This document shows, piece by piece, positions 1 through 64,000 of a stretch of DNA of 64,000 nucleotides (its first letter is position 1; each line of letters starts with the position of its first letter). The translations under genes and the position numbers were made by a program. The notes under the pieces are model-generated. The model did no database searches and was not told the DNA's origin. It saw only the letters and a list, made by a program, of their open reading frames with translations. Source of the DNA: an uncultured Pelagibacteraceae bacterium (GTDB lineage: Bacteria; Pseudomonadota; Alphaproteobacteria; Pelagibacterales; Pelagibacteraceae); assembly GCA_902634885.1 (NCBI GenBank), contig CACPLR010000001.1, positions 80,170 through 144,169 of the forward strand, read 5' to 3'.

Positions 1-917
1 TAATTATTTGAACTACCATACGTGGCAGGTAAAAATCCAGACTTTCTTTTTACTGATGGATCTGGGTGGCTAAAAAAAGGAAAATAAAAAATATTTCTAT
101 CGAAAATTTTAAGCCAGGAATTTTTGTAATTAAAAGTTTTTTTAATTTTATCATGAGTAAACTCTTCAGTTTCAAGTTGCCATCCTGGACATGTCTTATT
201 TTCAGTATTACATGTAGTAAAAACTGTTTTATAAATTTTTGTTTCTTTATTATTTGAAGTTGCAGCTCTGCCTTTTAGTATTGGATCATTATCCGAATTT
301 CCAAAATAATTGTCTACAAATTCTATTTTTAGCTCTTTTCCAAGAATTTCTTTATTTATTAAATCAATTTTAGAATTCTCAAAAAAATATATATTATTTT
401 TGTTATCTATAACATTAACTTTTTTTGATGATATTACTTCAGTATTTAAATTTAATTTAAAACTGTCCTCCATATTATAAATATTTCCTTGATTATCATA
501 AATTGTGGTCTCATAATTTGAGAAAATATCTTGTGAAACTCTATCATAAAACATGTTTTTTGATAAAATTTCATATTTATTTTCAATTATTATTTTTGTT
601 ACCCCTTTTGTAGTTAAAGTATCTATTATTTGGTTATAAATAGCTTCTTCAGAATTAATTTTTAAATTTTTTATTTTATCTGAAAATATTACATCTCCAC
701 TTAGAGAAATTTCTTGCTTGTTCTTATCATAAACTGAGTTATTTCCTTCTATAAATAATTTTTTTTCTTTAATTGTTGCTTTGGTATTAATAGACTTTAT
801 GATTTTGTTGTTGTCTAAAATTTTAATATTATCTGCGTAAATTTCAATATCATCAGCAAATAAATTAAAATTAATTAATAAGAAAAAAACTGAGTACAGA
901 AAAAATTTAGTTTTCAT
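1..917 (-). CDS. lptD: LPS assembly outer-membrane protein LptD, N-terminal part (runs off left edge)
   Basis: Reverse-strand reading from the ATG at 915-917 stays open to the window edge (about 305 residues). The protein begins with a Lys-containing hydrophobic stretch that looks like a signal peptide ending near the DDIEIYADN sequence, then an OstA/LptA-like beta-jellyroll region built of short strands. The last residues seen contain HPDPSVKRKSGFLP, a motif typical of LptD at the entry to the beta-barrel. LptD inserts lipopolysaccharide into the outer membrane. The start overlaps the lptG stop by 11 bp, so it is co-transcribed with lptF-lptG. The C-terminal barrel is outside the window. Confidence 0.9.
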   Translation of the reverse strand, partial: MKTKFFLYSVFFLLINFNLFADDIEIYADNIKILDNNKIIKSINTKATIKEKKLFIEGNNSVYDKNKQEISLSGDVIFSDKIKNLKINSEEAIYNQIIDTLTTKGVTKIIIENKYEILSKNMFYDRVSQDIFSNYETTIYDNQGNIYNMEDSFKLNLNTEVISSKKVNVIDNKNNIYFFENSKIDLINKEILGKELKIEFVDNYFGNSDNDPILKGRAATSNNKETKIYKTVFTTCNTENKTCPGWQLETEEFTHDKIKKTFNYKNSWLKIFDRNIFYFPFFSHPDPSVKRKSGFLPATYGSSNN

Positions 918-1983
918 TAATTCTTATCCCTCCTAAAATACAAATAAGAAATAAAATTAGGTGTGGCAACCATATTGATAAAGCTATTGGAATTGTTTCG
1001 TTTGAGCCAAATAAACTTGAAAAGTAATTTATATAATAAATTAATACAGAGACAGAAACTCCCACAATAATAATAAAAAATTTTGTTTTTATGAAAGTAA
1101 ATTTCATCATTATTAATAATCCTAAAATAGTCATTAACAAATAAAATATAGGAAGACTGTATAGTTTATTTATGTGTACATTAACGTCAATTGTTGAATA
1201 TCCAATTTTTGAGTAATTAGATAATAACAAATTTAATTGATAAATATTTAATGAATTAAGATTTGAGAATAAGTTTGAAATTATTTCTCCATCAAAAGAT
1301 GAAATATATTTTATAGTTTCATATTTACTACTGCCTGATAGTTTATCTGTTATATATACTTTACTTAGTAGCCAAGTTTTATTAGATATATCAGCACTTT
1401 CAGCAGTGATTATAATTATATTATTGTTTTGAGTAGATTGAGTTATTGTTATGTCTTCAATATAATTTTTTTTGAATTTTTTTGCATGAATGATGTTTGA
1501 AGATTCGTCTATTTCTTCTTTAATCCAAAGGCCATTTTCATTTACAACAGCAAGGTACTCATTTTCAGACGAAAATTTATTTTTTAAATTCAAGTAATGA
1601 TTTTTAAAATTTGAGGAGAATGTATAAAAGATTAATATTATAAATGCTCCACAAATAATTGTACACAGCGATAATAAAGACAGAATTTTTAAGTTATCAA
1701 TTCCATGATTCTTAAATATTTCTATTTCATTTTTTTCACTTAAATGGATATAAAAAAATTTTACTGCAATTAAAAATACAAAAGGAAACAGCTCAAATAA
1801 TATGGACGGTGAATTCAGAAAGGTAAGTAACACTGGATATTTAATTCCAACATCATAGCTTTCAAAAAATTTTAATTCTTCAAAAAAATTTAAAATAAAA
1901 CTTAATCCCAAAAAAATTATAGAAATTAAAAAAAAATTTTCAAAAAAAACTTTTGCTATGTATAGTTGATATTTTTTAAACAT
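907..1983 (-). CDS. lptG: LPS export ABC transporter permease LptG
   Basis: 358 residues, the usual length for LptF/LptG permeases. One membrane helix lies near residues 14-34, two more near 55-75 and 100-122, followed by a long soluble beta-rich periplasmic domain (about 130-265) and three C-terminal helices (about 275-355). This is the layout of the YjgP/YjgQ family, which with LptB extracts LPS from the inner membrane. It is the second gene of the set and its start abuts the lptF stop. Assignment as LptG rather than LptF is from gene order (F then G then lptD), the usual alphaproteobacterial order. Confidence 0.9.
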   Translation of the reverse strand: MFKKYQLYIAKVFFENFFLISIIFLGLSFILNFFEELKFFESYDVGIKYPVLLTFLNSPSILFELFPFVFLIAVKFFYIHLSEKNEIEIFKNHGIDNLKILSLLSLCTIICGAFIILIFYTFSSNFKNHYLNLKNKFSSENEYLAVVNENGLWIKEEIDESSNIIHAKKFKKNYIEDITITQSTQNNNIIIITAESADISNKTWLLSKVYITDKLSGSSKYETIKYISSFDGEIISNLFSNLNSLNIYQLNLLLSNYSKIGYSTIDVNVHINKLYSLPIFYLLMTILGLLIMMKFTFIKTKFFIIIVGVSVSVLIYYINYFSSLFGSNETIPIALSIWLPHLILFLICILGGIRINEN

Positions 1984-3101
1984 TATAGATGTTTTAATTT
2001 AAATTTAGTTTTAAGTAAAATTGATAAATAGAATATTGCAACAAAGATTATCGGCGCAGAAAGAACAAAAAAATCATTAATTAAATTTTGAGTTAAAAAT
2101 TTTGATCCTATTTGAGAAATTAAAATAAATATAAAGCCTATAAAAAAAACAAAAAATTTATAATATTTTAAATATTTATTTGATTTAGGTTTAATTAAAA
2201 GGCTAGATGAGATAAGAGATAAAATTAGAATATAAAAAGGAATAACAGTACGTTTGTAAATTTCTTCTGAAATAGATTCAATTTTTCTTGGACAAATTCT
2301 GTTATCCATTTTTTGTTTTTTATAAAAATCATGAATACAGTAAAATAAATTTATAGATTTAACTTGTTGAACTTTTTGATGAGTTACAGTCTTTGGCGAA
2401 AAATTTGTAAGATTATATTCAGTTTCTTTAAAATTCATATTATAGAAATTATTTTCTTTTGAATTAATTATACTTCCGTCAAATAACTTAATAATAAACT
2501 GATTATTTTTTTTTTGTATTTTTCCTCTTTCTGCAACGGTTATCTTTGATGAATTATTACTTAATTTTTCGTTAATATATATCTTCTCTATATTACCCTC
2601 TTGGTCATAACTATTTAGAAATATTGTTAAATTTTTGAAAACATTTATGAATTTTTTTTCTGTTAATAAAGAAGGAAAAAAATCAACATTTGAATTTTTT
2701 AAATAAATTCTTCCAAGATTTTGACTTAAAGGTACAAGATAAAGACTTAAAAATAATTGAAAAATTATAAAAAAAATAGAAAGTTTAAATATAAAATTAA
2801 TAACACTTATTTTTTTTATACCGTTGGTCCAAAAAACTAAAATTTCATTGTTATTTTCGTATTTATTAATTATGTAAAAACATGAAATAAAAAAAATAAA
2901 AATTAAAATTCTACTAAAAATTTTCGGTAGACTTAAAATTGAGTATGTAAAATATACTCTTAAACTGTGACCGTCTTCAGATACTATATCTAAGAAATTT
3001 ACTGCCTGAATTACCCAAATTATTAAAGCAATACTTAAAGAAGCAGCTAAAAAAAAATAAATAATGTCTAGGGAGAGTTTCCTATATAGCAATTTATTCA
3101 T
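1983..3101 (-). CDS. lptF: LPS export ABC transporter permease LptF
   Basis: 372 residues with the same six-helix plus periplasmic jellyroll plan as its neighbour: helices near 12-35, 50-75 and 100-125, soluble beta domain to about residue 275, then three helices to the C-terminus. It is the first gene of the minus-strand lptF-lptG-lptD run and shares one base with lptG, which implies translational coupling. It is divergent from pepA with only 54 bp between them, so both promoters must lie in or near that gap. Confidence 0.9.
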   Translation of the reverse strand: MNKLLYRKLSLDIIYFFLAASLSIALIIWVIQAVNFLDIVSEDGHSLRVYFTYSILSLPKIFSRILIFIFFISCFYIINKYENNNEILVFWTNGIKKISVINFIFKLSIFFIIFQLFLSLYLVPLSQNLGRIYLKNSNVDFFPSLLTEKKFINVFKNLTIFLNSYDQEGNIEKIYINEKLSNNSSKITVAERGKIQKKNNQFIIKLFDGSIINSKENNFYNMNFKETEYNLTNFSPKTVTHQKVQQVKSINLFYCIHDFYKKQKMDNRICPRKIESISEEIYKRTVIPFYILILSLISSSLLIKPKSNKYLKYYKFFVFFIGFIFILISQIGSKFLTQNLINDFFVLSAPIIFVAIFYLSILLKTKFKLKHL

Positions 3102-3155
3102 TGAAATTTTATTTTTTATAAATATACAACATTATCTATTTAATAATTCTAAAAT

Positions 3156-4583
3156 ATGAAGTTAAAAATAAATTTTCTGACTAAAATTCCAAAAGGGAAT
3201 GCAAAAAACGAGCTTATTTTTATAAATAATAGAAATTTTAAGCATAAAACATTAAACCAAAAAGAGATTATACATAACGAACTATTTAAAGAGAAAAAAA
3301 TAATACAAAGAAATCATGAAGAAGGTAACTACATTCTAATTAATTGTATTGATCAAAAAAAGTCATCAGATTTTGAAAATATAGGGTCAAAGCTTTTTGA
3401 TTTTCTCTCAACTAATAAGATTGAAAATATTTTTTTTAATTTAAGTCTACTCAAAATTACAAACGTACAAATTGAAAGAATTTTACATGGGGCAACTCTA
3501 AAATCTTATTCCTTTGAAATTTATAAAACCAAAAAAAAAAATAATAGTAACTTTATAAATATTAATATTGTAGGGAAGAACAGTAAAAGTGCACTTAGAA
3601 CCAAATTGGATGCTCTTACCGAGGGTATATTTTTAACAAGGGATTTGGTATCTGAGCCAGGAAATATATTACACCCTGATGAGTATGCAACAAGAATAGC
3701 AAAGTTAAGAAAGTTAGGAATTAAAGTTACGATTTACGATAAAAAAAAATTAAAGCAACTGGGATGTGGTGCTTTGTTAGGTGTTGGACAAGGAAGTATA
3801 CGGGGCTCTTATCTTGTTACAATGGAGTGGAAAGGTACTTCTGCTAAATCTAAACCCTTAGCTTTTGTAGGAAAAGGAGTTTGTTTTGATACTGGTGGTA
3901 TTTCGTTAAAGCCTGCAAAATTCATGGAGGATATGACTTACGATATGGCTGGTTCAGCAGTTGTAGTTGGTTTGATGAAAAACTTTGCACTTAGAAAAGC
4001 AAAAATTAATGCAGTTGGAGTAGTTGGACTTGTTGAAAATATGCCTGGAGGAAATGCTCAAAGACCAGGTGATATAGTTAAGTCTTATAGTGGCAAAACT
4101 ATTGAAGTATTAAACACTGATGCAGAAGGAAGATTAGTTTTAGCAGACGCTCTTACTTTTACTGAAGAAAAATTTAAACCTAATTTAATCATTGATCTTG
4201 CAACACTTACCGGCGCAATCATAGTAGCTTTAGGTTCTGAGTATGCAGGATTATTTTCAAATAATGATAAGCTTTCAAAACAATTATATGAAGCTGGTGA
4301 AAAAGTAGAAGAAAAAGTATGGAGAATGCCGCTGCATCAAAACTATGATAAATTAATTAATTCTAAAAATGCAGACATGCAGAATATTAATTATGTTGGT
4401 GGCGCAGGATCAACTACAGCCGCACAGTTTCTTCAAAGATTCATAATAAACAAAACGCCTTGGGCTCATTTGGATATAGCTGGAATGTCATTTTCAAAAT
4501 ATGCAGGAGCGTTAAATTCTGGAGGTGCAACTGGTTACGGAGTTAGATTATTGAACAAATTTGTAGAGGAAAACTATGAGTAA
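3156..4583 (+). CDS. pepA: Leucyl aminopeptidase (M17 family)
   Basis: 475 residues. The C-terminal catalytic half carries the M17 signature NTDAEGRLVLADAL around residue 322 and the metal/active-site stretch GKGVCFDTGGISLK around residues 232-247, so the two-metal site and catalytic Lys/Arg are intact. The N-terminal macro-like domain (about 1-160) is divergent and Lys/Asn rich, as often in AT-rich genomes. It removes N-terminal residues from peptides in the cytosol; some homologues also bind DNA. It overlaps ndk by 8 bp. The holC gene often found next to pepA is absent here. Confidence 0.95.
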   Translation: MKLKINFLTKIPKGNAKNELIFINNRNFKHKTLNQKEIIHNELFKEKKIIQRNHEEGNYILINCIDQKKSSDFENIGSKLFDFLSTNKIENIFFNLSLLKITNVQIERILHGATLKSYSFEIYKTKKKNNSNFININIVGKNSKSALRTKLDALTEGIFLTRDLVSEPGNILHPDEYATRIAKLRKLGIKVTIYDKKKLKQLGCGALLGVGQGSIRGSYLVTMEWKGTSAKSKPLAFVGKGVCFDTGGISLKPAKFMEDMTYDMAGSAVVVGLMKNFALRKAKINAVGVVGLVENMPGGNAQRPGDIVKSYSGKTIEVLNTDAEGRLVLADALTFTEEKFKPNLIIDLATLTGAIIVALGSEYAGLFSNNDKLSKQLYEAGEKVEEKVWRMPLHQNYDKLINSKNADMQNINYVGGAGSTTAAQFLQRFIINKTPWAHLDIAGMSFSKYAGALNSGGATGYGVRLLNKFVEENYE

Positions 4584-4986
4584 TATTGAGCAAACACTTT
4601 CAATCATTAAACCTGACGCAGTAGAAAGAAGTTTACAGGATGAAATAAAACGAGAATTTTTAAATAAAGGATTTGAAATAAAAAAAGAAAAAAAAATTCA
4701 TATTTCTAAACAAGAGGCTGAACAATTTTATAAAGTTCATGAAACAAAACCTTTTTATAATGATCTTTGTTCATACCTTTCTTCAGGCCCTATAGTTGTT
4801 ATGGAATTAAGTAGAGAAAATGCTGTTTTAGAGAATAGAAAGTTAATGGGTGCAACAAATCCTAAGGATGCGGAAGAAGGTACGCTTAGAAAAAAGTATG
4901 GTATTTCAATAGATAAAAACTCAGTTCATGGCTCTGATAGCACTGAAAATGCTAAAATTGAATTAGACTTTTTCTTTAAAGACTAG
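4576..4986 (+). CDS. ndk: Nucleoside diphosphate kinase
   Basis: 136 residues, normal for bacterial Ndk. It starts with a typical QTLSIIKPDAVER segment (KPDAV nucleotide-binding motif). The C-terminal part has NSVHGSDS around residue 117, in which the His is the phosphorylated catalytic residue. It balances NTP pools using ATP. It is translationally coupled to pepA by an 8-bp overlap, and its 3' end overlaps the opposing purN by 11 bp. Confidence 0.97.
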   Translation: MSNIEQTLSIIKPDAVERSLQDEIKREFLNKGFEIKKEKKIHISKQEAEQFYKVHETKPFYNDLCSYLSSGPIVVMELSRENAVLENRKLMGATNPKDAEEGTLRKKYGISIDKNSVHGSDSTENAKIELDFFFKD

Positions 4987-5563
4987 ACTTTTTTAAAAAC
5001 CTTTCAATTGCAGCTGGATAAAGTTTATGTTCAATTTTTAAAACTTTTTTAGCTAAAGTTTTTTCTGTATCAGATTTAAAAATTCTAACTTTTTTTTGTA
5101 AAATAATTTTTCCAGAATCTAATTTAGGAGTAACCAAATGAACTGTTGCTCCCGTAAATTTTTCTTTATTTTCAATCGCTCTTCTATGAGTATTTAAACC
5201 TTTATATTTTGGTAATAGGGAAGGATGAATATTTAATATAGGATTCTTAAACTTGCTAATGAAATTTGATGATAAAATTTTCATAAATCCAGCTAAACAA
5301 ATTAAATCAATTTTATATTTTCTCGAATATCTCAATATTTTTAATTCTGCTTGTTTCTTCTTAGAATAATTTATTACATGATATTTAATCTTATTTTTTT
5401 TTGCAAATTCTAAACCTTTTGATAATTTATTATTAGTGATTATTAGATTTATTTTAATTTTCGATTTCTTTATTTTTGAATATTTGATTAAAGAAGCTAG
5501 ATTACTCCCTCTCCCAGAAATAAAAATAGAAATATTCAAATTTCTACCAATTAATTGTTCCAC
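4976..5563 (-). CDS. purN: Phosphoribosylglycinamide formyltransferase
   Basis: 195 residues. It has the N-terminal SGRGSNLASL phosphate-binding loop (about residues 16-25) and the formyltransferase motif NIHPSLLPKYKG (about 106-117), containing the catalytic Asn and His; the catalytic Asp follows in TPKLDSGKI. It transfers a formyl group from 10-formyl-THF to GAR in purine synthesis. The start overlaps the end of purM by 20 bp, so the two form one operon for consecutive stages of the pathway. An internal start near LNISIFISGRG is possible, but there is no better ribosome site. Confidence 0.95.
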   Translation of the reverse strand: MEQLIGRNLNISIFISGRGSNLASLIKYSKIKKSKIKINLIITNNKLSKGLEFAKKNKIKYHVINYSKKKQAELKILRYSRKYKIDLICLAGFMKILSSNFISKFKNPILNIHPSLLPKYKGLNTHRRAIENKEKFTGATVHLVTPKLDSGKIILQKKVRIFKSDTEKTLAKKVLKIEHKLYPAAIERFLKKSSL

Positions 5564-6566
5564 TTAAATTTATTTTTTTTTTATTTTTTGAAATTTTCCC
5601 TATAACATAAGGTTTATATTTTTTATCAAAAGATAGCTTTACTTTATTGAGATTTTTTTTATTTATAATTACACAGAAACCAACACCACAATTAAATGTT
5701 CTTAACATTTCCCTGTTTGATACCCTCGAATTTTTAAGCCATCTAAAAATTTTTTGAGTTTTAATTTTACTTAAATCTATGTTTGCACATAAATTATTTG
5801 GAATAACTCTTTTAATATTATCTTCTATTCCACCACCAGTTATGTTAGCACAACCATTGATAAGGTTTTTTTCTATTAGTTTCATAATTTCTTTTACATA
5901 AATTTTTGTTGGTTTTATCAATTCTTTTTTAAGATATTTATTTTTATTTATTTTAATTTTTTTAACTTTTAAAACTTTTCTGACAAGTGAATAGCCATTA
6001 GAATGTATACCATTTGATGGTATAGCTAAAATCAAATCATTATTTTTTATTTTATTAATTAGAATATTTTTTTTTTCAACTAAACCAACTGAAAAACCTG
6101 CAAGATCAAATTTTCCTGGTGAATAAGTACCTGGCATTTCAGCAGTTTCTCCCCCTACAAGATTACAATTTGATAACTCACATCCCTTAACAATACCTTT
6201 GATAATTTCTTTCATTTTTTTTAAATTAATTTTGTCTATTGAAATATAATCTAGAAATAAAAAAGGTTTTGCACCTTGAACAATCAAATCATTTACACAC
6301 ATCGCAACAAGATCTATGCCAATTGTGTTAAATTTTTTAATTTCATTTGCTATCTCTAGTTTTGTTCCTACCCCATCTGTGCTTGTTACAATGTGAGGAT
6401 TTTTAAAGTTTTTAGGTATGCTTGAAATTGCACCAAATCCCCCGATATTCTTAAAATCACCACTTTTCTTTGTTTTTTTTGTTAAATTAGAAATGAAATC
6501 TATAAATTTATCTGCATTCTTTATGTTTACTCCGCTATTTTTATATGTGAATTTTTGCGATTTCAT
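5544..6566 (-). CDS. purM: Phosphoribosylformylglycinamidine cyclo-ligase (AIR synthetase)
   Basis: 340 residues, family length. It shows the PurM motifs STDGVGTKLEIA (about residues 62-73), GVKGCE-type region and VGGETAEMPG (about 137-146), and the ANITGGGIEDN segment in the C-terminal domain. It makes aminoimidazole ribonucleotide from FGAM with ATP. It is first gene of purM-purN and divergent from the DUF2066 gene, whose likely ATG lies 13 bp away, so the two promoters must overlap the neighbouring coding sequences. Confidence 0.96.
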   Translation of the reverse strand: MKSQKFTYKNSGVNIKNADKFIDFISNLTKKTKKSGDFKNIGGFGAISSIPKNFKNPHIVTSTDGVGTKLEIANEIKKFNTIGIDLVAMCVNDLIVQGAKPFLFLDYISIDKINLKKMKEIIKGIVKGCELSNCNLVGGETAEMPGTYSPGKFDLAGFSVGLVEKKNILINKIKNNDLILAIPSNGIHSNGYSLVRKVLKVKKIKINKNKYLKKELIKPTKIYVKEIMKLIEKNLINGCANITGGGIEDNIKRVIPNNLCANIDLSKIKTQKIFRWLKNSRVSNREMLRTFNCGVGFCVIINKKNLNKVKLSFDKKYKPYVIGKISKNKKKINLSGTINW

Positions 6567-6578
6567 AAATTATTAACA

Positions 6579-7652
6579 ATGACTTTATCTAAAAAAATAT
6601 ACAATTATCTATACATTTTTTTTTTAGTTTTAATTATTGTTATTAGTGAGTTTTCCACAAATTTTGCAAAAGCTAAAACTTTTGTAATTAACGACATAGA
6701 AATTCAAGAAAAATACGATTTAAATTTTAATAAAATAAAGGTGGTTGATAAAGCCTTCAAAAAAGCTTTTAAAATATTAATTTCAAAAATTTTACAAAGT
6801 GAAAACAAAAGTATTTTCAGATCCATTGAAATTAACCAAATCAAAAGTTTTGTTGAAGGTTTTTCACTAATGGAGGAAAAATTTGTAGATGACAATTATC
6901 AAGCAAAAATAAACGTTGATTTTAATAAAAAAGATTTAATTAATTATTTTAATTCAAAAGGGATTATTACATCATCCATAAACCCAATAGATGTCATGAT
7001 ACTGCCTATATTGATAGATTTAAAAAATAATCAAATATTTTCATATTCAAATAATCCTTTCTTTCTGAATTGGAACTTAAATAATAAAAAATTTCATCAA
7101 ATAAATTATGTCTTACCCAACGAAGATATTGAAGATTTTTCAATAATTAGAAAAAATATAGGCGATATAGAAAATTATAATTTTAATGAAATATTTAATA
7201 AATATAATGTTAAAAATCGAATTTTACTTGTTTTATTAAATCAAGATAACCTGCTTAAAGTTTTTTCTAAATTAAATTTAGAAAACAATGAGATGTATAT
7301 AAATAAGAATTTTAAAGATGTAAGTATGAAAAACCTAGACCAGATAAATGATATAATTTTAGATTTGAAAAATGATTATGAAAATAAATGGAAATCATTA
7401 AACGAAATTAATACGTCAATAATTCTTCCTATTAGATTATCTGTAGATTCAAATAATTTTTTACTTTCAAATAATTTAGAAAATTATCTAAATGAAGTAG
7501 ATTTAATTTCAAATTATAAAATTGAAAATTTTAATAGTAAACAAATTATATATAAAATTATATTTAATAGTACTCCAGATAAGTTTTTAAAAATTATGAA
7601 AAATGCAAAATTCAAAATTGATACCTCTAAAGATGTTTGGGAATTACAATGA
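6579..7652 (+). CDS. Exported DUF2066-family protein, function unknown
   Basis: About 357 residues from the ATG at 6579. A TTG eight codons upstream would overlap purM and add a non-signal leader, so I prefer the ATG. The protein opens with Lys residues and a long hydrophobic segment (YIFFLVLIIVISEF) ending near ANAKA-like FAKAKT, which looks like a signal peptide. The remainder is a mixed alpha/beta protein without enzymatic motifs. Position between purM and hdaA matches the DUF2066 genes of other alphaproteobacteria. The family assignment is from context and overall pattern, and the function is not known. Confidence 0.65.
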   Translation: MTLSKKIYNYLYIFFLVLIIVISEFSTNFAKAKTFVINDIEIQEKYDLNFNKIKVVDKAFKKAFKILISKILQSENKSIFRSIEINQIKSFVEGFSLMEEKFVDDNYQAKINVDFNKKDLINYFNSKGIITSSINPIDVMILPILIDLKNNQIFSYSNNPFFLNWNLNNKKFHQINYVLPNEDIEDFSIIRKNIGDIENYNFNEIFNKYNVKNRILLVLLNQDNLLKVFSKLNLENNEMYINKNFKDVSMKNLDQINDIILDLKNDYENKWKSLNEINTSIILPIRLSVDSNNFLLSNNLENYLNEVDLISNYKIENFNSKQIIYKIIFNSTPDKFLKIMKNAKFKIDTSKDVWELQ

Positions 7653-8305
7653 GCGAACTGAACCAATTATTACTTGATTTTGGTCATAATATTGAATTCA
7701 ACGAACATGATTATTATGTATCAAGGAGTAATTACTTAGCTTTTAATTTAATTCAAAATTGGCCAAAATGGGAAAAAAAAATACTCAATATTTCTGGAGA
7801 TACTTTTTCAGGAAAAACGCACCTGGCTAAAATTTTTCAATATAAAAGTAATGCTTTATATTTGAGACATAGTGATATTAACGAGGAAGTATTCAAAAAA
7901 ATTAAGTTAAATGAATCTATCATTATTGATGATTTTGAAAAAATTAAAAATGAAAATTTATTATACTCTTTATTTAATTTGGTTTATCAAGATAATAAGT
8001 ACTTATTAATTTTATCAAATAGAACAATAAGTAAGATTGATTATAATCTTGATGATTTAAATTCCAGAGCAAAAAATTGTATATTTGCCCAAATTGAAAA
8101 TCCAGATGATGATTTAATTTTTGCAATAATTGTAAAAAGTTTTTCAGATAGACAAATCAAATTAGAAAAAAAGTTACTAGAATTTATTATAAAAAGGATA
8201 GAGAGATCTTATGGTAAAATTTACGAATTTATATATAAGGTTGACGAATTGAGTTTAAAAAAAATGAAACCTATAAATTTAAAAACAATTAGAGAAATAC
8301 TGTAA
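7649..8305 (+). CDS. hdaA: HdaA-like DnaA-related AAA+ regulator
   Basis: 218 residues from ATG 7649, which overlaps the upstream TGA as ATGA; a TTG four codons earlier is less likely. It has a P-loop GDTFSGKTHL (about 49-58) and a Walker B-like SIIIDDFEK (about 92-100), followed by a helical lid, and lacks the DNA-binding domain IV of DnaA. This is the size and plan of Hda/HdaA, which with the sliding clamp stimulates ATP hydrolysis by DnaA and prevents re-initiation. It is coupled to the DUF2066 gene and followed at once by aspS. Confidence 0.85.
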   Translation: MSELNQLLLDFGHNIEFNEHDYYVSRSNYLAFNLIQNWPKWEKKILNISGDTFSGKTHLAKIFQYKSNALYLRHSDINEEVFKKIKLNESIIIDDFEKIKNENLLYSLFNLVYQDNKYLLILSNRTISKIDYNLDDLNSRAKNCIFAQIENPDDDLIFAIIVKSFSDRQIKLEKKLLEFIIKRIERSYGKIYEFIYKVDELSLKKMKPINLKTIREIL

Positions 8306-8306
8306 A

Positions 8307-10091
8307 TTGAATAAATATAGAACACATACATGCGGAGAACTAAATATCTCTAATAGAGGTCAAAAGATTATTTTATCTGGATGGATTAATAAGAAAAGAG
8401 ATCATGGAAATCTGCTATTTATTGACTTAAGAGACAATTACGGCCTTACCCAATGTGTCGTAGATAATGAAAATAAAGTATTTAAAGAAATAGAAAACCT
8501 TCCATTAGAAACTGTAATAAAAATAACTGGGAAAGTAATTGAAAGAAACAAAGATACCATTAATGAAAATTTATCAACAGGTGAAATAGAAATTTCAATT
8601 ATTGATTTTGAAATTTTAGGACAAACAAAAGAACTCCCAATGCCAGTTTTTTCAGATCAAGAATATTCAGAGGAAATTAGACTTAAATACAGATTTTTGG
8701 ATTTAAGAAGAAAAAAAATTCATCAAAATATTATTCTTAGATCAAAAGTGATTTCGTTTATTCGATCTGAAATGAATAAGTTAGGATTTTTAGAATTTCA
8801 AACACCAATATTAACATCTTCTAGTCCAGAGGGCGCTAGAGATTTTTTAGTCCCAAGCAGATTAAATCCAGGGAAATTTTATGCATTACCTCAAGCTCCT
8901 CAACAGTTTAAACAATTAATAATGGTATCAGGATTTGATAAATATTTTCAAATAGCGCCGTGCTTCAGAGATGAGGATGCAAGAGCCGATAGAAGCCCAG
9001 GTGAATTTTACCAATTGGATTTAGAAATGTCATTTGTTGAACAGAAAGATGTCTTTGATGTGGTAGAAAAATTGATGGTTAAAGTTTTTCAAAACTTTTC
9101 AGATAAAAAATTACTTTTTCAGACTTTTCCAAAAATTTCCTATTCTGATGCTAGGTTGAAATACGGATCTGATAAACCAGATTTAAGAAATCCGCTTGTT
9201 ATTTCTGATGTTACAAAATTATTTGAAAGGGATGATATCAGTTTCGAAATATTTAAAAATTTAGTCAAGAAAGGTTCAATTGTAAGATCTATCGTGACTA
9301 AAAATACAAAAGATAAACCAAGAAGTTTTTTTGATGGAATAGATAAATGGGCAAAGGAACAAGGTTCATCAGGTCTTGCTTATTTTACTTTAGAAAAAAA
9401 TGATAAAATAATTGGAAAGGGACCAGTAGGTAAATTTTTTTCAGAAGAATCGCTCCTAGAATTAATGAAAATCACAAATGCGGAAATAGGGGATACTGTT
9501 TTTCTTTCTTGTGGTAAACAAAGTGACGTTGAAAAAATTTTATCAATTGCTCGAACTAGAATAGCAGAGGAGCTCAAAATTATTAAAGAAGATTATTTTG
9601 CATTCTGTTGGATAGTGGATTACCCAATGTTTGAAATAGACGAACAAACCAAAAAAATAAGTTTTAGCCACAATCCATTTTCAATGCCACAAGGAGATAT
9701 TAAAAACTTAGATTTAACAGATCCTCTTTCTCTAAAAGCTTATCAATATGATATTGTATGCAATGGTATTGAGTTATCATCTGGAGCGATTAGAAATCAT
9801 ATACCTGAATTAATGTATAAGCTATTTGATATAGCTGGTTACTCCAAGAAAGATGTTGAAGAAAAATTTAGTGGAATGATAAATGCATTGAGTTATGGTG
9901 CACCACCTCATGGAGGTATTGCCCCGGGTATAGATCGAATAGTGATGCTTTTAGCTGATGAAAAAAATATTCGGGAAGTTACTATGTTTCCCATGAACCA
10001 AAATGCACAAGATTTAATGATGAATGCACCATCTACAATCAGCGATGATCAATTGAAGGAATTAGGCTTTATCGTTAAGAAAAAAACTTAA
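8307..10091 (+). CDS. aspS: Aspartyl-tRNA synthetase
   Basis: 594 residues, bacterial-type AspRS. The N-terminal OB-fold (about 1-110) begins YRTHTCGEL, which is within three residues of the TTG start at 8307; no ATG gives a family-like start, so TTG is taken as real. Class II motifs are present: RFLDLRR in motif 1, FRDEDARADRSPGEF with QLDLE in motif 2 (about 217-236) and GIAPGIDRI motif 3 (about 535-545). The bacterial GAD insertion lies in between. Many alphaproteobacterial AspRS are non-discriminating (also charge tRNA-Asn), but this cannot be told here. It abuts the opposing gene with no gap. Confidence 0.96.
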   Translation: MNKYRTHTCGELNISNRGQKIILSGWINKKRDHGNLLFIDLRDNYGLTQCVVDNENKVFKEIENLPLETVIKITGKVIERNKDTINENLSTGEIEISIIDFEILGQTKELPMPVFSDQEYSEEIRLKYRFLDLRRKKIHQNIILRSKVISFIRSEMNKLGFLEFQTPILTSSSPEGARDFLVPSRLNPGKFYALPQAPQQFKQLIMVSGFDKYFQIAPCFRDEDARADRSPGEFYQLDLEMSFVEQKDVFDVVEKLMVKVFQNFSDKKLLFQTFPKISYSDARLKYGSDKPDLRNPLVISDVTKLFERDDISFEIFKNLVKKGSIVRSIVTKNTKDKPRSFFDGIDKWAKEQGSSGLAYFTLEKNDKIIGKGPVGKFFSEESLLELMKITNAEIGDTVFLSCGKQSDVEKILSIARTRIAEELKIIKEDYFAFCWIVDYPMFEIDEQTKKISFSHNPFSMPQGDIKNLDLTDPLSLKAYQYDIVCNGIELSSGAIRNHIPELMYKLFDIAGYSKKDVEEKFSGMINALSYGAPPHGGIAPGIDRIVMLLADEKNIREVTMFPMNQNAQDLMMNAPSTISDDQLKELGFIVKKKT

Positions 10092-10922
10092 TTATTTTTT
10101 ACCTTTAAGATTTATTCTAATATCTGAAAGATCGACTAATTTTCTTTTATAATCACTTCTTACAAATCCCTTACTTGTTATATCTTTAACTAGCTTCAAG
10201 AATTGATTTTGATCTTCGGAGTTCTCATTATTCAAATCATCTATTTTTTCTGATCCCCCAATAGATGGAGTATGTGCCAGATCTTCTCTATTAAGATAAG
10301 ATATTGCCAATTCTCTAAATATATAATCTAAAATTGAGCTCGCACTTAAAATTCTGTCATTTCCATGAACTTTTCCTGATGGTTCAAATTTTGTTTCTAC
10401 ATAAGCATTAACAAACTCATCAAGAGGAACCCCATACTGCAGACCTAAGGAAATTGCTATTGCAAAGTTATTCATGAGAGCTTTTACTAACTCACCTTCT
10501 TTGCTTGTATCAATAAATATTTCACCTATTTTTCCATCCTCATATTCACCAGTATGAAGATACACTTTGTGATCACCTATCGTTGCCTTTTGAATATATC
10601 CTTTTCTTCTATCTGGCATACTAAACCTTTTTCCAAGTTTTTCGTTTAGATTGCTTTTAAAGTTTTCACCTATTTTATTATCTATATTTGAACCATTCTG
10701 CGGAATTGGAGCTCTAATTGATTTATCAATTATATTTACTTTATTAGTTTCTATTTTTTCTAAATTTTTTGTTTTTCTATTATCAAGTTTAATGTCCAGT
10801 ATCTCAAATTTTCCCTCCTCATTTTTTTCTAAATTTTGTAAGTTTTTCTCGTTCACATCATCTAAATAGTGACTAACTTTGAAGCTACAAGTGTAATATG
10901 TCTCAACTAAATATTTTGCCAT
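10092..10922 (-). CDS. Stand-alone C-terminal domain protein of B12-dependent (class II) ribonucleotide reductase family
   Basis: 276 residues. Residues about 104-235 closely match the C-terminal part of Nrd[56 protein letters not shown], then [15 protein letters not shown] and DLAH. The N-terminal 100 residues are Lys/Asn rich, start with [12 protein letters not shown] and have no reductase barrel. The terminal Cys-rich (CxxC) tail of full NrdJ is missing; the protein ends in INLKGKK. It therefore cannot be a reductase by itself; it could be a partner or regulator, or a TSCPD-type protein. A GAGGGA ribosome site precedes the ATG. Confidence 0.75.
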
Positions 10923-11030
10923 TAAATTCCCTCATTAAAATTGAATCTTATTAAATTATGTATATACAAATTAATGTTATAGTCTAATTTAAATTTTACA
11001 ATTTAAAATTGAAAAAATAACTAATTTTTT

Positions 11031-11390
11031 ATGTTGAAACTTTTTAAGGAAATTTTCACTTGGTGGAATGGTCAGACATTTGGAACTAGACTGCAGACAA
11101 TTTTTTTTGGAAAATTGGTTGGTGAGGATGAATTAGGGAATAAATATTATCAAAATAAAAAAGGCAAACGGTGGGTAATATATAATGGAGAGGTTGAAGC
11201 ATCAAAAATACCAGATGATTGGTACTCATGGATGCATCATACAAATAATAAAATTGAAAATTCACATAATTTAAAAAAATTTAAATGGCAAAAAAACCAT
11301 TTACCAAACCAAACAGGGACAACAAACGCTTACAATCCTAAAAATAATAAAAATGCAACTGAAAAAAAGTATAAATCTTGGCAAGGTTAG
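11031..11390 (+). CDS. NDUFA12-family accessory subunit of NADH:ubiquinone oxidoreductase
   Basis: 119 residues. It shows the family pattern WWNGQTFGTRL near the N-terminus, then GxDELGNKYYQ, KRWVIYNG and IPDDWYSWMHH. NDUFA12 (B17.2) is a supernumerary complex I subunit shared by mitochondria and alphaproteobacteria, located on the peripheral arm. The gene lies by itself, away from nuo genes, as in other alphaproteobacteria. Its last 38 bp overlap the next gene in another frame. Confidence 0.9.
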   Translation: MLKLFKEIFTWWNGQTFGTRLQTIFFGKLVGEDELGNKYYQNKKGKRWVIYNGEVEASKIPDDWYSWMHHTNNKIENSHNLKKFKWQKNHLPNQTGTTNAYNPKNNKNATEKKYKSWQG

Positions 11391-11760
11391 TATTGCTTTA
11401 ACTTTTATTCTGTTGTTTCAAATAATTTTCTTAAAGGCAAATTCAGAAACTAATACATATGGTGAAAAGTTCGCAGAAATATTAGTTTTGGATAAAGTAA
11501 GTTCTAAAACAACAAAATTAAAGCTAACAATCGGGGAAGAATTATTTTTTCAAAATCTAAACATAAATATTCAAAAATGCCAAAATTCAAAATTTGATGA
11601 CGATCCTGAAGTAACAGCATTTATGCAAGTTATTGATTTGAAAAATAAAGATAAGGATAAGGTTTTTGTGTTCAATGACTGGACATTTGCATCCAGTCCA
11701 TCAATAAGACCTTTTGATCATCCTGTATATGATATATGGTTAAAAAAGTGCTATTCCTAA
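11353..11760 (+). CDS. Exported DUF2155 protein
   Basis: 135 residues with a Lys-bearing hydrophobic leader (SIALTFILLFQIIFL, about 13-27) ending near KANSET, so it is probably secreted to the periplasm. The mature part has ILVLDKVSSKTTKL, GEELFFQNLNI, a Cys (QKC) and PxxxAFMQVID followed by FNDWTFASSPSI, the pattern of DUF2155 proteins that accompany NDUFA12 in alphaproteobacteria. Two Cys (about 76 and 134) may form a disulfide. Function unknown. It overlaps the previous gene by 38 bp and its TAA interlocks with the accC stop. Confidence 0.8.
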   Translation: MQLKKSINLGKVSIALTFILLFQIIFLKANSETNTYGEKFAEILVLDKVSSKTTKLKLTIGEELFFQNLNINIQKCQNSKFDDDPEVTAFMQVIDLKNKDKDKVFVFNDWTFASSPSIRPFDHPVYDIWLKKCYS

Positions 11761-13094
11761 ATTAATTTTTCTTTATCAAGCCAACTTACATTAAAGTCAG
11801 AATTAATAAATTTTTCATGATTTAGTAAAGTTTTATGTAAATTTATTGTAGTAGTTATACCCTCAATTACGAATTCATCGAGAGATCTATTCATTCTTTG
11901 TATTGCCTCAGTTCTATTTCTTCCATGGCAAATTAATTTACAAACCATGCTGTCATAATAGGGGGTAACCTTATAACCCTGAAAAATTGCACCGTCTACT
12001 CTAGTTCTAAAACCAGAGGGCTGGTGACACATTCCAATTAATCCAGGAGAGGGTTGAAAGTTTTTACTTGGATCCTCAGCATTTATTCTGCATTCAATAG
12101 CATGTCCTCTTGGATTAACATCATTTTGACTTAATGCTGTTTCACCTGTGTAGGCTATGTTAATCTGTTCTTTGATTATATCTATACCTGTAACCATTTC
12201 TGTTACTGGATGCTCAACTTGAACTCTCGTATTCATTTCTAAAAAATAGAATTTTCCCTCTTCGTAGATGAATTCAACTGTGCCTGCACCTTCGTATCCT
12301 ATTTGACTTACCATCTTTACAGTTTTGTTAAATAAATCTGATCTGATTGTATCTGTTAAAACTGGGCTTGGGGTTTCCTCTATTAATTTTTGATGTCTTC
12401 TCTGCACTGAGCAATCTCTTTCATGTAAGTGAACAGTTCTATTTTTTCCAGATAAAACTTGAACCTCAATATGTCTTGGATTTTGAAAAAATTTCTCAAT
12501 ATAAACTTCATCATTTCCAAAAAATTTTTTTGCCTCTAATTTTGCAGTTAAAAATAAATTCTCAAAATCATTTTCATTATTTACTATTTTCATACCTTTT
12601 CCACCGCCACCACCTGCAGCTTTTATTAGAACTGGAAAACCAATATTTTTAGATAATTTTTTAGCTTCTTTAATATCTGAAACACCACCTTCAGAACCTT
12701 CAATAACTGGTAAACCATATTGTTTAGCAATTTTTTTTGCTTGAATTTTATCTCCCATTTTACTTATCAAGCTAGAAGATGGACCTATGAACTTAATAGT
12801 ATTATCCTCAAGGATTTTAGCAAATTCAGCATTTTCAGATAAAAAACCATATCCTGGGTGTACGGCTTCAGAATTAGTTAATTCTATCGCAGACATTATT
12901 GCAGGAATATTTAAATAACTATTTGATGGTTGATGAGGACCCACGCAAATACTTTCATCTGCTAATCTTACATGCATACTATCTCGATCAACATCAGAAT
13001 GAATTGCAACTGTCGATATACCCCATTCTTTGCATGCCCTGATAACTCTGACTGCAATTTCTCCACGATTTGCAATCAGAATTTTTTTAAACAT
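11757..13094 (-). CDS. accC: Biotin carboxylase subunit of acetyl-CoA carboxylase
   Basis: 445 residues, the usual length. It starts KKILIANRGEIAVRVIRA and carries the ATP-grasp glycine loop AAGGGGGKGM (about 161-170), FLEMNTRVQVEHPVTE (about 287-302) and RGHAIECRINAEDP. It carboxylates biotin on AccB using bicarbonate and ATP, the first step in fatty-acid synthesis. One base separates it from accB upstream, so accB-accC form an operon preceded by aroQ. Confidence 0.97.
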   Translation of the reverse strand: MFKKILIANRGEIAVRVIRACKEWGISTVAIHSDVDRDSMHVRLADESICVGPHQPSNSYLNIPAIMSAIELTNSEAVHPGYGFLSENAEFAKILEDNTIKFIGPSSSLISKMGDKIQAKKIAKQYGLPVIEGSEGGVSDIKEAKKLSKNIGFPVLIKAAGGGGGKGMKIVNNENDFENLFLTAKLEAKKFFGNDEVYIEKFFQNPRHIEVQVLSGKNRTVHLHERDCSVQRRHQKLIEETPSPVLTDTIRSDLFNKTVKMVSQIGYEGAGTVEFIYEEGKFYFLEMNTRVQVEHPVTEMVTGIDIIKEQINIAYTGETALSQNDVNPRGHAIECRINAEDPSKNFQPSPGLIGMCHQPSGFRTRVDGAIFQGYKVTPYYDSMVCKLICHGRNRTEAIQRMNRSLDEFVIEGITTTINLHKTLLNHEKFINSDFNVSWLDKEKLI

Positions 13095-13095
13095 A

Positions 13096-13524
13096 TTAAT
13101 CTAAAATTGCTATAGTTTGTCCAAACTCAACAGGCTGACCATCCTCAACACAAATTTCTTTTATTGTTCCATCCATTGGGCAGGGCACATGATTCATAGT
13201 TTTCATTGCCTCAACAATCATTACAGTATCACCCTTCTTAATTTTTCTTCCTTTTTCAACAAATTTTTTACCTCCTGGTTCAGGTGCCAAGTATGCAGTA
13301 CCAATAATTGGTGATGTAATTTTTGTTCCACTTATTTCAGATGAGTTGTTTTCAGTTCTTTCTATCTCTTGTTTTGAAGTATTTGTGATGACAGGAGTTG
13401 AACCGACTCCTTTTGATTTTGAAACTTTAACTTTTAAATCTTTTTCAGTATATTCAATTTCTGTAAGATTAAATTCATCCAAATAATCATTTAATTCTTT
13501 AATAATATTCTTATTTATTTTCAT
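13096..13524 (-). CDS. accB: Biotin carboxyl carrier protein of acetyl-CoA carboxylase
   Basis: 142 residues. An N-terminal helical region is followed by a Ser/Thr/Pro linker (about 35-70) and a biotinyl domain with the motif EAMKTM, where Lys108 is the biotin site; the thumb-like PEPGGKKFVEKG insertion is present. It carries carboxybiotin between AccC and the carboxyltransferase. It overlaps aroQ by 14 bp upstream and is one base from accC downstream. Confidence 0.97.
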   Translation of the reverse strand: MKINKNIIKELNDYLDEFNLTEIEYTEKDLKVKVSKSKGVGSTPVITNTSKQEIERTENNSSEISGTKITSPIIGTAYLAPEPGGKKFVEKGRKIKKGDTVMIVEAMKTMNHVPCPMDGTIKEICVEDGQPVEFGQTIAILD

Positions 13525-13957
13525 TTTTTAAAAGCTCATGCATTGAATTTATGGCCAAAATATAGCCGTTTATTCCAAGTCCACAAATAATTCCAGTTAC
13601 AACACCACTTATCATTGACTTATGTCTAAATTCCTCTCTTTTGTAAATGTTTGATATGTGCACCTCGATTTTAGGTTTTTTAAATACATCTAATGCATCT
13701 CTTATAGCCACAGATGTATGACTGTAAGCTGCAGCATTAATAATAATACCATCGTAATTATCAACACTATTTTGTATTAAATTTACAATTTCACCTTCTA
13801 TATTCGATTGTTTTATTTCCAAATTTAAATTTAATTCTTTGGCCTTTTCATAACAAATCTCGATTAAGTGATTGTAGTCTTTGCTTCCATATTGAGATTG
13901 TTCTCTTTGACCTAATAGATTAAGATTAGGTCCATTAATAATTATTATTTTGCTCAC
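13511..13957 (-). CDS. aroQ: 3-dehydroquinate dehydratase, type II
   Basis: 148 residues from a GTG at 13955-13957. The open frame extends upstream to 14083, but that extension is hydrophobic, unlike any DHQase, and lies over thiS; the GTG gives the family start SKIIIINGPNLNLLGQRE. Key residues are visible: NGPNLNLLG with catalytic region Arg/Tyr (QYGS), the Asn/His of NAAAYSHTSVAIRD (about 79-92) and EVHISNIYKREEFRHKS. It dehydrates 3-dehydroquinate in the shikimate pathway. It is first gene of the aroQ-accB-accC set common in alphaproteobacteria. Confidence 0.94.
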   Translation of the reverse strand: MSKIIIINGPNLNLLGQREQSQYGSKDYNHLIEICYEKAKELNLNLEIKQSNIEGEIVNLIQNSVDNYDGIIINAAAYSHTSVAIRDALDVFKKPKIEVHISNIYKREEFRHKSMISGVVTGIICGLGINGYILAINSMHELLKNENK

Positions 13958-13973
13958 TAAAAACTTATAATAT

Positions 13974-14192
13974 ATGAGAAAAAAAAATAAAATAAAAATA
14001 ACAGTAAACGGTAAGCAAACTATTATAAATTCAAACTTTTCATTAAAAAATCTTGTTGATAAGTTAGAAATACCCCTAAACAAAATTGCAATAGAATATA
14101 ACAGAGAAATTATTGATAAAAAAAAGATAAAAAAAATTCTTCTTTCTAAAAACGATAAAGTAGAAATTGTCCATTTTATAGGAGGAGGCTAA
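13974..14192 (+). CDS. thiS: Sulfur carrier protein ThiS
   Basis: 72 residues with a beta-grasp pattern (ITVNGKQTIINSNFSLKNLVDKL) and a C-terminal ...HFIGGG, the diglycine end that is adenylated and thiocarboxylated. It donates sulfur for thiazole formation by ThiG. Its stop and the thiG start share a base (TAATG). The Lys-rich first residues are longer than usual. No thiF, thiO/thiH or thiC is nearby. Confidence 0.9.
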   Translation: MRKKNKIKITVNGKQTIINSNFSLKNLVDKLEIPLNKIAIEYNREIIDKKKIKKILLSKNDKVEIVHFIGGG

Positions 14193-14968
14193 TGAAAAAT
14201 AAAGATAAATTCATAATTGCAAAAAAAAATTATTCCTCAAGACTAATCGTAGGTACAGGAAAATATAAATCTATGAAGGAGTGTGCTAAAGCTATAAAAA
14301 TTTCAGGTGCGGATATTGTTACGGTTGCAGTAAGAAGAGTAAATATAACAGATAAAAATAAACCTTTGCTGATGGATTACATAAACCCAAAAAAAATTAC
14401 TTATCTTCCAAATACTGCAGGATGTTTTAGTTCAGATGAGGCTTTAAGGACACTTAGGTTAGCAAGGGAAATTGGAGGATGGAAATTAGTAAAACTTGAA
14501 GTTTTGGGTGATAAAAAAACATTATTTCCAGATGTAATTGAAACGCTAAAATCTACAGAAGTTTTAACAAAAGAAGGATTTAAAGTTATGGTTTATTGCA
14601 ACGATGATCCTTTGATGGCAAAAAGGTTAGAAAATGCTGGAGCGTGTGCAATAATGCCTTTAGCAGCACCAATAGGCTCAGGTTTAGGTATTCAAAATAA
14701 AATTAACTTGAAAATTATCAGACGTCAAACAAAGCTTCCTGTTATTGTGGATGCAGGTATAGGGCAAGCATCTGATGCAACTCAAGCAATGGAACTAGGT
14801 TGTGATGGCGTATTAATTAATACAGCAATAGCTAAAGCTAAAAACCCTTATGAGATGGCAGAAGCAATGAAATATGCTGTAATATCTGGAAGAAAATCTT
14901 TTCTCTCTGGAAGAATAAATCCAAATTTATTTGGATCAGCATCAACTACAAATAGTGGAATTATTTAA
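14192..14968 (+). CDS. thiG: Thiazole synthase
   Basis: 258 residues, family length. It has SRLIVGTGKYKS near the start, WKLVKLEVLGD (Lys101 fits the Schiff-base lysine), CNDDPLMAKRLENAG, PIGSGLGIQN and VIVDAGIGQASDA, all typical of ThiG. It joins deoxyxylulose phosphate, a glycine-derived imine and ThiS sulfur to make the thiazole moiety of thiamine. An AGGAGG sequence at the end of thiS serves as ribosome site. It overlaps the opposing RNase E/G gene by 8 bp. Confidence 0.96.
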   Translation: MKNKDKFIIAKKNYSSRLIVGTGKYKSMKECAKAIKISGADIVTVAVRRVNITDKNKPLLMDYINPKKITYLPNTAGCFSSDEALRTLRLAREIGGWKLVKLEVLGDKKTLFPDVIETLKSTEVLTKEGFKVMVYCNDDPLMAKRLENAGACAIMPLAAPIGSGLGIQNKINLKIIRRQTKLPVIVDAGIGQASDATQAMELGCDGVLINTAIAKAKNPYEMAEAMKYAVISGRKSFLSGRINPNLFGSASTTNSGII

Positions 14969-16724
14969 TTTTCTTCTTTACAAATTTTCTTTTTTTAAAT
15001 TTTCTTTTTTTAAAAGATTTTTGAACATTTGAATTTAAACTTTCTAGTTTAACAACAGCTTTCTGTAAATTTTCAATTTTTTCAATTTTTTCTAATAATT
15101 TTCCAGATTTTGAATTAAACTCTATTAAGTATTCAGATAAATTCAAATCTTCAGAATGAATAATATTAATTTTTATTTTATTTTTTTTCTCAAAGTAATT
15201 TAAATCCTCTAGAAATTGATTTTCTATAAATTCTGAAATCTTATTATTTATTTTTAAATTAATAATTTTTGAACCATTTTCCAAAGATTTTATTTCAATT
15301 AATTTAATAATTTTTTGTGCAAAAGTTTCATTTGTTAGTTTTATTGACCATTTTATATTGCTTTCTCTTAGTCTCTGTCTTGACATTTCTAAAAGGCCAA
15401 AATTACTTATCCTACCTATTTGAATTCTTGCTCTATCATTTCGACACTTTTCTTTTAATTTTCTCTCAACTTGCCTTCTATTTCCAAAATTTAACATATC
15501 AATAAAGTCAATTATTATTAGTCCGGATAAATCTCTAATTTTAATTTGTCTTGCTATTTCCTCTGCAGCTTCGAGATTTGTATCTAAAGCAGTGCTTTCA
15601 ATATTTCTTTGTTTTATTGATTTCCCAGAATTGACATCTATTGAGACCAAAGCTTCGGTAGGATTTATTACTAAATAACCTCCAGAGCTAAGTTTTACCT
15701 CTGTTTTAAAGATTTCAAAAAGTTTTTTTTCAATATTTTCTTTAAAAAATAATGGTCGTTTATCTCTGTACTTTTTTATTTTTTTTAATTGTTTTGGCAT
15801 CATTAATTTCATATAGTTTTTTGCTTTTTGGTAGCCTTCATTACCTTCTACGATAATACTTTGTGTATCATCGTCGTACATATCTCTAATAATTCTTTTA
15901 ATAATATCACTTTCTTGATGGATAAGAGATGGAGCTAAAGAATTCATTGCACTACTTTTAATCGAGTCCCAAACTGTAATTAAATTTTTAAGATCTCCTT
16001 CAATTTCATTTTTTGATTTATTTGATCCTGCAGTTCTGACAATTATTCCCATCTCTTTTGGAATTGCTATTTCATTAAGAATATTTCGAATTTTTTTTCG
16101 ATCTCCAGGATTAAATATTTTTCTTGAAATACCACCTCCCTTGGCTGTGTTGGGCATTAACACAATATATTTTCCTGCAATGGATATGAATGTGCTAAGT
16201 GCAGCTCCTTTTAAACCTCTTTCATCTTTTAAAACTTGTACTAAAATTACTTGATTTGGTTTTATTACTTCTTGAATTTTATATCTCTTTGAGGGAAATC
16301 TTTTTTGTATTTTTTCATGTTTTTTTTCTTCTATTGACTCATCTTTTTTTTCAACTGGATCTTCAATTTTAATTTCTTCTTCACCATCTAAAATTTTATT
16401 CTCTATATTTTCACTCTCTTTAGATAATTCTTCTCTAACTTTTTCCTCCTCTTTTTTAATTTTTTCTAAATCACTTTGGGGTAACTGATAATAATCTGAT
16501 TGAATGTCATTAAATGACAAAAATCCGTGTCTCTCTCTCCCAAAATCAATAAAGGCAGCCTGCAAAGATGGCTCAATCCGACTTACTTTTCCAAGATAAA
16601 TATTATTTTTTATTAATGTGTTGTTGATACTTTCATATTCGTAATCTTCAATATGATTTTCATTTTTAAGTACGACTCTAGTTTCATTAGGATGCGATGC
16701 ATCAATGTATAAATTTTTTGACAT
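14961..16724 (-). CDS. Ribonuclease E/G family endoribonuclease
   Basis: 587 residues. S1 domain at about 35-150 (IYLGKVSRIEPSLQAAFIDFG) with an acidic Glu/Lys-rich insertion at about 85-140, as in RNase E of alphaproteobacteria. The 5'-sensor and DNase-I-like domains are intact, with SIDVNSGK and LIIIDFIDM holding the two catalytic Asp. After SRQRLRES, where the family has the CPxC zinc-link, there is none. The C-terminal third is short and ends in a basic tail (KKRKFKKRKFVKKK) rather than a long degradosome scaffold. It cleaves single-stranded RNA in mRNA decay and rRNA processing. rne and rng cannot be separated with certainty. Confidence 0.9.
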   Translation of the reverse strand: MSKNLYIDASHPNETRVVLKNENHIEDYEYESINNTLIKNNIYLGKVSRIEPSLQAAFIDFGRERHGFLSFNDIQSDYYQLPQSDLEKIKKEEEKVREELSKESENIENKILDGEEEIKIEDPVEKKDESIEEKKHEKIQKRFPSKRYKIQEVIKPNQVILVQVLKDERGLKGAALSTFISIAGKYIVLMPNTAKGGGISRKIFNPGDRKKIRNILNEIAIPKEMGIIVRTAGSNKSKNEIEGDLKNLITVWDSIKSSAMNSLAPSLIHQESDIIKRIIRDMYDDDTQSIIVEGNEGYQKAKNYMKLMMPKQLKKIKKYRDKRPLFFKENIEKKLFEIFKTEVKLSSGGYLVINPTEALVSIDVNSGKSIKQRNIESTALDTNLEAAEEIARQIKIRDLSGLIIIDFIDMLNFGNRRQVERKLKEKCRNDRARIQIGRISNFGLLEMSRQRLRESNIKWSIKLTNETFAQKIIKLIEIKSLENGSKIINLKINNKISEFIENQFLEDLNYFEKKNKIKINIIHSEDLNLSEYLIEFNSKSGKLLEKIEKIENLQKAVVKLESLNSNVQKSFKKRKFKKRKFVKKKIK

Positions 16725-16805
16725 AAATTTTGATTTGTTTTCATTAGTTTATTTGTAAATTCGGTGCCACAACAATACCAAATTCGTTAACTAAGATAAA
16801 CATAA

Positions 16806-19145
16806 ATGAGTTCAATAATAAAAAAAGTTGTATCCCTATCAATATTGACAATTTTGGTAACTTTGATTGGTATATTTTCAATTTTATGGATTTATTCAAA
16901 TAAACTACCAGATTATAAATTCTTAAAAAATTATAAACCTCCTGTATCCAGCAAACTATATTCAGGTAATGGGGTATTGGTTAGTGACTTTTCATCAGAG
17001 AAGAGAATATTCGTACCATATGAAGCTATACCAAGAGTAGTTATAAACTCTTTTTTATCTGCTGAAGATAAAAACTTTTTCTATCATCCTGGAGTAGATG
17101 CAAAAGGAATTGTCCGAGCTATTAAGAATAATATCAGGAATGCTCTAAAATCAAAAAGGTTGGAGGGAGCATCGACAATAACCCAGCAAGTCGCTAAAAA
17201 CTTTTTGTTATCAAATGAAGTAAGTTTTGACAGAAAAATTAAGGAGGCAATTTTAGCATTTCGAATTGAAAGGGCTCTAAGCAAAGAGAGAATTTTAGAA
17301 CTCTATTTAAATCAGATATATTTAGGTGAGGGAAGTTACGGAATAGCTTCAGCCAGCTTGAGGTATTTTGATAAATCAATAAATGAATTAAAATATTCAG
17401 AAGCAGCTTTATTAGCAGCGCTACCAAAGGCTCCAAGCAGATATAATCCATATAAAAATATAAAATTAGCTAAATACAGAAGAGATCTTGTTTTAAAAAA
17501 TCTTTATGAAAATCAATACATTAATAAAAATTTATTAAATGAATTAATAAATACAGATATTAAACTTAGTAAAAGACAAAGAATATATTTAGAGGACTCT
17601 AGATATTATGTTGAAGATGTAAGAAAAAATGTAATTGATACATATGGTTTTGATAAAGTTTACAAACAAGGATTTAATATTAAAACTCCAATAAATTTAA
17701 AATTACAAACTACAGCCACAGTAGCATTGAGGAAAGGTTTGGAGCAATATGATAGAAGGCGAGGTTGGAGAGGTTCTCTAGCAAATAAAAAAATTAGTAA
17801 AAATTGGAATAAAGATTTAGATAAATTTAAGTTAGAAAAATCTTTGGGATGGAAAATTGCAATAATAAAAAAAATAAATAAATTTGAAATAAATATTGAA
17901 ACTTCAGATAATAAAAATGGTAAAATTAAATTCGAAAACTTATCTTGGACAAGGAAAAATATTGAAGAGTTATTTAAAATTGGAGATTTAATATATGTAA
18001 AAAAAATAAATCAGGGAAACTATGAATTAAAACAATTACCTGCTGTTAATGGTGGGATAGTTGTGATGGATCCATTTACAGGAAGAGTGTTGGCAATGTC
18101 TGGAGGATTTAGTTTTAAAAAAAGTGAATATAACAGAGTTACACAGGCTAAAAGGCAACCTGGATCAGCATTTAAGCCATTTATATATGCACTAGCTTTA
18201 GAAAATAATTTTACACCATCAACATTAGTTCTTGATGCTCCAATTGTTCTCGAGCAGGGAGGTGATTTAAAAATGTGGAAACCTGAAAACTACGGAAAAA
18301 AGTTTTATGGTCCCTCAACCTTAAGAACAGGGGTTGAAAAATCAAGAAATTTAATGACTGTAAGAATTGCTCAAGAAATTGGATTAAACAAAATCATAAA
18401 TTTTTCAAAAAATCTAAAAATTTACGAAAGACCCGAGGAACTGATGTCAATTTCATTAGGTTCTGCGGAAACTACTTTGCTCAAGATGACAAGTGCTTAT
18501 TCGTCTTTTGTTAATGGTGGAAAGTTAGTTGAACCAATATTTATAGATAGAATTCAAGATAGTGGAGGAAAAACAATATTTAAAAATCAGTTAAGATTTT
18601 GTAAAAATTGTGATTTGATTTCATATACTAGCGAAAATCTTCCACAAATAAAAAATAATTACAAACAAATTTTTTCACCTCAAACAGCTTATCAAATGAC
18701 GTCTATTTTAGAAGGAGTTGTTCAAAGAGGAACAGGAAAAAAATTAAGAGATCTTAATTTACAATTAGCAGGTAAAACGGGGACTACTAATAAGAATACC
18801 GATGCTTGGTTTATTGGTTTTACTTCAAATTTAGTAATTGGAGTTTATGTAGGTTTTGATACCCCAAGGACTTTAGGAAAATTTGAAACTGGATCAAAAA
18901 CTGCCTTACCCATATTTAAAGAATTTATTAAAAACTCAGTCAATAATTATCAGGCAAGACCTTTCAAAGTAGCAAAGGGAATTAAAATGATGGTAGTAGA
19001 TGTAACTACTGGTAAAAAAGCTGATAGTAATTCTGAAAGTACTATTATTGAATCTTTTAAAGAGGAAAAAATTGCAAATAACAATAAAATTGATATTGAT
19101 AATATTGGCAATGTATCAAAAATGAATATTTTAAAGTTTTATTAA
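16806..19145 (+). CDS. mrcA: Penicillin-binding protein 1A (bifunctional transglycosylase/transpeptidase)
   Basis: 779 residues. An N-terminal signal-anchor (about 9-29) is followed by a GT51 transglycosylase domain with SAEDKNFFYHPGVD (catalytic Glu) and GASTITQQVAKN, and a transpeptidase domain with RQPGSAFKPF (SxxK), EKSRNLMTV (SxN) and AGKTGTT (KTG). It polymerises and crosslinks peptidoglycan in the periplasm. In many alphaproteobacteria an amiC amidase sits between rne and mrcA; here they are divergent with 80 bp between them. One base separates it from the prfB start. Confidence 0.95.
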   Translation: MSSIIKKVVSLSILTILVTLIGIFSILWIYSNKLPDYKFLKNYKPPVSSKLYSGNGVLVSDFSSEKRIFVPYEAIPRVVINSFLSAEDKNFFYHPGVDAKGIVRAIKNNIRNALKSKRLEGASTITQQVAKNFLLSNEVSFDRKIKEAILAFRIERALSKERILELYLNQIYLGEGSYGIASASLRYFDKSINELKYSEAALLAALPKAPSRYNPYKNIKLAKYRRDLVLKNLYENQYINKNLLNELINTDIKLSKRQRIYLEDSRYYVEDVRKNVIDTYGFDKVYKQGFNIKTPINLKLQTTATVALRKGLEQYDRRRGWRGSLANKKISKNWNKDLDKFKLEKSLGWKIAIIKKINKFEINIETSDNKNGKIKFENLSWTRKNIEELFKIGDLIYVKKINQGNYELKQLPAVNGGIVVMDPFTGRVLAMSGGFSFKKSEYNRVTQAKRQPGSAFKPFIYALALENNFTPSTLVLDAPIVLEQGGDLKMWKPENYGKKFYGPSTLRTGVEKSRNLMTVRIAQEIGLNKIINFSKNLKIYERPEELMSISLGSAETTLLKMTSAYSSFVNGGKLVEPIFIDRIQDSGGKTIFKNQLRFCKNCDLISYTSENLPQIKNNYKQIFSPQTAYQMTSILEGVVQRGTGKKLRDLNLQLAGKTGTTNKNTDAWFIGFTSNLVIGVYVGFDTPRTLGKFETGSKTALPIFKEFIKNSVNNYQARPFKVAKGIKMMVVDVTTGKKADSNSESTIIESFKEEKIANNNKIDIDNIGNVSKMNILKFY

Positions 19146-19146
19146 A

Positions 19147-20245
19147 ATGGAATTAGAAACAAGCAATTTGATAAAAGAAACTAATAAAATAATATTAAGA
19201 ATCAAGGAGTTTCTTTGAAAAGAATAAACTCAAATCAAAACTTAATGAACTAAATAATAAAATTGAGAGTCAAAATTTCTGGCAAGATAGAAAATTATCA
19301 GAAAAAATTTTAAAAGAAAAAAAAAATTTAGAGCTTTTAATTGGATCGTTTGGTAATTTTGAAAATGAGTTTAAAGACATATTAGAAATTCTAGATCTCG
19401 CCGTATCTGAAGGTGAAAAATCATTACAAGATGAAAGTTTCGATAAATTGCAAACTTTGAAATCTAGAGTAAAAAAATTAGAAATAAAATGTTTTTTATC
19501 TAACGATAGCGATAATCTTGATAGTTATTTAGAGTTTCATGCTGGTGCAGGTGGAACAGAAAGTCAAGATTGGGCAGAAATGTTAAGAAGGATGTATATG
19601 AAATGGGCATCGAACAAGGGATATTCTGTCGAACTTATAAGTGAGCACAGAGGAGATGAAGCAGGAATTAAATCGTCCACAATAAAAATATCAGGAGACT
19701 ATATTTATGGTTATCTTAAATCAGAATCAGGCATTCATCGTTTGGTGAGAATTTCTCCGTTTGACTCAGGAGCACGAAGACACACGAGTTTCGCAAGTGT
19801 TTGGATCTATCCAGTTGTAGATGATAAAATAGACATTGAGATTATTGAAAAAGATTTAAGAATTGATACTTATAGGTCAAGTGGTGCTGGTGGACAACAT
19901 GTAAATACAACTGATAGTGCAGTAAGAATTACGCATATCCCAACTAAAATAGTTGTACAATGTCAGAATGAGAGATCACAACACAAAAATAAAGATACAT
20001 GCATGAATATGCTTAGAGCCAGACTTTATGAACATGAGCTTCAAAAAAGAGAAAAACAAAACGAAAATATAGAAAGTTTAAAATCAGATATTGGATGGGG
20101 ACATCAAATTAGATCTTATGTATTGCATCCATATCAAATGGTTAAAGATAATAGAACTAATTTTGAAAGCTCTAATCCTGAAAAGGTACTTGATGGTGAA
20201 ATTGATAATTTTCTCGAGAGCTCGTTATATAAAATAAATGCGTAA
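19147..20245 (+). CDS. prfB: Peptide chain release factor 2, expressed by programmed +1 frameshift
   Basis: Two frames joined: codons 1-23 run from ATG 19147 to CTT 19213-19215, then an in-frame TGA (19216-19218). A +1 slip at CTT-TGA continues at GAA 19217 and gives 365 residues in total, exactly the length of E. coli RF2. An AAGGAG Shine-Dalgarno-like sequence sits just before the slip site, as in the classic RF2 autoregulatory frameshift. The downstream frame reads QNFWQDR early, then SPFDSGARRH (stop-codon recognition SPF), GAGGQHVN (GGQ catalytic loop) and ends with domain 1 helices. Scarce RF2 favours the frameshift and hence its own synthesis. It overlaps the next gene by 8 bp. Confidence 0.95.
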
Positions 20246-22817
20246 ATATTTATTTATAATACCCATTACCATAATCCTTTTATTTTCAGTAATTATTGCT
20301 TATTTAAACTTTTTTGGCATCAAAACAGATAAATTTAACGAATTAATTTATTCAAAAATAAGTCAAATAAACCCAAAATTATCCTCTGAAATTAATGATG
20401 TATTTATAAAACTAGATATTAAAGAACAAACATTAAAGCTTGAGACTTCAAAAATTAAATTACAAATTGCAGAAGAACATCTTTATTTAGATAAAATTAT
20501 CTCAAAATTAAGTATATCAAGTTTGTTAAATAATAGATCAGTTCAGAGTTTAGAAATTCTACTAAGGGAAGATGAAATATCAAATTTTAAAAGTTTTATT
20601 TCAGAGTATGATTATAACTTCTCAAGAGAATTAATTTTAAGTCAAATTAAAAAAGGCAAGATTAAAGCATCAATTGTTCTAGATTTTCAAAATAATAACA
20701 AAACATTTGATTATAGTATTTTAGGAAAGGTAACAAATGCACAAATAAACCTTTTAAACAAAGGTGAATTAGAGAAAATCTCTTTTAATTTTATATCAGA
20801 TCAAAAACAACATTTCATAAATGATTTACAATTTATTTATGAAGATATTAATTTTAACTCAGAAACTATATCAGTCAAAAAACATGACAATAGTTTTATA
20901 ATTAACGGTGATATATCAAATAAAAAACAGGTTTTTGATATAAAAAAATTGCAAAGAAATTTAGATTATAACTTTGCTTTTATTGAAAATTCAGAAGTAA
21001 ATCTTTCATCAAATAATAAGTTTTCATTCAGTCTAATTAATAAAAAAAAAATTGATAAATTTGAATTAAAATCAAAAATCAATTTTGACGAAATAAAATT
21101 TAAGAAGAATTTAAATTTACCAATTAATATTAATAATGGTGAATTAAAACTTGATTATAAAAATCACATATTTGATATAAATGTAAATTCAAAAATTTAT
21201 TTTCTAAGTGATGAAAAGAAACAACCAAATTTAGGAGATGCTAAATTTTTAATTTCAAAAAAAAAAAATGAAAATATAAAATTTAAGGGAAATTTTTCTA
21301 ACAGAGGAAATAAAATAAATTCTGATCAAATTAAAGAAATAATTAATATTGATAACAAATTAATACCTAGTCAGGATTTACAATTTGATTCAAATAACTC
21401 AATTGAATTTGAATTTAATAAAAAAAATACGATAGAAAAATACAAATTAAATTCAAATTTAAAAATTAGTAAATTAGAGATCTCACATAATGGTAGCAAT
21501 TTAAAGAGGTTTTTGCCTGAATATAAAGATATAATAATCTTCAAAGATAATTTAATTGAAATAAATATAAATAAAAAAATTAAAGATATAAAATTAAAAG
21601 GATTATATTCATTAAATAATAACTTATCTGACAGTTATAAAATTGATTTAATCCAAAACTCAGAGACTTTAGATTTTGATGCTAATATTAATTTAAACAA
21701 TCTCTTTTTAAATTTTAAATCACTTGAATATAAAAAAAATAAAAAAATTAATTCTAATCTAATCATGAAAGGTCGATATAAAGATGATTTAAAATTTAAC
21801 CAAATTGAATATAAAGAAAATCTGAATACATTACAGGTAAGTAATATAACATTATCAAAAAAATATAAAATTAAAAATATTGATTCTGTAATTTTGAATT
21901 ATGAGAATTTAAATCAAAAATTAAATAATATTAAATTTCAAAAAAAAAATGATAATCGATATAAACTTTCAGGTAGTGAGTTTGACGCTCAATTACTCAT
22001 TTCAAATTATTTAAAGGGCGAAAATACTAATAACATTTTTGAGAGATTTGAAAATATAAACGCAAACATATCAGTTGAACTTAATAATATATTTATAGAT
22101 AAAAACAGTAAACTGACCAACTTAGTCGGTGAGATTTTATTAAAAAAAAATGATGTTATTTCTGCTGAAATTAGCTCTAAAATTAACAATAAAAATGATT
22201 TTTCACTATCTATAAAAACTAATTCTAGAGATGAGAAAGTTACTAATTTGTTTATTGAAGAACCTGAACCATTTATAAAAAACTACAAGTTTATTAAAGG
22301 CTTTACTGAAGGAAAGCTTTCCTATGGGTCTATAGAAAAAAATAATGAAACAAAAGCAAATCTAAAAATATTTGATTTTAAAGTTCAAGACGTTCCTGTT
22401 CTAGCAAAATTACTTACACTTGCCTCTCTTCAAGGTATTGCAGATATTCTTACAGGAGAGGGTATTCGATTTAATGAATTTGAAATGAATTATGAATCAA
22501 ACCAGTCACTTACTAACATAAATGAAATGTATGCTATTGGACCAGCAATTTCTATTTTAATGGAGGGCTATATTGATAGAAATAAACTAACAAGTCTTAG
22601 AGGCACTCTGGTCCCAGCTACCACAATAAATAAAACAATATCAAAAATTCCCTTATTAGGAGATATTTTGGTAGGGAAAAAGGTTGGTGAAGGAGTTTTT
22701 GGCGTAAGTTTTAAAATCAAAGGTTTACCAAAAGATCTAAAAACTTCTGTAAATCCTATTAAAACTCTTACACCAAGATTTATAACTAGAACTTTAGAAA
22801 AGTTAAAAAAAAATTAA
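20238..22817 (+). CDS. AsmA/YhdP-like envelope protein
   Basis: 859 residues: one N-terminal membrane helix (about 5-25) followed by a very long Asn/Lys-rich beta-strand region and a better conserved C-terminal part (about 690-850) with IFDFKVQDVPVLAKLLTLAS, GEGIRF and ISKIPLLGDILVG. This pattern matches the AsmA-like C-terminal region of YhdP/DUF3971 proteins, members of the bridge-like lipid transfer group proposed to carry phospholipid between membranes. Location between prfB and tyrS and the 8-bp overlap with prfB suggest shared transcription. Sequence divergence is high, so the subfamily is uncertain. Confidence 0.75.
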   Translation: MRKYLFIIPITIILLFSVIIAYLNFFGIKTDKFNELIYSKISQINPKLSSEINDVFIKLDIKEQTLKLETSKIKLQIAEEHLYLDKIISKLSISSLLNNRSVQSLEILLREDEISNFKSFISEYDYNFSRELILSQIKKGKIKASIVLDFQNNNKTFDYSILGKVTNAQINLLNKGELEKISFNFISDQKQHFINDLQFIYEDINFNSETISVKKHDNSFIINGDISNKKQVFDIKKLQRNLDYNFAFIENSEVNLSSNNKFSFSLINKKKIDKFELKSKINFDEIKFKKNLNLPININNGELKLDYKNHIFDINVNSKIYFLSDEKKQPNLGDAKFLISKKKNENIKFKGNFSNRGNKINSDQIKEIINIDNKLIPSQDLQFDSNNSIEFEFNKKNTIEKYKLNSNLKISKLEISHNGSNLKRFLPEYKDIIIFKDNLIEININKKIKDIKLKGLYSLNNNLSDSYKIDLIQNSETLDFDANINLNNLFLNFKSLEYKKNKKINSNLIMKGRYKDDLKFNQIEYKENLNTLQVSNITLSKKYKIKNIDSVILNYENLNQKLNNIKFQKKNDNRYKLSGSEFDAQLLISNYLKGENTNNIFERFENINANISVELNNIFIDKNSKLTNLVGEILLKKNDVISAEISSKINNKNDFSLSIKTNSRDEKVTNLFIEEPEPFIKNYKFIKGFTEGKLSYGSIEKNNETKANLKIFDFKVQDVPVLAKLLTLASLQGIADILTGEGIRFNEFEMNYESNQSLTNINEMYAIGPAISILMEGYIDRNKLTSLRGTLVPATTINKTISKIPLLGDILVGKKVGEGVFGVSFKIKGLPKDLKTSVNPIKTLTPRFITRTLEKLKKN

Positions 22818-24037
22818 ATAATAATTTTAAAATGCTTTTTCTTTCCAACTGAAAGTTTAATAAAACCTTTATTTTCAAACAATTTTTTACTTATTAATAA
22901 TTTTCCGTCTTCAATTTTCTCATTATCAATTTTAATTCCATTGTTTTGAATTAATCTTCTTATTTCACTTTTTGATAATTCATTATTTGTATATTCTATC
23001 AAGCTAATTATATCTTTTCCTATTAAGTCACTTCCAATTTTAACACTAGGTAAATGTTCTCCAGTTGAATTTTCTTTAAACGTAGATTTTGCTAATTCTT
23101 CAACTTTTTTTGTTTCAATTTCCCCATGCAACATCTTTGTAGCTTCATTAGCTAATAAAATTTTCAAATCGTTAATATTTTCATTTTTGATATCTTCTAT
23201 TTTTTCTAAAGATAAATCTGTGAACATTTTTAGAAACTTGATAACGTCCCGATCATCTGTGTTTCTCCAAAATTGCCAATAGTCATAGATAGATAGTAGA
23301 TTTTTATCCAACCATACTGCTCCACTTTCAGTCTTTCCCATTTTGGCTCCTGAGGCCAGAGTTATAAGAGGGGTTGTCAATCCAAAAACTTCTTTTGATG
23401 AATATCTTTTGATTAAATCAACACCATTAACAATGTTTCCCCATTGGTCTGATCCTCCAATTTGAAGAAGACAATTATGTTTTTTATTCAATTCAAGAAA
23501 GTCATATGCTTGAAGTATCATGTAATTAAATTCCATATAACTTAAAGACTGTTCTCTATCCAAACGAAGTTTTACACTATCAAAACTCAACATTTTATTG
23601 ATTGTAAAATGTTTCCCTATATCTCTTAGAAAAGAAATATAGTTTAACTCTTTTAACCAAGAATAATTATTTACAAATATAGGAGATGTCGCCTTATTTT
23701 CAGTATTAAGATATTTTTTTAAAACAAGCTCAATACTTTTAATATTTTTTTCAATTTCACTTTCATCTAAAATTTTTCTTGTTTTATCTTTTCCTGATGG
23801 GTCTCCTATCCTAGTTGTTCCTCCACCTAGCAAAACTATTGGCTGGTGTCCATGCTTTTGCAACTGCCTCAAACACATGATTTGTAATAAACTCCCTACA
23901 TGTAGACTTTGAGCAGTACAATCAAATCCTATGTACCCTTTAATACTTTTTTTATTTAGCACATTTGAAAGTTCTACCTCATCTGTACATTGATAGAAAA
24001 AGCCCCTGTTTTTAAATTCTCTTATAAAATCGTTCAT
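22814..24037 (-). CDS. tyrS: Tyrosyl-tRNA synthetase
   Basis: 407 residues, class I. HIGH-type sequence HVGSLLQI at about 46-53, tyrosine-binding YMILQAYDFL and QIGGSDQWGNI (about 193-203), and the KMSKS-type loop KMGKTE (about 233-238). The C-terminal S4 RNA-binding domain covers about 345-407. It charges tRNA-Tyr. Its TAA interlocks with the TAA of the opposing AsmA-like gene, and it is divergent from anmK with 48 bp between starts. Confidence 0.96.
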   Translation of the reverse strand: MNDFIREFKNRGFFYQCTDEVELSNVLNKKSIKGYIGFDCTAQSLHVGSLLQIMCLRQLQKHGHQPIVLLGGGTTRIGDPSGKDKTRKILDESEIEKNIKSIELVLKKYLNTENKATSPIFVNNYSWLKELNYISFLRDIGKHFTINKMLSFDSVKLRLDREQSLSYMEFNYMILQAYDFLELNKKHNCLLQIGGSDQWGNIVNGVDLIKRYSSKEVFGLTTPLITLASGAKMGKTESGAVWLDKNLLSIYDYWQFWRNTDDRDVIKFLKMFTDLSLEKIEDIKNENINDLKILLANEATKMLHGEIETKKVEELAKSTFKENSTGEHLPSVKIGSDLIGKDIISLIEYTNNELSKSEIRRLIQNNGIKIDNEKIEDGKLLISKKLFENKGFIKLSVGKKKHFKIII

Positions 24038-24085
24038 AATTTAGTATTTTCAATATACATATTTATTTAAAAATAATAATCAATA

Positions 24086-25183
24086 ATGGACAATTGCATT
24101 ACTTCTTTAGGTTTAATGAGTGGTACTTCTTTAGATGGGATAGATGCAAGTATAATTAATTCAGATGGAAAATCACAGCTAGAGGTAAAAGTAAACCATT
24201 TTTATGAATATAAAGCCGAGTTTAGACAAAAATTAAGAGATTATATTAAAAATATTAATTCAATAGAGGATATAGAAAACAGTACAATTGAATATAAAAA
24301 TATTGAGAAAGAAATCACTCTTCTTCATTCAGATATATCAAAAAAATTGATATCTAAGCATAATACCGATGTAGATCTAGTAGGTTTTCATGGACAAACA
24401 ATTATTCATAAACCCGAAAAAAAATATTCAATCCAAATCGGAGATCCAAATTTATTATCTCAATTAATTCAAAAAAAAGTCATTTTTAATTTTAGAAAAA
24501 AAGATATTGAAAATAATGGAGAGGGCGCACCTTTAACACCAGTATATCACTCTTTGTTATCAAAAAAGATTTTTCCTAATGAGGCATGTATTTTTTTAAA
24601 TATAGGAGGGGTTTCCAATTTTACTTACTGTAGTAATGAGGAATTAGTTGCTAAAGATATAGGACCTGGAAATGTTTTATTAGATGAATATTTAAAAAAA
24701 ACAAAAAATATAGATTTTGATAAAAACGGCGAAATTGCCTCTACAGGTCAAATCAACATGGATATTATAAATCAATTTATCGAGCATGATATTTACAGTT
24801 CAAAAGATAGACATACCTATGATAGAAATGAGTTTGATTTTAATTTTATTAAAGGATTATTTTTTGAGGATGCTGTTGCAACTCTTAATTATTTTACTGC
24901 CTTAATTATTTCAAATTATTTAAATGATAATTTTATAAATTGCTCTAATGTTATTTTATGTGGAGGTGGCAGAAAAAATAAAACATTAGTTCAAAATTTG
25001 AAAAGTTTATTAAAAAAAAATATTTTTGACATAGATAAATTTAATTATGACGGAGATTTTATAGAGTCCCAAGCATTTGCTTATTTAGCAATAAGATCGT
25101 ATTTTAAAAAAAATATATCATTTCCTTCTACAACAAAAGTAAGTAAACCAATTTCAGGTGGAGAGACTTTTAAAAATTATTAA
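24086..25183 (+). CDS. anmK: Anhydro-N-acetylmuramic acid kinase
   Basis: 365 residues of the ASKHA-fold AnmK family: GLMSGTSLDGIDAS phosphate loop at the start, VGFHGQTIIHKP, FLNIGGVSNFT, KDIGPGNVLLDEY and the C-terminal GDFIESQAFAYLA motif. It phosphorylates 1,6-anhydroMurNAc recovered from murein turnover to MurNAc-6-P. It is divergent from tyrS, as in many proteobacteria, and its stop interlocks with that of the opposing hydrolase gene. Confidence 0.95.
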   Translation: MDNCITSLGLMSGTSLDGIDASIINSDGKSQLEVKVNHFYEYKAEFRQKLRDYIKNINSIEDIENSTIEYKNIEKEITLLHSDISKKLISKHNTDVDLVGFHGQTIIHKPEKKYSIQIGDPNLLSQLIQKKVIFNFRKKDIENNGEGAPLTPVYHSLLSKKIFPNEACIFLNIGGVSNFTYCSNEELVAKDIGPGNVLLDEYLKKTKNIDFDKNGEIASTGQINMDIINQFIEHDIYSSKDRHTYDRNEFDFNFIKGLFFEDAVATLNYFTALIISNYLNDNFINCSNVILCGGGRKNKTLVQNLKSLLKKNIFDIDKFNYDGDFIESQAFAYLAIRSYFKKNISFPSTTKVSKPISGGETFKNY

Positions 25184-25845
25184 TATAGAGCTGTTTCTTT
25201 TTTTATATATTTATTCAAAGATTTAATAAGAGCAATATCAGCTTTTGAGAAGAAATGATTTGCTTCTATAATAGAATCAAATTCTACTTTAATTCCTTTT
25301 TGAGAACTTAGTCTATTGTTTAAATCGTTAATGTGTTCAACAGGAACCAATTCATCTTTTTTACCATAAATCATTATTCCTGATGTAGGACACGGTGATA
25401 AAAATGAAAAATCATAAACATTTGGTTGGGGTGAAATTGCAACAAATCTATTTATTTCTGGTCTTCTCATAAGTAATTGCATTGCAATTAATGATCCAAA
25501 GGAAAATCCTGAAATCCAACATTGTGAATTATCAAAGTTTTCTCGCTCCAACCAATCTAGTGCAGCAGCAGCATCTGCTAGCTCTCCTTGGCCATTGTCA
25601 AATTCTCCATCACTTTTGCCAACTCCTCTAAAGTTTACTCTACACACTGAAAAGTCGTTATCCATAAAAGTTTGAAATGTATCAACAACAACTTTATTAT
25701 TCATAGTTCCACCATATTGAGGGTGTGGGTGCAAAACTAATGCAATTGGAGATGTATTTTTTTTACTTTTATAATATTTTGCTTCTAACCTTCCTGCAGG
25801 TCCAGGAATAAATATTTCCACAATTTTGTTATCTGCTGTTGTCAT
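25180..25845 (-). CDS. Alpha/beta hydrolase (dienelactone hydrolase-like)
   Basis: 221 residues. Shows LVLHPHPQYGGTMNN (oxyanion region), NFRGVGKSDGEFDNG, the nucleophile elbow GFSFGS (about 106-111), a likely acid in YGKKDELVP and the His in EANHFF (about 201). This combination is typical of COG2945-type small hydrolases. The substrate is unknown. It lies divergent to iscR with 131 bp between them; such a hydrolase next to suf genes is common in alphaproteobacteria, but no functional link is established. Confidence 0.85.
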   Translation of the reverse strand: MTTADNKIVEIFIPGPAGRLEAKYYKSKKNTSPIALVLHPHPQYGGTMNNKVVVDTFQTFMDNDFSVCRVNFRGVGKSDGEFDNGQGELADAAAALDWLERENFDNSQCWISGFSFGSLIAMQLLMRRPEINRFVAISPQPNVYDFSFLSPCPTSGIMIYGKKDELVPVEHINDLNNRLSSQKGIKVEFDSIIEANHFFSKADIALIKSLNKYIKKETALY

Positions 25846-25922
25846 TGATAATTAATCTCAAAAAAAAATTATATTTTTCTATCAAAATTGAGCGACAAAA
25901 TGCAAGTTCAAAAATTTTTCTG

Positions 25923-25956
25923 AAACTTGACTATTTTAGTCGGGTATATATATAAA
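25923..25956 (+). promoter_or_regulatory. IscR operator overlapping the suf operon promoter
   Basis: Positions 25923-25947 match 24 of 25 positions of the E. coli type 1 IscR consensus ATASYYGACTRWWWYAGTCRRSTAT as I recall it. The core is the inverted repeat GACT-N6-AGTC. The site also contains a -35-like TTGACT (25927-25932), with TATAAA at 25951-25956 as a -10 box after an 18-bp spacer. Binding would cover the promoter of iscR-suf, which implies autorepression by holo-IscR. The site is 30 bp upstream of the iscR ATG. Confidence 0.75.
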
Positions 25957-25976
25957 CCGCATAAATTAACAATAAT

Positions 25977-26399
25977 ATGAAATTATCAAGTAAAGGAAGA
26001 TACGCAGTTATGGCACTTGCAGATCTAGCTAAATTTGATCCTAATGAGCCAGTTTCTTTAAGAGATATTTCTTTGAGACAAGGAATATCTTTAGTTTATC
26101 TTGAACAATTATTTTTGAGACTAAAAAAAAATAATATTGTTAACAGTGTCCGTGGAATTAAAGGTGGATACGTTCTCTCTAAAGAAGCTTCGAGTATTAA
26201 AATTTCGGATATTTTGTTTGCAGTCGATGAGAAAGTTAAAACTATAGGATGTGAAAAACATTCAAAAAAAGGGTGTAATGGTAAAACTGCAAAATGCATT
26301 ACTCACAATCTCTGGGATGAATTAGAAGATTATATAAATAATTTTTTTGAAAAAAAAAGTCTTAGAGATTTACTAAATCAACCAACGAATAGATTATAG
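25977..26399 (+). CDS. iscR: Rrf2-family iron-sulfur regulator IscR
   Basis: 140 residues. Winged-helix N-terminus KLSSKGRYAVMALADLA, with SLRDIS recognition region and RGIKGGYVLS wing. The cluster-binding region has Cys at about 92, 100 and 106 followed by ITHNLW, matching the C-x-C-x-C-LTH pattern of [2Fe-2S] IscR, although the first spacing is longer than in E. coli (7 instead of 5 residues). It leads the suf operon, with its stop abutting the sufB ATG. With the operator just upstream it probably represses its own operon when the cluster supply is adequate. Confidence 0.9.
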   Translation: MKLSSKGRYAVMALADLAKFDPNEPVSLRDISLRQGISLVYLEQLFLRLKKNNIVNSVRGIKGGYVLSKEASSIKISDILFAVDEKVKTIGCEKHSKKGCNGKTAKCITHNLWDELEDYINNFFEKKSLRDLLNQPTNRL

Positions 26400-27836
26400 A
26401 TGAGAGATAAACAAATAGAAGATTTAAAAGAATATAAATATGGATTTACAACTGATATAGAAGATATCAGAGCCCCAAAAGGTTTAAACGAAGATATAAT
26501 TAAATTTATATCTAAAGTTAAAAAAGAACCTGATTGGATGTTAAGTTTTAGACTTAAAGCATTCGAAAGATTTAAACAATTGAAAGAGCCAAATTGGCAA
26601 AAACCGAAGTATCCAAAAATAGATTATCAAGACCTGTATTACTACTCAGCACCAAAAAGTATGAAGAATAAGCCAAATAGCCTTGATGAACTAGATCCAA
26701 AACTTTTAGAAACTTATAAAAAACTTGGAATACCACTTGAAGAACAAAAAAGATTAAATGGAATAGCAGTAGATGCAGTTTTTGACTCTGTTTCAGTTGC
26801 AACAACATTTAGAGAAGAGTTAACAAAACATGGAATTATTTTTTGTCCAATATCTGAAGCTATTCAGAACCACCCTGAACTTGTTAAAAAGTATTTGGGT
26901 TCAGTTATACCTACTACAGATCATTTTTTTGCGACTTTAAATTCTGCTGTATTTACCGATGGATCTTTTGCATATATTCCGGAGGGAGTGAGATGTCCAA
27001 TGGAATTATCAACATATTTTAGAATCAATGCATCTAAAACAGGTCAGTTTGAAAGGACATTAATAGTTGCTGATAAAGGGAGCTATGTCAGTTATTTAGA
27101 AGGGTGCACTGCTCCTATGAGAGATGAAAATCAACTACATGCTGCAAATGTAGAATTAGTTGCATTAGATGATGCAGAAATTAAATATTCAACTGTTCAA
27201 AATTGGTATCCTGGAGATAAAGATGGAAAGGGTGGAATTTATAACTTTGTTACTAAAAGAGGACTCTGCAAAGGTAAAAATTCTAAAATTTCCTGGACAC
27301 AAGTTGAAACAGGATCAGCAATAACATGGAAATACCCAAGTTGCATACTTAGAGGAGATAATTCAGTTGGTGAGTTTTATTCAATCGCAATCACAAATAA
27401 TCATCAAAAAGCAGATACAGGTACTAAAATGATACATTTAGGAAAAAATACAAAAAGTAAAATTATTTCCAAAGGTATATCGGCTGGAAATTCAGATATG
27501 ACTTATAGAGGCCTGGTTGATATATCACCAAAAGCAAATAATTCTACAAATTACACTCAATGTGACTCTCTATTAATGGGAAACAAATGTGGAGCTCATA
27601 CAGTCCCTTACATTAGAAATAAGAATTCAGAGTCAAATATTGCCCATGAAGCTACGACATCTAAGATAAGTGAAGATCAATTGCATTATTGTCAACAAAG
27701 AGGTTTAAACCCAGAGGAAGCCGTTGGGTTAATTGTTAATGGTTTTTGTAAAGAAGTTTTACAACAACTTCCTATGGAATTTGCGGTAGAGGCACAAAAA
27801 TTAGTCGGTATAAGCTTGGAAGGAAGTGTGGGATAA
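26400..27836 (+). CDS. sufB: Fe-S cluster assembly scaffold SufB
   Basis: 478 residues, normal for SufB. Includes [64 protein letters not shown] and the C-terminal [13 protein letters not shown] with the conserved Cys. The last region contains the Cys that, with the SufD His, takes part in cluster formation. Works as the SufBC2D complex in the cytosol. No gap after iscR and a one-base overlap with sufC. Confidence 0.97.
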
Positions 27837-28570
27837 TGTTAAAAATAAATCAATTAAATGCGAAGATTGATAATAAACAAATTCTAAAAGGATTTTCTCT
27901 TAATATTAATCCTGGTGAAGTGCATGCAATTATGGGTCCAAATGGATCCGGTAAAAGTACATTATCAAACATTTTATCAGGAAAAAAAGGGTACGAAGTT
28001 TCTGGAGAAATCCTATTTGATGACAAGGATTTGTTTGAACTTGAAACGGAGGAAAGAGCCCACAAAGGTATCTTTTTAGCCTTTCAATATCCTTTAGAGA
28101 TACCAGGTGTTAACACTAACATTTTTCTCAAAACATCATTAAATGCAGTCAGAAAGGCAAGAGGTGAAAAAGAATTAGACGCAATAGAATTTTTAAAACT
28201 AGTAAAAGAAAAATCCAAAGAATTAAAATTTGATGAAGAAAAGTTAAATAGACAATTAAATGTTGGTTTTTCTGGAGGTGAAAAAAAGAAAAATGAAATT
28301 CTACAAATGTCATTACTGGCTCCTAAATTATCAATTTTAGATGAAACAGACTCTGGTTTAGATATTGATGCATTAAGGATTGTTGCTGATGGAGTTAATA
28401 CATTAAGAGATAACAAAAATTCATTTTTAATTATTACACACTATCAAAGGTTACTTGATTATATAAAACCTGATTTTGTTCATGTTTTAATGAATGGTAA
28501 AATTATTAAATCAGGAGGACCAGATTTAGCTACTGAATTAGAAAAAAAAGGATATGAAAGTTTTAAATAG
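27836..28570 (+). CDS. sufC: Fe-S assembly ATPase SufC
   Basis: 244 residues, an ABC-type ATPase without membrane partner. Walker A GPNGSGKST (about 35-43), Q-loop AFQYPLEIPG, signature-type SGGEKKKNE (about 145-153), Walker B LSILDETDSGLD and H-switch ITHYQRLL. ATP binding drives conformational changes in SufB/SufD. It overlaps sufB by one base and its stop is directly followed by the sufD ATG. Confidence 0.97.
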   Translation: MLKINQLNAKIDNKQILKGFSLNINPGEVHAIMGPNGSGKSTLSNILSGKKGYEVSGEILFDDKDLFELETEERAHKGIFLAFQYPLEIPGVNTNIFLKTSLNAVRKARGEKELDAIEFLKLVKEKSKELKFDEEKLNRQLNVGFSGGEKKKNEILQMSLLAPKLSILDETDSGLDIDALRIVADGVNTLRDNKNSFLIITHYQRLLDYIKPDFVHVLMNGKIIKSGGPDLATELEKKGYESFK

Positions 28571-29818
28571 ATGAAAGAACAATTACAAAAAGATTTTGAT
28601 AATATTATTAGAAATTTAAATCTATCCCAAAAAGATATTGAAATAAAAAAATTTTGTTTAGATAATTTTATAGACAAAGGTTTCCCTAACAGAAAAAATG
28701 AAGATTGGAAATTTTCAGATTTAAATCAAATAATAAAAAAAAATATTGGAGAATTAAGTTTTTATAGTGATTATACATCTACCAACAAAATTGATACATC
28801 TATATTTGTAGATGGTCTCGAGCATAATAAAATAGTATTCATAAATGGCAGAATTGAAAAAATTGATTTTAATTATGAAAGGAAGGATCAAATAGAAATA
28901 ATTGATCAATCAGAAACTATTAATAAATTTAATGCTAAAAACTCTCTATCTGATTTAAACAACGCTTTTACAAATAAATCATTTAAAATTCTGGTTAAAA
29001 ATGGATATAACTTGATAAAGCCGCTTATTATTTATCATACTACTACTTCAAAAATTTGGTCCAAAAATATAAATTTAAAACTAGATTTTGAACTAGATAA
29101 AAATAGTTCATTAAGAGTAATTGACTATTTTAACGATACATCTAAGAAAAATTTTATTAATATTTTTTATAGCTTTGATTTAAAAGAAAATTCAATTTTG
29201 AAAAATTATAAATTAGATAAAGATCAAAATGATAATATAAAATATTTCTTCAATAATATTGAGCAAGAAAAAAATAGTATTTCAGAAACCTTTATTTTAT
29301 CCTCAGGATCTAATTTCTTAAAAAATGAGATAAATTGTGATTTAAATGGAGATTATGCATCAGCATTTGTAAATGGTATTTTCTCCTTAAATAACAACAA
29401 TCATCATGAAATCCGGACAACTATAAATCACCTAACTGAGAATACAAAAAGCTATCAGTTAGTAAAAAGTGTATTAGAGAAAAATTCAAATGCCGTTTAT
29501 CAAGGAAAGATATTTGTCAATTCAGATGCACAAAAAACCGATGGTTATCAACTAAGTAAAGCAATATTGCTAGACAAAGAGTCTGAGTTCAATGCAAAGC
29601 CAGAGTTAGAAATTTATGCTGACGATGTTAAATGTTCACATGGTTCTGCATCGGGTAGTTTAAATGAGGATTCAATATTTTATTTGATGTCAAGAGGTTT
29701 AAGTTATCAGCAATCAAGAGAGTTATTAATAAATGGTTTTTTACTTGATGTAGTAGAAAAAATAACAGACTCAGAAATAAAAAACCTCATTAAAAATATT
29801 ATTGGAATAAAAGAATGA
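28571..29818 (+). CDS. sufD: Fe-S cluster assembly protein SufD
   Basis: 415 residues. The N-terminal half is divergent; the C-terminal half shows VYQGKIFVNSDAQKTDGYQ, AKPELEIYADDVKCSHGSASGSL (with the conserved His) and YLMSRGLSYQQSRELLINGF, which is the SufD core beta-helix and its end. It pairs with SufB and SufC and takes part in iron entry. It overlaps sufS by 4 bp. Confidence 0.95.
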   Translation: MKEQLQKDFDNIIRNLNLSQKDIEIKKFCLDNFIDKGFPNRKNEDWKFSDLNQIIKKNIGELSFYSDYTSTNKIDTSIFVDGLEHNKIVFINGRIEKIDFNYERKDQIEIIDQSETINKFNAKNSLSDLNNAFTNKSFKILVKNGYNLIKPLIIYHTTTSKIWSKNINLKLDFELDKNSSLRVIDYFNDTSKKNFINIFYSFDLKENSILKNYKLDKDQNDNIKYFFNNIEQEKNSISETFILSSGSNFLKNEINCDLNGDYASAFVNGIFSLNNNNHHEIRTTINHLTENTKSYQLVKSVLEKNSNAVYQGKIFVNSDAQKTDGYQLSKAILLDKESEFNAKPELEIYADDVKCSHGSASGSLNEDSIFYLMSRGLSYQQSRELLINGFLLDVVEKITDSEIKNLIKNIIGIKE

Positions 29819-31032
29819 ACATAGACAACATAAAAAAAGAGTTTCCAATATTTGATGAAAAAATTCATAATAATGATTTAGTTTATTTAGACAGCGCAAA
29901 CTCTTCACAAAAGCCAAGGGTGGTAATCGACAGAATATATGATTTTTACTCTAAGGAGTTTTCTAACGTAGGTAGAAGTGTTCATTATTTGGCTGTAGCA
30001 GCAACTAATCTTTATGAAAACACTAGAACATCAGTTCAAAAATATATCAATGCAAAAGATAAGAACGAAATTGTATTTACCAAAGGTGCAACAGAAGCAA
30101 TCAATCTTGTAGCTAATACATTTGGTCAAAAGTATTTAGAAGAAGGTGATGAAGTGTTATTAACAGAACTTGAACATCATTCAAATTATGTTCCTTGGCA
30201 TTTTCTCAGAAATTCAAAAAAAATTAAGATTGAATTTGCAGAAATTAATGAGGCAGGCGAAATAACTATCGAAGCAATAAAAAATAAAATAACTAACAAA
30301 ACAAAAATTATAAGTGTTACACATTTATCAAATGTAACTGGAGCAATATTGCCAATAAAGGAAATTGTTGAACTTGCGCACTCAAAAAATATTCCTGTTT
30401 TAGTAGATGGTTGCCAAGGAGCACCACATTTAAAATTAGATATGCAGGAATTAGATTGTGACTTTTATGCTATATCAGGACATAAGATGTACGGTCCTAC
30501 AGGAATTGGGGTTTTATACGCAAAAAAAAAATGGTTAGATGATCTTCCGCCATATCAAGGTGGAGGAGGAATGATAAATGAAGTTAAAAAAACTGGAATT
30601 TCCTATGGAGAATTACCAAATAAATATGAGGCAGGCACAATGGCAACAGCTCAGGTAATTGCATTTAACGAGTCTATAAAATTTATGGAAAAAGTTGGTA
30701 TTGAAAATATAGAGAAGCATGAGAAAGAGTTATTAGATTACGGATTAGATATTTTGAGGAAAAATAATTCAATTAAAATTGTTGGTAATCCAAAAAATAA
30801 AGGTGGAGTGATTTCTTTTACCATTGAAGGTGTTCACCCGCATGATATTGCTACTATTCTTGATGAAGATGGAGTAGCAATCAGAGCAGGACACCATTGT
30901 TGTCAAATATTACATGAAAAACTTAAACTACCAGCTACTGCAAGAGCATCATTTGGAATATATAATACAAAAGATGATATCGATCAATTAAGCAAATCAA
31001 TAGAAAATTGTAAAAAAATATTTAACGTATAA
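29815..31032 (+). CDS. sufS: Cysteine desulfurase SufS
   Basis: 405 residues, class V aminotransferase fold. KGATEAINLVA, ELEHHSNYVPW, VDGCQGAPH and the PLP lysine in AISGHKMYGPTG (about 226). The C-terminal active-site Cys lies in RAGHHCCQ (about 362), fitting group II desulfurases. It removes sulfur from cysteine for the SUF scaffold. It shares one base with the following sufU-like gene. Confidence 0.97.
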   Translation: MNIDNIKKEFPIFDEKIHNNDLVYLDSANSSQKPRVVIDRIYDFYSKEFSNVGRSVHYLAVAATNLYENTRTSVQKYINAKDKNEIVFTKGATEAINLVANTFGQKYLEEGDEVLLTELEHHSNYVPWHFLRNSKKIKIEFAEINEAGEITIEAIKNKITNKTKIISVTHLSNVTGAILPIKEIVELAHSKNIPVLVDGCQGAPHLKLDMQELDCDFYAISGHKMYGPTGIGVLYAKKKWLDDLPPYQGGGGMINEVKKTGISYGELPNKYEAGTMATAQVIAFNESIKFMEKVGIENIEKHEKELLDYGLDILRKNNSIKIVGNPKNKGGVISFTIEGVHPHDIATILDEDGVAIRAGHHCCQILHEKLKLPATARASFGIYNTKDDIDQLSKSIENCKKIFNV

Positions 31033-31496
31033 TGGACCTAAAAGATTTATATCAAGAAATTATTTTGGATCATGGTAAAAATCCAAGAAATTTGAGAAAA
31101 GCAGAAAACTTTAATAAAGACGCAAAAGGACACAATCCTTTATGTGGAGACAACGTTCATATCTATTTAAAATTAAATGAAAATAAAAAAGTTGAGGATA
31201 TTTCATTTGAAGGTCATGGGTGCGCGATATCAATGGCTTCAGCTTCTATAATGACTGACTTAGTTAAAGGTAAAGAGGAAGCCGAAGTAAAAGAAATTGT
31301 AAATGATTTTTTAGATATGATTAAAGAGAAAGAGAAACTTCAAAATAAAATCTTAAATGAAGATGAAAAAACTAAATTAATGTGTCTATCAGGTGTAAAA
31401 CAGTACCCTATGAGAGTAAAATGTGCCACTCTTTCTTGGCATACTTTAACATCAGCAATAGAAGATTTTCAAAAAATAGTAAATACTGAAAGTTAA
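31032..31496 (+). CDS. sufU: SufU-like sulfur-transfer/scaffold protein
   Basis: 154 residues. HGKNPRN, NPLCGDNVHIYL (first Cys and Asp), EGHGCAISMASASIMTD (second Cys) and the C-terminal MRVKCATLSWHTL (third Cys). The roughly 20-residue insertion between the second and third Cys (KEKLQNKILNEDEK) identifies SufU rather than IscU. SufU accepts sulfur from SufS through a zinc-bound site. No sufE gene is in this operon, so it probably fills that role. Confidence 0.9.
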   Translation: MDLKDLYQEIILDHGKNPRNLRKAENFNKDAKGHNPLCGDNVHIYLKLNENKKVEDISFEGHGCAISMASASIMTDLVKGKEEAEVKEIVNDFLDMIKEKEKLQNKILNEDEKTKLMCLSGVKQYPMRVKCATLSWHTLTSAIEDFQKIVNTES

Positions 31497-31498
31497 AA

Positions 31499-31795
31499 AT
31501 GGATTTAAAAGAAAAAGTAATTACAGAAATAAAAAAAATATATGACCCTGAAATTCCAGTAAATATTTATGAGCTTGGTTTAATTTATGACATTAAAATT
31601 AAAGATAAAGATGTCCAAGTTAAGATGACACTTACAACACCCAACTGCCCAGTTGCAGAAAGTTTGCCTAAAGAAGTTAAGGATAGTATACTGGAACTTA
31701 AAGATGTTAATAAAGTTGATCTTGATTTGGTTTGGGATCCTCCTTGGGATAAATCAATGATGTCTGAGGCCGCAAAACTTGAATTAAATTTATGA
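31499..31795 (+). CDS. sufT: SufT / MIP18-family Fe-S maturation factor
   Basis: 98 residues consisting of a single DUF59/MIP18 domain: YDPEIPVNIYELGLIYDI, VKMTLTTPNCPVAESLP (conserved Cys in the TPxCP motif) and VWDPPWDKSMMSEAAK. SufT/MIP18 proteins help insertion of Fe-S clusters into client proteins. It lies two bases after sufU and overlaps sufA by 4 bp (ATGA). Confidence 0.9.
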   Translation: MDLKEKVITEIKKIYDPEIPVNIYELGLIYDIKIKDKDVQVKMTLTTPNCPVAESLPKEVKDSILELKDVNKVDLDLVWDPPWDKSMMSEAAKLELNL

Positions 31796-32130
31796 CAAAA
31801 CAAGTGATTTCATTGAGCGATAAAGCTGCTGCAAGAATAAAAGAGATTATGGCTAATGCCGAAAAGGATGCATTAGGTGTAAGAGTTTCAGTAAAATCTG
31901 GAGGTTGTGCAGGCATGTCATATGTTATGGAGTACTTAAAAAAAACAAATCCAAATGATGAAATTATTGAGGATAAAGGAGTAAAAATATTTATAGACTC
32001 AGCAGCAGTAATTTATCTTCTAGGCACAAAAATGGATTATATAAAAGAGGAATTTTCATCGACATTTATTTTCAAAAATCCGAACGAAACTGAAAGATGT
32101 GGATGTGGAGAATCTTTTAAAATTGAATAA
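31792..32130 (+). CDS. sufA: A-type Fe-S carrier (SufA/IscA/ErpA family)
   Basis: 112 residues with the three A-type cysteines: GGCAGMSYVM and the C-terminal CGCGESF. Carries [2Fe-2S] or [4Fe-4S] clusters to target proteins. It is the last gene of iscR-sufBCDSUTA; the next gene is 121 bp away, consistent with the operon ending here. Which A-type subfamily it belongs to is not clear, so the symbol follows the operon context. Confidence 0.9.
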   Translation: MTKQVISLSDKAAARIKEIMANAEKDALGVRVSVKSGGCAGMSYVMEYLKKTNPNDEIIEDKGVKIFIDSAAVIYLLGTKMDYIKEEFSSTFIFKNPNETERCGCGESFKIE

Positions 32131-32251
32131 TTTGATATCTAAAAATATTATTTACACAAATATCTAAATTTCTTAATATAAACTGAATTTTATATTTTTT
32201 TAAGGTAAAAATATATTTTCGATGACCATGGTAATTTTTATATAAGATAAC
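32131..32251. other. Intergenic region after the suf operon
   Basis: 121 bp, very AT-rich, with no hairpin containing more than one or two G-C pairs and no open frame. It must hold the promoter for the glutaminase gene; no convincing -35/-10 pair stands out. Confidence 0.5.
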
Positions 32252-34199
32252 ATGAAGCAAAAAGGTAATATTCAATCTAATCCTGCTGCGTTATTAAAAA
32301 ATTTAAAAGTAAAATCTAAAAGAGAAGCAAATTTATTTTTTTCATTGTGTGAAAATGGTGAAAATTTTACTCACAGCAAAAAGTTAATTGAAGCATTAAA
32401 CCGTTCTGGATTAAAATCGAATGATAACAGACTACAAAATCTTTTTAGAAGCCTTGAAGCTCACGGTGATAAGATTGTTTTTGAAGATTTTATAAATATA
32501 ATAAGAAAATCTGGGCTTTTGGTTGAAAAAGCATTACGTGGTCAATTAGTGCTACCTGATTTTATAAATTTCTCAAAAAAAATTGATAAAATTTTTGATG
32601 AAGTAAAAACAATTATTTCAGTCGATGTGTAAGCCATTTAATTACTGTTTTGCAATGGAACAATTAGGCCTTGAGGGAGTACATAAACACGTCGGTCAGG
32701 AACCATCAGGAAGACAATTTGATGATTTAACTTTGCTTGCAAGAACAGTAACAGGTAACTATACAGGAGATTTTGCAAAAGATGATTTAGAGGGCAGATT
32801 TGCAAGAGTACCTTTTAATCCGATGGTCAATGCTGGCGCTATAATGACTGCTGGTCTAATAAATCCAAACGACTCTCATACTCAAAGATTAAGACATATT
32901 CGTCAACAATTTGGTAGACTGATAGGTTGGACATCAAAAAACAATAATGTTTCTAAATTGCCAAGATTTAATAAAAATATGGCACGCCAAGAAAATTTTA
33001 AAGGTTACAATAATATAGCAATGGGCTATTTGTTAATGGCAACTGGTAGCTTGCCTCATACTAAATCAGATCTTCATAAAGATATTCATCCAGATGAAGA
33101 TGAATTTGACTTTTATATTGAGCCTGCGGTAACTGAGGCACTAAAATTATACTTTAGTATCTGTTCTCTAGAGATGACAGCAACAGATGTTGCAATGGCT
33201 GCGGCTACACTTGCAAATAGTGGTGTTTGTCCGATTTCTCAAGATCGTGTATTAAGTCAAAAAACTGTTAGGAACTGTCTGCCAGTTTTACAAACTAGTG
33301 GGATGTATAATGCTAGTGGAGTTTTTTTTCAGGAAGTTGGTTTACCAGCAAAAAGTGGAGTAGGTGGTGGTGTATTATTAGTTGTTCCACAATTAATGGG
33401 TATTTGCATATTTTCTCCAAGATTAGACGAACAAGGTAATAGCGTTAGAGGTTTGGAAATGGCAAAAAAACTTACTTCAAAATATCTTGTTCATACATTT
33501 GATGGCACCATGACAGACACAAGTAGAGAAGATCCAAAATTGCCAATAGCAAGATGGTTAGCAAATAGTTGTGGAGAAGCTATTTGGGCAGCAAGTAATG
33601 GAAATATAAGAACTTTAGAAAGTTTAGTTAGCCAACAAAGAGATCTACAACAGGGAGATTATGATATTAGAACTCCACTTCATCTTGCATCTGCTGAAGG
33701 TCAATTAGAAGTAGTAAAATTTTTACTGAACCAAGGTGTAAAACCAATACCTGACAGGTGGGGAGGTTATCCTATATCAGATGCAAGAAATAATAAGCAT
33801 CAAAAAATTGTAGATTTATTTAATGAGTTAAAAATTAATTACACAGAACCTTTTCATTTAGTTGAAAACCCAAAAGGAAAAACAGATAAAATGGCAAACT
33901 TTGAAGACGAGTTAATGGTGATTGAGCTTCTTTTTGCAGCTGCTGAAAACAATGTAGATAATATTCGCCATTTAGTTGCACAGGGAGTCCCTGTCCATGC
34001 TGGTGATTATGATTTAAGAACAGCATTACATCTTGCTGCAGCAGAGGGAAGTTTAGATGCTGTCGAATATCTCGTGTCACACGGACATCCTCTAAATGTG
34101 AGAGACCGTTGGGGAGCTACACCACTTGACGAAGCCAAAAGAGAAAAAAGAAAAGAGGTGATTAATTTTTTACAAAACTATAAAGCCAATATTAATTAA
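32252..34199 (+). pseudogene. glsA: Eukaryote-type glutaminase with ankyrin repeats, broken by an internal deletion and frameshift
   Basis: Two frames. 32252-32632 (126 residues) is the EF-hand-like N-terminal domain found in long glutaminases (LFRSLEAHGDKIVFEDF). 32625-34199 holds the rest of the glutaminase domain (HVGQEPSGRQF, NPMVNAGAIM, GLPAKSGVGGGV) and two ankyrin blocks (PLHLASAEGQLEVVKFLL and ALHLAAAEGSLDAVEYL). The SxxK catalytic motif reads in the second frame as FQSMCKPFNY; its Ser codon (32622-32624) lies just upstream of the only ATG. By comparison with family members, about 45-50 residues between the N-terminal domain and this motif are missing. The enzyme converts glutamine to glutamate. 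It could be a true pseudogene or an assembly error. Confidence 0.75.
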
Positions 34200-34219
34200 T
34201 TACTAATACAACCAAAAAA

Positions 34220-35626
34220 CTAACAACTGTAATACATCTGAAACTCAATTGGATGAGGTGTATCTCTAAATGTTTGAACTTCTTCCATTTTTAATTCTAT
34301 GTAAGCATCAATTTGATCATCTGTGAAAACACCGCCCTGTTTTAAAAATGCTCTATCACCATCTAAAGCAGTGCAAGCACCTTTTAAAGATGTACAAACT
34401 GTAGGAATACCTTTTAATTCATCGCCTGACAAAGCATACAAATCTTCATCCATAGGACGACCTGGTTTAATTTTATTTTTGATACCATCTAAGCCAGCCA
34501 TTAACATTGCTGCAAATGTCAAGTAAGGGTTACCTGATGCATCTGGAAATCTCACCTCAACTCTCTTTCCATTTTTACTATTAGAAAATGGAATTCTGCA
34601 ACTTGCTGATCTATTTCTTGACGAATAAGCTAGTAGCACGGGAGCTTCAAAACCAGGGATTAATCTTTTGTAACTGTTAGTTGAAGCATTAGTAAATGCA
34701 TTAAGTGCTCTAGCATGTTTTATAATTCCACCAATATAATATAAACACATATCTGAAAGACCTGCATATTTATCACCGGCAAATAAAGGTTTTTTATTTT
34801 TCCATATAGATTGATGAACGTGCATTCCTGATCCATTGTCACCTTTAACTGGTTTTGGCATAAATGTAGCCGTTTTTCCAAATGAGTGTGCAACTTGATG
34901 AACAGCGTACTTATAAATTTGCATACTATCACCTTGATTGACTATTGTATTAAACTTGGTTCCAAGTTCATGTTGACTTGGTGCAACTTCATGGTGGTGC
35001 TTTTCAACTTCAACACCCATTTCTTTCATTGCTTTTAAACATTCAGACCTTAAATCTTGCCCACCATCTACTGGAGGTACTGGAAAGTAACCACCTTTAA
35101 CCCCAGGTCTGTGTCCCATATTTCCATTATCGTATTCCTTCCCCGTGTTATATGGACCTTCTGTACTATCAATGACAAAACCAGTGTCATTCATTTCATT
35201 TTTAAATCTAACATCATCGAAAACAAAAAATTCAGCCTCTGGACCAAAAAAAGCAGTGTCCCCAATACCTGAATCCTTCAAATACTTTTCAGCTTTTTTT
35301 GCAGTTGATCTAGGATCTCTTTCGTAATATTTTTTAGTTATTGGATCCATCACATCACAAAAAACTACAAGAGTATTGTGAGAAAAGAATGGATCAACAA
35401 AAGATTTTGACAGATCTGGTTTTAATATCATGTCAGACTCATTAATTGCCTTCCAACCAGCAATTGAAGATCCATCAAAAAAGATACCATCATTTAACAT
35501 ATCTTCATCGACCGTTTTTAAATCTTGGGTGACGTGTTGGAGTTTTCCTCTTGGATCCGTAAATCTTAGATCTACATAATCTATCTCTTTATCTTTAATT
35601 AACTTTAATATTTTACTAGCGCTCAT
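34220..35626 (-). CDS. glnA: Glutamine synthetase, type I
   Basis: 468 residues, GSI length. [10 protein letters not shown] near the start, [26 protein letters not shown] and ATP-site [24 protein letters not shown] Tyr in [13 protein letters not shown] is at the position adenylylated in GSI-beta enzymes, so GlnE-type control is possible. It makes glutamine from glutamate and ammonia. The usual partner glnB is not upstream. It faces the glutaminase gene with 20 bp between stops. Confidence 0.97.
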
Positions 35627-35722
35627 TTATAATCCTTTAATGTAATTTTTTATTCTTTTGCTATAGTGCGAATGTGATAACAGAAATATTTACAAAACGA
35701 CGCATTTTAAATAAATATCACT

Positions 35723-35739
35723 TATGCAAGAACTGCATA
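35723..35739. promoter_or_regulatory. Perfect inverted repeat between glnA and ybaK-like gene
   Basis: TATGCA at 35723-35728 and its complement TGCATA at 35734-35739, separated by 5 bp, in the 158-bp divergent gap. It could be an operator for glnA, 97 bp from the glnA start, or for the ybaK-like gene, 46 bp from its ATG. No known regulator is assigned; it does not fit the NtrC consensus as I know it. Short palindromes arise by chance in AT-rich DNA. Confidence 0.35.
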
Positions 35740-35784
35740 TCTCTTTAAATAATCTATAAATGAAAATCAATCTATAATTGAAAT

Positions 35785-36264
35785 ATGGACCTAAAAAATA
35801 ATGAGTTAGTCCAAAGAGTTTATAATATTTTAATTAAATTCGACAAAAATCAGTCATTAATTTTTTTAGATACCTCAGCTGGTACTGCTTTAGAGGCGGC
35901 AACATCTTTAGGTTGCAAGGTTGGCGCTATCATTAAAAGTTTAATCTTTAAATCGTCTGACAAATATTACTTGTGCTTAATATCTGGAGATAAAAGAGCA
36001 TCCACAAGTAAAATAAAGAGCATATTAGATGTAGATGAGCTTTCAATGGCCTCAGCAAATGATGTAAAACGAGTAACTGGGTTTAGCATTGGAGGTGTCT
36101 CACCAATCGGTCTTAAAAATAAATTAAATGTTTTAATTGATTTATCACTGGAAAGATTTGATGAACTTTTTGCTGCTGCAGGAAATCCTTATTGTGTATT
36201 TAAAATTAATTATAAAGATCTGATAAAAATTACAAATGGTTTACCAAAAAATATAACTGAATGA
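35785..36264 (+). CDS. YbaK/EbsC-family aminoacyl-tRNA deacylase
   Basis: 159 residues of the YbaK/ProX editing-domain fold. LGCKVGAIIKSLIFKSS contains the catalytic-type Lys, followed by ISGDKRASTSKI and GFSIGGVSPIG with the conserved glycine loop. Such proteins hydrolyse mischarged tRNA (for example Cys- or Ala-tRNA-Pro). The exact substrate cannot be told. It overlaps the next gene by 4 bp. Confidence 0.88.
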   Translation: MDLKNNELVQRVYNILIKFDKNQSLIFLDTSAGTALEAATSLGCKVGAIIKSLIFKSSDKYYLCLISGDKRASTSKIKSILDVDELSMASANDVKRVTGFSIGGVSPIGLKNKLNVLIDLSLERFDELFAAAGNPYCVFKINYKDLIKITNGLPKNITE

Positions 36265-37148
36265 GACAAGCAACTTTAACTGATTATACACTTTTAGTCT
36301 TACTTGCTTTAATTTGGGCATCTGCTTTTTTTAATATTAAGATAGCTACATATTCTTTTGGACCTGTGACCATTGCTTTATTAAGAGTATTTTTTGGAGC
36401 TATTCCTGTTTTAATTTTATGTTTTTACAAAAAAATTAAAGTAGAAGCATTTTCAAAAGATTGGTATTGGTTTGCGATAATTGGTTTTATAAACTTGGTT
36501 GTACCTTTTTATTTAATATCCTATGGTGTAAAATCTGTTCAAAGTAATTTAGCTGCAATTTTAATGTCTACAACTCCTTTATCTTCTACAATTTTAGGAC
36601 ATTATTATACAAAGGATGAAAAATTTAATTTCACAAAAACTATTGGAATTTTAATAGGCTTTGCAGGAGTAGTATACTTATTTTCTGATAATTTATTAAT
36701 AAATGAAAGCAATTTTATTTCTGCAATATTAATTTTGGTTGGGTCTACTTGTTATGTAATAGGAGGTGTTCTTACTTTAAAAATAAAAGAAAAAAAAAAT
36801 GAAAATGTAACTGGCTCTATACTTATTTGGGCAGTAATTATTTTAATCCCCTTATCTTTTTTGATTGAAAAACCATGGACTTATAGTCCATCTGTTCAAT
36901 CTACTATCTCAGTAGTATATCTTGGCTTAGTATCCACAGGTATAGCTTGGTTATTAAGATTTAAAATTTTGGTAAATAACGGTTTAATTTTTCAGTCTCA
37001 AGTATCATATTTAATACCTATATTTGGAACCATACTTAGTTATATATTTTTAAGAGAATTAATTACTTTTAAGGTAGTTATATCTCTTGTAGCCGTTACT
37101 ATTGGAATTTATTTTGTAAGACGGGCAGGTGACAAAAAAGTTATTTAA
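36261..37148 (+). CDS. EamA-family (drug/metabolite superfamily) transporter
   Basis: 295 residues, ten predicted membrane helices in two EamA repeats. ALIWASAFFNIKIA near the N-terminus and LLRVFFGAIPVLIL are typical for RhaT/EamA exporters. The substrate is unknown. Coupled to the ybaK-like gene by an ATGA overlap, and its 3' end overlaps the opposing homocysteine methyltransferase gene by 8 bp. Confidence 0.88.
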   Translation: MRQATLTDYTLLVLLALIWASAFFNIKIATYSFGPVTIALLRVFFGAIPVLILCFYKKIKVEAFSKDWYWFAIIGFINLVVPFYLISYGVKSVQSNLAAILMSTTPLSSTILGHYYTKDEKFNFTKTIGILIGFAGVVYLFSDNLLINESNFISAILILVGSTCYVIGGVLTLKIKEKKNENVTGSILIWAVIILIPLSFLIEKPWTYSPSVQSTISVVYLGLVSTGIAWLLRFKILVNNGLIFQSQVSYLIPIFGTILSYIFLRELITFKVVISLVAVTIGIYFVRRAGDKKVI

Positions 37149-38055
37149 GAGTTGAAATTTCTTTTATGTGTTCTGGTTTGGTTTCACAGCAACCCCCGAT
37201 AATTTTCGCCCCTTTTTCAACCATTTTTTTTGTAAAAGTATAAAACTCTCTTGGACTTAGATTTCTTGAACCAAGAGCAATATTAGGATTAGTTCCTATT
37301 TCATTGTGTTTTGCTGAATTAAAAGTTTGAACTGGAGTGGGCTCTTCAACACCCCATAAATTTACTTTAAATCCGTAAGGTAGTTTAAGATCTGAAAAAA
37401 AATCAGAAGCTCTCTGAATTATTTCTGGCGATACACAAGCAAAAACTAGACCTATCCAACTGTTACATTTAGATTTTTCAATGACATTTTTAACACTTTC
37501 ACCTGAGGGTAATTTGCAATCCTTTTTTAAATGTATTCCTACAACCACTTTTTTTCCAAGTTTTTCAATAATATTTGAGGCAATTTCTATTTCTCTTCCA
37601 CTACTGACAACATCTAAATAAAAAAAATCAACATAAGGACTTATGATTTTAGCTTGCTCCTCAAAATCAGACTTAATTTCAGATGTGCTTCTTTCATCTT
37701 CAACATATGTATCGCTTTGGGATGGCAAGGAACCAGCTATCAATATCTTTTTTTTAGAAATCTCTCTTGCTTTATTTGCTAAAATACCAGCTTGCTCATT
37801 AGCATATTGGAATTTATCTAAAACTTTATTTTGAATAAATCTTATTTTCCTAGCAGAAAAATTATTTGTTACAATTATATCTGCACCTGCATTTATGTAT
37901 GAGATATGTACATCAATTACTAGTTTATGAAATTTTCTCTCAATTAATGCACTTGCTGACCATAGTGTACCTTTTGATATCAAGCCTTTGCTTAAAAGTT
38001 CTTGACCCATTCCTCCGTCAAAAATTCTAACTTTTTCAAAATATTTTAAATCCAT
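37141..38055 (-). CDS. Homocysteine S-methyltransferase family protein
   Basis: 304 residues from the ATG at 38053-38055; the open frame goes further upstream but that part overlaps the preceding gene and an AGGA ribosome site supports this ATG. RIFDGGMGQELLSKG begins the barrel. The three zinc-binding Cys are present: LVFACVSPEII and GAKIIGGCCETKPEHI. Such enzymes methylate homocysteine from S-methylmethionine or betaine-type donors. The donor cannot be read from the sequence. Four bases after the EamA gene, so they are co-transcribed. Confidence 0.88.
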   Translation of the reverse strand: MDLKYFEKVRIFDGGMGQELLSKGLISKGTLWSASALIERKFHKLVIDVHISYINAGADIIVTNNFSARKIRFIQNKVLDKFQYANEQAGILANKAREISKKKILIAGSLPSQSDTYVEDERSTSEIKSDFEEQAKIISPYVDFFYLDVVSSGREIEIASNIIEKLGKKVVVGIHLKKDCKLPSGESVKNVIEKSKCNSWIGLVFACVSPEIIQRASDFFSDLKLPYGFKVNLWGVEEPTPVQTFNSAKHNEIGTNPNIALGSRNLSPREFYTFTKKMVEKGAKIIGGCCETKPEHIKEISTLK

Positions 38056-38059
38056 AAAA

Positions 38060-38914
38060 TTATTTTCCTGGTCTTGTAGCAATATACACACCAATTGAAG
38101 CAACTAAAAAACCAATTATATCAATAAAGTATAAATTTTCGTTTAAAAATAACCAAGCCATCAAAGCAGATACAGATGGTATTAAAAAGAAAAATGAGGT
38201 GGTTTTACTTGCCGAATTTTCTCTTATTAATAACATTAGAATAGTAAACGCTCCAAATGAGACTAATAAAACTTGATGACTCATTGCAGCTATAAAAGTG
38301 AAAGAAAAATTTATTTGAAATTTTGTAAAAAATATTATGATTAAGATGTGAAACAAGCACCCTCCAATAGCTTGGTAGGTATTACTTGTTTCTAACGGTA
38401 AATTATTTGATATTTTTTTTTGCCAAATTGTTGCAGAGGTAATTGATATAAGGGAAATTATAGTTGCTATCACACCATCGAAAGGAATATTTTTTCCAAT
38501 GTCAAAACCTAAAACTAGCACAGCACCTAAAAATCCAAGTAATATTCCAATCCACTGATCATAGGATACATTCTCTTTGAGAATTGGACCTGCTAATATA
38601 TTTGTTAGAATAGGTTGTAATGTTACAATTAATGCAGCTATACCAGTAGGCATTCCCAAAGAAACTGAATAAAAAACTCCACCAAGATAAATTCCATGAA
38701 ACAAAACTCCACTAACCAATGATTGAATTAAATTTAATTTAGAAATTACAAGACTAAAATTTTTATATATTGAAAATATTAAAAAACCTAAAGATACAAA
38801 AAAAAATCTAAAAGCTAATGCTGAAAAAGGCTCACTATGATCAACAATCGGTTTTGTTGTGATAAAAGCAGATGACCACAAAACAATAAATATCAAAGGA
38901 AAAATCTTTGTCAT
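38060..38914 (-). CDS. EamA-family transporter
   Basis: 284 residues with about ten hydrophobic helices; VLWSSAFITTKPIVDHSEP and FRFFFVSLGFLIF are typical EamA starts. It is a distant paralogue of the transporter at 36261-37148, and the two flank the homocysteine methyltransferase gene. Co-transcription with the methyltransferase suggests a sulfur-amino-acid-related substrate, which is inference only. Confidence 0.88.
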   Translation of the reverse strand: MTKIFPLIFIVLWSSAFITTKPIVDHSEPFSALAFRFFFVSLGFLIFSIYKNFSLVISKLNLIQSLVSGVLFHGIYLGGVFYSVSLGMPTGIAALIVTLQPILTNILAGPILKENVSYDQWIGILLGFLGAVLVLGFDIGKNIPFDGVIATIISLISITSATIWQKKISNNLPLETSNTYQAIGGCLFHILIIIFFTKFQINFSFTFIAAMSHQVLLVSFGAFTILMLLIRENSASKTTSFFFLIPSVSALMAWLFLNENLYFIDIIGFLVASIGVYIATRPGK

Positions 38915-38974
38915 TTATAAAAAACTTATATTAAAATAAGATTTAGAACAATTTAAAGAGGATGTTTTGCTCTA

Positions 38975-40417
38975 TTAAGTTTTAAGACCTAAGTGAGTGT
39001 ATTTTATATTTAAGTAATCTTTAATAGCCATAGAACCACCCTCTCGTCCATATCCAGTTTGTTTAATACCTCCAAATGGTGCTTCTGCTATTGCAACCAT
39101 TGGTGTGTTTACAGCTACACATCCAGTTTCCATTAATTCAGAGGCTTTATGTGCTTTTTCCATTGAGTTTGTATAAATATAACTACACAATCCTAAATCA
39201 TTATTATTTGCTCTTTCTACAACTTCATCAAAAGACTTGAAAGATAGCATAGGAACTAGAGGTCCAAATGGTTCTGTTTTCATTATAGTAAAATTATCAT
39301 CAACATCGTCAAATACAGTTGGCTCGTAAAAATACCCTTTGTTGAAGCCTGATGGTCGTTTTCCACCTATCAAAACTTTAGCACCTTCTTTTTTTGTTGT
39401 TTCTACAAGCTCTTCAATTTCACCTAATCTTTTTAAAGTTGTTATAGGACCCAATTGAACACCTTGGTCCATACCATTTCCTATTTTTAATTTTTTAGTT
39501 TTTTCAATAAATTTGTTAACAAATTCATCTTTCTTACTTTCTTGAATGTAAAATCTATTGGGGGAAATACATACTTGTCCATTATTTCTAAATTTTGCTG
39601 CAATGGCCATATCAGCAACTTTTTCAATATTACAATCTTCAAATACAATAAAAGGAGAGTGACCACTTAATTCCATTGTTACTCTTTGAACTTTATCAGC
39701 TGCTTTCTTAAGTATTAATTTTCCAACTCTGGTTGATCCTGTAATTGAAACTTTTTTTATTATATCTGATTCAAGCAATTGTTCAGAAATTGAGGGTGGA
39801 TCACCAGATAATAAATTAACAACACCATCAGGAACACCACATTCTTTGCAGATGTCAACTAATTCCATAACTGTTCCAGGTGTTATCACATCTGGTTTAC
39901 AAATTACCGAGCATCCTGCAGCTAAGGCAGTAGAAATTTTTCTAGATGCTAATATTAAAGGAAAGTTCCATGGAACTAGTGCAGCAACAACCCCAACAGG
40001 TTGGTAATATACATGAACTCTAGTATCTGAAAATCTACTTTCAACAGTTTGTCCATAAATTCTTTTAGTTTCTTCAGAGTTCCATTCAAAAATATCAGCT
40101 GCACCACCTGCTTCACCAACTCCCTCCGCTAATGGTTTTCCAACCTCTAAAGTCATCCATTTGGCTAAAATATCTTTTTTCTCTCTTATCTTGTCAGCTA
40201 TTCTCCTTAAAACTTTAGATCTTTCCCAAGGTGTGGTATTTTTCCATTTTTTAAATCCACTCTCAGATGAAAGTAGTGCCTTTTCAACATCTTCACGACA
40301 GGCTTTAGATGCATGACCTAAAATTTCCTCTGTTGCAGGATTTATTACTTCGTAGGTCTCACTATTTTGAGACTTTTGCCATTTACCATCTATAAATTGT
40401 CCAAACTTTTCATACAT
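38975..40417 (-). CDS. NAD(P)-dependent aldehyde dehydrogenase
   Basis: 480 residues. Catalytic Cys in FRNNGQVCISPNRF (about 284), general base Glu in VTMELSGHSP (about 251), coenzyme loop ITGSTRVGK, VPWNFPLILASRK. Closest in pattern to succinate-semialdehyde/glycolaldehyde dehydrogenases (GabD-like). Substrate not certain. Sixty bases separate it from the EamA gene downstream, and a 171-bp gap divides it from the divergent dehydrogenase gene. Confidence 0.9.
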   Translation of the reverse strand: MYEKFGQFIDGKWQKSQNSETYEVINPATEEILGHASKACREDVEKALLSSESGFKKWKNTTPWERSKVLRRIADKIREKKDILAKWMTLEVGKPLAEGVGEAGGAADIFEWNSEETKRIYGQTVESRFSDTRVHVYYQPVGVVAALVPWNFPLILASRKISTALAAGCSVICKPDVITPGTVMELVDICKECGVPDGVVNLLSGDPPSISEQLLESDIIKKVSITGSTRVGKLILKKAADKVQRVTMELSGHSPFIVFEDCNIEKVADMAIAAKFRNNGQVCISPNRFYIQESKKDEFVNKFIEKTKKLKIGNGMDQGVQLGPITTLKRLGEIEELVETTKKEGAKVLIGGKRPSGFNKGYFYEPTVFDDVDDNFTIMKTEPFGPLVPMLSFKSFDEVVERANNNDLGLCSYIYTNSMEKAHKASELMETGCVAVNTPMVAIAEAPFGGIKQTGYGREGGSMAIKDYLNIKYTHLGLKT

Positions 40418-40588
40418 AATTTAAATTTATTATTTTAAATAACTTTACTTACATTTAGCATTAATAAAACCCAATAACTAATATTTTATTTCTATTTCAA
40501 CATAATATGTTTTATTTTGATTTGTGGGTAAATAAAAATGAACACTAAATTAAATAAATTAATAATAATAAGTAATAAGCATCATTAA
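40418..40588. other. Largest intergenic gap of the window, divergent
   Basis: 171 bp between the aldehyde dehydrogenase (minus) and the beta-hydroxyacid dehydrogenase (plus). AT-rich, no tRNA-like cloverleaf, no strong hairpin. A 16-codon frame from ATG 40539 has no ribosome site and no support. Presumably holds both promoters. Confidence 0.5.
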
Positions 40589-41449
40589 ATGAAAATAGGT
40601 TTTATAGGCACAGGTTTAATGGGAACCCCCATGATTAAAAATTTATTAAAATCAAAACACCAAATAAGTATATTCAATAGAACTATAAGCAAAGCTAAAA
40701 AACTTAAAAAATATGGTGCTTATTTATCTTATAAAATTGAAGAATTAGCAAAAGATAAGGAGATCATAATTACAATGCTTACAGATGACAAAGCTGTAAA
40801 CGATATAATTAGAAGCAAAATATTCTTAAATAATGTTTGTAAAAAAACAACAGTAATAGATATGAGTTCAACTAAACCAAGTACTGCATTAGATAATTAT
40901 AAAAAATTAAAAAAAAGGGGAGTTTACTTTTTAGATGCCCCAGTATCTGGAGGAACGAAAGGAGCTGAAAGTGCTAGCCTTGCTATTATGGTTGGAGGAG
41001 AAAAAAAAATATATGAAAAAAATTTAAAAGTTCTTAAAATCTTAGGAATTCCAAATTATGTAGGAAAACCATCCTCTGGTCAGGCAGCAAAACTCGCAAA
41101 TCAAATTATTGTAGGAATTACTATTGGCGCAGTATCAGAAGCAATAATATTGTCTAAAAAATTAGGTCTTAGACCGATTAATGTTTTAAAGGCTTTAAAA
41201 GGAGGATGGGCTGATAGTAAAATATTACAAACTCATGGATTACGAATGATAAAAGAAGATTTTAAAGCCAGAGGTAAAGTTGCATCGCAATTAAAGGACA
41301 TGGAGAATATTTTAAATACAGCTAAAATGAATAAGATAAACCTTCCTCTCTCAATGATTATTAGGAATTTGTATAAACAATTATCGAAAAAAGGCTATGA
41401 TAATTTAGATCACAGCTACTTGTATAAAGAAATAAAAAATTACTTATAA
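40589..41449 (+). CDS. Beta-hydroxyacid dehydrogenase (3-hydroxyisobutyrate dehydrogenase family)
   Basis: 286 residues. Rossmann motif GFIGTGLMGTPM at the start, DAPVSGGTKGAESASLAIMVGG (substrate-binding), and the catalytic Lys in GQAAKLANQII (about 172). Reduces or oxidises small hydroxyacids such as tartronate semialdehyde, 3-hydroxyisobutyrate or succinic semialdehyde; the exact one is not visible. Followed 15 bp later by the FAH-family gene, so both may act in one catabolic route. Confidence 0.9.
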   Translation: MKIGFIGTGLMGTPMIKNLLKSKHQISIFNRTISKAKKLKKYGAYLSYKIEELAKDKEIIITMLTDDKAVNDIIRSKIFLNNVCKKTTVIDMSSTKPSTALDNYKKLKKRGVYFLDAPVSGGTKGAESASLAIMVGGEKKIYEKNLKVLKILGIPNYVGKPSSGQAAKLANQIIVGITIGAVSEAIILSKKLGLRPINVLKALKGGWADSKILQTHGLRMIKEDFKARGKVASQLKDMENILNTAKMNKINLPLSMIIRNLYKQLSKKGYDNLDHSYLYKEIKNYL

Positions 41450-41464
41450 ATATTTACGAGGAAA

Positions 41465-42307
41465 ATGAAACTTTTAAGAATTGGAGAAAAAAATTATGAA
41501 AAACCAGCCATCTTAAGCAAAGATGGTAAAATAATAGACATTAGTTCATGTATTAAAGATTTCAATCCTGATTATTTAAATTTTGAGACAATTTCAAAAT
41601 TACAAAGTATAGACTTATCTTCATTACCAGAACTTTCTTCAAGCGAGAGAATTGGTTCTTGTATTACAAACCCAGGAAAATTTATTGCCATAGGACTTAA
41701 TTTTTCTGATCATGCTGCTGAAACAGGATCAAAACCTCCATCTGAACCTATAGTATTTATGAAGGCAACAAGTTGTATAAACGGTCCAAACGACGATATA
41801 GAAATTACTAAAGATTCAAAAAAACTTGATTGGGAAGTTGAATTAGGAGTTGTTATTGGAAAACATGCTAAACATATATCTGAAAAACAGTCCAAAGATC
41901 ATATTTTAGGATATTGTTTGGTAAATGATGTGAGTGAAAGAGAATGGCAAATTGAAAAAAAAGGTCAATGGGTTAAAGGTAAATCACATGACACTTTCGG
42001 TCCAATTGGTCCATATTTAGTAACTAAAGATGAAATTTCGGACGCTAATAATTTAAACATGTCATTAGACTTAAATGGTGTCAGAATGCAGACTGGTAAC
42101 ACCAATACTATGATTTTTAATGTGGATGTAATTGTTTCTTATTTAAGTAAATTTATGTCTTTGCACCCAGGTGATATAATAACCACTGGAACCCCTCCAG
42201 GAGTAGGTATGGGAATGAAGCCACAAAAATTTTTAAAACCTAACGACAAACTTAGGTTATCAATAGATAATTTAGGAGAACAAAACTCCAAAGTTGTATT
42301 AATATAA
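41465..42307 (+). CDS. Fumarylacetoacetate hydrolase family protein
   Basis: 280 residues. LNFSDHAAE, the metal-binding LDWEVELGVVIGK (Glu-x-Glu type), VNDVSEREWQ, GKSHDTFGPIGPYLVT and GTPPGVGMG are family signatures. Members include acylpyruvate hydrolases, oxaloacetate decarboxylases and 2-keto-4-pentenoate hydratase-like enzymes. A GAGGAAA ribosome site precedes the ATG. PEP carboxylase follows 19 bp later; an oxaloacetate-acting role is possible but unproven. Confidence 0.9.
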   Translation: MKLLRIGEKNYEKPAILSKDGKIIDISSCIKDFNPDYLNFETISKLQSIDLSSLPELSSSERIGSCITNPGKFIAIGLNFSDHAAETGSKPPSEPIVFMKATSCINGPNDDIEITKDSKKLDWEVELGVVIGKHAKHISEKQSKDHILGYCLVNDVSEREWQIEKKGQWVKGKSHDTFGPIGPYLVTKDEISDANNLNMSLDLNGVRMQTGNTNTMIFNVDVIVSYLSKFMSLHPGDIITTGTPPGVGMGMKPQKFLKPNDKLRLSIDNLGEQNSKVVLI

Positions 42308-42326
42308 CGCAAAACAATAAATATTT

Positions 42327-45011
42327 ATGATTAAAAGAGATTTATATTATGAGAGAATTCCAACTAAATCACTTAGAGAAGATGTAAGGTTACTTGGCAA
42401 TATACTTGGAAATGTGATTAAAAAACAAGAGGGTCAAACATTTTATAATCTTGTTGAAAATATTAGAAAACTTTCAAAAGCAAATAGAGCCAATATTAAA
42501 CAAAAAGACTCATATAAAAAAATTTCTAAAAAATTAAGTCAAATTAGTCCAAGTAATACTTATAAACTTACAAGAGCATTTTCTCATTTTATGAATTTTA
42601 TAAATCTTGCGGAGTCTATTGATGCTTCAAGAACTTTAGATGAATTTGAGAATAATAAAGCTAAAGTAAACAAAAATATTTTTATAGAGGAAATTTTTGA
42701 GGAACTTTTTAAGGATAGAAAAATTTCATCTAATAAAATCTACAATACTGCAAAAAATTTAAACATTGGTATTGTATTAACAGCACATCCTACAGAGGTA
42801 AAAAGACGAACACTCATACAAAAATATCACAATATTACAGAGCTTTTAGAGCAAAGAGAATTGATCAAAAGTTTCCCATCAAAACAAAAAATTATAGATA
42901 GAAAATTATATGATGAAATTACAATTATATGGAACACAGATGACTTGAAGAGAACAAAGCCTTCTCCATTTGATGAAGCGAGATGGGGACTTGCTATAAT
43001 CGAAGATAGTTTGTGGGAAACCATACCGAAGGTATACAGGAGATTAAACAGCATTTTTGTTAAAAATATGGGTAAGGGTCTTCCTAAAAATTTTAATCCA
43101 ATTGAATTTGGATCTTGGATGGGTGGAGATAGAGATGGTAACCCAAATGTAACTGCAAAAGTGACTAAAGAAGTAATTTTATTATCTCGATGGGAGGCAG
43201 CAAAATTATATGAAAAATCTTTAACAAAATTAATTAGATCTTATTCAATGGGAAAATGCTCAAAAGAAATTAAAAAAAAAACAGGCGAAACGTTTGAACC
43301 CTATAGAGTTTATTTACGCCCACTCAGAGACAAAATGAGAGTTACTCACAGATCTATAGAACAACATTTAGTTTATAATAAACCATTGAACGAAAAAATA
43401 TTGCTAAATTCACGAGAAGAAATTTTAAGACCTTTAAGGGTTGTTAGAAAATCTTTGGAAGAAAATCAAAATGAAAATTTAGCAAGCGGTGAATTATTAG
43501 ATTTAATGAGAAGAGCTAAATGTTTTGGAATAAATCTTGCAAGATTGGATATAAGACAAGAATCATCTAGACACTCCCAATTGATTGCGGAATATATAAA
43601 AAGAAAATATCAACAAAACTATTATAAATGGAGCGAAAGGAAAAAAATTAATTTTTTAGCAAATCAAATTAAAAAAAAGAAAAACTTATTAACTAATTTT
43701 GAATTTAAAAATAAAGAAAATAAAGAAGTTTGGTCAACTTTCAAAACAATCTCTAAACAACCAGATGAATGTCTAGGAGCATATGTCATTTCAATGACCT
43801 CGTCTATTTCTGACATCGTAACTGTCTCATTTTTACAAAAAGAAGCCCAAATCAAAAATAAATTAAGAGTTGTTCCATTATTTGAAACATTGGACGATCT
43901 AATAAACTCAAAAGCCATCATGAATTCACTTTTTCAAGAAAAATGGTACAGAAAATTAATAAATAACAAACAAGAAGTGATGATTGGTTACTCGGACTCT
44001 AGTAAGGACGCTGGTAAAATATGCGCAAGTTGGCATCAATATAAAGCACAAGAAGAAATAGTTAAACTTGCAAAAAAATATAAAATTGATGTAACTTTTT
44101 TTCATGGTAGAGGTGGCTCAGCTGGTAGAGGAGGCGGTCCAATACAAGCCACACTTAGGTCTCAACCACCATCTTCGGTAAATTGCAAAATAAGAATTAC
44201 AGATCAGGGAGAAGTTATACAGCAAAAATATGGTTATGAGCCACTAGCTAAATATAATTTATGTAGTTATATAGGGGCTGTTACAGAGGCAACTCTCAAT
44301 CCTCCACCTGCACCAAAAAAGAATTGGAGAGAGTTAATTGAAAAAATGTCAGATATTTCAAAAAGTTCATATAGAAAAAATATTAATCAAAATTCTGATT
44401 TTATTAGGTATTTTAAAACAGTAACACCACATATATCTTTAGGTAAACTCTTAATAGGATCAAGACCGTCTAAGAGAAAAAATGTAGACAACATAAAAAG
44501 CTTAAGAGCAATACCTTGGGTATTTGCGTGGACTCAAATTAGACTTATGTTACCAGCGTGGTTAGGTAGCGCAGAGGCATTAAGATATTCTTCAATTAAA
44601 AAATTTAAAAGTACTCTTTTAGATATGGAAAAAAATTGGCCATTTTTTAATTCAATGTTAGATATCCTAGATATGGTCATTTCAAAAGTTGATCCAGAAA
44701 TATCAAAAATTTATGAAAAATATTTAGCAGATCATAAACTTATAAGGATTGGTAAAAAATTAAGATACCAATTTGAAACAATAAAAAAACTAAATAAAAA
44801 AATAACTCCTATAGAAATTATAAATGCCAGAAAGCAATTTAGGAATATTATTGTTGCAAGAAATATTTACACAGAAGTGCTCAATGTTATTCAACCAATT
44901 GTTATATCAAAGCTGAAAACAACCAAAGGTAAAGAGAATAAAAAGAATTTAAATGATGCATTGTTAACATCGATAGCTGGTATTTCTGCAGCAATGAAAA
45001 ATACTGGATAA
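42327..45011 (+). CDS. ppc: Phosphoenolpyruvate carboxylase
   Basis: 894 residues, full length. TAHPTEVKRRT (about 153-163) with the catalytic His, GSWMGGDRDGNPNVT, GYSDSSKDAGKICA, and FHGRGGSAGRGGGPIQ glycine loop. The C-terminus ends ISAAMKNTG in place of QNTG, as in family members. Fixes bicarbonate onto PEP to give oxaloacetate, an anaplerotic reaction. The stop shares one base with the ccdA start. Confidence 0.97.
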   Translation: MIKRDLYYERIPTKSLREDVRLLGNILGNVIKKQEGQTFYNLVENIRKLSKANRANIKQKDSYKKISKKLSQISPSNTYKLTRAFSHFMNFINLAESIDASRTLDEFENNKAKVNKNIFIEEIFEELFKDRKISSNKIYNTAKNLNIGIVLTAHPTEVKRRTLIQKYHNITELLEQRELIKSFPSKQKIIDRKLYDEITIIWNTDDLKRTKPSPFDEARWGLAIIEDSLWETIPKVYRRLNSIFVKNMGKGLPKNFNPIEFGSWMGGDRDGNPNVTAKVTKEVILLSRWEAAKLYEKSLTKLIRSYSMGKCSKEIKKKTGETFEPYRVYLRPLRDKMRVTHRSIEQHLVYNKPLNEKILLNSREEILRPLRVVRKSLEENQNENLASGELLDLMRRAKCFGINLARLDIRQESSRHSQLIAEYIKRKYQQNYYKWSERKKINFLANQIKKKKNLLTNFEFKNKENKEVWSTFKTISKQPDECLGAYVISMTSSISDIVTVSFLQKEAQIKNKLRVVPLFETLDDLINSKAIMNSLFQEKWYRKLINNKQEVMIGYSDSSKDAGKICASWHQYKAQEEIVKLAKKYKIDVTFFHGRGGSAGRGGGPIQATLRSQPPSSVNCKIRITDQGEVIQQKYGYEPLAKYNLCSYIGAVTEATLNPPPAPKKNWRELIEKMSDISKSSYRKNINQNSDFIRYFKTVTPHISLGKLLIGSRPSKRKNVDNIKSLRAIPWVFAWTQIRLMLPAWLGSAEALRYSSIKKFKSTLLDMEKNWPFFNSMLDILDMVISKVDPEISKIYEKYLADHKLIRIGKKLRYQFETIKKLNKKITPIEIINARKQFRNIIVARNIYTEVLNVIQPIVISKLKTTKGKENKKNLNDALLTSIAGISAAMKNTG

Positions 45012-45718
45012 TGTTAGAACTTTTTATTGCATTAAGCGCAGGTTTAATTAGTTTTTTGTCGCCATGTGTATTACCTTTGATACCAGGTTATGTATCCTAT
45101 ATATCTGGAAGCTCCTTAAATGAACTTTTGGAAAGTAAGAAAACAAACATTTTTCCAGTAATTCTATTTTCATTAGGTTTCTCAATTGTATTTATCAGTT
45201 TTGGAGCAACTGCTACATTTCTCGGATCATTAGTTTTAGACTACTCTTATGAATTAAGAATTATTGCAGGAATATTTATTATAGTTTTCTCTCTTCAGAT
45301 AATTGGTTTAATTAATATTAAATTTTTAAATTATGAAAAAAGAGTGCATTCAAATATCACACCAAGTAATTTTGGATCTATTTTAATTGGTATGGCTTTT
45401 GGTTTTGGATGGACACCATGTATAGGTCCAATACTTGGATCTATCTTGGCTTTAGCTGCAGTTGAAGACAGTATCAACAAAGGAGTATTATTATTATTTT
45501 TTTATTCACTTGGTTTAGCAATTCCTTTTATTTTATCTGGATATCTTATTCAAAGATTTATGATTTTTTCAAAAAACTTAAAAAATAAGATGCAACTGAT
45601 TTCCAAAATTGGTGGTGGACTTTTGCTTATTACAGGAATATTGATGATAACCAACCAATTACAGGCACTAGGTTTTTATCTTTTAGAGTATATCCCTGTG
45701 CTTGGAAATTTTGGATAA
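45011..45718 (+). CDS. ccdA: Thiol-disulfide electron transporter CcdA
   Basis: 235 residues and six hydrophobic helices. The two redox Cys are in LSPCVLPLIPGY (about 18) and FGWTPCIGPILG (about 138). CcdA moves electrons from cytosolic thioredoxin to periplasmic thioredoxin-like proteins for cytochrome c maturation. It starts inside the ppc stop codon. No other ccm genes are nearby. Confidence 0.93.
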   Translation: MLELFIALSAGLISFLSPCVLPLIPGYVSYISGSSLNELLESKKTNIFPVILFSLGFSIVFISFGATATFLGSLVLDYSYELRIIAGIFIIVFSLQIIGLINIKFLNYEKRVHSNITPSNFGSILIGMAFGFGWTPCIGPILGSILALAAVEDSINKGVLLLFFYSLGLAIPFILSGYLIQRFMIFSKNLKNKMQLISKIGGGLLLITGILMITNQLQALGFYLLEYIPVLGNFG

Positions 45719-45721
45719 TTA

Positions 45722-46312
45722 ATGAGAAAAATTTATCAGATTGATTGTAGCGCTAGAAAAGAGGGATCAACTTCAAGAAAGTTAGCTCAAAAATTACTTA
45801 AAAAAATTAAAAAAAAAGATGATCAATTAATCTATAGAGATTTAGATGATGAGATGCTCTTTATTTCAGGCTTAACAGAGTCGGGTATGAAAATTCCAGT
45901 TGAACAACAAACAGAAGATCATAAAAAAATGTTCGAACTTTCTGATAAATTAGTTATTGAATTAAAAGAGAGTGATATAATTATCATATCTGTACCAATA
46001 TATAATTTTGGTCCTCCTGCAACTTTAAAAGCCTGGGCTGATCTTGCAGCAAGAGTTAAACTTACTTTTAAATATTCTGAAGACGGTGATAGAATTGGTT
46101 TACTTAAAGATAAACAAGTATATCTAGTAATCACCTCCGGTGGAACTAAAATACAAGGTGATGAGGATTTTTTAACACCTTGGTTAATTCATATGTTGAA
46201 TTTTTTTGGTATTAAAAATATTAAAATCATCGCTGCTGATCAAATGGCATTAGATTATGAAAAATCCATCAAGCAGGCTGAAAACAAAATAGAAGAATTG
46301 TTTAAAGATTAA
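45722..46312 (+). CDS. azoR: FMN-dependent NADH:quinone reductase (AzoR-like)
   Basis: 196 residues, flavodoxin-like fold. SARKEGSTSRKLA phosphate loop, VPIYNFGPPATLKAWAD (FMN-binding YNFG) and TSGGTKIQG are AzoR marks. It reduces quinones or azo compounds with two electrons. Three bases after ccdA; its end overlaps the opposing dioxygenase gene by 11 bp. Confidence 0.85.
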   Translation: MRKIYQIDCSARKEGSTSRKLAQKLLKKIKKKDDQLIYRDLDDEMLFISGLTESGMKIPVEQQTEDHKKMFELSDKLVIELKESDIIIISVPIYNFGPPATLKAWADLAARVKLTFKYSEDGDRIGLLKDKQVYLVITSGGTKIQGDEDFLTPWLIHMLNFFGIKNIKIIAADQMALDYEKSIKQAENKIEELFKD

Positions 46313-47408
46313 ATTTCCTTCTTAAATGTAGCAATTTACCTTCTGTGCTATCAAAGTCTAAATAACACCCTTGTAAAAATCTATTACCCTCATTTGGATC
46401 AAAAGATGTTCTACCATGAAGCAATCTATGATTATCCATCATCATTAAATCTCCAGGCATTAATCTAAATTCAATCATGTACTCATCAGAATTATATAAG
46501 TCTGACAAACATTTTCTTGCATTATAATAAATTTCGAGTTTTTCTTTTTTCATTTGAGGCACATAATCTAATCTTGGGCTAAATCTAACATTTTGAAAAT
46601 TACCATTTTCATCTAAATGAATTAATTCAGCCCAACTTTCTAAAATTGTATCTTTATCTGAAAATTTAAATCTAACTTTAGTACTTGTTAAAATATTATA
46701 ATATTCTTGATTTAATTTTTTCAAGTCTTCTGTAACAGTATATCCATCAACTAAAGTTGAGTAACCTCCATTAACTTTGTTTTCAATACAATGCAGGATT
46801 TGTATACATGGAGGGAAAGGATTTCTATAAGGGTTATCAGTATGAGGAGATAAGTTTAGCGCTGTATATGCTAAATCATTTGGATTTGGTTTTGATTTTA
46901 CATTAAAATATTCACCAAAGTTAGTTCTTTTGACACTGCCAATCATATTTCCAAATTCGACCAGAAAATTATCATTTGTTGGCACATCTTGAATTATAAC
47001 AAAGCCAAATTTATAAAAATTTATAAGTAAATTTAACATATCTTCGCTATCTGCAAATTTATTATTAAATTTGAAATTTTTAATATCTTTGAAATCAGAT
47101 TTCCATTGTACTTTTTTGATATCTATTATTTCGTTTGAGTTTAAACTAAGTTCATCTGATAATTTTTTAATTTCAAATTTTGAATTAACGCCATCGTTAA
47201 ATTGTATATTTAAAAAATCACCATTTATTTCTGCGTTTATAATTTCAACTGAGTTTCTCATAGTAGATGGGTCAAACAGGCGTTGTTGGGTACCTTCATC
47301 AAGATACTCTTTCTCACTGACACGCTCTCTTAACCAAAAAGGGTGAATTTCCTCTTTATTTGATCCATTTAATGAGAATATTTTGTTTGAACTAACTTCA
47401 AATTTCAT
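46302..47408 (-). CDS. 2-oxoglutarate/Fe(II) dioxygenase, gamma-butyrobetaine hydroxylase-like
   Basis: 368 residues. N-terminal GBBH-like domain (about 10-95, HPFWLRERVSEKEY) followed by a TauD fold with Fe ligands LSPHTDNPYRNP (HxD) and distal His in HRLLHGRTSF, plus a downstream Arg for 2-oxoglutarate. Family members hydroxylate gamma-butyrobetaine or trimethyllysine. In this protein the N-terminal domain lacks the zinc-binding Cys usually present after WLRD/E. The enzyme may act on a methylated amine such as a betaine; the exact substrate is not known. Confidence 0.85.
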   Translation of the reverse strand: MKFEVSSNKIFSLNGSNKEEIHPFWLRERVSEKEYLDEGTQQRLFDPSTMRNSVEIINAEINGDFLNIQFNDGVNSKFEIKKLSDELSLNSNEIIDIKKVQWKSDFKDIKNFKFNNKFADSEDMLNLLINFYKFGFVIIQDVPTNDNFLVEFGNMIGSVKRTNFGEYFNVKSKPNPNDLAYTALNLSPHTDNPYRNPFPPCIQILHCIENKVNGGYSTLVDGYTVTEDLKKLNQEYYNILTSTKVRFKFSDKDTILESWAELIHLDENGNFQNVRFSPRLDYVPQMKKEKLEIYYNARKCLSDLYNSDEYMIEFRLMPGDLMMMDNHRLLHGRTSFDPNEGNRFLQGCYLDFDSTEGKLLHLRRKFNL

Positions 47409-47495
47409 AACTGTTTAAACTTTCCTCTAAAACCCCTTTTTTTTCAAGATAAATTCGTTTGTATTGATTTAAATATTTTATTAATACGTGAAGCG

Positions 47496-48293
47496 ATGAG
47501 CAAAAAGTTTAATTATAAAATTTACTTCAATTTTCTTAATATTTTAGCAAAACAACTGACAAGATTTTATTATTCAAAACTCGATAAGCCTTTTAAAATT
47601 AGCAATAAATTAAAAGGAAAAGGCTATGATCCGGTAACAACTTCAGACAAAGCTTTCGAACGATTCATTAGAAAAAAAATATTAGAAAGGTTTCCTGATC
47701 ATCAAATTATTGGCGAAGAATATGGATTAAAAAAAACTAAAAGTGATTTCTCTTGGGTAATCGATCCAATTGATGGAACGAGATCTTTTGTAACCGGTAA
47801 TCCAACTTGGAGTAATTTAATATCTTTAAATTATAAAGGAAATCCTATGATAGGCCTTGCAAATTTTCCTAAACTTAAAAAATATTATTTAAATAAAGAC
47901 GAAAAAAATTCATATTTATTTGAAAATGGAAAAAAAACTAAATTAAATGTTAATTCAAAAGTATCTATTAAAAATGCAAAGATTGCAGCTGCATTTCACG
48001 GTTATTTATCATTTAGTAAACAAAAAAAAATTCAAAAATTTATAAAGATAGTAAATTTTCCTTGTTTTGATGCTTTAACTTATGCTCAGTTAGCAGAGGG
48101 AAGACTGGATATAGTAGTTCAATGTGCGAACAAAATATGGGATGTACATGCAATCATACCTATAATTAGTGCTGCTGGTGGAACACTTACTACATGGAAA
48201 AATGAAAATGGCAAACTTGCTGGAAATATTTTAGCATCGAGCAATAAATTAAATCATAAAAAAATATTAAAATTGCTTAAGCCAGCTACATGA
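47496..48293 (+). CDS. Inositol-monophosphatase-family phosphatase, histidinol-phosphatase-like
   Basis: 265 residues. Metal motifs GEEYG (about 79-83), WVIDPIDGTRSFVTGNP (about 90-106) and KIWDVHAIIPII with WD (about 213). The RSFVTG variant is usual for HisN-type histidinol phosphatases of alphaproteobacteria. It could be that enzyme or a general sugar phosphatase. Overlaps the next gene by 4 bp. Confidence 0.85.
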   Translation: MSKKFNYKIYFNFLNILAKQLTRFYYSKLDKPFKISNKLKGKGYDPVTTSDKAFERFIRKKILERFPDHQIIGEEYGLKKTKSDFSWVIDPIDGTRSFVTGNPTWSNLISLNYKGNPMIGLANFPKLKKYYLNKDEKNSYLFENGKKTKLNVNSKVSIKNAKIAAAFHGYLSFSKQKKIQKFIKIVNFPCFDALTYAQLAEGRLDIVVQCANKIWDVHAIIPIISAAGGTLTTWKNENGKLAGNILASSNKLNHKKILKLLKPAT

Positions 48294-49012
48294 AAAACAT
48301 AATTGTACTTCAACATATTAAAATAGAAGACCCAGGATATATTAAAGATCTAATGATAAGTGATGGAATAAATTTAACTACAATAGAATTAGATGAAGGT
48401 GAAAAAATTCCAAATGATTTAAATAAATTTGATGCAATGTTTTGTATGGGTGGACCTATGGACACATGGATGGAAGATGAATATTCTTGGCTTATTGAAG
48501 AAAAAAAAAAAATTAAAGAATTTGTTATTGATTTAAAAAAACCTTATTTAGGTTTTTGTTTAGGCTGCCAACTTCTTGGTGAAGTCATTGGAGGGAAAGT
48601 TGTAAAATCATCAAAACCTGAAATTGGAATGTTGGATATTGGTTTTTTAGAAAATAAAAAAAAAGATCAGTTATTTAGTAATTTCCCTGATAAAATCAAA
48701 TCACTACAGTGGCATTCTTATGAAGTTCAAGATTTAGAACATATACAATCTGTTACTCTAATAGCTTCATCACCTGAAACAAAATATCAAATTTTTAAAT
48801 TTCATGAACACGCATACGGAATTCAATTTCATATTGAAATCAAAGATACTACAGTAAGTGATTGGGGGTGTGTGCCCGAATATAAATCTGCTCTTGAAAG
48901 TCAGTTAGGAAAAGGTGCACTTGAGAAATTTGATATTGATGCTAAAATGAATATGTCCTCAATGAATAAATATTCAACAATTCTTTATAACAATTTTAAG
49001 AAATTAATCTGA
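48290..49012 (+). CDS. Class I glutamine amidotransferase-like protein
   Basis: 240 residues. Nucleophile elbow YLGFCLGCQLLGE (Cys about 86), later GIQFHIEIKD with the catalytic His, and a Glu two residues on. Resembles GMP synthase-like amidotransferases that stand alone, some of which remove glutamine-linked or polyamine conjugates. Substrate unknown. Coupled by ATGA to the phosphatase gene. Confidence 0.85.
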   Translation: MKNIIVLQHIKIEDPGYIKDLMISDGINLTTIELDEGEKIPNDLNKFDAMFCMGGPMDTWMEDEYSWLIEEKKKIKEFVIDLKKPYLGFCLGCQLLGEVIGGKVVKSSKPEIGMLDIGFLENKKKDQLFSNFPDKIKSLQWHSYEVQDLEHIQSVTLIASSPETKYQIFKFHEHAYGIQFHIEIKDTTVSDWGCVPEYKSALESQLGKGALEKFDIDAKMNMSSMNKYSTILYNNFKKLI

Positions 49013-49073
49013 GAATTTCCTTTTTTTTAACATTTTATTGAGTTAGTTTTTTAAGCATAATCAAGGAGGTAAT

Positions 49074-49466
49074 ATGGCAATATTTAACATGATAGAGGAA
49101 AGTGAAGCCAAAGGAAAAGTAAAAGAAATATTTGAGGACATTAAACAAAAAAGAAACATAAAATTTGTAAACAATTTTTGGAAAATGTTAGCTAATGAGC
49201 CAGAAACTTTAGAGAGAACTTGGAATTCATTGCAGCAAGTAATGAAAAAAGGTGCTCTAGATGAGATGACAAAAGAATTAATTTATATTGCTGTTTCAAT
49301 TACAAATAGCTGTGAGTATTGCATAAAATCTCATAGTTCTGCTGCAATTAAGAAAGGAGCATCAAAAGATATGCTTGCTGAACTTAACGCGGTAGTTGGT
49401 ATGGCAAATGAAACAAATAAATTGGTTGAGTCATACCAAGTTAAAGTAGACGAAATTTATGAATGA
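49074..49466 (+). CDS. Carboxymuconolactone decarboxylase/AhpD-like protein
   Basis: 130 residues. CEYCIKSHSSAAIKKGAS contains the CxxC-x-x-H active site of AhpD-like peroxidase-type proteins. Usually trimeric or hexameric and redox-active. A strong AAGGAGG ribosome site sits 6-7 bp before the ATG. Overlaps the DUF924 gene by 8 bp. Confidence 0.88.
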   Translation: MAIFNMIEESEAKGKVKEIFEDIKQKRNIKFVNNFWKMLANEPETLERTWNSLQQVMKKGALDEMTKELIYIAVSITNSCEYCIKSHSSAAIKKGASKDMLAELNAVVGMANETNKLVESYQVKVDEIYE

Positions 49467-50019
49467 TAGAGCTCAAGCAATCCTAGACTTCTGGTTTGAT
49501 GACCTAATAGTTGAAAAAAGGTTTAAAAAAGACGAAAAATTTGATCAGTTAATTAGAGAAAAATTTGGAGAAGACCACAATAAAGCTACTTCAAATGAAT
49601 ATGATTATTGGCAAGATGAGCCGTTAACTTGTTTAGCATTAATTATTTTATTAGATCAGTTTTCCAGAAACCTTTATAGAAATGATAAAAAGTCTTTTGA
49701 ATACGATTTTAAAGCAAGATTAATTGTAAATGATGCTGTTTATAATGGATATCTTGATCAAATGGATGAATATCAAAGATTTTTTATGTTACTTCCATAT
49801 ATTCATAGTGAAGAAATTATTGATCACGATAGAGCATATAAGTTATTAACAAATTATCTATCAAATCATCCAAATTTTTTAGAAATAAAAAAATTTTGGA
49901 AAGATCATACAGCAGTAATTAAAAGATTTCATAGATATCCTCACAGAAATAAAATGTTAGGAAGAAGATCAACAGCAGAAGAAATTGAGTTTTTAGATCA
50001 ACCCAACTCTTCATGGTAA
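49459..50019 (+). CDS. DUF924 family protein
   Basis: 186 residues, all-helical. AILDFWFDD near the N-terminus, then PLTCLALIILLDQFSRNLYRN, QRFFMLLPYIHSE and HPHRN-like RYPHRNKMLGR, the full DUF924 signature. Function unknown; the family has TPR-like structure. It abuts the opposing SMR gene with no base between. Confidence 0.9.
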   Translation: MNDRAQAILDFWFDDLIVEKRFKKDEKFDQLIREKFGEDHNKATSNEYDYWQDEPLTCLALIILLDQFSRNLYRNDKKSFEYDFKARLIVNDAVYNGYLDQMDEYQRFFMLLPYIHSEEIIDHDRAYKLLTNYLSNHPNFLEIKKFWKDHTAVIKRFHRYPHRNKMLGRRSTAEEIEFLDQPNSSW

Positions 50020-50355
50020 CTATTTTGTGTTACCTAATAGATTTACAATTAAAACACCTGTAATTATTAAAAATAAACCAAGGATGGTTGTAAAATTAGG
50101 AATTTGATTAAATTTTAAAACTCCTACTACACTTGTGGCTATAATACACAAACCTGCAAATGATGCGTAAGTAACTCCAACAGAAATTGATTTCATTACA
50201 AGTGAAAGTGTAAACATACAGGCAACAATTGTAATTGCAGTTAAAATACTTGGAATTAATAGAGTAAAACCTTGAGCGTTTTTTGCAAAAGCATTAGACG
50301 CTGTTCCTAAAATTACAGCAACAATTAAATATACATATGCATTTAAATTACTCAT
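50020..50355 (-). CDS. SMR-family small membrane protein lacking the conserved Glu
   Basis: 111 residues and four membrane helices, C-terminus ILGLFLIITGVLIVNLLG typical of EmrE-like SMR proteins. In helix 1 the proton/substrate Glu (position 14 in EmrE) is replaced by Gly: VAVILGTASNAFAK in place of GAILAEVIGTTLMK. The usual AIWSG is ASFAG. So it is unlikely to be a normal proton-coupled drug exporter; it may be part of a two-gene pair or transport something else. It overlaps the next upstream gene by 8 bp. Confidence 0.75.
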   Translation of the reverse strand: MSNLNAYVYLIVAVILGTASNAFAKNAQGFTLLIPSILTAITIVACMFTLSLVMKSISVGVTYASFAGLCIIATSVVGVLKFNQIPNFTTILGLFLIITGVLIVNLLGNTK

Positions 50356-50944
50356 TATTTTTTAACCAATTTATTGCATCTTCCATTCTATCATCTCCCC
50401 AAAATATTTCATTACCCACAACAAAAGAAGGACTACCAAATATTTTATGTGATCTTGCACTTTCAGTGTTTTCTAAATATTTATTTTCTATTTCTTGAGA
50501 ATTTGCATTATTTACAATTTTTTCTTTATCCAAACTAAGCTCATTACATATCTCAGAAATATTTGGCTCTGTAGCTGGTTCTTTTCCGTCTTGGAACCAT
50601 CTCTTGTAAGTCAATCTTACATAATCTACTCCCCAGCCTTCCTTTAATCCTAATATTGCAAGTTTATTTGCTAAATCAAATTCACTTAATGGGTAAGGCA
50701 CAGGAGTTTTTGCAAAAAAACCATAACCTTTAGCTCTTCTCTCTATATCTCTCCACATATAATCAACTTTATTTTGTTTGTCTTTTGGAAAAGGTATGTT
50801 GTTCATTTCCTTCATTATTGCTCTCACACTAAATGGAACCCAATTAAATTTTACATTTAATTTTTTTTCAACATCTAATATCCTAGCAACTGTCAGATAT
50901 GTATAAGTACTTCCAATTGAAAAATAAAAATCAACTTTTTCCAT
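50348..50944 (-). CDS. DsbA-like / GST-kappa 2-hydroxychromene-2-carboxylate isomerase family
   Basis: 198 residues. FYFSIGSTYTYL at the start carries Ser where DsbA has CxxC, as in GST-kappa/HCCA isomerases, and the end has FGSPSFVVGNEIFWGDDRMEDAI. Such enzymes use glutathione to isomerise aromatic intermediates, but many homologues are of unknown function. Downstream the SMR gene overlaps by 8 bp. Confidence 0.85.
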   Translation of the reverse strand: MEKVDFYFSIGSTYTYLTVARILDVEKKLNVKFNWVPFSVRAIMKEMNNIPFPKDKQNKVDYMWRDIERRAKGYGFFAKTPVPYPLSEFDLANKLAILGLKEGWGVDYVRLTYKRWFQDGKEPATEPNISEICNELSLDKEKIVNNANSQEIENKYLENTESARSHKIFGSPSFVVGNEIFWGDDRMEDAINWLKNNE

Positions 50945-50960
50945 TACTTATATTAACCTA

Positions 50961-51182
50961 TTATTTTGTGATTTTATCTACAATTTTTTTTACTAAAGGA
51001 GCAACAATTGAGGTTGCTATCATTGCAACTGGAAAACTCACAGACCATGCAGTTATAAATCTATTAAAATAATCTTTGTCAAAGCCAGTGTTAATATAGG
51101 TTATTAGGAGAGTCATCATGAAACTCATCCCACATCCCATTAAAACTATAAATAATAGGTTTGAGTATTTTTTTGAAAACAA
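50961..51182 (-). CDS. DUF2798 membrane protein
   Basis: 73 residues with two hydrophobic helices (about 5-30 and 42-64): FIVLMGCGMSFMMTLLITYINTG and FITAWSVSFPVAMIATSIVAPLV. This is the DUF2798 pattern. Function unknown. 25 bp downstream of the NTF2-like gene and on the same strand as the small-protein cluster. Confidence 0.75.
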   Translation of the reverse strand: MFSKKYSNLLFIVLMGCGMSFMMTLLITYINTGFDKDYFNRFITAWSVSFPVAMIATSIVAPLVKKIVDKITK

Positions 51183-51207
51183 AATTTAAATTCTAACTTT
51201 AAATATT

Positions 51208-51528
51208 TTATTTGTTCATCGGGGTTGCACCAGTTTCAAGTGCAAATACTTTGCCATCTTTAAATTTAAAAACAGCCATTACTGCTTCTTTATTTCCATC
51301 ATTAAATGTAACAAATGCGTGTTCAACACCAATTTCATCATTTTCATAAATAACTCTAACTTTATCTCTATTGATATCTCCACTCATTGCCCATTTTACT
51401 ACATCGTCTTTTTTTAAAACAGTTCCTGATTTATGCATCGTAAACGTATAATCGTCATGAATTATATCTCTTAATGCTGCCTCATCTTTACTCTCCATGG
51501 CTTTATTGTATTTAGCTAAAATTGACAT
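51208..51528 (-). CDS. Small NTF2-like (SnoaL-type) protein
   Basis: 106 residues: an N-terminal helix ILAKYNKAMESKDEAALRDIIHDDYTF followed by beta strands ending GNKEAVMAVFKFKDGKV, the cone-shaped NTF2/SnoaL fold. Substrate unknown. GGAG ribosome site (AAAGGAGAATAAAA) before the ATG. Last of the eight small genes between 51208 and 54012. Confidence 0.75.
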   Translation of the reverse strand: MSILAKYNKAMESKDEAALRDIIHDDYTFTMHKSGTVLKKDDVVKWAMSGDINRDKVRVIYENDEIGVEHAFVTFNDGNKEAVMAVFKFKDGKVFALETGATPMNK

Positions 51529-51547
51529 TTTTATTCTCCTTTATTTT

Positions 51548-51871
51548 TTATTTTCCTGGTTTAACAACACTATTAGCTGCATTAGCTGCATTCGTAAATG
51601 CTTTGTTATAATCAATTACCTCATGGACCATTAAATCTTCCATTAGGCCAGAATTTTTAAAAGCTATTTTTAAGGCAACAGCTTGTTCATATTCTCCTTC
51701 CACGCAAGAAATTACATCAAATCTACCTCTTACCCACTCGTAAGAAATAAGTTTTAAACCAGCGGCCTCTGTTGCCTTTTTTGTAGAAGCGAATCTGTCT
51801 GCAGTTGGTTCATTCTGCATTCTCTTCATTAACTCTCCACTTATTTTACCTATTAAATAAAATTTTGCCAT
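51548..51871 (-). CDS. Small GYD-domain-like protein
   Basis: 107 residues with YLIGKISGE, a KKATEAAGLKLISYEWVRGRFDVISCVEGE segment, then an alanine-rich C-terminus. It resembles GYD-domain proteins, small ferredoxin-like alpha/beta folds of unknown function. Strong AAAGGAGAATAA ribosome site. One base separates it from the DUF1330 gene. Confidence 0.65.
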   Translation of the reverse strand: MAKFYLIGKISGELMKRMQNEPTADRFASTKKATEAAGLKLISYEWVRGRFDVISCVEGEYEQAVALKIAFKNSGLMEDLMVHEVIDYNKAFTNAANAANSVVKPGK

Positions 51872-52159
51872 TTATTCTCCTTTAATTATTATTCCATTTG
51901 ATAAAGCGTTATCTAGACGGATTTTTTTTATTGGTTTGTATTCTTCAGATTTATACCACTCTTGAGCTTTCTCATAACTAGGAAATTTGATTACTATTGT
52001 TCTTGGGTGCTCCCAATTTCCCTCTATTAATTCAAAATCTCCACCTCTTACAATATATTCTGCCCCAAATTTCTCAGCGATTGGTTTTACTTTTTCAATA
52101 TATTCTTTGTAATTATCAGGATTTGTAATTTTAATATTAAAAATTACGTAACCAGTCAT
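51872..52159 (-). CDS. DUF1330 family protein
   Basis: 95 residues from the ATG at 52157-52159; a TTG five codons upstream is the only alternative. TGYVIFNIKITNPDNYKEYIEKV, FGAEYIVRGGDFELIEG and IVIKFPSYEKAQEWYKSEEYKPIKKIR are the DUF1330 signature, a dimeric alpha+beta barrel fold. Unknown function. No clear Shine-Dalgarno site, unlike its neighbours. Confidence 0.85.
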   Translation of the reverse strand: MTGYVIFNIKITNPDNYKEYIEKVKPIAEKFGAEYIVRGGDFELIEGNWEHPRTIVIKFPSYEKAQEWYKSEEYKPIKKIRLDNALSNGIIIKGE

Positions 52160-52205
52160 TATCTGAAATTTCAATATGATGGATTAACAATTTCAATATT
52201 TTTTT

Positions 52206-52496
52206 TTACAGATCCACTTTAGATAAATCATACAACTGAGCATTCTCTACACATTCCGCATAGATAGCTTTTGCTGTAGGATTTTTTCCCGTTACAAAAT
52301 CTTTCATTCCTTCTTCATTATGAACAGAAACTTTAAATAACATACCACTTTTATCTGGTATCATAGCTCCAACAGTTTTTTCTGGATATGCAACACTTTT
52401 TCTAACACCCATACCTTCATCTGATTGCATCCATCCCATGAAAGTATCTAATTTACCTTCTTTTATTTTAAGATGTACTAACATTTCCTTTTCCAT
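52206..52496 (-). CDS. Small alpha/beta-barrel-like protein, unknown
   Basis: 96 residues: LVHLKIKEGKLDTFMGWMQSDEG, then VGAMIPDKSGMLFKVSVHNEEGMKDFV, and a C-terminal amphipathic helix. The beta-alpha-beta pattern recalls antibiotic-biosynthesis-monooxygenase-like barrels, but I recognise no specific family. AAAGGAGG ribosome site. Confidence 0.6.
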   Translation of the reverse strand: MEKEMLVHLKIKEGKLDTFMGWMQSDEGMGVRKSVAYPEKTVGAMIPDKSGMLFKVSVHNEEGMKDFVTGKNPTAKAIYAECVENAQLYDLSKVDL

Positions 52497-52520
52497 TTAT
52501 AGCCTCCTTTTTTTGTTAAT

Positions 52521-52790
52521 TTAATCTGAGCAAATGCTCATTACTGTAGTCTCTTGTTTATGGCCAGATTTCTCAATTACTTTTGCATTCTCTGTATTCT
52601 GCATAAATTTTTGCATAGTGTCTGATGCTGGTGTTTCCATTACAATATGTACCTTATTTGGATTTTCTAATTCATGACCAACGTAAATAGTTTTGATTCC
52701 TGCCGCTTCTCTTGGACCAGAATGTTCATCAAACATTTTTTTCCAATGAGTCCAGTCTTTTACCTCAAAATTTCCAACCACTTTTACCAT
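52521..52790 (-). CDS. Small ferredoxin-fold protein, unknown
   Basis: 89 residues from ATG 52788-52790, preceded by GGGGAGAG; an upstream in-frame start adds ten residues without a ribosome site. VKVVGNFEVKDWTHWKKMFDEH, AGIKTIYVGHELENPNKVHIVMETP and EKSGHKQETTV give a dimeric alpha/beta pattern, possibly DUF3764-like. Function unknown. Confidence 0.6.
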   Translation of the reverse strand: MVKVVGNFEVKDWTHWKKMFDEHSGPREAAGIKTIYVGHELENPNKVHIVMETPASDTMQKFMQNTENAKVIEKSGHKQETTVMSICSD

Positions 52791-52827
52791 TTTACTCTCC
52801 CCACACACCACCAAAATCAATTGTTGC

Positions 52828-53211
52828 TTATTTCTTCATTGCATTGAACATGCTAAGCGTATCATCAAAGGTCATCATAACTTTAGTTTTTCCTTCATCG
52901 CTAACTTCAAAATAATGACCAAACATAGTATCCATGTTGTCAGCTGTCGCATGTACTCTAACAAATACTTTATTTCCTTCACTGATCATGTCTAAAATTT
53001 TTAAATGAAAATTTGGCCATGTAGCTGGAATTTTTGACATCGCACCCATCATAGCTTGTTTACCTTTGTGAACTCCTGACAATGGATGGACACCTTCTTT
53101 ACCAGGAAATGTCCATACAATATTGTCATCGATCATCTCATTAAAAAAAGTTTCCATATCTCCTTTACTAAAAAGCTCGTATGCTTTTCTCGTTTGCTCT
53201 TTTACGTCCAT
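52828..53211 (-). CDS. SnoaL-like NTF2-fold protein
   Basis: 127 residues with TRKAYELFSKGDMETFFNEMIDDNIVWTFPG, HPLSGVHKGKQAMMG and DMISEGNKVFVRVHATA followed by a C-terminal strand. This is a clear SnoaL-like domain, similar to ketosteroid-isomerase-related proteins. Substrate unknown. GAAAGGAA ribosome site. Confidence 0.85.
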   Translation of the reverse strand: MDVKEQTRKAYELFSKGDMETFFNEMIDDNIVWTFPGKEGVHPLSGVHKGKQAMMGAMSKIPATWPNFHLKILDMISEGNKVFVRVHATADNMDTMFGHYFEVSDEGKTKVMMTFDDTLSMFNAMKK

Positions 53212-53240
53212 AAAATATTCCTTTCGAAGTTAATTATTTA

Positions 53241-53717
53241 TTAATAAGTATATTCTCCACTCATCTGATTCATTGAGTGAGCCATTCCAGCTTTACCTTT
53301 AAGATTTTGTCTACTTGAAAATCCTGTACCTGAAATATTTTCATATTTACCAGTTCCACCAATAATAACAAAATCTCCAGAGCCACCAACGCCGCCAGTT
53401 CCTTTACCTTTATAATTTATAAATACTTTTTCCCCGTCATTTAGATAAAATGTGCACATTCCTGTTTCATCATCAAATTTACCTGCAGTTAAAGTAAGCC
53501 CTCCAATGCAATGCATGGTAGATTTATCAAATATACTTCCATCTTCTTTGTCTGAAAGTCCAGCATTACCATCATAAGTTATACTCATATTGCCATTACC
53601 AGCATTCATAACATTTACTTCCCATGAACCCATTCCACTTGCATTAAACTTTCCGGTCTCTGCTAACAAGTTAGAGGTAAATAGTGTAAAAAAAGTTAAT
53701 ATTATTATTTTTTTCAT
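53241..53717 (-). CDS. Exported small beta-barrel protein, unknown
   Basis: 158 residues from ATG 53715-53717, with AAGGAGAAAACT before it; the longer frame upstream overlaps the previous gene. Signal peptide KKIIILTFFTLFTSNLLA, cleavage near LLAETG. The mature part is Gly-rich: GSGDFVIIGGTGKYENISGTGF resembles the GGTGxY-x-x-GxG repeat of allene-oxide-cyclase-like barrels. Two Cys may form a disulfide. The only exported member of the cluster. Confidence 0.7.
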   Translation of the reverse strand: MKKIIILTFFTLFTSNLLAETGKFNASGMGSWEVNVMNAGNGNMSITYDGNAGLSDKEDGSIFDKSTMHCIGGLTLTAGKFDDETGMCTFYLNDGEKVFINYKGKGTGGVGGSGDFVIIGGTGKYENISGTGFSSRQNLKGKAGMAHSMNQMSGEYTY

Positions 53718-53727
53718 AGTTTTCTCC

Positions 53728-54012
53728 TTACATTTTTGCAAAATCCATTGTTTGTGAACATTCCTCAGAGACTGTATCAAAAAAATTATTCATATCTCCA
53801 AGTTGATCAATAATTGCTTGTGGACTTTCGGCTTGCCACTTACAAAATACCTTCATCGAGTCGCCTGCACCCATCATTGTCATATGACATACAGCCTTTT
53901 CTCCAGTTACTCCTTTTTTTAAATCCTCAGGGGATGTTGAACTTACAACTTCATGAAATTTTTTTTTCATCTCCTCAGACTTAAATATATGCGTTGCTAA
54001 ATAGTCTTTCAT
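53728..54012 (-). CDS. Small protein of unknown family, first gene of the cluster
   Basis: 94 residues: ATHIFKSEEMKKKFHEVVSS, then KAVCHMTMMGAGDSMKVFCKWQAESPQAIIDQL and a C-terminal FAKM. Beta-alpha-beta content with three Cys; I recognise no family, though it recalls ferredoxin-like sensor proteins. CTTAAGGAGGGTT ribosome site before the ATG. It heads the minus-strand run 54012-51208. Confidence 0.6.
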   Translation of the reverse strand: MKDYLATHIFKSEEMKKKFHEVVSSTSPEDLKKGVTGEKAVCHMTMMGAGDSMKVFCKWQAESPQAIIDQLGDMNNFFDTVSEECSQTMDFAKM

Positions 54013-54039
54013 TATAACCCTCCTTAAGAGCTTAATTAA

Positions 54040-54073
54040 TTACAAAGAAAAATTGTAAACTTTATATTACAAT
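54040..54073. promoter_or_regulatory. Three TTACAA/TTGTAA half-sites upstream of the small-protein cluster
   Basis: TTACAA at 54040-54045, TTGTAA at 54053-54058 and TTACAA at 54067-54072, in alternating orientation with 7- and 8-bp spacers, in the 76-bp gap between cysK and the cluster. The outer pair forms a 7-bp perfect inverted repeat ATTGTAA/TTACAAT (54052-54073) followed on the minus strand by TTTTT, so it could instead act as a weak cysK terminator. Confidence 0.4.
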
Positions 54074-54088
54074 ACTGGTATGTGATTT

Positions 54089-55090
54089 TTAGATCCAACT
54101 AGGAGTAGGTAGGCCTTTTTCTTGTAAAAATTTTTTATTAAACATCTTTGAGTTGTATTTATCTGATTTGTCGCAGAGAATTGTTACAATAGTTTTTCCT
54201 GGACCAATTAACTTACCAAGTCTAATTGCTCCAGCAATATTTACACCACAACTAGTGCCTAAGCTTAATCCCTCTTCTTTTATTAGATTATAAAGCAAAG
54301 GCAAAGACTCGTGGTCATCAATTGAAAATGCTCCATCTATTTTTGCTTCAGCAAAATTTGCTGTTACTCTACTGGACCCAATACCTTCAGTTATTGAACC
54401 ACCTTCGGATTTTAATTCACCATTTTCAATGAAATTGTATAAGGCAGAACCTGCTGGATCAGATAAATATATTTTTATATCTTTGTTTTTTTCTTTTAAA
54501 TAACTACTTATCCCTCCAATCGTTCCACCTGTGCCTGATGCACAAACAAATCCATCTACCTTACCTTCTGTTTGATCCCATATTTCAGGTCCAGTTGTTT
54601 CATAATGACCTCTAGCATTTGCAGTATTGTCAAATTGGTTTGCCCAGACGACTCCGTAATTATTTGAGTTTTTTAATTCTTCTGCAAGTCTACCTGCAAC
54701 TTTTACATAATTGCCATCATCACTGTAAGGTTTTGGTGGTACTAACCTTAAATCTGCACCGATATTTATTAAAGTATCTTTTTTTTCTTGTGTTTGATTA
54801 TCGTTCATTACAATTGTTGTTTTATAACCTAAAGAATTTCCTAGAAGACATAAACCTATACCAGTATTACCTGCTGTTCCTTCAACAATCATTCCACCTT
54901 TTGAAATTAATTTTTTTTCTTCAGCATCTTTTATAAGTGCCAAAGCCGCTCTGTCTTTTACAGATCCCCCCGGATTTAAATATTCTGCTTTTCCATAAAT
55001 ATTACATCCAGTTATCTCTGAGGCTGCTTTTAATTTTATTAAGGGAGTATTACCAATTGACTGTAAAAAATTATCTTTGATATTAACCAT
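54089..55090 (-). CDS. cysK: Cysteine synthase A-type PLP enzyme
   Basis: 333 residues from ATG 55088-55090; an upstream in-frame start exists but adds only seven residues. [12 protein letters not shown], the PLP-lysine region [13 protein letters not shown] (Lys about 39), GTAGNTGIG and [11 protein letters not shown]. The C-terminal part is typical of long CysK. It makes cysteine from O-acetylserine and sulfide. It overlaps cysE by 8 bp, so the operon is cysE-cysK. Confidence 0.93.
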
Positions 55091-55664
55091 TGTTATTTTC
55101 TGAATTGTCATTTTCTACAGCATAAGGTTTAAATTCTTCTGTAGCAGTTCCAACATTCTTTGCTGGTATTCCTATCATCACAGCATTTTCCTCAACATTT
55201 TTTGTTACAACAGCATTTGCTCCAATTTTTGAATTTTTTCCTACTACTACAGGACCTAATATTTGTGCACCAGATCCAACGACTACATTATCCATTAAGG
55301 TAGGATGTCTTTTTATATTTCTTTGATTATTAGAATTAATACTTGGAGATATACCTCCTAAAGTAACCATATGATATATTGTGACATTATCACCAATTTC
55401 AGACGTTTCACCTATTACAACTCCCATCCCATGATCTATAAATAAATTTTTACCAATCTTTGCACCAGGATGAATTTCAATACCTGTTAGGAATCTTGAA
55501 AACTGCGAAATAATTCTCGCAATTAAATCAAATTTAGCTACTGAAAAAAAATGAGCCAATCTATGAAAAAACACAGCTTTAACACCTGGATAAGTCAATA
55601 TCAAACTTAATTTAGACTTCGCTGCTGGATCTCTGTCAATAATTGATTGTAAAAAGTCACTCAT
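55083..55664 (-). CDS. cysE: Serine O-acetyltransferase
   Basis: 193 residues, the short (EpsC-like) form without the long N-terminal helical domain. [17 protein letters not shown] and FHRLAHFF at the start, left-handed beta-helix with hexapeptide repeats and [14 protein letters not shown]. It activates serine for cysteine synthesis. It is first gene of the cysE-cysK pair, divergent from the peroxiredoxin gene. Confidence 0.95.
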
Positions 55665-55722
55665 GAGTATTTCTATATAGTTATTAAAAATTGAATTTAA
55701 AGTTGATCAATCTCTTAAAAGT

Positions 55723-55751
55723 TTGCTTCATAAATCAATTTTTCATATAAT
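55723..55751 (+). promoter_or_regulatory. Predicted sigma-70 promoter of the peroxiredoxin gene
   Basis: TTGCTT (55723-55728) and a perfect TATAAT (55746-55751) with a 17-bp spacer, 24 bp upstream of the ATG, followed by AAGGAGAG. This is the best canonical promoter seen in the window. Confidence 0.6.
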
Positions 55752-55775
55752 AATTTTATAATAAGGAGAGAAACA

Positions 55776-56435
55776 ATGTTAAAAATAAATAGTATGTGTC
55801 CTGATTTTCAGGCTAAAACTACAGAGGGAGACATCTCTTTTCACGAGTGGTTAGGTGACAGCTGGGGTGTATTATTTTCACATCCAAAAGATTTTACGCC
55901 AGTTTGTACTACTGAACTTGGAGCTCTAGGTTTAATGAAAGATGAGTTCGACAAAAGAAACGTGAAAGTAATAGGTCTTAGTGTAGATGGAGTTGATGAC
56001 CATAACAAATGGTTAGAAGATATAAAAGATGTGTCAGGTTCAAAACCAAACTATCCAATAATTGCAGACGAAGATCTTAAAGTTGCTAAATTATTTAATA
56101 TGTTGGAAGGTGATGCAGGAACAACATCAATGGGCAGAACTGCTGTTGATAACGAGACAGTTAGAACTATTTTTGTAATAAGACCTGATAAAAGAATTGG
56201 TTTATATCTAACTTATCCAATGGCAACAGGACGAAACTTTTTGGAAATATTGAGAGCAATAGACTCAATGCAACTAACAGCAAAACATAAAGTAGCTACT
56301 CCTGCTAATTGGAAAAAAGGTGAAGATGTAGTTATTTTACCAGCTGTTAAAGATGAGGAAGCGAAAAAAATATATCCAAATGGATGGGAGACGGTAAAAC
56401 CATATTTAAGAAAGGTTCCAGATCCTTCTAAATAA
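55776..56435 (+). CDS. 1-Cys peroxiredoxin (Prx6-type)
   Basis: 219 residues. Peroxidatic motif HPKDFTPVCTTELG with Cys44 (PxxxTxxC), then the conserved Arg in the TSMGRTAVDN region, and the long C-terminal dimerisation part typical of Prx6 proteins. It reduces peroxides in the cytosol. It has a strong ribosome site AAGGAGAG. A methyltransferase gene follows with one base between. Confidence 0.93.
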   Translation: MLKINSMCPDFQAKTTEGDISFHEWLGDSWGVLFSHPKDFTPVCTTELGALGLMKDEFDKRNVKVIGLSVDGVDDHNKWLEDIKDVSGSKPNYPIIADEDLKVAKLFNMLEGDAGTTSMGRTAVDNETVRTIFVIRPDKRIGLYLTYPMATGRNFLEILRAIDSMQLTAKHKVATPANWKKGEDVVILPAVKDEEAKKIYPNGWETVKPYLRKVPDPSK

Positions 56436-56436
56436 T

Positions 56437-57090
56437 TTGGATAAGAATATATTAAACCAACAATCTCAGCATTGGGAGACTAATTTCTCAAATAAGCCTG
56501 AGATGTTTGGTTTAGATCAAAGTTATTCAGCAGAAAAAACTCTTTCTGTTTTAAAAGAAAACAATTTATCGAATATTGTAGAACTAGGAGCAGGATTAGG
56601 GAGAGACACAATATTTTTTGCAAAAAATTCAATCAAGGTTACTGCGCTTGATTATAGTCAAAATGGTATATCAATAATTGACAAAAAAATTAAACAATTA
56701 AATTTATATTCATTTATTCGTACTATGAAGTTTGATGTGAGGAGTAGCTTACCTTTTAAAGATAATACGGTAGAAGTTTGTTATTCTCATATGCTTTATT
56801 GTATGGCTCTAACAAATCTTGAATTAATAAATTTAAATAATGAGATTAAAAGAATTCTTAAACCTGGAGGTTTGAATATTTATACTGTTAGAAATACAGA
56901 AGATGGAGATTTCAAAAAAGGGATTCATAGGGGTGAAGATTTATTTGAAATCGATGGATTTATTATTCATTTTTTTTCTGAGAATAAAATAAATAGTCTT
57001 CTAGATGGTTTTAAAAATTTATTTATTGAAAAATTTGATGAAGGAAAGTTTCCTAGAAAGTTATATTTAGTTTGTAACAAAAAAATTTAG
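56437..57090 (+). CDS. Class I SAM-dependent methyltransferase
   Basis: 217 residues from TTG 56437, the only start that includes the SQHWE N-terminus. Motif I is VELGAGLGRDTIFF (about 46-59), with an acidic residue after strand 2 in ALDYSQNG, and LKPGGLNIYTV later. Substrate unknown. It follows the peroxiredoxin directly, and its TAG interlocks with the stop of the opposing racemase gene. Confidence 0.85.
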   Translation: MDKNILNQQSQHWETNFSNKPEMFGLDQSYSAEKTLSVLKENNLSNIVELGAGLGRDTIFFAKNSIKVTALDYSQNGISIIDKKIKQLNLYSFIRTMKFDVRSSLPFKDNTVEVCYSHMLYCMALTNLELINLNNEIKRILKPGGLNIYTVRNTEDGDFKKGIHRGEDLFEIDGFIIHFFSENKINSLLDGFKNLFIEKFDEGKFPRKLYLVCNKKI

Positions 57091-57785
57091 TTATTTTTGT
57101 ATTTTCTCATACATACTTGGGCCAATAAAAGATTTGGATCAATAAACAACTTAGAGTCTTTTGCTTTCTTAAAAGATTTATATGCAAATAAAGCTATAGG
57201 AAGTTCTGTACAACCTAATATAATTTTTTTACATTTTTTTTTTATTAGTTGATTAACAGCTGGTCTTAATACTTTCTCTGCCTCTTTCACTTTTCCCATT
57301 TTTACATATTTAATAGATTTGTTTACAGAGCTTGTTTGTAAATTTTTAGTTGGACTTATAAAATCATATTTTTTATCAAAATATTGATGGTAAACTTTTG
57401 TTTTCAATGTTGCTTCAGTACAAAGGATTCCTATTTTCGTATTTTTTTTACAAGTTTTTTTTGTATAATTAAAAACTTCCCTTGGCATGCTTAATAAAGG
57501 AATTTTAATTTTTTTTTGAATATCTTGATGCCAATAATGTGCAGTGTTACAAGGCATAACAATAAATTTACATTTATTTTTGGATAGCAGTTTACAACCC
57601 TTAATCAACTCATTGAGCACATTGTAATATTTTTTCAAGTTCTCAGGTCTTTTTGGTGTATTAGACTTGTTGTAAAGAATAAACATAGGGTACTGTTGAT
57701 CCAGTTTTCCTCTATATAATTTTGCAAGCTTGCTGCAAAAATCTAAACCTGCCTGCGTTCCCATTCCTCCAAGAATACCAATCAT
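57087..57785 (-). CDS. Aspartate/glutamate racemase family protein
   Basis: 232 residues. GILGGMGTQAGLDFC at the start, the first catalytic Cys in VMPCNTAHYWH (about 80) and the second in ILGCTELPIAL (about 193), so both acid/base cysteines are present. It interconverts L- and D-amino acids, most likely aspartate. Divergent from the MFS gene. Confidence 0.9.
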   Translation of the reverse strand: MIGILGGMGTQAGLDFCSKLAKLYRGKLDQQYPMFILYNKSNTPKRPENLKKYYNVLNELIKGCKLLSKNKCKFIVMPCNTAHYWHQDIQKKIKIPLLSMPREVFNYTKKTCKKNTKIGILCTEATLKTKVYHQYFDKKYDFISPTKNLQTSSVNKSIKYVKMGKVKEAEKVLRPAVNQLIKKKCKKIILGCTELPIALFAYKSFKKAKDSKLFIDPNLLLAQVCMRKYKNN

Positions 57786-57861
57786 AAAAGCTAATTTATC
57801 TGTATATATTAATTAGTAGAACTATATTTTAATTTAATTTATGCAAGTAATAACACTATAG

Positions 57862-59025
57862 ATGAATAGAAATCTTTTCTTACTTATTTTAAGCCAAGTA
57901 TTTGGTTTTACAGCCGCTACAGTTACAGTTTTTATAAGTGGTATTATTGGATCAGACTTAAGTTCTATAAAAACACTTTCTACACTTCCTCCATCGATTT
58001 ATGTTGTTGGAACAGCAGCAGCTACAATCTTTGCCGCTAAGATAATGAGCATTATTGGACGAAGGCTTGGATTTATTTTTGCTTCTGTAGCTGGTTCAAT
58101 TTCTTGTTTGATAGGCGCTTATGCAATAATTATAGAAAGTTTTTTTATTTTTTGTTTTGCTAAATTTATTTTAGGTGCCACAATGGCATTTACTCATCAA
58201 TACCGTTTTGCTGCAGCAGAAAGTGTAGAAAAGGAAAAAGCGCCTAAAGCTATTTCATCATTATTGTTAGCTGGAATAGTTGCTGCCTTTCTTGGAATTG
58301 GTTTGGCAAATTATACTAAAAATTTTGTAAGTGATTATTTATATGTAGGTTCATATTTAACTTTAGCAGTTTTGACATTAATACCTTCATTTTTATTATT
58401 CTTTTTTAAGGATATTAGAGAAATTTCTTTTGTTTCAAATAAGGAAAATAACTCAAGAAATTATTCAGAATTTTTTTCAGATCCAAAATTTTTACAAGCA
58501 ATTACCTCTGCTGCATTTGCATATGCAGTAATGTCTTTTTTAATGACAGCAACTCCAATAAGTATGCATATTGTACATCAGTTAAGTTTAGAAAAAACAG
58601 GAATAGTTCTTCAATTTCATGTTTTGGCAATGTTTTTACCTTCGCTAGTTACTGGAAATTTAATCAAAAAGTTTGGTTATAGTAATATGATGTATTTAGG
58701 TGTCTTATTCTATTTTTTCACAATTTTATTATCTTTCTTTCAACCATCTTTTTTAAACTATTTTATAAGTCTGATTTTTTTAGGTATAGGATGGAACTTT
58801 TTATTTATATCTGGCACAAGCTTATTAGTCACAACTTATAAACCTGAAGAAAAATTTAAAGCTCAAGGATTTAATGATTTATTAGTTTTCTCTTCCATGG
58901 CTTTAGCAAGTTTGTTAGCCGGTATACTTATTTCTATTGCAAGCTGGAAAACAGTTAACTTATTTTGTATTCCTTTTTTAATTCTCATTATTTTATCAAT
59001 AATTAATGCAGATAAGAAAGAATGA
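57862..59025 (+). CDS. MFS transporter
   Basis: 387 residues, twelve hydrophobic helices. The loop after helix 2 has IGRRLG (IMSIIGRRLGF), a variant of the MFS motif A, and FAKFILGATMAF lies near helix 4. Substrate unknown. Its stop overlaps the LysE-like start by 4 bp, suggesting that both exporters are made together. Confidence 0.88.
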   Translation: MNRNLFLLILSQVFGFTAATVTVFISGIIGSDLSSIKTLSTLPPSIYVVGTAAATIFAAKIMSIIGRRLGFIFASVAGSISCLIGAYAIIIESFFIFCFAKFILGATMAFTHQYRFAAAESVEKEKAPKAISSLLLAGIVAAFLGIGLANYTKNFVSDYLYVGSYLTLAVLTLIPSFLLFFFKDIREISFVSNKENNSRNYSEFFSDPKFLQAITSAAFAYAVMSFLMTATPISMHIVHQLSLEKTGIVLQFHVLAMFLPSLVTGNLIKKFGYSNMMYLGVLFYFFTILLSFFQPSFLNYFISLIFLGIGWNFLFISGTSLLVTTYKPEEKFKAQGFNDLLVFSSMALASLLAGILISIASWKTVNLFCIPFLILIILSIINADKKE

Positions 59026-59639
59026 GTTTTTTAATTTTAGGTTTTATAACCAGTTTAAGTTTAATATTAGCAATAGGACCACAAAATATCTTTGTAATAG
59101 AGCAGGGTATCAAGAAACAACATATTTTTTTAATATGTTTCATTTGTTCAATATCAGATACAATTTTGATTTTTTTAGGAATTTTTCTTTTTCAGTATCT
59201 TGGTACGTATTTTAATGAAATAACTGAACTAGTTTTCAATATTTTATTATTAATATTTTTAATTTATTTCATTTACACAAAAATTTCTGAAAAATTTAAA
59301 AACATAGAAATAGACAAAGATCAAAAATATGATGAGAGAAAAAAAATTATATTAAAAACGCTCGCTTTTACTTATTTAAATCCGCATGTTTATTCTGATA
59401 CAGTTTTTTTTCTTGGTAATTTTTCAAAAAATTTTCCTGTTCATTATAAAATTTATTTTGGTATTGGAGGTTCTATAGCTTCTTTTTTATTTTTCTACTT
59501 ATTGGGATATTTAGCAAATTATTTTTCAAAATATCTTAATAATGTAAAAGCTTGGGTAATAATAAAATGGGTTATTTCTTTAATAATGGGCTTAATTTCA
59601 ATTTATGTGATTTTTGAAATTTTAAAATTTTTTAATTAG
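59022..59639 (+). CDS. LysE/ArgO-family amino-acid exporter
   Basis: 205 residues and six helices. The N-terminus LGFITSLSLILAIGPQNIFVIEQGIKKQH is the LysE signature (GPQN). Related proteins export Lys, Arg or other amino acids. Close to the MFS gene; overlaps the opposing HisD-like gene by 8 bp. Confidence 0.9.
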   Translation: MSFLILGFITSLSLILAIGPQNIFVIEQGIKKQHIFLICFICSISDTILIFLGIFLFQYLGTYFNEITELVFNILLLIFLIYFIYTKISEKFKNIEIDKDQKYDERKKIILKTLAFTYLNPHVYSDTVFFLGNFSKNFPVHYKIYFGIGGSIASFLFFYLLGYLANYFSKYLNNVKAWVIIKWVISLIMGLISIYVIFEILKFFN

Positions 59640-60918
59640 AAAATCCGTATTTTCTTAATCTTACATCGCCGGTTCGTGCATGAGCTTCCATACCTTCGTA
59701 TCTAGAAATTCTTGCTGCAGCAGCACCCACAAGTTTTGTTGAGTCTTTTGTCATTCTTTGGAAGCTTAGTGTTTTTATAAATTTTCCAACAAATAATCCC
59801 CCTGTATATTTACCTGCTCCTTTAGTTGGTAAAATATGATTTGTTCCGGAACATTTGTCTCCGTAAGCTACTGTTGTTTCTTCACCAACAAATAGGGATC
59901 CATAATTCGTTAGTCTGTCATGGAACCATTTTAAATTTTTTGTTTGAACCTCAAGATGCTCTGGAGCATATTCATCACTTATCCTAACCATTTCATCGTC
60001 AGTATCGCAAAGAATTACCTCACCATAATCTTTCCATGCAGCCTCCGCACTAGTTCTTGGTAATTCAGGTAACTCTGAAATTAATTCAGGAACTCTTTTC
60101 ATCACTTTTTCAGCAAGCTCTTTACTTGTAGTGTATAACCAACAAGGAGAGTTGTAACCATGTTCAGCTTGCCCAACCAAGTCTACTGCAACTATCTCAG
60201 GATCAGCAGTTTCATCTGCAATAATTCCAATTTCTGTGGGACCAGCAAATAAATCTATTCCAACCCTTCCAAATAAAATCCTTTTTGCCTCAGCTACAAA
60301 CTGATTACCTGGACCAACTAAAATATCTGCTGGAGCATTACCAAATAAACCGTATGTCATTGCAGCAATTGCAGGAACTCCGCCTAAGTTTAAAATAACA
60401 TCTGCACCACACAAATCGGCAGTATATATAATAGTGGGGTGGGCTCCTACTCCCGCTTTTGGTGGACTACAAGCAATTACATTTTTTACTCCAGCAACTT
60501 TTGCAGTTGTTACGCTCATAACCGCCGAAGCTATATGAGCATATCTTCCACCTGGAATATAACAACCCGCAGTATTAACAGGAACTAATTTTTGACCAGC
60601 ATATAAACCATCAGATAATTCAACCTCGAAATCATTTCCATAGTTTTTAAGTTGAGCCTCAGCAAATTTTCTTACCCTTTCATAAGAAAATTTAATATCA
60701 TCCTTTGTTTTTTGATGTAAATTTTTTTTTATTTCCTCAATTTTATCTTTGGATACAATTATTTCACCCTCATAATTGTCAAATTTTTTTGTTAATTCTT
60801 TACAACCTTCCTCTTTAGATTTCTCTAGATCATTAAGTAAATTTTGAACAATATCCCTCGTTTTATTATCATCAGTTGAGGATGTTTTAGGAGATTTTTT
60901 AAGGTATTTAATTGTCAT
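59632..60918 (-). CDS. Histidinol dehydrogenase family, HpsN-like (sulfopropanediol dehydrogenase candidate)
   Basis: 428 residues. HisD-fold residues present: AGCYIPGGRYAHIASAVM, ACSPPKAGVGAHP, GPGNQFVAEAKRILFG, AEHGYNSPCWL and YGDKCSGTNHILPT (zinc and catalytic region). Features such as the YNSPCWL and GEETTVAYGDKCSGT segments resemble HpsN, the 2,3-dihydroxypropane-1-sulfonate dehydrogenase, more than true HisD, which has EHDTSAQ and EAIGDYVAGPNH here. The gene is not near other his genes. If it is HpsN-like it oxidises DHPS to sulfolactate; subfamily assignment is from memory of the motifs. Confidence 0.75.
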   Translation of the reverse strand: MTIKYLKKSPKTSSTDDNKTRDIVQNLLNDLEKSKEEGCKELTKKFDNYEGEIIVSKDKIEEIKKNLHQKTKDDIKFSYERVRKFAEAQLKNYGNDFEVELSDGLYAGQKLVPVNTAGCYIPGGRYAHIASAVMSVTTAKVAGVKNVIACSPPKAGVGAHPTIIYTADLCGADVILNLGGVPAIAAMTYGLFGNAPADILVGPGNQFVAEAKRILFGRVGIDLFAGPTEIGIIADETADPEIVAVDLVGQAEHGYNSPCWLYTTSKELAEKVMKRVPELISELPELPRTSAEAAWKDYGEVILCDTDDEMVRISDEYAPEHLEVQTKNLKWFHDRLTNYGSLFVGEETTVAYGDKCSGTNHILPTKGAGKYTGGLFVGKFIKTLSFQRMTKDSTKLVGAAAARISRYEGMEAHARTGDVRLRKYGFSN

Positions 60919-61000
60919 TGATGCGTATTTTGCTGAAGTTATTTAATGTATTAAAATACTCATTTCAACAAAGATATTTTTTATTAATACTCTTGATAAT

Positions 61001-61912
61001 TTAATCTAACGCAACTACTGCAGCAGCTATTGAGGCTAATCTAGCTGTTGCATCGTCTGATCTACTTGTTATTACTACTGGAACTTTACCTCCAACTACT
61101 ACACCTGCTGCACAGGCTCCCATAAAATAAATCATCATTTTTACAAGCGCATTTCCAGTCTCAACATTAGGTACTAGCAAAACATCTGCATCTCCAGCAA
61201 CAATATTTTTTATACCTTTAATACCTGCGGACTTTTTAGATATACTATTATCAAAAGCCAAAGGACCAAAAATGTCAGCATTAAAACCCTCTTTTGCTGC
61301 TAAATTTGTAATCTCCTTTGCATCAAGAGAACTTTGCATACTATCCAATACTTCTTCAGTTGCTGATAAAATTGATATTTTTGGTTTTGGAATATTTATA
61401 CGATGACAAAAATCTATTACATTTCTTAAAATGTGCATTTTAGTTTTAACATTTGGATTAACATTTAATGCTCCATCTGTAATTATAAGTGGCTTATCAT
61501 CTTTTTCTAATGTCATGTGCCATATATGACTTAGCCTTTTTTTGCCTAATAAACTATATTCTCGCTTTAAAACCTCTTTCATCAAAACATCTGTATGAAT
61601 ATGTCCTTTAACAATTATTTTAATTTTATCCTCTGAGGCAAGTTTCGCTGCAATCTTGGCAGTATTATTTTCTATTGGTTCGTCTATTATCTCATATTCA
61701 GATATATCAAACTTTATATCATCTGCAGTTTTTTTAATTTCAGATTCGTTACCAATTAAAACTGGTACAATCAGTTTTTCTTTTACCGCATCCATTACTG
61801 AAATCATTGGCAGTGTCATTCCAGCATTTGCTATTGCAACTTTGATACCTTTTTTTTGATGAGCAAGGTCTAAGAGATTATTTGGACATACTGTTGATTT
61901 ATCTGAAAGCAT
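61001..61912 (-). CDS. pta: Phosphate acetyl/butyryltransferase
   Basis: 303 residues of the PTA_PTB domain: VAIANAGMTLPMISVMDAVKEKL, KGHIHTDVLM, ITDGALNVNP, FGPLAFDNSIS and a C-terminal GGKVPVVITSRSDDATARLAS. Interconverts acyl-CoA and acyl phosphate. Similar short Pta enzymes act with sulfoacetaldehyde acetyltransferase (Xsc) in taurine/DHPS degradation. No ackA is nearby. 82 bp upstream of the HisD-like gene. Confidence 0.88.
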   Translation of the reverse strand: MLSDKSTVCPNNLLDLAHQKKGIKVAIANAGMTLPMISVMDAVKEKLIVPVLIGNESEIKKTADDIKFDISEYEIIDEPIENNTAKIAAKLASEDKIKIIVKGHIHTDVLMKEVLKREYSLLGKKRLSHIWHMTLEKDDKPLIITDGALNVNPNVKTKMHILRNVIDFCHRINIPKPKISILSATEEVLDSMQSSLDAKEITNLAAKEGFNADIFGPLAFDNSISKKSAGIKGIKNIVAGDADVLLVPNVETGNALVKMMIYFMGACAAGVVVGGKVPVVITSRSDDATARLASIAAAVVALD

Positions 61913-61977
61913 CTAAAATCTTATATCAAAATTAAAAAAAACTAACATATCATTTATTTTTTGATAATGTCAGAAAT

Positions 61978-62826
61978 ATGGATGTTGTAACAAAAATTGC
62001 TCCAATTGCTCTGGCATTGATTATGTTAACGTTGGGCTTAGGTCTTACAACGAGTGATTTTACAAGAGTAGTTAAACGACCAAAAGATTTTTTAGTTGGA
62101 TTGATTTGCCAAGTAATATTACTTCCTATAATTGCTTTTGTTTTAATAAAAATTTTAAATGTTCAACCAGCATTAGCTCTAGGAGTAATGATAATCGCTG
62201 CTGCACCAGGAGGTGTTACATCTAATATTCTTACAAAATTTGCAAATGGTGATGTCGCTCTTTCTGTTTCATTGACGGCAACAATAAGTTTACTTAGTAT
62301 TTTAACTGTTCCATTTATCGTAATTAAATCTGCTGACCTACTTGATATAAATTACCTATCTAAGGAAATTTCAATGAGTGGGATATCAATCAAAATGTTT
62401 TTGGTAGTAACATTACCTGTAGTAATTGGAATGTTAATAAGAAATTTTGCACAAAATTTTATAATTAAAAGAACAGCTTTAATTGAAAAAATCTCATTAA
62501 CTCTTTTTATCATAGTTTTTATATCTATTTGGTTAGAGGAATGGGACAATATAATTATTTATATATCACGAGCTGGCATAATAACTCTGATATTAAATGT
62601 AACAATGATGGTTATAGGATTTTATGTTGCTAAAATTTTTGCAAGTGGCATTGAACAAAGAAAATGTATTTCACTAGAATGTGGACTTCAAAATGGAACT
62701 TTAGCAGTATTTGTATCTACTCAAATATTCGATGAAATAATTTATTTGATACCAACTGCCTCATATGCTTTGATCATGTTTGTCACATCTATAATATTTG
62801 TGCTTCTCTTAAAAAAGATAAATTAG
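61978..62826 (+). CDS. Bile acid:sodium symporter (BASS) family transporter
   Basis: 282 residues with about nine membrane helices. APIALALIMLTLGLGLTTSDF and AAPGGVTSNILTKFANGDVALS are BASS signatures. Such transporters take up organic anions with sodium. Divergent from pta. It could import an organic acid or sulfonate. Confidence 0.88.
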   Translation: MDVVTKIAPIALALIMLTLGLGLTTSDFTRVVKRPKDFLVGLICQVILLPIIAFVLIKILNVQPALALGVMIIAAAPGGVTSNILTKFANGDVALSVSLTATISLLSILTVPFIVIKSADLLDINYLSKEISMSGISIKMFLVVTLPVVIGMLIRNFAQNFIIKRTALIEKISLTLFIIVFISIWLEEWDNIIIYISRAGIITLILNVTMMVIGFYVAKIFASGIEQRKCISLECGLQNGTLAVFVSTQIFDEIIYLIPTASYALIMFVTSIIFVLLLKKIN

Positions 62827-62946
62827 AGCTAAAATAAAAGATCGCGACCCAAAATGAACATGTTGTATTAAAAAAACCTAATTTGGTGAAGTCAAAGATT
62901 GAGTATCTTTAAACTTTTAGACTATAATCAAATTATAAAAAATAAG

Positions 62947-63225
62947 ATGAGTACTGAGACTTTAACAAAATTAAATCCAAAAATTTTAATCAATTCCAAA
63001 TTTGACCCCAATGGATCAGGTGTTAACGTATCTGATCCAAAAACATTAAGCGCTGAACAAAATAAAGTTGAGGTAAGTAAGAATAAAACAAACAAACATA
63101 AGACTTGTATAAATAAACTGAATAATAGACTTAAAATTCAAGAAAAAAATAAAAAAATAGAAAATAGGGTTTTGACTGGTTTATTTCTAAGTGTTGTTGC
63201 GGTTTTATTTTTTGTAGCAACTTAA
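62947..63225 (+). CDS. Small protein with C-terminal membrane anchor, unknown
   Basis: 92 residues from ATG 62947; a TTG at 62899 is less likely. The first 70 residues are polar and rich in Lys/Asn. The last segment ENRVLTGLFLSVVAVLFFVAT is a single hydrophobic helix at the very end, so the protein may be tail-anchored. No family recognised and no clear ribosome site. Its stop interlocks with that of the opposing dehydrogenase gene. Confidence 0.5.
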   Translation: MSTETLTKLNPKILINSKFDPNGSGVNVSDPKTLSAEQNKVEVSKNKTNKHKTCINKLNNRLKIQEKNKKIENRVLTGLFLSVVAVLFFVAT

Positions 63226-64000
63226 TTCAAAAGTTTCTCAATATCTATTTTAATATCATCTGTAATTTTAATCTCTTTATTAAAATTTTTTTTATATCTG
63301 TTAAACTTATTTTGTCCTGGATACATAATTTCTTTTATATTTTTTAGTTTTGGGAGTTTTTTAACTCTTCTTATATTTTCTTTAATTCTTGAGCTAAAAT
63401 TTTTAACAAATAAATTTGACCTCATAACAATAAATAAATGACCGATGTTTTGAGGACCTGAAAAATCATCAAATGGATCTTTAACTTTTCCTCCATGATT
63501 TCCTCCAGTGAAAACACCACTTAAGATATCAACCATCCATGCTAAACCTGATCCTCTAAATCCAGCAATAGGCAATTGCACACCTTTTAGAGCTTTAGCT
63601 GCATCTGTGGTTGGCCTTCCATATTTATCTAATGCAACACCTTCTGGTATTTTAGATCCTGTTCTTGCTGCAACTCTTATTTTTCCTCTATTTATCATTG
63701 ATATAGATGTATCTAAAATAAAGGGAACTTTTGAAGAAGTAGGTGCTCCAAAACAAATTGGATTTGTTCCAAACAAAGTTTTTAATGCACCATGTGGGGC
63801 TATAGCGGGTGGAGCATTGGTAAAAATTAATGTTAACAAATTTTTTTTAACTGCTTGTTCTGCATAGTATCCTGATAACCCATAATGACCACTTCTTTTT
63901 ATACCAACCAAACCCAACCCTGTTTTCTTGGCACTCTCAATTGCTTTTTTAATTCCAATATCAGCAGCTACAAAACCAATACTGTCATCAGCATCAATTT
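63222..64000 (-). CDS. Ldh2/malate-lactate dehydrogenase family oxidoreductase, C-terminal part (runs off right edge)
   Basis: The frame is open from 63222 to the right edge. The TTG at 63915-63917 is internal, since upstream residues DDSIGFVAADIGIKKAIESA continue the family pattern. Then KRSGHYGLSGYYAEQAV (the SGHYG motif with catalytic His), PHGALKTLFGTNPICFG, ATDAAKALKG-type loop and a C-terminal Lys-rich tail. Ldh2-family enzymes oxidise malate, L-lactate, ureidoglycolate or (R)-sulfolactate (ComC). The neighbourhood of an HpsN-like gene and pta makes sulfolactate a candidate. Confidence 0.85.
   Translation of the reverse strand, partial: IDADDSIGFVAADIGIKKAIESAKKTGLGLVGIKRSGHYGLSGYYAEQAVKKNLLTLIFTNAPPAIAPHGALKTLFGTNPICFGAPTSSKVPFILDTSISMINRGKIRVAARTGSKIPEGVALDKYGRPTTDAAKALKGVQLPIAGFRGSGLAWMVDILSGVFTGGNHGGKVKDPFDDFSGPQNIGHLFIVMRSNLFVKNFSSRIKENIRRVKKLPKLKNIKEIMYPGQNKFNRYKKNFNKEIKITDDIKIDIEKLLN

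Follow-up and report, generated by a model that had tools for sequence, protein, structure and literature searches.

Gene content of the locus

The window, meaning the whole 64-kb stretch of DNA that was analysed, contains eight small genes in a row on the minus strand, separated by gaps of 0-46 nt. An earlier note made from the sequence alone had described this block, and both its gene boundaries and its ORFs of 89-158 aa proved to be real. The features of the locus are as follows.

50020..50355, minus strand: gK, small multidrug resistance family, downstream flank (53.6 bits vs 23.7)
50348..50944, minus strand: gJ, DsbA-family protein, downstream of the block
50961..51182, minus strand: gI, DUF2798 membrane protein, downstream flank (74.3 bits vs 23.5)
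51208..51528, minus strand: gH, 106 aa, SnoaL_2/DUF4440, NTF2-like (Pfam), the 3' member of the block
51548..51871, minus strand: gG, 107 aa, GYD-like, under the Pfam cut-off
51872..52159, minus strand: gF, 95 aa, DUF1330 (Pfam), no Shine-Dalgarno site
52206..52496, minus strand: gE, 96 aa, predicted ferredoxin-like/DABB fold (AlphaFold2), the widespread signature gene
52521..52790, minus strand: gD, 89 aa, DUF3764 (Pfam)
52828..53211, minus strand: gC, 127 aa, SnoaL_2/SnoaL, NTF2-like (Pfam)
53241..53717, minus strand: gB, 158 aa, predicted eight-stranded barrel (AlphaFold2)
53728..54012, minus strand: gA, 94 aa, no Pfam family above cut-off
54013..54088, minus strand: cysK-gA intergenic region, 76 nt, with the upstream element, a dyad and the Shine-Dalgarno site of gA
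54089..55664, minus strand: cysE and cysK (named by sequence reading), upstream flank and anchor for comparisons

The GST-kappa-type, DUF2798 and SMR genes said to follow the block on the same strand are present as gJ, which we take to be GST-kappa-like, gI and gK. No tRNA was found in the window and no Rfam family reached its gathering score across the 64 kb; a sub-threshold match to a plastid intron at 53944-53973, inside gA, was taken as chance.

Protein families and predicted folds

Pfam assigned four of the block proteins: gC to SnoaL_2 (46.2 bits against a gathering score of 27), gD to DUF3764 (43.2 against 24), gF to DUF1330 (109.7 against 23) and gH to SnoaL_2 (30.2 against 27) and DUF4440 (29.9 against 25.2). 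Sequence matches in the PDB were obtained for gF (2fiu, E=3e-15; 3lo3, E=2e-10) and gC (1tuh, EGC068, E=1.2e-5; IdmH, E=0.0011), while gE, gA, gB, gG and families c12, c38 and c21 gave no convincing match there. Nothing in NCBIfam came close to a cut-off. Since gG scored 25.6 bits (E=1.3e-5) against the GYD gathering score of 31.4, we call it GYD-like only. The best candidate for gA, SCO4226-like, reached 16.3 bits against a gathering score of 28.5; gA is 41-48% identical to 16 chosen relatives, and C42 and C57 are invariant in all 17 sequences.

Structure prediction suggested folds for two further proteins. The AlphaFold2 model of gB, whose N-terminus looks like a signal peptide by eye, is an eight-stranded barrel (mean pLDDT 81.5, from an alignment of seven sequences) with PloI4 cyclase, dirigent proteins and allene oxide cyclase as its nearest folds in Foldseek. 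The gE model, built as a monomer from a shallow alignment (mean pLDDT 82.4 for the best of five models, 69.7 for the worst), has a ferredoxin-like/DABB fold and matches LsrG (E=4.7e-4), NIPSNAP and ABM. Because identities to such proteins are 8-19% (best 50 Foldseek rows), the best Z score is a middling 8.0 and ribosomal S6 and NikR score almost equally well, the model does not fix an enzyme family for gE. The folds proposed in the earlier note largely stood, with SnoaL_2 (gC, gH), DUF3764 (gD) and DUF1330 (gF) by Pfam and the barrels (gB, gE) by model, but GYD fell short for gG. In profile-profile comparison among the small families, the best values were 41 and 50% (F with D and E); the values of 61-92% among B, c1, c23, c38 and c61 probably reflect common signal peptides. 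Folds of these kinds have many roles, and the inference from fold to function is weak for the block proteins.

Shine-Dalgarno sites of the block genes

The eight genes also stand out by their ribosome-binding sites. Counting an anti-Shine-Dalgarno pairing energy of -6 kcal/mol or lower as strong, six of the eight have strong sites, compared with 5/62 other called genes in the window (Fisher p=9e-5), in keeping with the contrast noted earlier. The earlier count of seven genes with a site is correct as well, because that of gC is weaker (-4.0 kcal/mol) but present and gF alone has none (-0.9); gJ and gK have energies of -3.6 and -2.7, neither of them strong. Stress-type neighbours in the window are peroxiredoxin and CMD-family genes with strong sites, and those in relatives include glyoxalase, metallo-beta-lactamase and SelR-domain genes.

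This difference recurred across 128 loci, where the median energy was -6.6 for genes of the block's small families (module families; 803 upstreams) and -0.8 for others (1297 upstreams), with a p of 2e-119 that is inflated because the loci are kin. Strong sites were present in 73-100% of genes in families A, B, D, E, G, H, c21, c23 and c48, 53% in C and c38, 48% in c9, 31% in c12, 23% in c1 and 12% in F, with 0/5 in c61. The gI family had none in 17 called genes of relatives. Ribosomal-protein regions of three relatives had median energies of -3.55 to -4.0; relatives served as the reference because the window genome, which is incomplete, yielded no ribosomal L2.

Variable content and conserved order behind cysK

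Among 48 cysK-anchored loci (the window and 47 others), 44 carry one to nine of 16 small families within 6 kb, in 30 different sets. Three of the four loci without a block (L129, L130, L146) stop within 1.6 kb past cysK or inside it; the fourth, L141, stops after 2.6 kb, and its genome has a block on a different contig. A six-frame check with same-family HMM profiles covered 65 complete cysK-IMP loci and distinguished 28 sets and 43 arrangements among them. The signature gene gE was matched once per genome in 35/61 genomes of the genus, 31 of these matches lying within 3 kb of cysK, and in two gE-bearing genomes (G024, G055) the block is away from cysK. At class level (E<=1e-10), gG was found besides the window genome in 1/288 genomes, of the same genus. 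Elsewhere the slot of gJ is taken by a TPR-like (by sequence reading) or cupredoxin-like protein.

The order of the families is largely kept. Over 73 arrangements, with downstream slot genes counted, 2058 pair observations were scored and 93.7% of them agreed with the majority order; in 500 shuffles the mean was 60.1% and the maximum 62.5%. The loci are related and were compared without correction for ancestry, and 80 loci were sampled via gE. The linkage implied by the earlier note is therefore seen across SAR11, with homologues linked, mostly in order, and not scattered. Recurring fold classes are ferredoxin-like/DABB, NTF2-like, cupin and AOC-like, besides a handful of small proteins that are exported or sit in the membrane. 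Judged from these genome comparisons, a mosaic block at a preferred site behind cysE-cysK is well supported.

The single pathway suggested earlier fared less evenly: packing, Shine-Dalgarno sites, linkage and the upstream element support one unit of ligand-binding-type folds, but the exact order of the window in 4/94 cysK loci, and one to nine families per locus, do not suggest a fixed set of steps. A fixed-step biosynthetic or catabolic pathway, for instance one in which cyclases and isomerases convert a single metabolite, could draw on SnoaL, OAC-type DABB and AOC/PloI4-type folds, which include known cyclases. However, the recurring families contain no synthase, oxygenase or ligase, membership shifts gene by gene, and 10 of the 44 block-bearing cysK loci hold three families or fewer. 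We consider such a pathway very unlikely.

A recurring element upstream of the block

Ahead of the first block gene lies GCATACCWG, often with a TGTAA-N8-TTACA-like dyad, whose spacing, we presume, resembles that of a TyrR box. In the window the element takes the form ACATACCAG and the dyad the form ATTGTAA..TTTACAAT, both in the cysK-gA intergenic region. In 1.45 Mb of loci, 69 of 73 matches to GCATACCWG had a module-family gene starting no more than 160 nt downstream. After thinning, GCATACC was found in 11/42 upstreams of first genes, 0/202 other upstreams and 0/149 internal ones. The exact composite of both parts occurs once in each of 15/61 genomes, always directly behind cysK, with 0 matches for the reversed control. 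It is missing from the other 46, including that of the window, which is not among the 15 because an A replaces the first G. With relaxed patterns, 93 cysK loci had GCATACC near the cysK stop in 56 and the dyad in 62, and neither in 21. At non-cysK sites GCATACC precedes the block with a weaker dyad; no clear copy was seen at two relocated blocks or at the two loci from a distant family. This element, new here and defined by sequence comparison, recurs upstream of the block.

Scans of the window itself showed no enrichment over shuffles for the dyad with up to two mismatches (18 vs 22), consensus promoters (26 vs 33) or terminators (2 vs 2.0). At many cysK loci a T run follows the dyad, which may thus serve to terminate cysEK, and the element as a whole could be just that intrinsic terminator, leaving the block without control of its own, an alternative compatible with an operon. 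Against this, the dyad is missing (by eye) at 13 of the cysK loci listed that lack a directly following same-strand block gene (L123-125, L129-131, L133-135, L141-143 and L145). In addition, GCATACC with its weaker dyad accompanies non-cysK blocks, and at least four of these lie behind a gene that points the other way (L056, L064, L075, L098). We regard the terminator explanation as unlikely.

Other sites, other lineages and exchange

Related blocks also occur at non-cysK chromosomal sites, and two genomes from a different alphaproteobacterial family carry the rows E-c48-c12-H and E-c48-H. A search for c12 in 398 genomes of the phylum gave no match, which is uninformative because that sample held no positive control. 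Synonymous identity exceeded that of cysK by more than 0.25 in 37/4399 module gene pairs and in 0/3999 pairs from nine flank genes, in a test where extremes come more readily from short genes than from long flank genes. By this measure some module genes have been recently exchanged between divergent genomes and the tested flank genes have not; the signal was not seen for B, D, G, H, c9, c38 and c48. Exchange was probably by homologous recombination; comparison of the flanks for breakpoints gave broad alignments only.

These patterns bear on whether the site behind cysK is an insertion-tolerant spot, a flexible genomic island gathering unrelated small genes with no common function. The strongly variable content and the unrelated larger genes inserted at L123, L124, L125 and L145 are what such a spot would produce, and flexible islands are on record for SAR11 in the portions available of PMC7318151 and PMC4033161. 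However, the gene families also occur together at sites away from cysK and in a second bacterial family, their order is kept, most are alike in fold class and strong Shine-Dalgarno sites, and the upstream element accompanies many blocks. We find a mere gathering site rather doubtful.

It appears highly improbable that the proteins form an immunity or resistance array that protects against the varied toxins of phages or competitors. Immunity clusters are likewise fast-turnover rows of small diverse proteins, some of them NTF2-like (such immunity proteins are mentioned in PMC4608573; see also PMC3482391). However, no toxin or delivery gene was recognised on reading representative neighbour sequences, and peptide patterns found no relatives of gE, gA, gH or gG in IMG/VR viral contigs.

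A possible detoxification operon

We favour, while remaining slightly more doubtful than confident of it, the reading that the block is an exchangeable operon under common regulation, encoding proteins that bind small molecules and probably serve detoxification. Counting in its favour are the packing, the Shine-Dalgarno sites, the mosaic content in kept order, the upstream element, the exchange signal, the folds and the stress-type neighbours; counting against it are the loci and genomes without the element, the families F, c1, c12 and c61 that mostly lack strong sites, and the families with no exchange signal. The block would be driven by a promoter of its own and governed by a dedicated regulator. 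Each small protein would bind, isomerise or degrade some hydrophobic, aromatic or oxidised small molecule, making the proteins carried by a strain a strain-tuned detoxification kit. Candidate targets are reactive electrophiles, photo-oxidation products and compounds from other plankton. The block may take part in a stress response.

In a bolder and still unlikely form of this proposal, SAR11 would have an undescribed, dedicated and exchangeable chemical-defence operon. Its slots, in fixed order, would draw on at least 16 families and answer to a single control element, and the set would determine which toxic or photo-oxidised small molecules a strain can neutralise. In the genomes that carry the composite element, it was seen at no other place.

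SAR11 are the ocean's most abundant bacteria and have streamlined genomes. Given this streamlining, a strain-variable row with strong translation signals would mark a function that is worth its cost and differs between coexisting strains. If ligands were found, the microdiversity of SAR11 could be tied to concrete seawater chemistry, and the upstream element offers a handle for seeking a regulator and an inducer.

Comparison with known systems

Among the matches listed for SAR11/Pelagibacter and DUF3764 literature, as far as those sources were available, no description of the locus was found. The accessible part of PMC7318151 mentions neither 'cysK' nor 'cysteine', and in that of PMC10434023 the sole mention of DUF3764 is a table row that is assigned to Prochlorococcus. 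PMC4608573, in the part available, concerns fungal cercosporin resistance and an NTF2-like DUF1348 protein, and serves as an analogy only.

At the level of predicted structure, gE would share its fold with DABB/NIPSNAP/ABM, LsrG and olivetolic-acid-cyclase proteins. The gB model resembles the AOC/dirigent/PloI4 barrel, which together with 2q03, an uncharacterised Shewanella protein, makes up its 25 Foldseek matches at E<=0.001, but with 11-15% identity (25 rows), TM of about 0.4-0.6 and the signal-peptide-like N-terminus.

Integron gene-cassette arrays are rows of small exchangeable ligand-binding-type genes, as the block is, and the closest solved sequence relative of gC, EGC068, is presumably an environmental cassette protein. 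Unlike such arrays, the block largely keeps its order. A repeat search of the window gave a 41-nt direct repeat (76%) over the Shine-Dalgarno and start regions of gH and gG and otherwise weak, scattered repeats, with no clear recombination sites, although copies less than about 65% alike, such as divergent attC, would escape it.

The block also resembles flexible genomic islands of the replacement type, as found in SAR11 and other aquatic bacteria, in its preferred site, conserved flanks, strain-variable content and recent exchange. An equivalent location between conserved flanks was found in 44/48 cysK-anchored loci, and content differs by strain (30 sets in 44 loci; 28 in 65 by HMM). In contrast to these islands, the block is small, lies on one strand, consists mostly of like fold classes in a largely kept order, has strong Shine-Dalgarno sites in most of its families, is accompanied by an upstream element and recurs at other sites.

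Gene content and order of the block behind cysK

The eight genes described in the earlier note (gA to gH) were borne out on the minus strand from 54012 down to 51208, each encoding 89-158 aa, with intergenic gaps of 0-46 nt and 76 nt between the block and cysK; cysK and cysE were assigned by sequence reading. The window's source genome (1.17 Mb) is 79% complete, and the closest gE copies on named contigs are in Pelagibacteraceae assemblies.

Loci were anchored on cysK rather than on the block. cysK was found in 48 of 61 genus genomes, including the window genome, and the other 47 regions were retrieved. At least one of the block's 16 small-protein families, not all of which are barrels (c1 and c23 look exported, and c9 is a membrane protein), lay within 6 kb of cysK in 44 of the 48 loci, in 30 different sets of 1-9 families. 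The four family-less loci were all interrupted by contig ends; in one, the block was present on another contig. A further 80 loci were drawn through gE, biasing the sample toward this gene.

ORF calls gave 73 arrangements in 94 cysK loci, some truncated at contig ends, and a six-frame HMM check of 65 complete loci gave 28 sets and 43 arrangements; these counts, like those for order, slots and pairs, are raw and ignore kinship among loci. As to whether the genes keep their order across SAR11, which the earlier note had raised, relative order was largely kept (93.7% of 2058 pair observations agreed with the majority order vs 60.1% in shuffles), and the exact order of the window recurred in 4/94 cysK loci. 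Some family pairs join and others avoid each other. The slot 3' of gH held a DsbA-family gene (J) in 20 of the 65 complete loci, a TPR-like gene (c32) in 17 and a cupredoxin gene (c46) in 4, and held none of the three in 24; no two of them occurred there together. In one closed genome (L139; 1,343,202 bp) only c1, c9 and H were left of the block, with a 184-aa gene and then the SMR gene after them. A 384-385-aa gene which on reading resembles an FMN-dependent alpha-hydroxy-acid dehydrogenase lay between cysK and the block in L123 and L124 (directly 3' of cysK) and L145 (after cysK and c9).

A sequence element upstream of the first block gene

Many loci carried GCATACCAG followed by TGTAAY-N6-RTTACA between cysK and the first block gene. 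Among 93 cysK loci, a relaxed GCATACC lay within 40 nt of the cysK stop in 56 and a relaxed dyad was present in 62 (both parts in 46, neither in 21), and the element was absent in the listed cysK loci lacking a same-strand block gene directly next. Across 1.45 Mb of loci, 69 of 73 GCATACCWG matches lay upstream of a module-family gene, at a distance of at most 160 nt. Upstream regions were thinned at 80% similarity (first-gene 136 to 42, including some family members outside the block; other 552 to 202; internal 679 to 149), with the following result.

Upstream regions with each motif after thinning (first-gene; other; internal)
GCATACC: 11/42; 0/202; 0/149
Relaxed GCATACC: 18/42; 3/202; 0/149
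TGTAA-N10-ACA: 13/42; 0/202; 0/149

In 15 of the 61 genomes the composite motif was present as a single copy, and its coordinates placed it 8 bases beyond the cysK match every time; its reversed control had no matches in the 61. The exact form was missing from 46 genomes, among them the window genome, whose variant is ACATACCAG. From these sequence patterns, we take the element to be a putative block-linked promoter or operator. The dyad may be a terminator. At non-cysK sites the block was preceded by a GCATACC core with a weaker dyad. No clear copy of the proposed promoter or operator was seen by eye at two relocated blocks (L152, L153) or two distant-family loci (L150, L151). In L131 and L133-L135, c9 and the first block gene point away from each other, and their shared intergenic region carries a TGCATATCTGT-like form.

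Translation signals

Anti-Shine-Dalgarno energies of -6 or below were found for 6/8 module genes vs 5/62 remaining called window genes, two of these five being the adjoining CMD-family and peroxiredoxin genes. Across 128 loci, strong sites were present in the majority of block families, mostly absent from F, c1, c12 and c61, and rare or absent in flank genes (cysE 0/81, J 0/28, SMR gene K 0/100, DUF2798 gene I 0/17, c32 0/18; cysK 9% of 94, c46 9% of 11). Medians in ribosomal-protein regions of three relatives (-3.55 to -4.0) were weaker than in the module. A 41-nt direct repeat (76%; 51512-51552 and 51853-51893) spans the Shine-Dalgarno/start regions of gH and gG.

Recent exchange and occurrence at other sites

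Exchange was assessed in 59 loci, using only pairs with cysK identity of at most 92% and scoring synonymous identity more than 0.25 over cysK as excess. All 37 excess gene pairs were in module genes (E 17/813, A 7/327, c12 5/126, c23 3/24, C 2/192, c1 2/539, F 1/696), a result weakened by the readiness of short genes to hit extremes. None were found in B, D, G, H, c9, c38 or c48, nor in flank genes (cysE 0/1373, K 0/940, IMP 0/705, m368 0/435, ahpD 0/301, J 0/162, I 0/47, c46 0/20, c32 0/16). Conservation varies with lineage: gE identity was 85-97% across 19 chosen relatives and down to 41% in other pairs.

Many gE-drawn loci had c1-F-E-A-c9-c21-G, or portions of it, beside other genes without cysK. 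The block was located away from cysK in two genus genomes (G024, G055), and E-c48-c12-H and E-c48-H were found grouped together at an unrelated site in two genomes from a different family of the class. Since gE was present in only 3/289 class-sample genomes, the window genome included, it is rare outside the genus. One gE match (G009:C2:17575-17859) contains a single TAG stop, reflecting a decayed copy or sequence error. A second GYD-like protein of the window's genome, outside the window (G000:C1:35620-35907), is 32% identical to gG. In L107, L113, L117, L126, L132, L136 and others, a gG-cluster gene several kb off the block is divergent from a ~480-aa gene of cluster 44, so that the GYD-like family appears to have another home there.

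Protein folds and possible role

The folds listed in the earlier note proved essentially right by Pfam and structure models. Pfam assigned gC and gH to SnoaL_2, gD to DUF3764 and gF to DUF1330, with sub-cut-off likeness of gG to GYD and gA to SCO4226-like proteins; gB and gE had no matches above cut-off. For gB, the model (pLDDT 81.5) shows a barrel of the AOC/dirigent/PloI4 type. No published account of the locus was found in the SAR11/Pelagibacter literature searched. Peroxiredoxin, CMD-family and DsbA-family genes lie in the block neighbourhood, to which relatives add glyoxalase, metallo-beta-lactamase and SelR-domain genes. The fold classes of the block proteins are ones that frequently serve to bind small hydrophobic molecules or to isomerise them. 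Together with strain-specific membership and the neighbouring genes, they suggest that the block may be a detoxification kit. The best of five gE models (pLDDT 82) is of the ferredoxin-like/DABB fold; its top structural matches are LsrG, NIPSNAP and ABM proteins (Z at most 8.0), and ribosomal S6 and NikR come just below.
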